Positions 1-30,947 of a stretch of DNA of 30,947 nt are shown here, piece by piece. This DNA comes from a virus. Positions within the stretch are counted from its first letter, which is position 1. Each line of letters begins with the position of its first letter. Position numbers and translations under genes: made by a program. Location of the stretch: IMG/VR virus record IMGVR_UViG_3300046787_000096, positions 1 through 30,947 of that record; one strand, written 5' to 3'. The notes beneath the pieces were generated by a model. The model worked only from the letters and a program-made list of their open reading frames with translations, was not told the DNA's origin and did no database searches.

Positions 1-212
1 GTAGTGGTGAATCGGTTCCTGGAATCAGTTCCATTGCTTCAGCTCCTGGAGTGGCGAGCGAAGTTTGGGTTTAAATTGGTGATCGATATCGATGACTATT
101 GGATCCTATTTGACAAGCACCTAAGCGCTGGAACCTATCGCAAGCTTGGAATTACTAGGATCATCCGTGACTATATCAAACACGCGGACCTGGTGACCAC
201 GACTCACAATCG
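1..212. repeat. Terminal direct repeat, left copy
   Basis: Bases 1-212 match 30736-30947 with a single difference: C at 128 against A at 30863. The repeat lies inside the glycosyltransferase gene and keeps its frame, so the simplest reading is overlap of a circular assembly or of a circularly permuted genome, not a regulatory repeat. The mismatch changes Ala to Asp at residue 96 of the joined protein. Confidence 0.95.
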
Positions 213-864
213 ACTCTATTTAGAGATAATCCAAATAAACAAAAACTGCGAGATCCTTCCAAACGCCTTGCCGTTTGATAAGGACCAGTTCACAGATGTA
301 AAAAAGGAGAATGAGAAAGTGACGATTGCTCACACTGGATCGATCACTCACTATCCAGATATCCAGCAACTAAAGCAACCGATCGCAGAGCTGGCGAAGT
401 CTAGGGTATTTAGAGAGAACGCCAGAATGCTTCTATGTGGATGGAATAATTTCAACGAGTGGCACTGGAAACAGATGGCAAATCTATACACTGCTAATGA
501 GAACCTTGACTACAAGATCATCGAATCCTTACCAGTGGATCTATACATGAATTTCTACCTGGAGGCTGACATGCTTTTGGTTCCTTTGCTAGATAATAAA
601 TTCAACCGTCTAAAGTCAAACCTTAAGGCCCTGGAGGCAGGAGCTAAGAACATCCCGATCTTGACTTACAAGCGCGCACCTTATGACGATATCCCTACGA
701 TTTTCGAAGTGGATAACTGGGAGCGAGACATCAAACGAATGGCGTTCAGTAAGCAGATGCGCGAGGACTATGGTAAGGCAAATGGAGAATTTGTCCGCGA
801 GCATTACGACATATTCAAAATTAACGCTAGCAGATTTGCTATTTACTCAAAACTAATAGAGTAA
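1..864 (+). CDS. Glycosyltransferase, GT4-like (3' part; gene continues from 30577)
   Basis: This is the C-terminal 287 residues of a protein whose 53 N-terminal codons lie at 30577-30735; joined across the circular map it is 340 aa. The N-terminal part has the Rossmann-like look of GT-B glycosyltransferases (hydrophobic strand, then GVTYHR). The remainder carries an IDIDDYW strand, a TTTHN stretch, a typical inter-domain ILPNALPFD segment, an AHTGS strand opening the second domain, and EADMLLVPLLDN with downstream LKALEAGA, where GT4 enzymes place the nucleotide-sugar binding Glu. It probably transfers a sugar from a nucleotide donor; the acceptor is unknown (virion protein, DNA base or host glycan). 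A methyltransferase gene overlaps it by one base. The GTG at 4 is internal, not the true start. Confidence 0.85.
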   Translation, partial: VVVNRFLESVPLLQLLEWRAKFGFKLVIDIDDYWILFDKHLSAGTYRKLGITRIIRDYIKHADLVTTTHNRLYLEIIQINKNCEILPNALPFDKDQFTDVKKENEKVTIAHTGSITHYPDIQQLKQPIAELAKSRVFRENARMLLCGWNNFNEWHWKQMANLYTANENLDYKIIESLPVDLYMNFYLEADMLLVPLLDNKFNRLKSNLKALEAGAKNIPILTYKRAPYDDIPTIFEVDNWERDIKRMAFSKQMREDYGKANGEFVREHYDIFKINASRFAIYSKLIE

Positions 865-1397
865 TGCAAGCGACAGAAAAGGAGTTCTTTGATCATGAGA
901 TCAGCATCGGCGTAACGCCAGAGAATCCAGACTACTGGGCGCTCATGGACGGCACCGCTAACATAATAAAAAACTATGCTAGGAATGTGATCGAGATTGG
1001 TGCTGGCATGGGAACCTTGGGCGAATGCCTAGAGCACAAAGGAGTTTCTTATTACGGGATCGAACCAAATAAATATCACCGCGATTTTGCTAGATCCAGG
1101 GGGATAAATTTACACAATCTGAACAACTATCCTGACCACGCTCAAATGATCGTCACAATCGAAGTGTTTGAGCACCTGACAGACGAGCAGATCAACGAAT
1201 ACATGGAAGGAATTGACGCTAAATACTTATACTTTTCGTCCACTCCTTACACGACTACACAAGAATTTGACTCTTGGTGGGGCCATATTAACATAAAACA
1301 GACCGACGAATGGATCGAATTCTTCGCTGAGTATGGCTATACGCTAGAAAGGCGCCTAACAATACCCACAGATTGGACCTTATTATTTAGAAAATGA
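864..1397 (+). CDS. Class I SAM-dependent methyltransferase
   Basis: A 177-aa protein with the class I methyltransferase fold. Motif I is VIEIGAGMG (residues 42-50), the SAM-binding glycine loop; an acidic residue follows at the end of the second strand (GIEPN, E67); VTIEVFEHL (97-105) is the motif IV region of small-molecule or Coq5/UbiG-like methyltransferases, not the DPPY/NPPF of DNA adenine methylases. It therefore probably methylates a sugar, lipid or protein group. Start and stop overlap (TAATG) with the upstream glycosyltransferase, implying translational coupling and a joint modification pathway. The acceptor substrate cannot be read from sequence. Confidence 0.8.
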   Translation: MQATEKEFFDHEISIGVTPENPDYWALMDGTANIIKNYARNVIEIGAGMGTLGECLEHKGVSYYGIEPNKYHRDFARSRGINLHNLNNYPDHAQMIVTIEVFEHLTDEQINEYMEGIDAKYLYFSSTPYTTTQEFDSWWGHINIKQTDEWIEFFAEYGYTLERRLTIPTDWTLLFRK

Positions 1398-1846
1398 AAG
1401 AGAAAACACCAAAGAAAAAGATAGTAGTCAAAAAAGCAGACACCACAATCAGAGAATCTGAACTGATCATGGAGTGGGCGAATAAATATATCGATTATTG
1501 CCTGGATTGCACTAAGGAAGTCGCAACTGGTGCGGGTGTTAGGATCATCCGTGAACGCCACTTACCTACGATCAGCTACTTTTTATTGATCTGGCTCCCA
1601 CGCCAGGGTGAGGAATTCTACAAGCGATCGCACTGGTACAACATTATGAAAAATTCTGATCATCCACTTCACAAAGAGGTGAATCAGATCGACGAAATGT
1701 TTCGCGCTCTAGCGGCCGATATTGTAGCCAACGAGGGTAAGGGTATCTTCTACGCTAAGAATCTATTAGGGTGGACGGATCGAGCTAAGAATGAAGAAAA
1801 ACAAGAAGTAATCATAAGCTTTGCAAACGAGGATCACACTTCCTAG
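1394..1846 (+). CDS. Putative terminase small subunit
   Basis: 150 aa with a Lys-rich N-terminus (residues 1-14) and a helical body ending in GKGIFYAKNLLGWTDRAKN (about residues 115-133), a segment of a kind I associate with small terminase or terminase-adjacent proteins of Bacteroidota phages. Its position directly before the large terminase, with a 26-bp overlap, supports a DNA-recognition role in packaging. The N-terminal half would be expected to hold the DNA-binding helices, but no strong helix-turn-helix is obvious. The start overlaps the preceding stop by four bases (ATGA). Identification rests mainly on context. Confidence 0.6.
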   Translation: MKEKTPKKKIVVKKADTTIRESELIMEWANKYIDYCLDCTKEVATGAGVRIIRERHLPTISYFLLIWLPRQGEEFYKRSHWYNIMKNSDHPLHKEVNQIDEMFRALAADIVANEGKGIFYAKNLLGWTDRAKNEEKQEVIISFANEDHTS

Positions 1847-2993
1847 ACCACACACTAACCAAGCGAAGGTCTTAAACTCGAAAGCAAGGTTCAAGGTGTT
1901 AATGTCAGGCAGACGCTGGGGTAAGTCCTTGATCTGTCAAGTAATCACTTGCTTGGAATCCATGCAAGGGAAGCGCGTCGCGTACATCACACCGACGTAT
2001 TTGTTAGCTAAAGCGTTTTTCGATGAGCTTGCCTTATTGATGCCCGCAAACGTAGCGATCCCGAACAGATCCGATCTGACCTTCAAGTTAATCTCTGGAG
2101 GATCCATTAGGTTCTTCACTGGTGAACGCCTGGATAATCTCCGCGGTTTAAAGTTTCACTATGTGATCATCGATGAGGCGTCCTTCATCCCTGATCTGGA
2201 AGACGGCTGGAATAACGCGATCCGTCCAACGCTTACTGATTACCAAGGGAAGGCGATCTTCTTGTCTACTCCTAAAGGAAAAAACTTTTTCTATTCACTA
2301 TTCCTAAAAGGGATCGATCCATCACCAGAGTGGGAGTCTTTCAAGTTTAGCTCTTATGATAATCCTCACATCTCAGACGATGAGATCGATAGCGCAAGAC
2401 TTGCACTGCCTGAGGTGGTCTTCGAGCAGGAATACATGGCGAATCCTGCGGAGAATAGCGCGAACCCTTTCGGATCTCAGGCTCTTTCCAAATGTTTATC
2501 TGCAATGTCGGATCAAAATGTTAAATGTTACGGGATAGATTTGGCAAAGTATTCTGACTGGACCGTAATTATCGGATTAGATAATAATGGGAATGTGGCT
2601 TATTTTGAGCGATTTCAGAGCGATTGGAGTACAACTCAAAACAAAATCCGTCAATTACCAAAAGCGCCAATGTTAATTGATAGCACTGGTGTAGGTGATC
2701 CAGTAGTCGAGCAACTTCAGCGCGAAGGTTTGGCGATCGAGGGCTTCAAGTTCACATCACAATCTAAGCAGGAATTAATGCTAGGCTTGCAGGTGGCGAT
2801 CCATCAAGAGAAGATCCACTACCCTCCAGGAATGATCCAGGAGGAGCTCGAAATCTTCGAGTATCAATACTCAGCTAATGGGGTTAAATACTCAGCACCC
2901 AGCGGATTCCATGATGACTGCGTGATGGCTTTGGCGCTTGCCTGGAGGAAGCTAGACTTCAAGGCTGGAACTGGAAAATACAATTTTGTATAA
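1821..2993 (+). CDS. terL: Terminase large subunit (packaging ATPase/nuclease)
   Basis: 390 aa, a normal size for a compact TerL. The ATPase domain has Walker A SGRRWGKS (29-36), Walker B YVIIDEA (114-120) with the catalytic Glu, and coupling motif STPKG (about 148-152). The RNase H-like nuclease domain begins with GIDLAKYSDW (about 237-246), which supplies the first metal-binding Asp; IDSTGVGDPV (about 285-294) is the central motif and FHDDCVMALALAW (about 362-374) carries the terminal acidic residues. It drives DNA into the prohead and cuts the concatemer. The start was chosen because Walker A follows at the usual distance; it overlaps the putative small subunit gene. Confidence 0.95.
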   Translation: MQTRITLPRPHTNQAKVLNSKARFKVLMSGRRWGKSLICQVITCLESMQGKRVAYITPTYLLAKAFFDELALLMPANVAIPNRSDLTFKLISGGSIRFFTGERLDNLRGLKFHYVIIDEASFIPDLEDGWNNAIRPTLTDYQGKAIFLSTPKGKNFFYSLFLKGIDPSPEWESFKFSSYDNPHISDDEIDSARLALPEVVFEQEYMANPAENSANPFGSQALSKCLSAMSDQNVKCYGIDLAKYSDWTVIIGLDNNGNVAYFERFQSDWSTTQNKIRQLPKAPMLIDSTGVGDPVVEQLQREGLAIEGFKFTSQSKQELMLGLQVAIHQEKIHYPPGMIQEELEIFEYQYSANGVKYSAPSGFHDDCVMALALAWRKLDFKAGTGKYNFV

Positions 2994-2996
2994 ACG

Positions 2997-3011
2997 CTAT
3001 TTATAATCAAT
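2997..3011 (+). promoter_or_regulatory. Candidate late-gene motif CTATTTATAATCAAT
   Basis: This 15-mer sits in the only gap between terminase and the tail block, abutting the ATG at 3012. Close relatives occur at 10293-10307 and 12577-12591, each just before a structural gene. It includes TATAAT. Promoter function is inferred from recurrence; if it is a promoter the transcript would be nearly leaderless here. Confidence 0.35.
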
Positions 3012-3659
3012 ATGACTTGGAAAGACGTAACCGTATGGCAGTGGATCCAGCTCCAAAATGTGCTTCTAAAAAAAGAAGAATATACAGAGCTTGACATCGC
3101 CGTTAAATCCTTGGCTATTCTGACTAACCAAACAGAAAACCAAATCGATTCTTTGAAAATAAAGGATCTACAAAAGCAATTAGAAGGGATCAGATTCATT
3201 ACTGACACGCTCCCAGAACCTAAGCCAGTGGACTTCATTAGGACACCAGGAAGAAAGTATCGGTGCGTGTACGATGTGAAAAATATCCCCTATGCAAGAT
3301 ACCTGGAGACTAAGTTCTTCGGGGCCGATATAGGTTTGAACATTCACAAAATCTGCGCGTCTATGGTGATGCCTATGAAGCTCACCTGGCGAGGATGGAA
3401 GATCGCATCTTATGACTCTGCAAAGCACGAGGAGTACGCTGAGGATCTTTTGGAAGCGCCATTCGAGCAGGTTTACGGATCGATAGTTTTTTTTTGTCAA
3501 GTCTTCAGCGACTCGATAAAGAGTTTAGCGGGCTATTTCAAGATGGAATCGATGAAGGCGGGGATGACGGAAGAGGAGGCAGAGAAAATGGCTCAGGATT
3601 TATGCGACGCTACGGATGGATTTATCAAGCTACGCTCATCGCTGAACACGAAAAAATAA
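3012..3659 (+). CDS. Tail assembly chaperone (G-like product)
   Basis: 215 aa, mostly helical, with an acidic C-terminal stretch (MTEEEAEKMAQDL). It lies between terminase and the tail genes and overlaps a second frame whose 3' part is clearly coding, the arrangement of lambda G/GT and its analogues. Such proteins bind the tape measure and recruit tail-tube subunits, then leave the finished tail. A run of nine T (3487-3495) offers the T_TTT_TTT slippery heptamer in the correct phase for -1 shifting. Family assignment rests on this architecture, since sequence conservation of chaperones is low. Confidence 0.65.
   Translation: MTWKDVTVWQWIQLQNVLLKKEEYTELDIAVKSLAILTNQTENQIDSLKIKDLQKQLEGIRFITDTLPEPKPVDFIRTPGRKYRCVYDVKNIPYARYLETKFFGADIGLNIHKICASMVMPMKLTWRGWKIASYDSAKHEEYAEDLLEAPFEQVYGSIVFFCQVFSDSIKSLAGYFKMESMKAGMTEEEAEKMAQDLCDATDGFIKLRSSLNTKK
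3488..3494 (+). other. Probable -1 ribosomal frameshift site (T_TTT_TTT)
   Basis: Zero-frame codons GTT TTT TTT TGT lie at 3486-3497. Tandem slippage of two Phe-tRNAs on T_TTT_TTT by one base enters the frame open from 3443 to 3775, whose next codon is TTG at 3494. Nine consecutive T in coding sequence is unusual for this genome. The zero frame stays protein-like on both sides (GSIVFF then CQVFSDSIK), so a simple sequencing indel is not needed to explain it. Confidence 0.55.
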
Positions 3660-3775
3660 AACTGGATGAGGTTTACAATCTATCCACGATCCAGGCCCTT
3701 AATGACCTGGCATATTTGAAGAGTAAAACCGCGCATGATCGCGAACAAATAAAACAAGCGTATGCAAAGCATTAG
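3494..3775 (+). CDS. Tail assembly chaperone, -1 frame extension (T-like domain)
   Basis: Open in the -1 frame relative to the upstream chaperone. Residues encoded from 3602 onward (MRRYGWIYQATLIAEHEKI, then LDEVYNLSTIQALNDLAYL) look like a true helical domain; the first third (3494-3601) is Gly/Asp-rich and less convincing. Two routes to expression are possible: a -1 frameshift at 3488-3494 giving a long G-T fusion, or separate initiation at the ATG at 3602. In siphophages the extended chaperone carries the domain that contacts the tail tube protein. The stop overlaps the next gene by 14 bases. Confidence 0.6.
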   Translation: MSSLQRLDKEFSGLFQDGIDEGGDDGRGGRENGSGFMRRYGWIYQATLIAEHEKIKLDEVYNLSTIQALNDLAYLKSKTAHDREQIKQAYAKH

Positions 3776-4457
3776 CCAGGCTCAGGCTTCTTTAGGTTCT
3801 AGTTTCGATCCAGGCGGAATCGCCAAAGGTGGAGACGTGCAACTTAACCAGGTCGAGACGATCATGTCTCAGGCAGCGCTTAAATTCATTCAGCTTGCAA
3901 AAAAGAGATTAACCCAGCGAGGCAAGATCGACACTGGTAATCTATCCGACATCGTAGTTAGCGATTTAACTAACAACGGTAGCAAGTACGAAATTACAAT
4001 TGGTTATTATAAAACCAATCCCGCAGCAGAGTATTACGACTTCAACGACAAAGGGGTTAAGGGAATAGGAGGCTTCAAAGGTCAATTACCTAGAGGATTC
4101 AAGGAGCCCACTGGTAGCCCTTATAGCTTCAAGAATTTACGCTTATCTAGCGGGTTTATCAACTCGATTGTCAGGTGGTATTTGCGACACAAAAGCTATA
4201 TAAGAAATGAAGATCAGCGAACTAATCTTATAGGCATACAACGCAAAAGAAAAACCCTAGGATCAATTGCAAATGAGACCGAAAAGATAAGAGGACTAGC
4301 AATAGCTACGGCTAGAAACATAAAGCGGAAAGGTATTTCACGGACTGGATTCTTTGAAGATAATATCGATCTAGCTTTTGGGGATGACTTTAAAAATGAT
4401 TTAGCAAAGGCTCTAGGTCAAGATATAATTTTAAGTATTAAAAAAGGACTAATATAA
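3762..4457 (+). CDS. Putative tail protein
   Basis: 231 aa, basic, no signal or membrane segment. The N-terminal 40 residues are Gly/Ser/Gln-rich; the centre has strand-rich segments (SKYEITIGYYKTNPAAEYYDF) and PRGFKEPTGSPYSF; the C-terminal 90 residues are helical and Lys/Arg-rich. Its place between the tail chaperone and tip proteins, and a VETIMSQAALKFIQLAKKRL helix followed by DTGNLSDI, loosely recall tail-completion or HK97 gp10-like proteins, which begin with a helix and a 'tG.L..si' motif. Function is inferred mainly from context. The stop codon overlaps the next start (ATAATGG). Confidence 0.5.
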   Translation: MQSISQAQASLGSSFDPGGIAKGGDVQLNQVETIMSQAALKFIQLAKKRLTQRGKIDTGNLSDIVVSDLTNNGSKYEITIGYYKTNPAAEYYDFNDKGVKGIGGFKGQLPRGFKEPTGSPYSFKNLRLSSGFINSIVRWYLRHKSYIRNEDQRTNLIGIQRKRKTLGSIANETEKIRGLAIATARNIKRKGISRTGFFEDNIDLAFGDDFKNDLAKALGQDIILSIKKGLI

Positions 4458-5608
4458 TGGCGATCACTATCGAAAGCATTCCTGCTAGTTACACATCCGC
4501 TCACGACGCCCTATGGTTTGTTGTGAGCTCTGATAACGTAGGGCTTACTAATTTCAAATATGTATTTGATTTACAAATTAATTCCGCAACCGTCGCAAGT
4601 TTCAAAGTATATCCAGATTCTAATAATCTCGGAATCATCGATGTCGGCCCTATTGTCAGAAACTACTTTCAGAGTCAGTTTATCGATGACGGATCAGGCT
4701 TTGTCAGAAATGCGAACGGCTTCTTGCATGTCGATTACGGCATTCGATACGGCGAGGAATACGATGGCGTAACCTACACCAATTTAACCTCTGGAACTTA
4801 CAAGGGATGGAACTTCTCGCTTGATCCTTTCCGCACTCCGATAACAACCTATGAAAATAAGTTCTTGACATCGCGCGATCGAACATCTGCGAAGGTGGTT
4901 TTTGGTGAGTCATTTTTGATCACTTACTTTAATTCAGACTTAGCCAGTTCACTAACTGCTACAATCCAGAATCTAAACGAGGACGGATCAAATAATGGTA
5001 GCGCTTCGACTGGTTCCAACTTCTTGACTTCAGCAGTTCACGGAATCCTTTTAGACTTATCACCTGCTTCAATTAATAGCTACCTAGGGACCACAAAAAT
5101 CACGGATTCAACTTATGCCTATCGCGTATCGATTGGATCGGATTCGATTGTGATCACGCAGACGTGCGCTCCTAGATTCACGCCTATTCAGATCGTCTTC
5201 CAAAATCAGTTTGGCGGATACGATCAGTTTGCTTTTAGATTATTATCGCGCCAGTCTAGAAAGATGGATCGCAAAACTTACACACGCTCAGGATATGAAA
5301 TTAACCCTTCAACAAAGACGATGGATTTCAAAGATTCGTCGAATGTATTTTATGGCGGTACTCGGAGCTTCACGACTGGTATCGATTACGATTATTCTGT
5401 TGTAAGTGATTATTTAAACGTAGACGATTACAACCTAGGGGCTCAGCTTTTGGCTTCTAATGAGATATATTTCCAGTTTGGTGGTAATTATTATCCGATC
5501 GTTTTTTCGGGCACCACATGGCAAGAAAAGAATAACACCTCAGACAAGATATTTAACTACGAGCTTAGCTTCAATCTAGGAATCAAACAATATAGCCAAT
5601 TCAAATAA
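4457..5608 (+). CDS. Putative tail tip/baseplate protein
   Basis: 383 aa, dominated by short beta strands (WFVVSS, FKYVFDLQI, ASFKVYP) with an early VGPIVRNYF segment, matching a type of structural protein I associate with tail-tip modules of Bacteroidota phages. No catalytic motif, signal peptide or membrane span is visible. It overlaps the genes on both sides by one base or a few bases and precedes another large strand-rich protein, so the pair probably forms the distal tail. I cannot say which is the distal-tail ring and which the hub. Confidence 0.55.
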   Translation: MAITIESIPASYTSAHDALWFVVSSDNVGLTNFKYVFDLQINSATVASFKVYPDSNNLGIIDVGPIVRNYFQSQFIDDGSGFVRNANGFLHVDYGIRYGEEYDGVTYTNLTSGTYKGWNFSLDPFRTPITTYENKFLTSRDRTSAKVVFGESFLITYFNSDLASSLTATIQNLNEDGSNNGSASTGSNFLTSAVHGILLDLSPASINSYLGTTKITDSTYAYRVSIGSDSIVITQTCAPRFTPIQIVFQNQFGGYDQFAFRLLSRQSRKMDRKTYTRSGYEINPSTKTMDFKDSSNVFYGGTRSFTTGIDYDYSVVSDYLNVDDYNLGAQLLASNEIYFQFGGNYYPIVFSGTTWQEKNNTSDKIFNYELSFNLGIKQYSQFK

Positions 5609-7785
5609 TGATCACAGAGATAATTTTAGAAAATAGCAGGCTAGACATTTACGAGGACATTGGACTTGAGCTTAATTTGGCAATCGATGATATTAAAGAC
5701 TTCTCTAGCAGGAATACAACGTATTCAAAAACGATTACGGTTCCAGGCAATGCTAACAATAATAAAATTTTTGGGCATATTTATAGCCTTACTAGTGCTA
5801 ACAATTACAGGGTTAATACAGATCTTCCATCTGTTGGTTATAATTTCGATCCGACTAAGCAAACAAATGCGAAAATCTTTGTAAACAAAATCCAAGTTTT
5901 CAAAGGTGTGCTTCGATTGCTTGAGATCAAGATCAACAAGGGAGCGATTGAGTACGAGTGCGCGGTGTTTGGTGAGCTTGGAGGATTTGCCTCCGCGATT
6001 GCTAACAAGACGCTTGAGGATACAGAGCTAGCTAACTACTTTCAACAATATGATCAGACGTGGACAGAAACTAATATCGCGAATTCGTGGGACGCTTCTG
6101 GAACTGGTATCGTTTTTCCTTTAATTGATTACGGAAATTGTAAGCAACCTAGTAACGGATCAGGCACTGGAAACAATTACCACATGGACGCCTTTCGTCC
6201 TGCCTTCTTTGTGCACGAATTGATCGATAAGATAATCGATTATTCAGGCTACACCTATACGAGTGACTTTATAAACACGAGCTTCTTTAGGTCATTAATT
6301 ATCCCGAATAACTTCGCTAACCTAGAGCAGGTGATCGCGAATCTATTGAATGCTCAGGCGGCTAACATTACGATTGATCAGCCAGATGAACTATTGACGT
6401 TTAATTCAACAAATCTGTATCAGTTCACAATCGCCTCAAGCAACACCTTCACCTTCACGGGTACGACTGGAACGCTTGGAAAGTTTACCTTCCAGGGATA
6501 TGGAACGGTTATAACACAACGCCAAGTTAATATCAAGCTATACCAGAATTTGACGGTGATCGGATCTTGGACGCTTGCAGATAATAATGATGAGCTAACA
6601 GAGTTCTACATTAACCAAGACATCGAAGCATCCCTGACAAATGGTGACACCTTCTATGTGGAAGTGACTACAAATCCAGGGACAAATCCTAACTATCAAT
6701 TCATCTCTGAGAACTTGATGCTTGATTTTAACTCGGATTCTTTGGTGCCCGTTTCTGCGGTGTATGGCGCTAGCTTGTCGATGCCTAATTTATTGCCTAA
6801 AGGAATCCTTCAAAAGGATCTATTCATCTCGCTTTGTCGGATGTTTAATCTCTATGTCTACGAGGATAAGTCCTTAGATAAGCACATCATGATAGAGCCG
6901 TTTATTGACTTCTATCAGATCGGTGGCGGGTTTATTAAGATCGATGACTTTGGGGACCTGCTTTTGCATGGTGAACCAGGCGATACGACTGGATTGGTCC
7001 TATTAGAGGATCCAGTATCCAGCGCTAAAAGCATCTGGAGCGATAAGGTGGATTACTCTCAGGAGCTCACGATTAAGCCTATGAGCGAACTGAATGCGCG
7101 TTTCTACGACTTTATGTACACAGAGGACGATGATTTCTTCAATGAAAGGTACAATAAAAAGTACTCTGAGAGCTATGGTGACAGAAAAGAGGATACTGGC
7201 TTCCAGTTTACAAACGACAGAACAGATATTCAGATCATATTTAGCCCTTCAGTGCTAGTAAAAAGAACTGGAGACGATAAACTTTGTGCTTCTATCTTTG
7301 ATTTATCGGATGGTGTAGAGGAAAGACGCGATTCAAATATCCGAATTATGCAGTTCCAGAAGATATCTGGCGTCACTTCTTGGAATATGAAACAACCTTA
7401 TGCGCAAGGATCTGGCAATGTTGGCTCTGCTTTAACCTATTACGGCTATGCAGGACACCTAGATCATCCAACTTTGCCCACAAAGGATATCAATTTTGGG
7501 GTTCCTAAGGAGTTATTATTCAGCTTATCGGTGCAATACCCAGGCGCTAACTTGTTCACCTCTTTCTGGGGGGATTATTTAGCTGAGATTATCGCTAAAG
7601 ATAGCAAGCTCCTTACTTGCTATTTATACCTAGATTTGCAAGACATCTACTCGCTAGATTTTGCAAAGCTCATCTTGATCGATGGCGCGCTTTGGAGACT
7701 AAATAAAGTCACAGACTTTAATCCTAGCGTTCCAAAGACAACTAAAGTAGAATTACTCAGAGTAATAGAATTAACATACGCATAA
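5608..7785 (+). CDS. Putative tail tip/baseplate hub protein
   Basis: 725 aa. The N-terminus (residues 1-50) contains ENSRLDIYEDIGLELNLAI and SSRNTTYSKTITVPGNANN, a module I associate with large tail-tip proteins of Bacteroidota phages: a short beta domain, then a phrase resembling 'phage structural protein insertion into tube'. The remainder is mixed alpha/beta with a jelly-roll-like central region (about 250-370: TFTFTGTTGTLGKFTFQGYG) which could bind carbohydrate. No lytic domain motif is visible. Size, position before the tape measure and coupling with the previous gene point to a hub or tail-associated protein. Precise function is uncertain. Confidence 0.6.
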   Translation: MITEIILENSRLDIYEDIGLELNLAIDDIKDFSSRNTTYSKTITVPGNANNNKIFGHIYSLTSANNYRVNTDLPSVGYNFDPTKQTNAKIFVNKIQVFKGVLRLLEIKINKGAIEYECAVFGELGGFASAIANKTLEDTELANYFQQYDQTWTETNIANSWDASGTGIVFPLIDYGNCKQPSNGSGTGNNYHMDAFRPAFFVHELIDKIIDYSGYTYTSDFINTSFFRSLIIPNNFANLEQVIANLLNAQAANITIDQPDELLTFNSTNLYQFTIASSNTFTFTGTTGTLGKFTFQGYGTVITQRQVNIKLYQNLTVIGSWTLADNNDELTEFYINQDIEASLTNGDTFYVEVTTNPGTNPNYQFISENLMLDFNSDSLVPVSAVYGASLSMPNLLPKGILQKDLFISLCRMFNLYVYEDKSLDKHIMIEPFIDFYQIGGGFIKIDDFGDLLLHGEPGDTTGLVLLEDPVSSAKSIWSDKVDYSQELTIKPMSELNARFYDFMYTEDDDFFNERYNKKYSESYGDRKEDTGFQFTNDRTDIQIIFSPSVLVKRTGDDKLCASIFDLSDGVEERRDSNIRIMQFQKISGVTSWNMKQPYAQGSGNVGSALTYYGYAGHLDHPTLPTKDINFGVPKELLFSLSVQYPGANLFTSFWGDYLAEIIAKDSKLLTCYLYLDLQDIYSLDFAKLILIDGALWRLNKVTDFNPSVPKTTKVELLRVIELTYA

Positions 7786-9656
7786 TGGCAGTAAATGAAA
7801 CGGTAGGTATTAACCTAGTAGCAGACACCAAGAGTCTCAGAGGGCAACTTCGTGAAGCGATTCAAGAATTAGCAAAGCTCCAGAATTCCGCTGGGGCTTC
7901 TGCTAGTGAGATTGCAAACGCTGCCAAAAGAGCGGCCGAACTTAAGGATCGGATTGGTGACGCTAAAGCAACTATCGAAGCTTTTGATCCAGACGCTAAA
8001 TTTAAGGCGTTTGGACAATCGATTCAGGGCGTAGCTGGAGCATTCGCTGCAACTCAGGGAGCTCTGGCTCTAGTGGGTGTAGAATCTGCTGAGGTCGAGA
8101 AGCAACTCTTAAAAGTTCAGGGAGCCCTGGCGTTATCTGAAGGACTTAATACGGTCCTTAGCTCAATCGATGGATTTAAAAACTTAGGGCTAGTGATCAA
8201 GACAAACGTCTTGAGTGCTTTTGCTTCAATGAAAGCGGCCGCGATCTCTGCCTTCACTACAATGCGAGGCGCTTTGATTGCCACTGGGGTGGGAGCTTTT
8301 GCCGTAGCTTTGGGGTTAATCGTTTCTAACTTCGATGCTATCAAGGAGGCAGTACTTAAAGTAGTTCCAGGGCTTGCTAATGTAGGCAAGATTTTCACTA
8401 GCATAGTCGAGAAAGTGACTGACTTTGTAGGCATCACAAACGAAGCAGACAGAGCGCTTGAAAGATTTACAAAGACATCGACTAGAAGAAAGGAAGGACT
8501 TGAGGCAGAGCTTAAAGTTTTGGAGGCTTCTGGAGCTGGAGAGAAGGCGTTATCAGATAAGCGCAAGGAGATTGTAAACACGGACTTAAATGTCTTAAGA
8601 GAAAAACTAAAAACGACTGGTAAGCTATCCGATGACGAAGCGAAGAAATTCCGTGAACTAAAAACTGAATTAGTCGTAATTGATACCAAGTACAATAAGT
8701 CGATCATAGACGCGAACAAGAAGCGCAATGATGAGATAGCCGCGCAAAATAAACAAGCCAAAGACAAGGCAGATGCTGAAGCCAAAAAGGCAAAGGAGGA
8801 AGCTGACAAGAAAGCGGCGGAGGCAGAAAAGGAACTAAAAAAGAATCAGGAAAGAATCGCTTCAGAGGATGAAGCAATCAGAAACAGAAACGCTGATAAA
8901 TTCCTGACTGATCAACAAAAGGAAGAGGAGGCAGTCAATGCCAAATACACTAAGCAATTAGAGGACCGAATTAAGTTTGGCGGTGATGAAGCAGTTATCG
9001 AGGAGGCTAAGAATGAGGAGCTAAGAGCGATCCAGGAGAAATACGATCAGATTGCGCTTGAGCAACTAACTGCGACAACTGAAGAGACGGTTCAGGTTAT
9101 AAAGAAAGGCGAGGAGCTTGAGACTAAAAACCAGAAGGCACAGACTGAAGCTAGAAAGAAACTAGCAGAGGAGGAAGCAAAGGCTAAAATAATGGCTGCT
9201 TCTGCAACTGCTGACACGCTAGCAAATCTATCGAATCTATTAGGACAAGAGACTGCGGCGGGTAAGGCTATGGCCGTAGCTTCAGCGACTATATCAGCTA
9301 TCGTTTCAGCTCAAAAGGCTTATGAGTCTACTATCGGAATTCCTTTCGTAGGTCCAGTGCTAGCTCCGATCAATGCTGGACTAGCTTTAGCTTCTGGATA
9401 CAAATCGATTCAGAACATCTTAGCGGTCCAGGTTCCAGGACAACCTGGAGGAGGTTCCCCAAGTTTACCAAGTGGACCAAGCGCGGGAGCTGGGGCTCCT
9501 ATTGCACCAAGAGCAGCGGAACCAGTTCCGACTTCACTCGATCAGCGATCACTAAACACGATCTCGAATGTAGTGACCAGGGCTTATGTGGTAGAGAGTG
9601 ACATCACTGGATCTCAGCAACGAATCCAGAGAATAGAAAAGGCTTCAAGATTTTAA
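7785..9656 (+). CDS. Tail tape measure protein
   Basis: 623 aa. An Ala/Lys/Glu-rich N-terminal coiled coil (10-65) is followed by a hydrophobic stretch (about 140-187, including GALIATGVGAFAVALGLIV), a long charged coiled coil (about 320-470, many AKKAKEEADKKAAEAEK-like runs), a second hydrophobic zone (about 500-545) and a Gly/Pro-rich tail. This pattern is typical of tape measures, which fix tail length and insert into the host membrane. At about 0.15 nm per residue the tail would be near 90 nm, which is short for a siphophage. It lies after, not before, the tip proteins, which is unusual. Confidence 0.8.
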   Translation: MAVNETVGINLVADTKSLRGQLREAIQELAKLQNSAGASASEIANAAKRAAELKDRIGDAKATIEAFDPDAKFKAFGQSIQGVAGAFAATQGALALVGVESAEVEKQLLKVQGALALSEGLNTVLSSIDGFKNLGLVIKTNVLSAFASMKAAAISAFTTMRGALIATGVGAFAVALGLIVSNFDAIKEAVLKVVPGLANVGKIFTSIVEKVTDFVGITNEADRALERFTKTSTRRKEGLEAELKVLEASGAGEKALSDKRKEIVNTDLNVLREKLKTTGKLSDDEAKKFRELKTELVVIDTKYNKSIIDANKKRNDEIAAQNKQAKDKADAEAKKAKEEADKKAAEAEKELKKNQERIASEDEAIRNRNADKFLTDQQKEEEAVNAKYTKQLEDRIKFGGDEAVIEEAKNEELRAIQEKYDQIALEQLTATTEETVQVIKKGEELETKNQKAQTEARKKLAEEEAKAKIMAASATADTLANLSNLLGQETAAGKAMAVASATISAIVSAQKAYESTIGIPFVGPVLAPINAGLALASGYKSIQNILAVQVPGQPGGGSPSLPSGPSAGAGAPIAPRAAEPVPTSLDQRSLNTISNVVTRAYVVESDITGSQQRIQRIEKASRF

Positions 9657-9667
9657 ACAAACACAGA

Positions 9668-10276
9668 ATGAATTTACCATTATTTGAGTTACAAATTAAC
9701 GACGAGTTAGATAGCGAAAACCAAGTAGATGCTATTGCACTTGTAGATCGTCCAGCTATTCAGCGAAATTTCTTAAAATTTAGCGAAGAAGAAAAGCGTC
9801 AATTATTTAAGATTCAATCAGAAGAGAGAAGAATTATTTCAACTCCTATAATGATTCCAGACACACCTATTTATCGCAATGATGATGGCTATGAGTACAA
9901 CGTATATTTTAGCGCTGACACTGTCCTTAAAATAGCTCAAAAGTATTTTAAGAAGAAGCTCCAAAGTAGCGTCAATTTAATGCACGATCCTTCGATGTTT
10001 GTCGAAGGTGTTACATTATTCGAATCATTCATTAGTGACAAGTCAAGAGGTGTCATGCCGATGGATGGATTTAAGGATCTTCCATGGGGTACTTGGTTTG
10101 GATCATTCTTAATTGAAAATGATGACGTCTGGAATCAAGTAAAAGATGGAACTTTTAAAGGGGTAAGCGCTGAAGGGCAATTCTTATATAGAAAGAATGT
10201 AAATGACATGAGTAAAGAAGAAAAGCTTTGGTCTAAAATAGCGAACATACTAGACCAGGTCGATCTTAAAGTATAA
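9668..10276 (+). CDS. XkdF-like prohead serine protease
   Basis: 202 aa. The layout fits the XkdF-type phage protease family: an N-terminal ALVDRPAI segment, VYFSADTVLKIAQKYF (about 79-94), then VNLMHDPS with the candidate catalytic His106, ESFISD (119-124), and W..VKDGTFKGVSAEGQF with the candidate nucleophile Ser167. In this family the enzyme cleaves scaffold and itself during capsid maturation. The neighbouring scaffold and major capsid genes support the call. It starts after an A/C-rich leader (ACAAACACAGA) with no Shine-Dalgarno. Confidence 0.8.
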   Translation: MNLPLFELQINDELDSENQVDAIALVDRPAIQRNFLKFSEEEKRQLFKIQSEERRIISTPIMIPDTPIYRNDDGYEYNVYFSADTVLKIAQKYFKKKLQSSVNLMHDPSMFVEGVTLFESFISDKSRGVMPMDGFKDLPWGTWFGSFLIENDDVWNQVKDGTFKGVSAEGQFLYRKNVNDMSKEEKLWSKIANILDQVDLKV

Positions 10277-10292
10277 AGTATTTTTTTTATTT

Positions 10293-10307
10293 CTATTTAT
10301 AAACGAT
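10293..10307 (+). promoter_or_regulatory. Candidate late-gene motif CTATTTATAAACGAT
   Basis: Second copy of the 15-mer seen at 2997-3011, sharing CTATTTATAA and the spaced C-AT end. It lies 16 bases before the ATG of the scaffold gene, in one of the few gaps in the structural operon. It could boost scaffold and capsid transcription. The function is inferred. Confidence 0.35.
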
Positions 10308-10323
10308 TACCAAAACAAAAAAG

Positions 10324-10929
10324 ATGAAATTATCAGTAAAAGAAGGAATCGAGAAGATTCGCTTGATGCTTGCCTCTGAAGGTTCAGAGGAGGTATCTGT
10401 CGAAACTAGCGAGGAAGCTCCAGTTACTCAGTTATCTTTTGAGACTTACGATCTAAAAGACGGATCTAAGATCGATTTAAGTGGCTTAGAAATTGGTGCG
10501 GAGGCTATGCTAGTAGACGAAAGCGGAAATGCTTCTCCTGCTCCAGATGGTGAGCATGAGTTAGTAGACGGTACTATGGTGACAACCGTAGGCGGTAAAG
10601 TGGAAGGCATTGAGACACCTCAGGCAGAAGCGGAACCTATTGAAGAGCCAGAGACAGAAATGCCTATGGAAATGGAAGCGGACAAGTTTGAAGAAGTGAA
10701 TGGAAACATCTCATCTCTACAAGCAGAAAACGAAGCTTTGAAAGCAAAGATCGCATCGATCGAGGGTAAATTCTCTCAAGCGATCAATGACTTGTCAGAC
10801 GTAGTTTTAGGACTTGCTTCAACTCCTAGCGCTGGACCTATCCAGGCACCAAAGAATTCTTTCTCTCAGGTTGAGAAAAGAGAAGATAAAATCGAAAGAT
10901 TTTTGAACAAAGTAAAAACTTTAAAATAA
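10324..10929 (+). CDS. Capsid scaffolding protein
   Basis: 201 aa, very acidic in the middle (EAEPIEEPETEMPMEME around residues 100-118), followed by a coiled coil (about 128-160: VNGNISSLQAENEALKAKIA) and a short basic C-terminus (KREDKIERFLNKVKTLK). Acidic, coiled-coil proteins with a basic capsid-binding tail, encoded between protease and major capsid gene, are characteristic scaffolds that leave or are digested when the head matures. No enzymatic motif is present. The leader CCAAAACAAAAAAG is A-rich, as before the capsid gene, consistent with strong translation. Confidence 0.75.
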   Translation: MKLSVKEGIEKIRLMLASEGSEEVSVETSEEAPVTQLSFETYDLKDGSKIDLSGLEIGAEAMLVDESGNASPAPDGEHELVDGTMVTTVGGKVEGIETPQAEAEPIEEPETEMPMEMEADKFEEVNGNISSLQAENEALKAKIASIEGKFSQAINDLSDVVLGLASTPSAGPIQAPKNSFSQVEKREDKIERFLNKVKTLK

Positions 10930-10948
10930 CAATTTAACAAACAAAAAG

Positions 10949-11911
10949 ATGGCATTTGTAGTATCTTCATTGGCTGACTATACAGAACAAAACGCGACTC
11001 AATTAGTAGCGTCTTCTGTATTAGGAGCAAAAACAATCTCTTTGATCAAGGATCAAGGAAACGTAATGTTAGGCGTTAGGTCTGCAGAAACGGTAAACAT
11101 CATGGACACAGACGCGTTCTTCCAAGATGGTTCTTCTTGTGGCTTCAACGCTTCAGGTACGACTACTTTCACACAGCGTACTTTAACGGTTGGAAAGATC
11201 AAGGTAAACGAGGCTTTATGTCCAAAAGACTTAGAAGCTAAGTATTTGCAGAAGGCTTTACCTGCTGGTTCTTCTTACGATTCTATCGTATTCGCTGCTG
11301 AGTACTCACAACGTAAGGCTGACAAGATCGCTTCTCAATTAGAGATCGCAGTTTGGCAAGGTGACACGGCTTCTGCAAACGGTAACTTGAACAAGTTTGA
11401 CGGATTTGCTAAGTTAATCGCTGCAGCTTCTGCTTCAGTAATCCACGCTAACACGACTACTTACTACGGTACTCCATTAGCTGCTTCTGCTGGCATCACT
11501 ACTTCAAACGTGATCGCTGTAATCGATTCAGTTTACAAGGCGTTACCTGCTGAGATCGTAGCTAAGGATGATGCGACAATCTTCGTAGGAATGGACGTTT
11601 TCCGTACTTACACAATCGCATTAAAGAACGCGAACTTATTCGCTTACACATTTGACGGAAAGGCTGATTCAGAATTGATGCTTCCAGGTACTACGGTAAA
11701 AGTGGTAGCAGTTCAAGGTTTGAATGGTTTATCTAAGATCTACGGCGGTCGTGTTTCTAACATGTTCTACGGTACTGACTTATTAGATGAGCAAGAGCGT
11801 TTCGAATTGTTCTTCGCTAAAGAAGCTGATCAAGTTCGCTTCGTAGCTGAGTTCAAGGCTGGCGTTCAAATCGCTTTCCCTGCTGAGATGGTTGATTTCA
11901 TCTTAGCTTAA
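10949..11911 (+). CDS. Major capsid protein
   Basis: 320 aa, of HK97-type size and position. The N-terminal part has helices around LADYTEQNATQLVASSVLG, then strands with QRTLTVGKIKVNEALCPKDLE (about 72-92), and a long spine-helix candidate (EYSQRKADKIASQLEIAVWQGD). The C-terminal half (PGTTVKVVAVQGLNG, then YGTDLLDEQERFELFFAKEADQ) resembles capsid P-domain strands. Codon use is strongly biased (GCT, TCT, GGT, CGT, TTA), the mark of very high expression. It lies between scaffold and a hairpin at 11929. The assignment rests on context and composition more than on a short motif. Confidence 0.85.
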   Translation: MAFVVSSLADYTEQNATQLVASSVLGAKTISLIKDQGNVMLGVRSAETVNIMDTDAFFQDGSSCGFNASGTTTFTQRTLTVGKIKVNEALCPKDLEAKYLQKALPAGSSYDSIVFAAEYSQRKADKIASQLEIAVWQGDTASANGNLNKFDGFAKLIAAASASVIHANTTTYYGTPLAASAGITTSNVIAVIDSVYKALPAEIVAKDDATIFVGMDVFRTYTIALKNANLFAYTFDGKADSELMLPGTTVKVVAVQGLNGLSKIYGGRVSNMFYGTDLLDEQERFELFFAKEADQVRFVAEFKAGVQIAFPAEMVDFILA

Positions 11912-11928
11912 TTCTTACCAATAAGTTC

Positions 11929-11972
11929 GGGGAGCTTCCATTGGATTGGACTCCCCTAATTTTAACCTTTTA
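11929..11972 (+). terminator. Hairpin after the capsid gene (possible partial terminator)
   Basis: GGGGAG (11929-11934) pairs with CTCCCC (11951-11956), with further TTCCA/TGGA pairing inside. The downstream tract is only moderately T-rich (TAATTTTAACCTTTT). It would cap or attenuate capsid mRNA rather than stop all transcription, since the next gene follows 13 bases later. Confidence 0.5.
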
Positions 11973-11984
11973 AATTTAAAAATA

Positions 11985-12497
11985 ATGGCTTGCGCATTAA
12001 CTCAAGGATATTCCTTAGATTGCAGAGATTCATTAGGCGGAATCACGGAAGTGTATTTCATTGAAAAGGGTAACGTATCTAGCACGACTGAGGCGAGCGG
12101 TGTGATCACTGCAATCACTAAGGGAAGCGGTAAGGTTTTCAGAAAATACGAATTAGTTCCTGGAACTTCTTCATTGACTGAGAACATCAACGCAAACGTA
12201 CAGAACGGGACCGTATTCTACGCTTCTGAATTGTCAATCATTTTGAACAAATTGCAAGCTAACACTAGAAACGAAATTCTTTTGTTAGCTCAAAATACTT
12301 TACTTGCGGTTGTTGGTGACAATAACGGAAAGTACTGGTATTTAGGTAAGGTCCACGGATTGAACCTGTCAGGTGGTAATGGTGCAACTGGAACGGCTCA
12401 AGGAGATCGCTCTGGATACACATTAACATTCTCGGCTTCAGAGTCAGCTTTGGCTCCAGAAGTTTCTTCTGGCATTATCGCTGGATTAACGGCATAA
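11985..12497 (+). CDS. Virion structural protein, candidate tail tube
   Basis: 170 aa, starting at MACALTQGYSLDCRDSLGG. The true ATG at 11985 follows AAAAATA; an in-frame TTG at 11946 lies inside the preceding hairpin and is rejected. Strand-rich, no signal peptide, with a Gly-rich loop near residues 130-145 (LSGGNGATGTAQGD). Codon use is as biased as that of the capsid gene, implying high copy number. The place after the major capsid gene and before a strong terminator suits a major tail tube or capsid decoration protein; no other tube candidate is evident in the tail block. Confidence 0.6.
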   Translation: MACALTQGYSLDCRDSLGGITEVYFIEKGNVSSTTEASGVITAITKGSGKVFRKYELVPGTSSLTENINANVQNGTVFYASELSIILNKLQANTRNEILLLAQNTLLAVVGDNNGKYWYLGKVHGLNLSGGNGATGTAQGDRSGYTLTFSASESALAPEVSSGIIAGLTA

Positions 12498-12522
12498 TTA
12501 GATAGTCGTTTGGTTAGACGGG

Positions 12523-12551
12523 GAGGGGGCGATGAGCCTCCTCTTTTTTTT
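12523..12551 (+). terminator. Rho-independent terminator
   Basis: GAGGGGGC (12523-12530) pairs with GCCTCCTC (12536-12543), eight pairs including one G-U, with loop GATGA, followed at once by eight T. It is the strongest intrinsic terminator in the structural region and ends the protease-scaffold-capsid-tube unit. Confidence 0.9.
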
Positions 12552-12576
12552 GTTTAATAAAATAATTAATCCTTTG

Positions 12577-12591
12577 CTATTTAATATCGAT
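12577..12591 (+). promoter_or_regulatory. Candidate late-gene motif CTATTTAATATCGAT
   Basis: Third copy of the 15-mer at 2997 and 10293. It lies 25 bases downstream of the terminator at 12523-12551, exactly where a new promoter is needed, and overlaps the ATG at 12590. This position is the best argument that the motif drives transcription. Confidence 0.4.
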
Positions 12592-12976
12592 GATTCACTT
12601 GACTAAAGGACAGACCGAAAAAGTAATTTTAACATTGAAGGAAAAACAAACTCTTTCAGCGCCTAATTATTTATTCTATTTCACGTCCAGAGTGACTGAT
12701 CTTAGCGTCGCTTTCGTAGTCCTTGGATCCAGTGATCTATCTGGATTTAAGGACCGTTACAATGAGTTTGACATAGTAGTCAATACACACTTTGCGAACG
12801 TGACTAGTGGCGAATTTAACTACTCAATTTATGAGCAGACATCGACATCGAATTTAAATCCTGCTTTGGCCACTGGCCTGGTGGAATCTGGACAAATGTC
12901 TTTAAAGAATTCAACTGAATTTGAATTCACCACATACAACCAAACGAATAACACTTACAAAGTGCGCGATATATGA
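12590..12976 (+). CDS. Small Ig-like virion protein (putative)
   Basis: 128 aa of alternating strands (QTEKVILTLKEKQ, NYLFYFTSRVT, GEFNYSIYEQTS, EFEFTTYN), consistent with a single Ig-like or jelly-roll domain and with no catalytic motif. It lies directly before the portal gene, overlapping it by four bases (ATGA). Similar small beta-sandwich proteins decorate heads, necks or tails of phages. The role is inferred from fold impression and position. Confidence 0.5.
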   Translation: MIHLTKGQTEKVILTLKEKQTLSAPNYLFYFTSRVTDLSVAFVVLGSSDLSGFKDRYNEFDIVVNTHFANVTSGEFNYSIYEQTSTSNLNPALATGLVESGQMSLKNSTEFEFTTYNQTNNTYKVRDI

Positions 12977-14946
12977 GCAATACAAACTTTCTAAACGTCC
13001 TAACCTTTGCAGAAGCAAGGCAACCAGAATACTCTGAGAAAAAAGGAGAGAATGGTGGATACATTGAGTTCGGAAAAAAGAATGATTACCCTAATTACCT
13101 GGTCGATCTATTTAGCAAATCTGCTAAACATAACGCGATCATTAAAAGCAAGGTAAATTATATCACTGGAAACGGCTTCAAACCCGTAGACGAAAACGAT
13201 CAGATCGCGAAGGAGTTTATTGATAATCCAAATCCATTCGAATCGCTAAATGATATCTTAAAAAAAGTATCTACTGACGTAGAATTGTTTGGAGGTGCTT
13301 ACCTTCAAGTAATCTGGAGTCAGGTAGCTGGTCAGGTAGCAGAGATTTATCACCTGGATTACACCAAGGTCCGCACAAACGACGATAATACTCAGTTCTG
13401 GTATTCGGAAAATTGGCAAGATTCTAAGTATAAGCGCCCTATTTACAACGCTTTTAATGATAAATTGCCAGTAGGAACCCAGATTTTGTACCTAAAAGAG
13501 TACCGTCCAAACCTTTCGGCCTACTCATTACCTGGTTATATCGGCGCTTTGAACTATATCGAGTCAGACATCGAGGTGTCTAAGCACGTTTTAGGCAATG
13601 CTCAGACTGGATTCAGTGCTTCAAAATTGATCACTCTACCAAATGGCGAACCTCAAGACGAAGAAAAACGTATTGTAGAACGCAAATTCACTGATAGATT
13701 CTCTGGATCCGATGGCAAGAAGTTCATTCTTTCCTTCGTGAATGACGCTTCAAGAAAGCCGATCATTGAGGACCTAGGAGCTTCTGATATTACGAAGGAG
13801 GATTTTGCTAATGTCGATAAGATCATCGAGAAAAACGTATACGCTGGACACCAGATCACGTCTCCTGATTTATTTGGTATTGCGACACCTGGTCAGCTAG
13901 GATCACGCCAGCAAATGCGCGATTCATACGAGATCTTCAAAAACACTTACGTCAATGATAAGCAAATATATCAAGAACAAGTATTCAGTTTACTTGCCAA
14001 ATTACGCGGTGCTATCGATGGGCTACAAATAATTCCAGTCGAGCCGATCGGCATGGAATTCTCTGAATCTACGATCGCTCAAAACTTGACTAAGGATGAG
14101 ATCCGTGAAAAACTTGGAGCTCCTAAGTTAGAACCAAAAACTTCTGGAACTTCTCAGGATGTGATCGACGCGATCAATAGCTTGTCTCCATTAGTAGCGA
14201 ATAAAGTCCTTGAGTCAATGACTCCAAATGAGGTCCGCGCTTTGGTCGGCTTAATTGCTGAACAAGGTGGTTCTGAATTAAACGGAGCTCCAGCACCTGC
14301 TGGATTTAAGTTTAGTGAAGACGATGTGATCTCAGTGTTTGATCAGTTCGGAGAGAGCAAATCTAATTACTCCATATTTCGCACTAGGGACGCGTTCTCT
14401 GCGATGCCTAATGACTTAGAGGAGACGATGGACTTGGACTTCGCTACGCAAGAATTAACGCGTTTAGAAGCGAATGTCTTGGACCTGATCCAGAAGGATA
14501 AGAGAATCACTCCAGAGATCATCGCTGGAACCGTAAAGGCGGATCTAGGGATCATCAATAAAATCATGGATAGCTTGCAAGAGCGCGGATTGATTAAGTC
14601 CACAAATGTAAAGGGGACCGTCGAGAGAATCTTGACATCTCCCCTATCTGAGATCACTGACACAAAGCCCTCAACAAAGAGCTTCATGGTCCGCTATTCT
14701 TACGAGTGGAGATCATCAATCCCAGCAGGACAGAGAAACACTAGCGCGCATCCTAGCCGTCAATTCTGCGCGCGCTTGATGCAACTAGATAAACTTTATA
14801 CCAGGGCAGAGATCGAAGCGATCAGTTTACGCCTGGGATATTCAGTGTTTGATCGTCGCGGAGGCTGGTGGACAATGCCAGATGGAGAACATTCTCCTTC
14901 TTGCCGTCACGTATGGGCTTCTCAAGTGGTAATTAAAAAAGACTAA
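12973..14946 (+). CDS. Portal protein with C-terminal winged-helix-like and MuF-like domains
   Basis: 657 aa, longer than a typical portal. Residues 1 to about 385 are portal-like: an N-terminal wing, KHNAIIKSKVNYITGNGF (53-70), ELFGGAYLQVIW (104-115), a long stem/crown region, and QLGSRQQMRDSYEIF (308-322). After a linker comes about 496-556, LTRLEANVLDLIQKDKRIT and MDSLQERGLIKS, the helix and wing pattern of a winged helix-turn-helix. Residues 573-655 (PSRQFCARL, KLYTRAEIE, RRGGWWTMPD, CRHVW) match the C-terminal end of SPP1 gp7/MuF-type minor head proteins. It forms the head vertex through which DNA passes. The fused domains may couple portal, DNA and minor-head functions. Confidence 0.85.
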   Translation: MSNTNFLNVLTFAEARQPEYSEKKGENGGYIEFGKKNDYPNYLVDLFSKSAKHNAIIKSKVNYITGNGFKPVDENDQIAKEFIDNPNPFESLNDILKKVSTDVELFGGAYLQVIWSQVAGQVAEIYHLDYTKVRTNDDNTQFWYSENWQDSKYKRPIYNAFNDKLPVGTQILYLKEYRPNLSAYSLPGYIGALNYIESDIEVSKHVLGNAQTGFSASKLITLPNGEPQDEEKRIVERKFTDRFSGSDGKKFILSFVNDASRKPIIEDLGASDITKEDFANVDKIIEKNVYAGHQITSPDLFGIATPGQLGSRQQMRDSYEIFKNTYVNDKQIYQEQVFSLLAKLRGAIDGLQIIPVEPIGMEFSESTIAQNLTKDEIREKLGAPKLEPKTSGTSQDVIDAINSLSPLVANKVLESMTPNEVRALVGLIAEQGGSELNGAPAPAGFKFSEDDVISVFDQFGESKSNYSIFRTRDAFSAMPNDLEETMDLDFATQELTRLEANVLDLIQKDKRITPEIIAGTVKADLGIINKIMDSLQERGLIKSTNVKGTVERILTSPLSEITDTKPSTKSFMVRYSYEWRSSIPAGQRNTSAHPSRQFCARLMQLDKLYTRAEIEAISLRLGYSVFDRRGGWWTMPDGEHSPSCRHVWASQVVIKKD

Positions 14947-14949
14947 GGA

Positions 14950-15531
14950 ATGAAAAATATCTGCTTTATAAACGTAAACACGATCAAGGAAAGATCAGCG
15001 CTTCATTCGAATGTCGATGACAAATTGATCCTTCCAGAAATCTTGACGGCCCAGGACATGTACATTCTGCCTTCTTTAGGCTCTGCTTTATATGATCGCT
15101 TGCAGGCTGGAATTGAAAATAATAATTTGACGGCTGACGAGGTGGACTTATTAGATAATTTCATCACAAACGCCTTAGTTTATTACACGCTTTCTGAGCT
15201 TCCAGTGGGATTGTCATATCAATTCTACAATAAAGGATTAATCAGAAAAACCAGCGATAATACAGATACGCCTAGCATGCAAGACATCATCGATGTGGCT
15301 AACAGATATCGCACACGCGCTGAGTTTTACACAGAGAGACTGATCAAACACCTAAAGCAAGTTTCTTCGACTACTAACAAATTCCGCGAATATGTAAATT
15401 ACGGATCTGGTGTCGATATTGTCAAGCCAGAACGCGATGCTTACAAAGCTTCGATCTGGTTAGGTGATGACTGCGGATGTACATCGATGAGCTTCGAGGA
15501 AAGAGACCAGGGAGAAAATGGTCTCTGCTAA
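14950..15531 (+). CDS. Putative head-tail connector/neck protein
   Basis: 193 aa, largely helical: ILTAQDMYILPSLGSALYD (about 32-50), LLDNFITNALVYYTLSELP (66-84), and a long C-terminal helix (RYRTRAEFYTERLIKHL). It starts three bases after the portal stop and resembles gp6/gp15-type head-tail adaptors in size, helical content and gene position. The C-terminus is odd in holding a Cys pair (DDCGCTSM) and a final Cys. No enzymatic motif is seen. Confidence 0.6.
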   Translation: MKNICFINVNTIKERSALHSNVDDKLILPEILTAQDMYILPSLGSALYDRLQAGIENNNLTADEVDLLDNFITNALVYYTLSELPVGLSYQFYNKGLIRKTSDNTDTPSMQDIIDVANRYRTRAEFYTERLIKHLKQVSSTTNKFREYVNYGSGVDIVKPERDAYKASIWLGDDCGCTSMSFEERDQGENGLC

Positions 15532-15542
15532 AAAATAAAAAG

Positions 15543-15656
15543 ATGCCGAAAGCGTATAGCACAAAAAACATAAAAAAACTCCAGGTTTACCTGGCTACCC
15601 AAACAAATGGCAATCAAGCAACTGACATTAAATCAAACAATCAAATTAATAAGTGA
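15543..15656 (+). CDS. Possible 37-aa basic peptide
   Basis: ATGCCGAAAGCG opens a 37-codon frame that fills the gap before the next gene and overlaps its first 50 bases. The product is Lys-rich at its start (PKAYSTKNIKKL) and unlike any family I recognise. The frame also contains the perfect small hairpin CCAGG-TTTA-CCTGG (15581-15594). It may be just a leader with a chance frame. Confidence 0.25.
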   Translation: MPKAYSTKNIKKLQVYLATQTNGNQATDIKSNNQINK

Positions 15657-16062
15657 TTTAGGCTTAGCACATGAGCAGGTAAACACGGTTTATTTTGGTG
15701 ATGTATGGGAGTTTTTAAAGACTGATAATATCTATCCAGCGATGTTCTTTTCATTGACTGGATCGTCGATATCTGGCAAGCAATTAAACCTAGATTTCTC
15801 TTTGTTCTTCCTGGATCGTCAATTACAAGACGAATCGAATGAGAATGAGGTCCTTTCGGATCAATTATTGATCGCGCAGGATATCATCTCAATGATGCGA
15901 TACCCAAAGTTTGACTGGGAGATCGGTGATCAAGTATCGATCGAGTTCTTCACAGAAGAAAAAGAAGACTTTTTAGCAGGAGTGAAGGCAGATGTGAGCG
16001 TTTCCTTCCCGATGTTATCAGACAGATGTCAAGTTCCCACAGATTTTAATTATCCTAACTAA
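15607..16062 (+). CDS. Putative tail terminator/completion protein
   Basis: 151 aa, alpha/beta: an N-terminal helix (TIKLISDLGLAHEQV), strands (YPAMFFSLTG, NLDFSLFFLDR), a central helix (DQLLIAQDIISMMRY) and a final strand pair (GVKADVSVSFPM). The size and arrangement resemble the tail terminator/gpU-like fold, and such proteins cap the tail tube and join it to the head. It is translationally coupled to the tail fibre gene (TAATGG overlap). The call is by architecture and place only. Confidence 0.5.
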   Translation: MAIKQLTLNQTIKLISDLGLAHEQVNTVYFGDVWEFLKTDNIYPAMFFSLTGSSISGKQLNLDFSLFFLDRQLQDESNENEVLSDQLLIAQDIISMMRYPKFDWEIGDQVSIEFFTEEKEDFLAGVKADVSVSFPMLSDRCQVPTDFNYPN

Positions 16063-17942
16063 TGGCAAATAAAAAAGTAAGTCAATTAACCAGCAAGCCC
16101 TCAGTCCTTACGACTGATTTATTCCCGATCGCTGATCCTTCAACTGGTCAGTTATTCAAGACTACTATTTCCGACTTAGGCACTGCCATAGGTTCGGGGG
16201 TTAGTTCGGTTAATACCTTAGTGGGTGCAGTGGTTTTAGATACTGATGACATCCAGGAGCTGGTAAGTCCGACGAATAAATGGTTTACAGATACTAGGGC
16301 AAGAGCGGCGCTCTCGGCTTCGTCTCCTTTGACTTATAACTCTGGAACTGGTGCCTTTGGTATTCAAGTGGCTACGGGTTCCCAGAATGGTTATCTAAGC
16401 TCTACGGACTGGATTACTTTTAACGCTAAACAAGAGGCGCTTTCAGGGACTGGATTTGTTAAGATTAGCGGAACTACTATAAGCTACGATAATAGCACTT
16501 ATTTAACTACCAGCGCCGCAGCTTCGACTTACTTAGCTTTGGCTGGTGGAACTTTGACGGGGCCTTTGAATGGAACTAGCGCAACCTTTACGGGGGATTT
16601 AACTATTAGTTCGACGAACCCAAGAATTTACCTTACTGATACAGATAATAACCCAGATTATTTTATCTCGAATACAGACGGAACTTTTACGATTTACGAC
16701 GTAACGAATAGCTCTTCAAGGCTTACTATTTCAAGCTCACAAATTTCGCCTAGACTTCCTATTGTTAGCAATTCGTCAATTCAAGGGACTGCTTTTTATT
16801 CGGATAGCTTCTTTAGCGCGACTACTTTTGTAACTGCTAACAATTATTTCCTAACTGGAATGACTAGCGGAAGCGGTGCGCTTTACTACAGCTCAGGAAG
16901 TAATCGAGTAACAATAGCAAATTACAACGCTAGCGGAATTGTAAGCTTTGAAGTAAACGGAGGAAATACGGCTTTAACTTTAAACTCTAATTTAAGTGCA
17001 ACTTTTGCCGGAGCTTTAAGCGGTACGAGTGCGACGTTTAGCGGAGTATCAGAAGTTTTAAAAATAAATGGAGGCGGCACTTCAACTATGTATCAAACGT
17101 TTAATACAACCGGCGGTAATTATTACATAGGAATTTCTTCATCTACAGGCTCGGGTTTATTAGGTGGTGTTTCTGCTTATTCGATGGCTTTTGTTACTGA
17201 AAGTGCTAGAGATATAGTTTTTGGAACTAATAATACTGCAAGATTAACCATCGCCTCCACTGGAGCCGCCACGTTTTCGGGAAATATCTCTGCTGGTTCT
17301 GGTGGTTTAGCGGCAAATTATCCTCTAAATTTATCTTCTGGTGCTGGCACACAAATTTTTGTTAATTCAACAAGAACTGGAGGAGGTGGAATTATATTCC
17401 AAAATAATGGTTCAGATAGATTTTATTTAGGAACTGCAAATTATGTTGGTGTTACTGGTTTTGATAATACAACTTCTGATTTATGTTTAGCTAATGCTCA
17501 AAATAGTTCTATTGTTTTTGCTATTAATATGGCAAATGTTAGTTCTGGGGAAAAAATGCGAATCACGAGTTCGGGAAATGTATTGATAGGTGCAACATCT
17601 TCTAAAGCAGATGCAGCGGGTAAATTGCAAGTAACTGGAGGTATTCATTCAAGCACTGGTTATTTTAGTACTGGTGTGTCTCAAGCAGTAAGTGCTTTAA
17701 ATACAAATTATGTAATTAGAGCAGGAGCTTATTCTGGATTAATTGTAATTAGAGATAATACTAATGGGGGTAGCGGTGTTTGGTTAGCAGACCCAAATCA
17801 AGGTTTTATACAAATAGCTAATAATATGCCAGGAGTATTTATTTTAAGTTATACTGGAGGAAATACGGTTATTCAAAAAACGGTTGGGAATGCTCCTATA
17901 AATTTGGGTATAGCTTTTTATAGTAATGAATTTTATTCTTAA
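16062..17942 (+). CDS. Tail fibre / receptor-binding protein
   Basis: 626 aa. The N-terminal adaptor (KKVSQLTSKPSVLTTDLFPI) and phrases such as GYLSSTDWITFNAKQ and YLALAGGTLTGPLNG are recurrent modules of phage fibres. After residue 165 there is a long Ser/Thr/Gly/Asn-rich beta-helix-like shaft with repeated 'SGTSATFSG'-type units (for example around 170, 320 and 400). There is no C-terminal chaperone peptidase motif, and the end (INLGIAFYSNEFYS) is short and unusual. The 3' half is markedly more AT-rich than the 5' end and lacks GATC, suggesting the receptor-binding part was acquired separately. It determines host range. Confidence 0.8.
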   Translation: MANKKVSQLTSKPSVLTTDLFPIADPSTGQLFKTTISDLGTAIGSGVSSVNTLVGAVVLDTDDIQELVSPTNKWFTDTRARAALSASSPLTYNSGTGAFGIQVATGSQNGYLSSTDWITFNAKQEALSGTGFVKISGTTISYDNSTYLTTSAAASTYLALAGGTLTGPLNGTSATFTGDLTISSTNPRIYLTDTDNNPDYFISNTDGTFTIYDVTNSSSRLTISSSQISPRLPIVSNSSIQGTAFYSDSFFSATTFVTANNYFLTGMTSGSGALYYSSGSNRVTIANYNASGIVSFEVNGGNTALTLNSNLSATFAGALSGTSATFSGVSEVLKINGGGTSTMYQTFNTTGGNYYIGISSSTGSGLLGGVSAYSMAFVTESARDIVFGTNNTARLTIASTGAATFSGNISAGSGGLAANYPLNLSSGAGTQIFVNSTRTGGGGIIFQNNGSDRFYLGTANYVGVTGFDNTTSDLCLANAQNSSIVFAINMANVSSGEKMRITSSGNVLIGATSSKADAAGKLQVTGGIHSSTGYFSTGVSQAVSALNTNYVIRAGAYSGLIVIRDNTNGGSGVWLADPNQGFIQIANNMPGVFILSYTGGNTVIQKTVGNAPINLGIAFYSNEFYS

Positions 17943-17957
17943 TTTATTTTAAAGGCA

Positions 17958-17966
17958 TAAATTTTG
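17958..17966 (+). promoter_or_regulatory. Possible host-type -7 element (TAAATTTTG)
   Basis: TAAATTTTG in the 35-base gap before the HNH gene is one base longer than the Bacteroidota TAnnTTTG consensus. It could give the homing endonuclease its own transcript. No clear -33 TTG is present. Confidence 0.3.
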
Positions 17967-17977
17967 TAAATTAGTAT

Positions 17978-18439
17978 ATGGAAAAGACATTAGAAAACTA
18001 TACTATTTATTCAGATGGAAGGATTTTTTCATCTAATAGAAACAAATTTTTAAATCCTCATAAATGCCCAAAAGGATATTTAAGAGTTCGCCTTTCATTT
18101 GACGGAGTTTACAAAAACTATAAAGTTCATCGCTTAATCGCTTTGACATTTTTAGACCAAGTAAAAGGCAAGAATCAAGTCAATCATATTAACGGAATAA
18201 AGGACGATAATAGACTAGAGAATTTAGAATGGTGTGACAATAGAGAAAACCAGCTACACGCTCACAAAAATAATCTATCTACTTGTGCTCATATGAAGAA
18301 AATAGTTCTTGATACTTACACTGGGGTATTTTATAATTCAGCTACGGAACTAGCTAGATTAATAGGAATTAATAGAGTTACTTTAATAGGTAAATTAAAC
18401 GGAACTAGAAACAATTTAACACGATATATTTATGCGTAA
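17978..18439 (+). CDS. HNH homing endonuclease (NUMOD4-type)
   Basis: 153 aa. The N-terminal NYTIYSDGRIFSSNRNKFL segment is a NUMOD4-like DNA-binding module. The HNH core follows: HRLIALTFL (H51) and VNHINGIKDDNRLENLEW (68-85) with catalytic His/Asn residues. The C-terminal part (FYNSATELARLIGINRVTLIGKLNG) is a NUMOD1-like helix-turn-helix for site recognition. Such enzymes nick or cut alleles lacking the gene and promote its spread, often carrying flanking sequence along. It is AT-rich with no GATC, like the 3' half of the fibre gene before it. Its stop overlaps the next start. Confidence 0.9.
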   Translation: MEKTLENYTIYSDGRIFSSNRNKFLNPHKCPKGYLRVRLSFDGVYKNYKVHRLIALTFLDQVKGKNQVNHINGIKDDNRLENLEWCDNRENQLHAHKNNLSTCAHMKKIVLDTYTGVFYNSATELARLIGINRVTLIGKLNGTRNNLTRYIYA

Positions 18440-18785
18440 TTTTTCATTCGTCATTTCACAGCTTGACTCAATCCCTTCTATTGATGGGATGGACAAAGTA
18501 ATAAGCGTAATTCATTGGAGAGCGCAGAAGGAATACTATCAGGAGATACAAGATAAAAATCCTATCTTAGCTCCTTTATTATTCACGGCTGACACTTACG
18601 GAGCTTTATCCGTAGATGCACCACACGAAGCGAGCTTCACTCCTTACGATGAAGTCACGGAAGAAATGGTAGAAGGATGGCTTACGGCTTCCCTAGACTG
18701 CGAGGCAATCGAGGCAAATTTGGATGCACAAATAGAGAACTTTTTGAATCCACCTATTGTGGCTTATAAACTCCCATGGGAATAA
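18432..18785 (+). CDS. Small fibre-associated protein of unknown function
   Basis: 117 aa with IHWRAQKEYYQEI and SFTPYDEVTEEMVEGWLTASLD motifs. Acidic, soluble, no signal or transmembrane segment. The position after the fibre (separated by the HNH gene) and the pattern of a Trp-containing helix followed by an acidic helix suggest a fibre chaperone or accessory protein, but I do not recognise a defined family. It overlaps the HNH gene by eight bases, consistent with HNH insertion between fibre and this gene. Confidence 0.6.
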   Translation: MRNFSFVISQLDSIPSIDGMDKVISVIHWRAQKEYYQEIQDKNPILAPLLFTADTYGALSVDAPHEASFTPYDEVTEEMVEGWLTASLDCEAIEANLDAQIENFLNPPIVAYKLPWE

Positions 18786-18797
18786 TTCAAAACATTT

Positions 18798-18817
18798 AGC
18801 AATTTTGCTATATATTG
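18798..18817 (+). promoter_or_regulatory. Palindrome AGCAATTTTGCT with a weak -7-like element
   Basis: AGCAA-TT-TTGCT (18798-18809) is a perfect inverted repeat followed at once by TATATATTG, a poor match to TAnnTTTG. It lies in the 59-base gap before the gene at 18845 and may be an operator or promoter. The match is weak. Confidence 0.3.
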
Positions 18818-18844
18818 TAAGTATTAACCAAACAAAAATAAATA

Positions 18845-19129
18845 ATGAAAATTGATTTAAATTTTGATTTATTAGGTCTAGATGGCGTGGCAATTTTAGA
18901 CGAAAAAAAACAAACGGTAAACGCTGGAAAAGCGATTGCAAATCATTTAGTTCAGCAATCTAAAGGAGACGCTTTAAAGTTTTGGGACTGGGCGGTAGCT
19001 CTAAACAAAGGAGAAATTCTTGACCTAGACACTTCAGACCAAGGTACCTTTAAAACTTTTATTAAGGATAACGAGTATTTACCTATCTTAACTAAAGCGC
19101 AAATTTTACACAAATTGAATAAGGACTAA
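18845..19129 (+). CDS. Hypothetical protein (94 aa)
   Basis: Starts MKIDLNFDLLGLDG after the leader TTAACCAAACAAAAATAAATA. A short beta strand is followed by helices (GKAIANHLVQQS, GDALKFWDWAVALNKG) and a C-terminal helix (LPILTKAQILHKL). Soluble, no known motif; I associate such proteins with the region before lysis genes in related phages but cannot name a function. The 12-base leader TTAACCAAACAA recurs before the DUF3310 gene (29121-29132), which may reflect a shared mode of translation initiation. Confidence 0.65.
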   Translation: MKIDLNFDLLGLDGVAILDEKKQTVNAGKAIANHLVQQSKGDALKFWDWAVALNKGEILDLDTSDQGTFKTFIKDNEYLPILTKAQILHKLNKD

Positions 19130-19132
19130 TAA

Positions 19133-19453
19133 ATGAATTTGGAAGACATTCTTGGGCAATCTGTTACGGGGGCGATCGCCGCACTGATCGGATGGCTAGT
19201 AGGTAGAAGAAAAGAGCAGGCTGAGATCACAACCTCTGAGCTCGATCAAACCACTAAGGCCATCGAAATCTGGAGACAGATGGCTCAAGAAATGTCTGAC
19301 AAAGTGAAGGAGCTGAGCGACAAGATCGACATCTTAACGGCTGAGGTCCACTCATTAAAATCTGAGAATTCAAACCTGAAAACCAAACTAGGCATAATTG
19401 ATGAAAGTAACCAAAGCCAGCCAAAAAGGACTCGATCTAATAAAAAGATTTGA
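19133..19453 (+). CDS. Membrane-anchored coiled-coil protein (holin candidate)
   Basis: 106 aa with one hydrophobic N-terminal segment (ILGQSVTGAIAALIGWLV, about 6-23) directly followed by positive charges (GRRKEQ), then a long coiled coil (about 35-90) and a Lys/Arg-rich end. It immediately precedes and overlaps the endolysin gene, where holins usually are. A one-TM protein with a cytoplasmic coiled coil could be a class III-like holin or a lysis regulator. The coiled coil is longer than in typical holins, so the call is tentative. Confidence 0.55.
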   Translation: MNLEDILGQSVTGAIAALIGWLVGRRKEQAEITTSELDQTTKAIEIWRQMAQEMSDKVKELSDKIDILTAEVHSLKSENSNLKTKLGIIDESNQSQPKRTRSNKKI

Positions 19454-19856
19454 GGGATTAAAACTTAAGCCATACCTTTGCCCAGCCTCGATTTGGACTA
19501 TAGGCTACGGAAATACCTATTATCCATCTGGTGCCAAAGTAAAACCCACAGATCCAGCGATCACTCAAATCATCGCTGAAGCATTACTTAAACACCTTCT
19601 AGGTTCCTACGAGAAAGCGGTAGATTCTTTCTGTCGCGACGATATTAATCAAAATCAGTTCGATTCCCTGGTCTCTTTTACCTACAATTGCGGGGTAAAT
19701 AACCTGAAATCTTCAACACTACTAAAGAAAGTCAATGCAAATCCAAGTGATCCTTCGATTCGCGCTGAGTTTTTGAAGTGGAATAAGGGAGGCGGAAAGG
19801 TTTTAGCTGGATTAACTAAACGACGTCAGGCAGAAGCTGACCTTTATTTCTCATAA
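19398..19856 (+). CDS. Endolysin, GH24 lysozyme (muramidase)
   Basis: 151-152 aa (ATG at 19398 or 19401). The GH24 signature is clear: GLDLIKRFEGLKLKPY holds the catalytic Glu (residue 19 from the first ATG), then LCPASIWTIGYG supplies the Cys and Thr that replace the Asp-Thr part of the T4 triad, as in many lambdoid enzymes. NQFDSLVSFTYNCG and FLKWNKGGGKVLAGLTKRRQAE are the family's C-terminal motifs. It cuts the NAM-NAG bond of peptidoglycan. There is no signal-anchor sequence at the N-terminus, so release depends on a holin. It overlaps the upstream membrane protein by 56 bases. Confidence 0.95.
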   Translation: MMKVTKASQKGLDLIKRFEGLKLKPYLCPASIWTIGYGNTYYPSGAKVKPTDPAITQIIAEALLKHLLGSYEKAVDSFCRDDINQNQFDSLVSFTYNCGVNNLKSSTLLKKVNANPSDPSIRAEFLKWNKGGGKVLAGLTKRRQAEADLYFS

Positions 19857-19858
19857 TC

Positions 19859-20308
19859 ATGCGATATTTACCTATTCTTTTGGCTTGTGTTGCGTTATCT
19901 TCCTGCAAGCAGACAAAGACATTAACAGAGTACAAAGAGACGCTTAGAATCGACACGATCAAGACCGAGAAAATCGTCGAGAAGTTTAGAGCGGTGCACG
20001 ACACTTTACTGATCACAAATCCGTGCGATTCTTCTGGGATTTTATCATCCTTTTATTCACGCCTGGTCCTACCTAATGGATCCGTGACGATCAAGTCCGA
20101 GAAGGGACAGATCAAAGCCACGATCGATATCGATTCGATGCGCCAGGAGATCGAAAATAATTATAGAAACTCCCAGGTGAAATGGATCGAATATCGAGAC
20201 AAGGAAGTAATCAGATACCATGTGCCTACCTGGGTGGTAATGCTACTATTTGCGGAGGCTCTGATGTTAGTCGCTTACTTGTACGTTAAATTCGGACTTC
20301 GTGTATAA
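19859..20308 (+). CDS. Unimolecular spanin (u-spanin)
   Basis: 149 aa. The N-terminal signal ends in a lipobox LSSC (residues 13-16) for lipidation and outer-membrane anchoring; residues about 20-120 form a periplasmic domain with strands and a helix; residues 123-143 (VPTWVVMLLFAEALMLVAYLY) are a C-terminal inner-membrane span ending in a short basic tail. One polypeptide thus links both membranes, the design of phage T1 gp11. It would fuse inner and outer membranes in the last step of lysis. It lies three bases after the endolysin. No separate i-/o-spanin pair was found. Confidence 0.8.
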   Translation: MRYLPILLACVALSSCKQTKTLTEYKETLRIDTIKTEKIVEKFRAVHDTLLITNPCDSSGILSSFYSRLVLPNGSVTIKSEKGQIKATIDIDSMRQEIENNYRNSQVKWIEYRDKEVIRYHVPTWVVMLLFAEALMLVAYLYVKFGLRV

Positions 20309-20495
20309 AATAGATATAGATCCTATCGAAAATCCTAGAAACCCAACGACAGAAACACTTGATAAAATGCTTGAAGTCATGGAGGCTATCGAGCACGTCG
20401 ATGACGCGGGCTTTGTTCTACGAATGAAGCTGTTGAATAATGTTGAATTTTTGGTGGACCAACTAATGGAAGAATATGAGCAAAGAAATCAGTAA
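20301..20495 (+). CDS. Small acidic protein of unknown function (64 aa)
   Basis: Starts at GTG overlapping the spanin stop (GTGTATAA). Acidic and helical: TTETLDKMLEVMEAIEHVDD and LLNNVEFLVDQLMEEYEQ. No motif or family recognised. It overlaps the next gene by 20 bases, so it belongs to the same transcript. An internal ATG at 20367 is a possible alternative start. Confidence 0.5.
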   Translation: MYKIDIDPIENPRNPTTETLDKMLEVMEAIEHVDDAGFVLRMKLLNNVEFLVDQLMEEYEQRNQ

Positions 20496-20903
20496 GAAAG
20501 AAGCGATTGAAAAGCACTTCTACTCTACTAACATGACACGCGCTGACTTTGAGCGTGAAAACTGGGATAATTATGGATATCAAGATTTAGCAAACTTCCA
20601 TCGTCAAATGTCAAGATGGGGGATATCTGTTAAGAAAAGATCAGAGCACTGGAAACAGACCAGACCACATTCAATAAGACCTTCTGCAATACCTTGATTG
20701 GTCACGTTCATCGGACCACGAGCACAACAAAGAAGGACGGCTTTAAAAACTTTATCCACTCCTATTCGACTGGATGCTTGACTCACTTGTCTCCGAAATA
20801 CTATCCTTTTGCCCAGCACAATCACGGCTTCGCACTAGTAGAAATCCAGGACGGCAAAAGTAAAGTTTCAAATCTTATGATTAAAAACGGAAAAATTGTT
20901 TAG
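20476..20903 (+). pseudogene. Eroded calcineurin-like phosphoesterase gene
   Basis: An N-terminal part remains as a 73-codon frame (20476-20697: KEISKKEAIEKHFYSTNMT, then FHRQMSRWGISVKKRS). A second frame (best from about 20640 to 20903) encodes TFCNTLIGHVHRTTSTTKKD and YPFAQHNHGFALVEIQDGK, which looks like the C-terminal end of a phage metallophosphoesterase: GHVH is the GHxH metal-binding motif. The middle of the enzyme, with the D-x-H, GDxxD and GNHE motifs, is missing and the frames do not join. The most likely history is a deletion plus frameshift. The first frame could still be translated as a small protein. Confidence 0.65.
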
Positions 20904-20908
20904 ATTTG
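20901..20908 (+). promoter_or_regulatory. Host-type -7 promoter element TAGATTTG
   Basis: Exact match to the Bacteroidota -7 consensus TAnnTTTG, overlapping the stop of the phosphoesterase remnant. Transcription would begin near 20915 and run into a hairpin terminator at 20983-21014. No good -33 TTG is visible. Confidence 0.5.
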
Positions 20909-20914
20909 CATAGA

Positions 20915-21014
20915 AATTATTTCCTTACCATAAGATCAGGACTTAGTTCATTTTTCGTAGTATAGGTTTAGATGACACTCAGAAAGCCCCAGGATTTTAT
21001 CTTTGGGCTTTTTT
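20915..21014 (+). ncRNA. Candidate 100-nt small RNA
   Basis: A non-coding interval is bracketed by a host-type -7 element (20901-20908) and an intrinsic terminator. It contains a small CTTA-CCA-TAAG hairpin near 20934 and no start codon followed by a plausible gene. This is the layout of a free-standing small RNA, though it could equally be a terminated leader. I recognise no family. Confidence 0.4.
20983..21014 (+). terminator. Rho-independent terminator
   Basis: AAAGCCC (20983-20989) pairs with GGGCTTT (21005-21011), a seven-pair stem with a 15-base loop, running into six T (21009-21014). It separates the late lysis region from the early region. Confidence 0.85.
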
Positions 21015-21134
21015 GTGTTTAATATATTCTACAACATTAAGTATACTTTACATATTAGGTGGATTCTGTTAAATTTATTTTACAAATAATTAAATAAAAA
21101 AGTTGAAAAAGTTTTTTATTTCGGAATATGTTCT
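21015..21134 (+). promoter_or_regulatory. AT-rich regulatory gap with palindrome AAGTATACTT
   Basis: No gene is seen here. The stretch is strongly AT-rich and holds the perfect 10-base palindrome AAGTATACTT (21039-21048), an inverted repeat TTTATTT (21074-21080)/AAATAAA (21092-21098), and poly-A/T runs before the -7 element at 21135. It reads as the operator/UP-element region of an early promoter. Confidence 0.4.
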
Positions 21135-21142
21135 TAATTTTG
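21135..21142 (+). promoter_or_regulatory. Host-type -7 promoter element TAATTTTG
   Basis: Exact TAnnTTTG match, preceded by T-rich sequence in the -30 region and followed within 50 bases by small frames and then the ssDNA-binding protein gene. It is the most likely promoter for the early operon beginning at 21186. Confidence 0.55.
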
Positions 21143-21185
21143 GCATATCGAAAGCAATGAAGCTATTGATAAAACATCTAAACAA

Positions 21186-21296
21186 ATGAGAGAACACCTA
21201 AAACAAATCACTGGACCTGAAATCGCTCAGGCCACAATCATCACCTTATTCGTGATTGCAATCCTATCAATTATCACAATCATTTCTAACCTTTAA
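21186..21296 (+). CDS. 36-aa single-span membrane peptide
   Basis: Starts MREHLKQITG after CTAAACAA and contains one hydrophobic segment (ATIITLFVIAILSIITIIS, residues 16-34). It is the first frame after the early promoter and is followed 10 bases later by the ssDNA-binding protein gene. Small early membrane peptides can interfere with host envelope or block superinfection, but no function can be read here. A 10-codon frame (21156-21188) overlaps its start and could tune its translation. Confidence 0.5.
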   Translation: MREHLKQITGPEIAQATIITLFVIAILSIITIISNL

Positions 21297-21306
21297 TTTT
21301 ATTATC

Positions 21307-21948
21307 ATGTCAAACCAAACAAAAATTATCGCAACTTCAGCAGGTGGATCTAACTATGAGCCTATCCCCGCTGGCACTTATGTAGCTAGATGCTACTCAA
21401 TGATCCACATGGGAACCGTAAAGGAATCCTACATGGGCGAAGAGAAGTTCGTCAATAAAGTACGCCTTACTTTCGAGCTACCAACGGAGCTAAAAGTGTT
21501 CAAGGAAGAGAACGGAGAACAACCTCAAGTGATCTCAAAAGAATTCACCTTGTCACTAGGTGATAAATCAAACCTTCGCGCTTTCTTGGATTCCTGGAGA
21601 GGCAAGGCATTAACAGAGGACGAGTGCAAATCATTTGATATCGCGGTGCTAGCTGGCAAGGCTTGCACCTTATCGATCATCCACAAGACATCCAAGGTGA
21701 GCGGTAAGACTTACGCTGAGATTGCCTCGATTGGTGGCGTGATGAAGGGCATGGATGTGCCTGCCTTGATTAACTCTCAGATGGTCTTTTCGGTCAGCAA
21801 CTTTGACCAGGTAGCTTACGATTCATTCCCAGATTTCATCAAGGAAAAGATTCAGTCTTCCAATGAATACCAGGCACTTCAAAAGAGCACACCTGCTCCA
21901 GCACCAGAGCCAGAAGTTCAAATCGTAGAGGAGGATGATTTGCCATAG
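21307..21948 (+). CDS. Putative phage ssDNA-binding protein
   Basis: 213 aa starting MSNQTKIIATSAGGSNYEPI; an in-frame upstream start at 21256 lies inside the membrane peptide and is rejected. The strand-rich body (VNKVRLTFELPTELKVFKEE, EFTLSLGDKSNLRAFLDSWRG, ACTLSIIHKTSKVSGKTYAE) fits an OB-fold. The C-terminus is a Pro/Ala linker and acidic tip (EVQIVEEDDLP), like the protein-recruiting tail of bacterial SSB. As the first large gene after the early promoter it would coat replication and recombination intermediates. Confidence 0.6.
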   Translation: MSNQTKIIATSAGGSNYEPIPAGTYVARCYSMIHMGTVKESYMGEEKFVNKVRLTFELPTELKVFKEENGEQPQVISKEFTLSLGDKSNLRAFLDSWRGKALTEDECKSFDIAVLAGKACTLSIIHKTSKVSGKTYAEIASIGGVMKGMDVPALINSQMVFSVSNFDQVAYDSFPDFIKEKIQSSNEYQALQKSTPAPAPEPEVQIVEEDDLP

Positions 21949-21953
21949 TAGGG

Positions 21954-22175
21954 ATGTATAAATATCCTACAATTTTTACTCTGTCGATGGGTAATGGCAA
22001 GCAGTGTAAACACACTCAAAGTTTTCGGACAAAAGAGGATTTTGAAGAGTGGTCGAACTATCAGCTAATGAACGGCTGGAAGATTATAGATGAGTTTGAT
22101 TTTAAAGCTGATCTGAGAAATTACATTATTGAGAAATTTGGCGAACAATACTTTATTGATAATTATGCGAATTAA
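21954..22175 (+). CDS. Hypothetical early protein (73 aa)
   Basis: Small alpha/beta protein: an N-terminal strand (YPTIFTLSMGNGKQC), FRTKEDFEEWSNYQLMNG, and a C-terminal helix (LRNYIIEKFGEQYFIDNY). No known motif. It lies between the ssDNA-binding protein and further small early genes in a tightly packed run, so a host-takeover or accessory replication role is possible but unproven. Confidence 0.6.
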   Translation: MYKYPTIFTLSMGNGKQCKHTQSFRTKEDFEEWSNYQLMNGWKIIDEFDFKADLRNYIIEKFGEQYFIDNYAN

Positions 22176-22350
22176 GAAAATGAATATCTACGCGCAATGC
22201 GCAGAACGCCTAAACGCTAAGGGGATCAAGCCCTTTAGCGCTAGGGAGTGGACCACTGCGATCGTCCAGCAAACCGTTTACGGGAAAGTTAAATATCCAG
22301 AAGTTTTAGAAGAAATTAAACTGATCTACAATGAATACGAGCAAGCCTAG
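22165..22350 (+). CDS. Hypothetical early protein (61 aa)
   Basis: Starts MRIKKMNIYAQCAERLNAKG, overlapping the previous stop; the ATG at 22180 (MNIYAQ) is an equally good start. The sequence PFSAREWTTAIVQQTVYGKV could fold as a small helix-turn-helix-like bundle. Basic N-terminus, acidic C-terminus. No family recognised. It overlaps the next frame by 20 bases. Confidence 0.5.
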   Translation: MRIKKMNIYAQCAERLNAKGIKPFSAREWTTAIVQQTVYGKVKYPEVLEEIKLIYNEYEQA

Positions 22351-22516
22351 TTTTAACGCCTGGATGGATCACATTTCTAACCAGCTCCAGGAGGATTACA
22401 GAAAACTTTATTACTCATCTAAATTCAAGAACGATGCTAACATTCAGAGAGTATCACGAAAGGAACCCAAAGATCTACGAAGAGTTCAAACGCTTCGCCT
22501 TTTTGCTGATCAATAG
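22331..22516 (+). CDS. Small early protein, heavily overlapped by next gene
   Basis: 61 codons. The first 34 residues (NTSKPSFNAWMDHISNQLQ, then EDYRKLYYSSKFKN) lie in sequence used by no other gene and look protein-like, while the rest overlaps a better frame from 22434. It may be a real short protein, or the 5' end of the next gene separated by a frameshift near 22430. Confidence 0.35.
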   Translation: MNTSKPSFNAWMDHISNQLQEDYRKLYYSSKFKNDANIQRVSRKEPKDLRRVQTLRLFADQ

Positions 22517-22700
22517 AGGCCACAAAAAGATTGGAGCTAAGCAAGTCTTCGAGCGGATCAGATGGGAGTCAATGATTGAAAGGACTGATCGCTACAAGGT
22601 AAATAATAACTACACTGCAGACTATGCCTATAAGTTCGAGCAAGACTTCCCATACCTAGAAGGAATCTTTTACCACAGAGCTAGGAGAATAAAAAATTAA
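22434..22700 (+). CDS. Conserved phage protein of unknown function (88 aa)
   Basis: Helical, basic. The phrases FREYHERNPKIYEEFKRFAF, GHKKIGAKQVFERIRWES and YKVNNNYTADYAYKFEQDFP are recurrent in small proteins of many phages and defective prophages, near replication or resolvase genes. A DNA-associated role is plausible from the charge. It ends just before the promoter element at 22702. Confidence 0.65.
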   Translation: MLTFREYHERNPKIYEEFKRFAFLLINRGHKKIGAKQVFERIRWESMIERTDRYKVNNNYTADYAYKFEQDFPYLEGIFYHRARRIKN

Positions 22701-22701
22701 G

Positions 22702-22709
22702 TATATTTG
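22702..22709 (+). promoter_or_regulatory. Host-type -7 promoter element TATATTTG
   Basis: Exact TAnnTTTG match starting two bases after the preceding stop codon. Transcription would start near 22715, right at the base of the hairpin 22715-22737, giving a capped 5' end for the transcript of 22754 onward. No -33 TTG is seen. Confidence 0.55.
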
Positions 22710-22714
22710 TAAAC

Positions 22715-22737
22715 GGGCCAGTCATCCAGACTGGTCC
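22715..22737 (+). promoter_or_regulatory. 5'-leader hairpin
   Basis: GGGCCAGT (22715-22722) pairs with ACTGGTCC (22730-22737), eight pairs with one G-U, loop CATCCAG. It has no T tract, so it is not a terminator; at the predicted RNA 5' end it would protect the message or act as a protein-binding site. Its CCAGT/ACTGG core also appears in the terminator stem of the leader RNA at 24339-24371. Confidence 0.5.
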
Positions 22738-22753
22738 ACATCTAACCAAGACA

Positions 22754-23116
22754 ATGACAAAAGAGTTTGTAAGCTACGAGCAAGCAGTAGCATTGAAAGA
22801 ATTAGGGTTTGATGAACCTTGTTTAGCTTATTATCTATTTAATGGAGAATTAGAAATATCATTTTTTAGACACGGATTAGATACACCAGCCCCACTAAAA
22901 CAACAAGTATTTAGATGGTTTAGGGAGTATTATTGGTGGTATGCTAATCTATCAAGCTGGTTACAAGAAGAAGAAGGCACCTATCATGAATACGAGATAT
23001 ATGATACTCCTGATTCTACTCACGGTAGTATTATGTTCAAAACCTACGAAGAGGCAGAGAATGCTTGTATTGATAAATTAATTTTGATTGCTAAACAACA
23101 AGACAATGAAAGATAA
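22754..23116 (+). CDS. Hypothetical early protein, paralogue of 23274-23663
   Basis: 120 aa. It shares with the protein at 23274 the opening VSYEQAVALKELGFD, the central QVFRWFREYY and the closing FKTYEEAENACIDKLI plus a LAKQ-type end. The middle, residues about 55-95, is divergent, aromatic-rich (WWYANLSSWL) and acidic. Proteins with this QVFRWFREKYG signature are frequent in Bacteroidota phages; I know of no function. The gene is AT-rich and has no GATC, unlike the genes on either side of this cassette. Confidence 0.7.
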   Translation: MTKEFVSYEQAVALKELGFDEPCLAYYLFNGELEISFFRHGLDTPAPLKQQVFRWFREYYWWYANLSSWLQEEEGTYHEYEIYDTPDSTHGSIMFKTYEEAENACIDKLILIAKQQDNER

Positions 23117-23270
23117 TAGCATAGCAGTATTTCAAGCAATTGTAGAAACAATTAAATATACTAGATTTAACGAAAAAAATCCCAATGAAGTAGTTACACG
23201 AGAGGTTCTACTTGAGATAATAAAGGAGGCTAAAGAAAATTTTAGTTCAGCAACATATAACCCCGAATAA
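23106..23270 (+). CDS. Hypothetical early protein (54 aa)
   Basis: Starts MKDNSIAVFQAIVETIKYTR, overlapping the stop of the upstream gene; a TTG at 23088 is less likely. Short helices with a charged C-terminal part (TREVLLEIIKEAKENF). It sits between two paralogous genes, and the three share AT-rich codon use. No family recognised. Confidence 0.5.
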   Translation: MKDNSIAVFQAIVETIKYTRFNEKNPNEVVTREVLLEIIKEAKENFSSATYNPE

Positions 23271-23273
23271 ACA

Positions 23274-23663
23274 GTGGAAAACAAACAAACTGAAGACTTA
23301 GAAAAGGATATAGTATCCTTTGAAAAAGCAATAGAACTATGCACACTTGGGTTTGATAAACAAACATTATGTGGGTATGATATTGCCGATAGGCAACTCT
23401 ATTTGTGTCAAGTTGATGAAGACGGTATTTATATGCCACAAAAAGACTTAGCTGCTCCAACTAAATCACAAGTATTTAGATGGTTTAGGGAGAAGTATGG
23501 ATATATTTTCCCCATCAGCGATGGATTAACTAGAGTTTTTGTTGGAAGATTTATTTGGATGGATGGAGAGTATGAAAGTTATTTTACAAAAGACTTTAAA
23601 ACTTACGAAGAAGCAGAAAATGCTTGTATCGATAAATTAATTGAATTAGCTAAACAAAAATAA
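23274..23663 (+). CDS. Hypothetical early protein, paralogue of 22754-23116
   Basis: 129 aa, probable GTG start four bases after the previous stop. DIVSFEKAIELCTLGFD, QVFRWFREKYGY and FKTYEEAENACIDKLIELA align with the protein at 22754, so the two arose by duplication. It differs in the N-terminal insert (GYDIADRQLYLCQVDEDG) and lacks the acidic central run. Two copies kept side by side suggest diversified targets. Confidence 0.65.
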   Translation: MENKQTEDLEKDIVSFEKAIELCTLGFDKQTLCGYDIADRQLYLCQVDEDGIYMPQKDLAAPTKSQVFRWFREKYGYIFPISDGLTRVFVGRFIWMDGEYESYFTKDFKTYEEAENACIDKLIELAKQK

Positions 23664-23667
23664 GACA

Positions 23668-23859
23668 ATGACAAGAAAGCAATTTGCAAAGCATCTAGTG
23701 AAGCGTTTCCAGGAAGCGCATCCACAGATCAAGAAGAACAAAGAAGAGGCCATCGCCTCCGCTATCCTAGGCGCTGAGATCGTCATGGAAGCGATCCACG
23801 CTGGAGACTTAGAGCTCAGCTACTGGGCAGAATTGAGAGAGGACCTAATCGATTTATAG
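23668..23859 (+). CDS. Hypothetical early protein (63 aa)
   Basis: Basic N-terminus (TRKQFAKHLVKRFQEAHP), helical, ending in LSYWAELREDLIDL. GATC and GC content return to the core-genome level here. The ending resembles that of the next protein (TYWREVRKDTL), so the pair may be diverged duplicates. Function unknown. Confidence 0.6.
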   Translation: MTRKQFAKHLVKRFQEAHPQIKKNKEEAIASAILGAEIVMEAIHAGDLELSYWAELREDLIDL

Positions 23860-23861
23860 TT

Positions 23862-24062
23862 ATGAGTCCGCAACTTAAAGCCCAGGAGATAATCGACTAT
23901 ATCGCAGGCACACACCTTAGACAATACGGCAAGATCCACATGAGGAGCGTCCTAGAAGAGGCTTCGGTGAATGTTCGATTAATCATTAAGAATAGAATCA
24001 TTGATGGACTAGATGCGACGTACTGGCGCGAGGTCCGCAAAGATACCCTATCAAGACAATGA
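23862..24062 (+). CDS. Hypothetical early protein (66 aa)
   Basis: Helical protein with LKAQEIIDYIAGTHLRQYG and a C-terminal YWREVRKDTLSRQ, close in layout to the protein at 23668. Starts two bases after the upstream stop; overlaps the next start by four (ATGA). No known domain. Confidence 0.6.
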   Translation: MSPQLKAQEIIDYIAGTHLRQYGKIHMRSVLEEASVNVRLIIKNRIIDGLDATYWREVRKDTLSRQ

Positions 24063-24253
24063 CACTAGAAGACAGATGTTTCACGGCGGTGGTGAATGTC
24101 CATATAGCTCACCGAAAGATGGACCTAAGCGAGTATTCTCAGATAATGAAGTACTACAATCCAGAGGTCAAGTCATTCGATCTGATCCTAGATAAAATGA
24201 GCGAAGCGGAGGCTGAGATCATGAGGTTAGAAAATCTTTTAAATGATTTGTAA
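24059..24253 (+). CDS. Hypothetical early protein (64 aa)
   Basis: Starts MTLEDRCFTAVVNVHIAHRK and ends in a short coiled-coil-like helix (MSEAEAEIMRLENLLNDL). It is the last gene before a promoter and structured leader RNA; its last bases overlap the -33 region of that promoter. No family recognised. Confidence 0.55.
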   Translation: MTLEDRCFTAVVNVHIAHRKMDLSEYSQIMKYYNPEVKSFDLILDKMSEAEAEIMRLENLLNDL

Positions 24254-24278
24254 ATTGTTACAATTTTTTATATAATTG
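24247..24278 (+). promoter_or_regulatory. Host-type promoter (TTTG-N20-TATAATTG)
   Basis: TTTG (24247-24250) and TATAATTG (24271-24278) are separated by 20 bases, close to the Bacteroidota -33/-7 arrangement (TAnnTTTG with one mismatch). The start point would be near 24285, a few bases before the leader RNA hairpin. This is the best-formed promoter in the window and drives the replication genes. Confidence 0.6.
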
Positions 24279-24290
24279 TGACACAATAAG

Positions 24291-24380
24291 TCGAAAGGGT
24301 CAGAGCTTTCGAGTTATTTTAAGGGTTAAAGTAACCTAAAGCCAGTTCTGTACTCTGACACAGACTGGCTTTTATTTTTT
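24291..24380 (+). ncRNA. Structured leader RNA with complementary hairpin loops
   Basis: Three hairpins lie in 90 bases. P1: TCGAAAG (24291-24297)/CTTTCGA (24306-24312), loop GGTCAGAG. P2: GGGTTA (24323-24328)/TAACCT (24332-24337), including one G-U. P3: AAGCCAGT (24339-24346)/ACTGGCTT (24364-24371) with inner CTGT/ACAG and loop ACTCTGAC. Seven loop bases of P1 (GTCAGAG, 24299-24305) are perfectly complementary to seven of P3 (CTCTGAC, 24353-24359), so the loops can kiss. P3 plus the T tract is an intrinsic terminator seven bases before the next ATG, so this is an attenuator-like leader or a separate small RNA. Confidence 0.65.
24339..24380 (+). terminator. Intrinsic terminator/attenuator before the replication genes
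   Basis: The eight-pair stem AAGCCAGT/ACTGGCTT is extended by CTGT/ACAG across one bulged T and followed by TTTTATTTTTTT. It lies after its own promoter and before the HNH and initiator genes, so it must be at least partly read through or be bypassed by another promoter. Confidence 0.8.
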
Positions 24381-24386
24381 TATAAG

Positions 24387-24935
24387 ATGCAAAAAAGAAA
24401 AAGCATTAGTAAAAAGACTCGATTCGAAGTCTTTAAACGTGATTCATTCACATGCCAGTACTGCGGAGCTAAGGCTCCAGATGCAATACTTGAAATCGAC
24501 CACCTGAATCCAGTGAAACATGGTGGCGATAATGATCTTCTTAATTTAATTACTAGCTGCTTTGTCTGTAACAGAGGGAAATCACACAGAAAACTTTCAG
24601 ACAATTCAGTGGTAGAAAAACAGAGGGTTCAAATTGAAGAGTTAAATCTTAGAAGGCAACAACTTGAAATGATTCTTGAGTGGCGAGAAGAGCTCGAAAA
24701 AAATAGTCAATTTGAAATACAAAAAGTAGAGCAGTATTGGAATGAAAAATTCAAACCTTTTACGATACTTAATCCTGAAATATCATTTTATAAATACATA
24801 AAAAAATATGGATTAATCGAAGTATTAGATTGTATTGATATAGCCTATACAACGTATTTTTTTGGCAAATACGAACATGCTGAAACGTCCCTTTATAGAT
24901 TGGGTGGAATTTTATATAACCGTTCAAGACAATAA
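24387..24935 (+). CDS. HNH endonuclease-domain protein in the replication operon
   Basis: 182 aa. An N-terminal Cys4 HNH domain: CQYC (23-26), EIDHLNPVKHGG (36-47) with the catalytic Asp-His, NLITSC (53-58) and CFVC (58-61), so four zinc-binding Cys. The C-terminal 110 residues are a helical, partly coiled-coil extension (VEKQRVQIEELNLRRQQLEM) followed by an unassigned domain. Unlike the NUMOD-type enzyme at 17978 it has no homing modules and sits as the first gene of the replication unit, so it may act in replication or host DNA breakdown. It ends a base before the initiator start. Confidence 0.85.
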   Translation: MQKRKSISKKTRFEVFKRDSFTCQYCGAKAPDAILEIDHLNPVKHGGDNDLLNLITSCFVCNRGKSHRKLSDNSVVEKQRVQIEELNLRRQQLEMILEWREELEKNSQFEIQKVEQYWNEKFKPFTILNPEISFYKYIKKYGLIEVLDCIDIAYTTYFFGKYEHAETSLYRLGGILYNRSRQ

Positions 24936-24936
24936 T

Positions 24937-25632
24937 ATGGATATTTACTCACTTACTCGAAACTTCTGGGATTATTCATTTGAGAATCCAGACAGACTTA
25001 AGCCTAATCACGCTGCAATTTATTTCTTTGCTATTGAGCACTGTAATAGATTAGGATGGAAAGAAAAATTTGGTCTTCCTACCACTATGGTAATGGAGGC
25101 AGTAGGTATTAAGAATTACAAAACTTATCACTCAGCTCTAATGGATCTAATTGAAATCGGTCTAATAGAATTGATTGAAAAGTCTAAGAATCAATACTCA
25201 AGCAACGTGATTGCTCTGGTAAATTTTACCAAAGCAAATACCAAAGCACTTGACAAAGCATTGTCGAAGCATGTACCAAAGCAAGTCCAAAGCACTGCTA
25301 GTATAGATATACAATCTTACAATACTACAAATCTACAATCTAACAAATTAAAGCACGGAGAGGAATTTGAAATTTTCTGGAATGAGTACAACAAGAAAGT
25401 AGATCGAGCTAAGACAGAGAAAGCCTGGGATAAATTGACTAACCAAGAAGTCCAGAAGATTCTAGCGAACGTAAAGTTCTACGTCCAAGCAAATCCAGAC
25501 TTGCAGTATAGGAAGAATCCATTGACCTATCTTAATGGCAAATGTTTTAATGACGAAATTCAAAATTTGAAAAGTCCTGTTAATCAAGTAGCTTTGAATG
25601 ACAAACCTATAATACCTAAACAATGGCAGTAA
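24937..25632 (+). CDS. Replication initiator (winged-helix, O-like)
   Basis: 231 aa from the ATG at 24937. A longer frame from 24862 overlaps the HNH gene and is rejected. Residues 1 to about 95 (LTRNFWDYSFENPDRLKPNH, VMEAVGIKNYKTYHSALMDL) form a winged-helix DNA-binding domain as in phage initiators. A low-complexity linker (about 100-140) is encoded by the iterons at 25228-25355. Residues about 145-205 (FEIFWNEYNKKVDRAKTEKA, PLTYLNGKCFNDE) are a C-terminal domain common in phage replisome organisers that contact the helicase. It precedes the DnaB-like helicase with a 10-base overlap. This matches lambda O in logic. Confidence 0.8.
   Translation: MDIYSLTRNFWDYSFENPDRLKPNHAAIYFFAIEHCNRLGWKEKFGLPTTMVMEAVGIKNYKTYHSALMDLIEIGLIELIEKSKNQYSSNVIALVNFTKANTKALDKALSKHVPKQVQSTASIDIQSYNTTNLQSNKLKHGEEFEIFWNEYNKKVDRAKTEKAWDKLTNQEVQKILANVKFYVQANPDLQYRKNPLTYLNGKCFNDEIQNLKSPVNQVALNDKPIIPKQWQ
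25228..25355. other. Candidate origin of replication: iterons plus AT-rich region
   Basis: Six copies of a CAAAGCA-like repeat stand 11-12 bases apart: ACCAAAGCA at 25228, 25240 and 25275; variants at 25253 (ACAAAGCA), 25264 (TCGAAGCA) and 25286 (TCCAAAGCA). A further AAAGCA is at 25350. Between them (25296-25347) is an AT-rich segment with repeated TACAATCT. The first copies are read as ACC AAA GCA codons and the later ones in another frame, so the repeat is kept at DNA level. Iterons next to an AT-rich stretch inside the initiator gene is the lambda ori design. Confidence 0.65.
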
Positions 25633-27032
25633 AACTAAATCTAAATGATGTGCACCTAGAGCGTGACATCATCTCACACTTACTAGCTTACCCTCACCTA
25701 TTTAGTGAAGCAAACAAATTAGTAAGTGAACAATCATTCACAGACGCTTTATTTAAGGCGTCATTCCTTGGATTTAAGGAACTTTCATTAGAAGATAAGA
25801 GAATCACTAGAGCTGATCTATTTCGGTGGCTTAAAACGAAAGAATCAGAAAATGGATATAGCTCCGAATTGGTTCTAAAATTGATGCCTGATCGAGTGAT
25901 CAACCTGGAAGAATCCTGCTATGCACTAAAGGAGACAGAAGGAAAGCGAAGGTTTTACGATCTGGCCTTCAAATTACAGACTGCGATACTAGATAACAAG
26001 GAAGTCTCCGACTTGCAAACGATCGTAGACAAGGAGATCGAGAGCCTAGATAAATCAGTGGCCTCCTCTGAGGTGTTTGATATTGCCTCGATCTACGATG
26101 AGGTGATCGACAAGCTAGAAGCGAACGCTGGGAAAATAAAATTCTCAGGGATCGACACTGGATCCAGGGACCTAAACTATATCCTTGGAGGATTCCAGGA
26201 AGGCATGACGGTCATCGCTGGGCGTCCAGGTATGGGAAAGACAGTCGCTGGATTACAACACGCTAAGAGCGCTGCTAAATCTGGTAAACGAGTTCTATTC
26301 CTTTCGCTTGAGATGCCAAAGGAGTCTCTCATGTATCGTCTTATCAGCTCCGAGAATTGCGACTATAAATACAGCGATCTAAAAGCTAACCGAGTGAAGC
26401 CGGACGATATACTTAAAATCCGCAACTCGAACGCGTCGATCCTTAAATCGCTTCCGATATTCTTTTATGACTCTGATAATCGTGATATTAATTATCTGTC
26501 TATGATCCTGACATCGGAAGCTAAGCGTAATAAAATTGACCTAGTAGTCATCGACTATCTGCAACTGATCAGAGACAATCAGCTCAAGGATCAGTCAGAC
26601 TTTGCTCAGGTTTCTTCCGTATCGAATAAGATTCAGAAGCTAACCAGGAAGCTAAAGATTCCGATCATCGCTTTATCTCAGTTATCCAGGGGAATCGAGG
26701 GAAGGTCATCAAGACTTCCACAGCTATCAGATATCAGAAGCTCTGGGAATGTCGAGCAGGACGCGATTGCAGTGATCGGACTATATCGCGACGATTATTA
26801 TAAATACACTGACGCCAGGGCTAACAATACGGCTAAGGGACCGGACGATAATATCCTTAACTATGTGATCCTTAAAAATCGAGACGGGGAGACTTGCACG
26901 ATCGATCGCTATGTGGATATTACGACTAACCGGATCGCAGATTCTTACGAGGAGCTTCAAGGGTTTAAACCGGTCTACCAGGACAGCGCGATAAATACGA
27001 TTAATCACACCTTCGAGGAGGCTAAATTTTAG
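25623..27032 (+). CDS. dnaB: Replicative DNA helicase, DnaB-like
   Basis: 469 aa. The N-terminal primase-interacting domain (LERDIISHLLAYPHLFSEAN, residues 12-31) is followed by the RecA-like core: Walker A AGRPGMGKT (199-207), FLSLEMPKESLMYRL (226-240), Walker B VVIDYLQL (308-315), and IIALSQLSRGIEGR with the arginine-finger region GNVEQDAI. It unwinds the fork and is loaded by the initiator encoded upstream. No DNA polymerase or primase is visible, so host enzymes must be recruited. Confidence 0.95.
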   Translation: MAVKLNLNDVHLERDIISHLLAYPHLFSEANKLVSEQSFTDALFKASFLGFKELSLEDKRITRADLFRWLKTKESENGYSSELVLKLMPDRVINLEESCYALKETEGKRRFYDLAFKLQTAILDNKEVSDLQTIVDKEIESLDKSVASSEVFDIASIYDEVIDKLEANAGKIKFSGIDTGSRDLNYILGGFQEGMTVIAGRPGMGKTVAGLQHAKSAAKSGKRVLFLSLEMPKESLMYRLISSENCDYKYSDLKANRVKPDDILKIRNSNASILKSLPIFFYDSDNRDINYLSMILTSEAKRNKIDLVVIDYLQLIRDNQLKDQSDFAQVSSVSNKIQKLTRKLKIPIIALSQLSRGIEGRSSRLPQLSDIRSSGNVEQDAIAVIGLYRDDYYKYTDARANNTAKGPDDNILNYVILKNRDGETCTIDRYVDITTNRIADSYEELQGFKPVYQDSAINTINHTFEEAKF

Positions 27033-27036
27033 AAAT

Positions 27037-27213
27037 ATGGGATTTAAAAAATATGAACTTCGAGTTCTTTTTGTAATTGACGATTTAAACGAGTCGGCTG
27101 TTGAGCAAGTTTCTGCTATGATAAAAGAAATACAATCTGGAGAAATTCAGAGAGAGCTATTAAGCGCTGAAGGTTTTACAAATGTAATTGCCACTTTACA
27201 AGAAAGGAAATGA
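27037..27213 (+). CDS. Hypothetical protein (58 aa)
   Basis: Starts MGFKKYELRVLFVIDDLNES four bases after the helicase stop and ends with ATGA overlap to the resolvase gene, so it fits the operon exactly. A strand (YELRVLFVID) precedes a helix (AVEQVSAMIKEIQSG) and an acidic segment. No family recognised; codon use is more AT-rich than the helicase. Confidence 0.6.
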   Translation: MGFKKYELRVLFVIDDLNESAVEQVSAMIKEIQSGEIQRELLSAEGFTNVIATLQERK

Positions 27214-27578
27214 TCACAATCAAAGGCCAGGTGCCTAGCAAGTCAAACGGATATCGGATCGGAGGGAATCGCCTCTATAAGACCGTTGATCTGAAAGAGT
27301 ATGAAGTGAGCTTCGAGTGGCAGATCAGAAAGCACAAAGGCGAAACGATCAGCGTTCCCTTCCAGATCTGGATCGATGTCTACTTCCAATCTAACAGATC
27401 TGACCTGGACAACGCGGCCAAGGTAATCCTTGACTGCCTCCAGAATTGTGGCATGATCCAGAACGATCGGCTGTGTTCGGTCCTGGTTATGAGGAAGCAC
27501 ATCGATAAGGTGAACCCTAGGATCGAGTTTGAGATAAAGGCGATAAGTAAGGAGATATTAACACTAAATAAAAAGTAA
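27210..27578 (+). CDS. rusA: RusA-like Holliday junction resolvase
   Basis: 122 aa, normal RusA size. Signature: N-terminal GQVPSKSNGYRIGG, strand-rich middle (FQIWIDVYFQ), then RSDLDNAAKVILDCLQNCGM (63-82) containing the catalytic Asp residues (D65, D67 and D75), QNDRLCSV (D86) and a terminal strand (NPRIEFEIKAI). It cleaves four-way junctions to prepare replicated DNA for packaging. Its place after the helicase is usual. Confidence 0.9.
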   Translation: MITIKGQVPSKSNGYRIGGNRLYKTVDLKEYEVSFEWQIRKHKGETISVPFQIWIDVYFQSNRSDLDNAAKVILDCLQNCGMIQNDRLCSVLVMRKHIDKVNPRIEFEIKAISKEILTLNKK

Positions 27579-27579
27579 T

Positions 27580-27801
27580 ATGAAACTATATACAGAAGAA
27601 CAAGTAAAAAACGCTATTCAAATTGTTGTAATGGATAAACCTATTACCTATAACGAGGTATTAGAAAAGCTAAAACCTATCGAACTACCAAGTGATGAGG
27701 AGGTAGAAAAAGAAAGTGATAGGTATTGGGCTCCACATGCTTTTAGGGAAGGAGCTAAATGGGTAATAGAACAAATTAAACAACAAGACAATGGGAACTA
27801 A
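27580..27801 (+). CDS. Hypothetical early protein (73 aa)
   Basis: Starts MKLYTEEQVKNAIQIVVMDK. Acidic, helical, with a YWAPHAFREGAKWVIEQIKQ stretch of a kind found in many small Bacteroidota-phage proteins. It opens an AT-rich cassette (27580-28340) almost without GATC. Function unknown. Confidence 0.6.
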   Translation: MKLYTEEQVKNAIQIVVMDKPITYNEVLEKLKPIELPSDEEVEKESDRYWAPHAFREGAKWVIEQIKQQDNGN

Positions 27802-28036
27802 ACAGACAGCAGTAGATTATTTATTACACGAATTAAGCGATATTATAGGAGTTATAGCTCCAGATGCTTTTAGCGCTGGATTAATGAAGATTAAATACGA
27901 ACAAGCCAAAGCAATGGAGAAGGAGCAGATGATAAAATTTGCTTTGAATCTACATAATGTAGATATGAGTAAAACAGGCACAGATATCCTTACAGATGAA
28001 GCAGAAAAATATTATAAAATAACTTATGGAAAATAA
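27791..28036 (+). CDS. Hypothetical early protein (81 aa)
   Basis: Starts MGTKQTAVDYLLHELSDIIG; contains AKAMEKEQMIKFALN, a phrase common in small phage proteins of this host group. Helical, soluble. Overlaps the genes on both sides by 11 bases. Function unknown. Confidence 0.6.
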   Translation: MGTKQTAVDYLLHELSDIIGVIAPDAFSAGLMKIKYEQAKAMEKEQMIKFALNLHNVDMSKTGTDILTDEAEKYYKITYGK

Positions 28037-28355
28037 TCAATATGGATTACCAATTTATGTAGATTGGAAGTTCCATAGAATAATCGAAATGTTAAGAGAA
28101 ATTCCTGGATATGAAAACATAAGTCTAGAATTTAAATTTGTTAAAGTAGATTCATTTCGTAAAATTGGAGAATACGATGTAACTGGAGGAATTAAAGAAG
28201 GGACTATTTGGCTTTTAAAATTTCATAGAAAATTTATGCATAACGATGAAACAGAAGCTAGGGTTTTGGCGATCACTGAAATAGAAGAAGAAATAATTAA
28301 AGCAATTTGGAGAACTGCAATTAGTAATTTTAAAAATCAAACAAATGGACACTAA
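28026..28355 (+). CDS. Hypothetical early protein (109 aa)
   Basis: Alpha/beta protein: LPIYVDWKFHRIIEMLREIP, ENISLEFKFVKVDSF, GTIWLLKFHRKFMHND and a C-terminal helix (IEEEIIKAIWRTAISNF). No motif recognised. AT-rich codon use; the one GATC of this cassette lies near its 3' end (28268). Confidence 0.55.
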   Translation: MENNQYGLPIYVDWKFHRIIEMLREIPGYENISLEFKFVKVDSFRKIGEYDVTGGIKEGTIWLLKFHRKFMHNDETEARVLAITEIEEEIIKAIWRTAISNFKNQTNGH

Positions 28356-28575
28356 TAAAAATCTGCCAGCTAATTATCAGGCTTGCATCGCCTGGATTGA
28401 GTCAGAATTGACACGAGAGACACGATCGATCCAGATGCCTGGTGTTATCATTCACGACTTGAATGGATCGCTTAGAATGAATTTAATGCGTATGTTAAAT
28501 AACCACGGAGCGGAACGAAGAGCTGCGTTCCTGAGGACCAGAAAAATAAAAGACTACCTATCTAAAAACCCATGA
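28345..28575 (+). CDS. Hypothetical early protein (76 aa)
   Basis: NLPANYQACIAWIESELTRE, then a basic region (NHGAERRAAFLRTRKIKDYL). Net positive, helical; a nucleic-acid-associated role is possible but unproven. Codon use and GATC return to the core type here. Confidence 0.55.
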   Translation: MDTNKNLPANYQACIAWIESELTRETRSIQMPGVIIHDLNGSLRMNLMRMLNNHGAERRAAFLRTRKIKDYLSKNP

Positions 28576-28922
28576 AAAAATTAACACAAAAACAAACGAT
28601 CATAATCTACGCGGGACTACTTAACGCGCTGATCGATCACATCGAGGCTGACTTCAGACCTTCTATCTTTAATCGCCAGTCATTGAAGATGAAATCCAAG
28701 AGCACACTGGAGGAGCTTCTCAAGATTGAAGCTGAGATGTACAAAGGGGATCCAAGCGGAGACGTCACGGATCAATACCTGGACGCGGGCCGCTTGATGA
28801 TTGCCTTCTTTAAATTAGGCATCGAAATGGCGGATATGGATCCGATCAGATCAGAAGGTCTTAATACTCAGCTAAATATATTATTTAAAAACTACGGTAT
28901 TGATTTGGATAATCCAATTTAA
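28572..28922 (+). CDS. Hypothetical early protein (116 aa)
   Basis: Helical: KQTIIIYAGLLNALIDHIEA, then a basic patch (FNRQSLKMKSKSTLEELLK) and QYLDAGRLMIAFFKLGIEMA. Overlaps the previous stop by four bases. It is the last gene before the RNA-bearing gap 28923-29139. Unknown function. Confidence 0.55.
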   Translation: MKKLTQKQTIIIYAGLLNALIDHIEADFRPSIFNRQSLKMKSKSTLEELLKIEAEMYKGDPSGDVTDQYLDAGRLMIAFFKLGIEMADMDPIRSEGLNTQLNILFKNYGIDLDNPI

Positions 28923-28940
28923 TTTTATAAACTTTGTATT

Positions 28941-29000
28941 AGTCAGGTGGCGGAAGGGTAAACGCACTTATCTGTAACAGGTTCGAATCCTGTCCTGACT
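28941..29000 (+). tRNA. 60-nt tRNA-like element lacking an anticodon arm
   Basis: Acceptor: AGTCAGG (28941-28947)/CCTGACT (28994-29000), seven perfect pairs. D arm: GCG (28950-28952)/CGC (28963-28965) with loop GAAGGGTAAA. T arm: ACAGG (28977-28981)/CCTGT (28989-28993) with the canonical TTCGAAT loop. ACC follows (29001-29003). Between D and T arms only 11 bases remain (ACTTATCTGTA), too few for an anticodon arm and variable loop. The piece CTTATCTGTAA resembles the 5' half of a tRNA-Tyr(GTA) anticodon arm, so about 13 bases may have been lost. It should still attract RNase P and RNase Z, but cannot decode normally. Confidence 0.65.
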
Positions 29001-29122
29001 ACCTTCCCTTTCAGGGTGACGACCTGATAAATTCTGAGATGTATAAAGTCAATACACCATAGGGCTCAGCGAAAGAAAGTCGGAAACTAAACTTGACAGC
29101 TCGGAAAGACGGGCATCTTTTT
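29001..29122 (+). ncRNA. Structured RNA downstream of the tRNA-like element
   Basis: No gene fits here. Visible pairings: TCAGG (29011-29015)/CCTGA (29023-29027); CTGAG (29034-29038)/CTCAG (29065-29069) enclosing TGTAT (29040-29044)/ATACA (29052-29056); CGAC (29020-29023)/GTCG (29079-29082) as an alternative outer closing stem; and the terminal hairpin 29099-29114. Purine-rich single-stranded joins (CGAAAGAAAGT, CGGAAACTAAAC) link the stems. This many nested helices suggests a folded RNA, possibly released from the tRNA-like 3' end. No Rfam-type family is recognised by eye. Confidence 0.5.
29099..29122 (+). terminator. Putative intrinsic terminator
   Basis: GCTCG (29099-29103)/CGGGC (29110-29114), five pairs with one G-U, loop GAAAGA, then AT-C and five T (29118-29122). 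Moderate strength; it closes the structured RNA 17 bases before the DUF3310 gene. Confidence 0.5.
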
Positions 29123-29139
29123 AACCAAACAATTTAATT

Positions 29140-29391
29140 ATGACACACATTGCAAACATTGAGCACCTGGAGTCTAGCCAGAAGCTACCAAGCATTGACC
29201 TGGTCAATGATCCTCCTCACTACAAAAGCGAAAGAGGGCTCGAATCGATCGATGTGATTGAAGCATTTGACCTAGGGTTTAACCTGGGGAACGCAATCAA
29301 ATACATCCTTAGATGCGACAAGAAAGGCAATAAGATCCAGGACCTTGACAAGGCGATCTGGTATCTTAAGCGCGAAATCGAAAACTCCTAG
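29140..29391 (+). CDS. DUF3310 family protein
   Basis: 83 aa. The DUF3310 signature is present: VNDPPHYKSERGLESIDVIE (about 21-40), FNLGNAIKYILRCDKKG and DLDKAIWYLKREIE. These short helical proteins are widespread in phages and are sometimes annotated as nucleotide kinase-like, but without a P-loop; the function is not known. Leader TTAACCAAACAATTTAATT matches that of the gene at 18845 over twelve bases. Confidence 0.85.
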   Translation: MTHIANIEHLESSQKLPSIDLVNDPPHYKSERGLESIDVIEAFDLGFNLGNAIKYILRCDKKGNKIQDLDKAIWYLKREIENS

Positions 29392-29394
29392 CCA

Positions 29395-29901
29395 GTGCAA
29401 AAGACCAGGAATCAAATTATCGAAGAGCTTTACCTATCCAAGGATATAGCTTCGGCTCTAAGAAAAATGCAACCTGCTAGCCTCCGCGATGATCTAAGGC
29501 AAGAGATGTTCATCTCCTTGTGCAACCTATCAGAAGAAAAGTTCTGGAACCTGCACGAGAATAACGCTCTAAAATTCTACCTGGTCCGCGCGATGCTTAA
29601 CATGATCAGAAGCACTGGGATGAATCAGCCCTTCTTTAAAAACTTTCGTGCGAAGTTTGAGTCAATTGAGGAGATCGACAATATAGCGGACCAGATCGAC
29701 GATCGTAAAGACGAGAAAGAAAAGCTATTCGATCTACTGGACGAGAGGCGAAAAGATCTCTGCTGGTACGAGAACACCTTGCTTGATCAATACGTCGCTT
29801 CAAACTTTAATCAAATGGAGCTACACCGAAAGACTCGGATCCCTTATCCATCCATAGTCAAGACGATTTCGCTAATTAAGAATAAACTCAAGGATGAATA
29901 A
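29395..29901 (+). CDS. Sigma-factor-like transcription regulator
   Basis: 168 aa, probable GTG start. The N-terminal half (LRDDLRQEMFISLCNLSEEK, FYLVRAMLNMIRS, residues 30-72) resembles the region 2 helices of ECF sigma factors, where a DLxQE segment binds core polymerase. An acidic linker (95-115) leads to a region 4-like helix-turn-helix (MELHRKTRIPYPSIVKTISL, 141-160). It would redirect host polymerase to phage late promoters, such as the motif shared by 2997, 10293 and 12577. It overlaps the next gene by eight bases. Confidence 0.65.
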   Translation: MQKTRNQIIEELYLSKDIASALRKMQPASLRDDLRQEMFISLCNLSEEKFWNLHENNALKFYLVRAMLNMIRSTGMNQPFFKNFRAKFESIEEIDNIADQIDDRKDEKEKLFDLLDERRKDLCWYENTLLDQYVASNFNQMELHRKTRIPYPSIVKTISLIKNKLKDE

Positions 29902-30085
29902 GAAGCCCGATGAATTCGCGAAGGATCTGTTTAATAACTGCCTTTACTTTACTGGATCTAAATTGATGGCGCGTGAATGCGCTCTGTTTGTTTGCCAGAA
30001 GTTCCTGGACTATTGCACCAGGATGGACGATAAATGTTATCACCTGGAGGTACAAGAAGCCCTCTATAAAATCGAGATCGTATGA
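29894..30085 (+). CDS. Hypothetical protein (63 aa)
   Basis: Helical, four Cys (residues 17, 29, 34, 41 region) in FNNCLYFTGSKLMARECALF and VCQKFLDYCTRMDDKCYH. The Cys spacing does not match a named zinc finger. Overlaps neighbours on both sides by a few bases. Unknown function. Confidence 0.55.
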   Translation: MNKKPDEFAKDLFNNCLYFTGSKLMARECALFVCQKFLDYCTRMDDKCYHLEVQEALYKIEIV

Positions 30086-30309
30086 TTCAACTCCTTGCAT
30101 CGGTGGCCTTTGTCACTTTCTTCCAGATGAATAACTTGCACCTGGATCTAAAGCTAAACTTTAAGCCATTCAACTGCGCGCCTTGCCTAGGCTTTTGGGT
30201 AGCGCTTGGATTGATGTGGGCTCCAGTGGAGTTTTGTGAGATCATTGCGATCACCTTTGGAGCTGGTGTAAAATGCGCCATAGTTTACAGACTTTTAATG
30301 AAATTATAA
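30082..30309 (+). CDS. Small membrane protein with Cys pair
   Basis: 75 aa with an N-terminal hydrophobic stretch (MIQLLASVAFVTFFQM), then FNCAPCLGFWVALGLMWAPV and a third hydrophobic segment (EIIAITFGAGVKCAIVYRLL). CxxC followed by GFW and a transmembrane helix is a pattern I associate with small phage membrane proteins. It may affect the host envelope or exclude other phages; there is no direct evidence. Confidence 0.6.
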   Translation: MIQLLASVAFVTFFQMNNLHLDLKLNFKPFNCAPCLGFWVALGLMWAPVEFCEIIAITFGAGVKCAIVYRLLMKL

Positions 30310-30623
30310 TGACAGACCAAGATATTAAATTTATTCAAGACAATATCATTAACTTCGAGACCGTAGCACTGGGCTACACTCGAAATCTGGAGCACCAAAT
30401 CCTTGACGAATACACTCGTATTTATCAGAGATCGCTAGACTCAGGATTCTATCTGAATGCTTTCTGTGGGGCTTGTGTGTTTGACATGCTCAAGCGATTA
30501 AAGCATCACTACGAAAACGTCATGTCATCCAAGCAAGCGGAGGCAGTGATCCAGACTAACCAAACCAACCAACCAAATGACAAAATCAAAACTTCGAATT
30601 CTCGCCGTAGGAAGTCAAAATAG
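30309..30623 (+). CDS. Hypothetical protein (104 aa)
   Basis: Starts MTDQDIKFIQDNIINFETVA (an upstream start at 30273 is within the membrane protein). Helical; the phrase EYTRIYQRSLDSGFYLNAFC followed by VFDMLKRLKHHYENV is familiar in Bacteroidota phages. The C-terminus is a Gln/Asn/Thr linker plus a basic cluster (SNSRRRKSK). Overlaps the glycosyltransferase start by 47 bases. Function unknown. Confidence 0.6.
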   Translation: MTDQDIKFIQDNIINFETVALGYTRNLEHQILDEYTRIYQRSLDSGFYLNAFCGACVFDMLKRLKHHYENVMSSKQAEAVIQTNQTNQPNDKIKTSNSRRRKSK

Positions 30624-30947
30624 TGGTGTAACTTACCACAGACTGGCGCTTCCTTTGTCAATCATGGAGAAGGAATACTGCCTGATTACAGACACGATCA
30701 CAGAGGACCTATTGAAGGAGAAGAACTTCAACGTCGTAGTGGTGAATCGGTTCCTGGAATCAGTTCCATTGCTTCAGCTCCTGGAGTGGCGAGCGAAGTT
30801 TGGGTTTAAATTGGTGATCGATATCGATGACTATTGGATCCTATTTGACAAGCACCTAAGCGATGGAACCTATCGCAAGCTTGGAATTACTAGGATCATC
30901 CGTGACTATATCAAACACGCGGACCTGGTGACCACGACTCACAATCG
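30577..30947 (+). CDS. Glycosyltransferase, GT4-like (5' part; continues at 1)
   Basis: ATG at 30577 (MTKSKLRILAVGSQNSGVTY) opens the gene that continues in frame at base 1 and ends at 864. The first 20 residues form the first strand and a glycine-bearing loop of a GT-B fold, and HRLALPLSIM the following helix. This copy has Asp at residue 96 where the left copy has Ala. The A/C-rich leader ACCAACCAA replaces a Shine-Dalgarno site. It is truncated only by the window end. Confidence 0.85.
   Translation, partial: MTKSKLRILAVGSQNSGVTYHRLALPLSIMEKEYCLITDTITEDLLKEKNFNVVVVNRFLESVPLLQLLEWRAKFGFKLVIDIDDYWILFDKHLSDGTYRKLGITRIIRDYIKHADLVTTTHN
30736..30947. repeat. Terminal direct repeat, right copy
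   Basis: Matches bases 1-212 except A at 30863 for C at 128. Removing one copy gives a circular unit of 30,735 bp with an intact glycosyltransferase gene. Confidence 0.95.

Follow-up and report, generated by a model that had tools for sequence, protein, structure and literature searches.

The viral genome IMGVR_UViG_3300046787_000096 (IMG/VR), analysed here as one stretch of 30,947 nt (the window), carries a tRNA-like RNA without an anticodon arm. The element very probably belongs to a conserved family of real, non-decoding tRNA-like RNAs. The same armless form, 61–63 nt long and with a conserved linker, was found in 24 other phage contigs, representing 18 distinct sequences. The features of the site are as follows.

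28923–28939, plus strand: promoter-like box TTTTATAAACTTTGTAT, immediately 5′ of the tRNA-like RNA; kept in relatives, there directly before AACCAAAC and the next gene.
28940–29122, plus strand: 183-bp segment present in this phage only, comprising the tRNA-like RNA, a spacer and a terminator-like hairpin; its flanks are contiguous in relatives.
28941–29001, plus strand: armless tRNA-like RNA including discriminator A73; 61 nt, Rfam tRNA 41.5 bits.
28941–28947, plus strand: acceptor 5′ strand AGTCAGG, partner of 28994–29000; two-sided changes at 7/7 pairs among 17 sequences.
28950–28965, plus strand: leucine-type D arm GCG-GAAGGGTAAA-CGC with A14, A15, G18, G19, U20 and A20a.
28966–28976, plus strand: 11 nt replacing the anticodon arm and variable loop, A26 and CTTATCTGTA; family linker CTA-Nx-CAGCA.
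28977–28993, plus strand: T arm ACAGG-TTCGAAT-CCTGT.
28994–29001, plus strand: acceptor 3′ strand CCTGACT and discriminator A73; CCA is not encoded, and CCT comes next.
29002–29092, plus strand: spacer of about 90 nt, with no more structure than shuffled sequences.
29093–29122, plus strand: phage hairpin TTGACAG-CTC-GGAAAGAC-GGG-C followed by ATCTTTTT, terminator-like; conserved, with a covarying stem.
29123–29391, plus strand: downstream leader AACCAAAC... and the next gene from 29140 (PHROG 236-like "nucleotide kinase" family).

The element reads AGTCAGG-TG-GCG-GAAGGGTAAA-CGC-A-CTTATCTGTA-ACAGG-TTCGAAT-CCTGT-CCTGACT-A from 28941 to 29001. All pairs are formed in the acceptor (28941–28947/28994–29000, 7/7), the D stem (28950–28952/28963–28965, 3/3) and the T stem (28977–28981/28989–28993, 5/5), and the T loop is TTCGAAT. 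The initial annotation had described these three fully paired arms and the TTCGAAT loop, with 11 bases standing in for the anticodon arm and variable loop, and the sequence agrees on both points; the 11 bases are A26 and ten further nucleotides. The start given there (28941) also stands, whereas the 60-base extent to 29000 falls one base short, since the discriminator A at 29001 is part of the element. Because CCA is not encoded, CCA addition would be required.

The Infernal search that had been proposed, run with the full Rfam tRNA model, matched the element above the cutoff of 29 bits (E 1e-5) and aligned the anticodon arm as deleted. The R1 model scored it at 79.7 bits, the element itself being a training member of R1. 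ARAGORN, which searches for an anticodon arm, called no tRNA anywhere in the window, at this site or elsewhere. The armless geometry, sought with a generic detector, gave one match in 200 shuffled windows. The 61-mer folded better than its shuffles (z −2.84). RNAfold alone on the window sequence preferred a hairpin of the D arm and linker to the 3-bp D stem. In the alignment, one compensatory change favours the D stem. Recurrence in 24 further phage contigs, together with strong covariation, is decisive evidence against a chance origin.

The first scan of viral contigs, for a D-loop to T-loop spacing too short for an anticodon arm, found 23 contigs with the same armless element. The second scan used the D loop and linker only and was blind to the acceptor and T arm. 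It returned 20 contigs, 19 of them with the complete chassis; the one new contig (L478) showed a further compensated T stem, GCAAG/CTTGC. The D loop (AAGGGTAAA) is invariant in 17 aligned armless sequences, and their linker is CTA-Nx-CAGCA with small variations. Their acceptor stems differ widely (AGTCAGG/CCTGACT, TCTCATG/CATGAGA, ACCAGAG/CTCTGGT, AGCGCAG/CTGCGCT). Two-sided compensatory changes were observed at 11 of the 15 base pairs across these 17 distinct sequences. The proportion of paired cells in the alignment was 98.8%, which none of 500 shuffles matched; slid controls reached 31–43%. RNAalifold, unaided, recovered the same three helices. An anticodon arm is absent from all 18 distinct sequences of the subtype. 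The armless pattern gave no match in an exact-pattern scan of 84,980 bacterial and archaeal genomes, and no full-length close match to the window element was detected in cultured phages. Other very short tRNA-likes (57–66 nt), of sequence unrelated to the armless family, were seen in L122, L142, L154 and L163.

This conservation across phages bears out the idea of a maintained mimic raised in the initial annotation. The deleted tRNA-Tyr offered beside it is not supported: a tRNA-Tyr remnant was rejected on the family linker CTA-N-CAGCA and the leucine-type D arm, and the CTGTAA remnant does not recur in other members. The 24 independent contigs rule out an assembly deletion, and their common armless form rules out a lone pseudogene. 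The proposed comparison with related phages likewise revealed no normal-length tRNA at the site; the relatives are without the element.

The upstream gene (28572–28919) has 38 relatives in IMG/VR. In the relatives with downstream sequence, the box (TATAAACTTTGCAT) runs directly into AACCAAAC and the next gene, with 183 bases fewer. The closest relative (L002, 96% protein identity) has this arrangement too; two distant relatives, with a different leader, depart from it. Since the segment (28940–29122) is absent from the closest relatives, it was probably gained, directly behind the conserved promoter-like box. We read the box as a Bacteroidota-type −7 box and infer that it functions as a promoter. 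The host of the phage is presumably a member of Bacteroidota. The element has the appearance of a small, self-contained RNA unit ("moron") set at a transcription start, with a putative promoter and terminator. The two ends of the window (1–212 and 30736–30947) share 212 nt that differ at one position. The genome, of about 30.7 kb, is therefore probably complete in this record and either circular or terminally redundant.

The initial annotation had also supposed that processing frees a folded RNA behind the tRNA-like RNA. This found little support: the 128 nt downstream folded like shuffled sequence (z 0.10), on which ground a large folded RNA was rejected, and the region holds the spacer and one hairpin with a T-run. 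A scan for terminator-like sites returned 29099–29114 (5-bp hairpin, then ATCTTTTT) as the sole site in the region tested. The part downstream of the tRNA-like RNA matched no Rfam family. Rfam matches up to E 5 were absent for group I/II introns, known ribozymes and riboswitches in the insert and for the HDV family in the window, and the GOLLD and ROOL models had no match in the window. An intergenic hairpin at 20955–21034 of the window gave a mir-315 match below threshold, probably by chance.

This layout bears on one alternative, in which the element would be a transcript-end device only, its tRNA-like 5′ end yielding a processed 5′ end for the downstream mRNA. The tRNA-like RNA does sit between the promoter-like box and the leader of the next gene. 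However, the terminator-like hairpin and T-run intervene before that gene, and elsewhere in phages the element lies after stop codons or within tRNA/ncRNA clusters. We consider this alternative highly improbable.

The hairpin itself (TTGACAG-YYY-GGAAAGAC-RRR-Y; 29093–29114 in the window, 22 nt) was found in at least 119 viral stretches. As an estimate of pattern specificity, one or two chance matches per 100 Gb would be expected on both strands. The UUGACA and the GAAAGA loop were set by the search pattern; the stem covaries (GCTTG/CAAGC, GCCCG/CGGGC, GCCTG/CAGGC, GTTCG/CGAAC and others). Among 123 fully paired hairpin contexts, 36 lay 3–13 nt (mostly 4–5) upstream of a tRNA or tRNA-like, 29 lay before a T-run, and 58 adjoined neither. 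The hairpin had no Rfam match, and its sequence was not found in the open-licence literature. An ssRNA-phage sequence also matched, but its stem is unpaired, and the match was dismissed as fortuitous. The hairpin-bearing stretches (L241–L359) include a 322-kb contig (L243) with four copies at about 8750–9110 on the minus strand; three of these copies fall in consecutive 78-nt repeats. In L236 (MT835475.1, 501–654), the hairpin is followed by a type II hammerhead match near threshold (35.4 bits, cutoff 37). In the Vibrio phages L231, L233 and L240, it lies within long, apparently structured non-coding sequence whose Rfam matches are to tRNA only.

When the same chassis was sought with no length limit, 208 distinct elements were obtained in the contigs examined. 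A crude 5-bp test failed to recognise a canonical anticodon stem in 156 of them. The chassis is near-constant (AGTCAGG-TGGCGnAA(T)TGGTAGACGC ... ACAGG-TTCGAAT-CCTGT-CCTGACT-A), and the anticodon/variable region, here called the cargo, comprises 10–155 nt of highly diverse sequence. The cargos of 146 long-insert members fell into 113 clusters at the 12-mer threshold. A pattern scan for a chassis with 60–90 nt between the arms matched at least 120 viral stretches and, among all prokaryote genomes, three small MAG contigs. The acceptor and T-stem identity of these scan members is partly set by the search pattern and was not counted as evidence. Many long-insert members are housed in tRNA islands, and some are called as odd tRNAs by ARAGORN. 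GOLLD adjoins chassis elements in L454, and Bacteroides phage BS-TP2, which is in culture, carries a long-insert member.

Cargo exchange was followed in sister phages at the locus between the homologues of window genes 29894–30085 and 30082–30309. The locus is empty in the window, L001, L002, L008, L027 and L031, where the junction measures 17 nt. It is occupied by a chassis with one cargo in L014, another in L019 and L028, a third in L023, L025 and L026, and a fourth in L036. In L014, L019, L028 and L036, the stop codon and the start of the chassis share bases (AAATAG|TCAGG). The L036 chassis, which follows the homologue of 29894–30085, has extra D-loop sequence and is flanked by the direct repeat AAAATAGAAATAAAAT, which suggests a recent insertion event. 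In Vibrio phages PS10B.1 and 141E35-1, the hairpin, acceptor and T arm are common to both, and the body between differs. The armless element is the minimal, sequence-conserved subtype of a phage chassis family with an exchangeable anticodon region. This family of tRNA look-alikes, with the decoding arm removed or swapped, is large and apparently undescribed.

The D arm points to leucine. Of nine ordinary phage tRNAs that share this D-arm type, eight are tRNA-Leu. Identity nucleotides were counted in 159 long-insert members at positions not set by the searches. Most keep A14 and A15, and UAGA/UUAGA follows GG in 105. U48 is present in 141 (T makes up 26% of the cargo), and A73, followed by C, is also present in 141. 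A14, A15, G18, G19 and A20a occur in all armless members; A73 occurs in 14 of 16 and G73 in the other 2. Identity of E. coli tRNA-Leu involves A73, A15-U48, G18 G19, A20a and the D/T-loop contacts, and the anticodon is not involved (PMC9976931). Leucylation persists in vitro when the anticodon and variable arms of tRNA-Leu are removed, and the anticodon arm is required for editing (PMC9976931). The window element has A73, A14, A15, G18 G19, A20a and U54 U55 C56 A58, and by this comparison the chassis retains most of the nucleotides known to specify leucine identity. The A15-U48 Levitt pair is missing: nt 48 is A in 16 of 16 armless members, so this pair, important in full tRNA-Leu, is lost.

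These counts also bear on the suggestion that the elements are decaying tRNA pseudogenes spread through recombination in phage tRNA islands. Long-insert members are frequent in such islands, and the odd-tRNA calls would fit decay. Nevertheless, the acceptor and T stems carry compensatory changes and the discriminator is fixed; the D loop is invariant and the linker conserved in independent contigs; the cargo varies freely while the identity positions are preserved; and the window phage carries no tRNA gene besides the element. Such decay is very unlikely.

Building on the structure, the conservation and covariation of the armless form, its phage restriction, its presence or absence at the site, the cargo replacement and the retained leucine positions, all documented by sequence comparison, we propose, as the best explanation, that the element is a phage-encoded tRNA-Leu mimic that does not decode, undergoes maturation and is recognised by leucyl-tRNA synthetase. 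We give this proposal, whose transcription, processing and charging steps are all predicted, an even chance, and any one purpose for the phage less than that. Transcription would start at the promoter-like box (28923–28939) and yield a short unit, with the tRNA-like RNA as its 5′ portion, that would terminate at the hairpin and T-run. The RNA would be matured by the host tRNA pathway, namely RNase P, RNase Z or exonucleases, and the CCA-adding enzyme; cutting by RNase P and RNase Z is plausible. Leucyl-tRNA synthetase may then charge the anticodon-less RNA through its leucine-type elbow and A73. The product would be a stable leucyl-RNA, or an uncharged synthetase ligand. Either could compete for or redirect tRNA-binding factors and would stay out of decoding.

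The chief rival is a processing or stability scaffold, in which RNase P/RNase Z, recruited by the tRNA ends, cut out a stable small RNA. Its active part would be the cargo in long members or the linker in armless members, and the leucine features would be inherited baggage. Those features could indeed be ancestry, not present function. A scaffold is consistent with the constant chassis and hypervariable cargo, with the different cargos of sister phages at one locus, and with the preserved RNase P/Z recognition surface (D/T elbow and acceptor). Against it, the cargo showed no excess of complementarity to its own locus (longest antisense match on average 9.90 against 9.95 in the control, over the loci examined) and was only mildly structured (mean z −0.7). 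A pure scaffold leaves the preservation of U48 and A73 unexplained, and the armless form is nearly without cargo. We regard the scaffold as possible, if unlikely.

A further reading casts the element as a decoy aimed at a tRNA-attacking or tRNA-sensing factor of host defence: the RNA would be uncuttable by anticodon nucleases and would offer a substitute acceptor and elbow. Phage restriction and rapid exchange at a variable locus, as often in counter-defence cargo, are in its favour. However, its target in host defence is not known, and in a scan of the neighbouring genes neither a toxin or ligase nor a repair gene was linked to the element. We rate the decoy as improbable. Returning to the leucyl-tRNA synthetase mimic, a wider generalisation is tentative and, in our view, somewhat short of even: phages of many environments may share a modular class of leucyl-RNAs with a constant tRNA-Leu chassis and exchangeable cargo, often hairpin-adjacent, matured and charged by the host and put to non-decoding use (synthetase capture, counter-defence or cargo delivery). 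Within this class, the armless element would represent the minimal form.

Non-decoding tRNA-like RNAs are already known, such as the tmRNA domain, mascRNA and viral tRNA-like structures. A description of armless or anticodon-less phage tRNAs, or of a chassis-plus-cargo family, was not found in the open-licence literature. If the part recognised by a synthetase is kept without the decoder arm, viruses would use aminoacylation or tRNA maturation for purposes other than translation. Many "tRNA-undetermined" calls in phage genomes could become a testable family. The elements may also provide natural tests of synthetase recognition independent of the anticodon, and a ready-made scaffold for stable RNAs with variable inserts.

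Compared with a decoding tRNA, the 7-bp acceptor, the D and T arms and the elbow nucleotides are present here, whereas the anticodon arm with its anticodon is absent and 11 nt lie between the D and T arms. The mascRNA and MEN-beta tRNA-like RNAs of mammalian lncRNAs are non-decoding, are excised by RNase P/Z and receive CCA; they keep a short anticodon-like arm and are positioned 3′ of the lncRNA. Unlike them, the phage element is armless and has a terminator-like hairpin behind it. The tRNA-like domain of tmRNA consists of an acceptor and T arm with a D loop, lacks an anticodon arm and is charged by a synthetase. It is alanine-type with a G3-U70 acceptor pair, and tmRNA has a long mRNA-like and pseudoknot domain with a tag ORF. 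In contrast, the third acceptor pair is T-A here, not G-U, and no tmRNA was called in the window by ARAGORN or matched by Rfam. Theta ribozymes are HDV-like, with a nested pseudoknot. They lie beside phage tRNAs, mainly in phages of Bacteroidota, and cleave no more than 5 nt from the tRNA 3′ end (PMC10879173). They resemble the companion hairpin as an extra RNA motif adjoining phage tRNA genes, but the hairpin is followed by a T-run or ends, mostly 4–5 nt away, on the 5′ side of a tRNA-like. GOLLD and ROOL are large RNAs encoded by phages close to tRNA islands and still lack an assigned function (PMC12286853); their fold is unrelated to that of the phage tRNA-like RNA. Armless mitochondrial tRNAs, also naturally reduced, lack the D and/or T arms and keep decoding (PMC7609411); the phage element instead lacks the decoding arm. 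The minimalist constructs of tRNA-Leu made by Larkin et al. (2002), described in the review PMC9976931, are likewise without anticodon and variable arms and depend on A73 and the D/T-loop contacts. The phage elements look like their natural counterparts: the constructs are laboratory-made, whereas the elements described here form a natural, conserved phage gene family, with A at nt 48 in its armless members.
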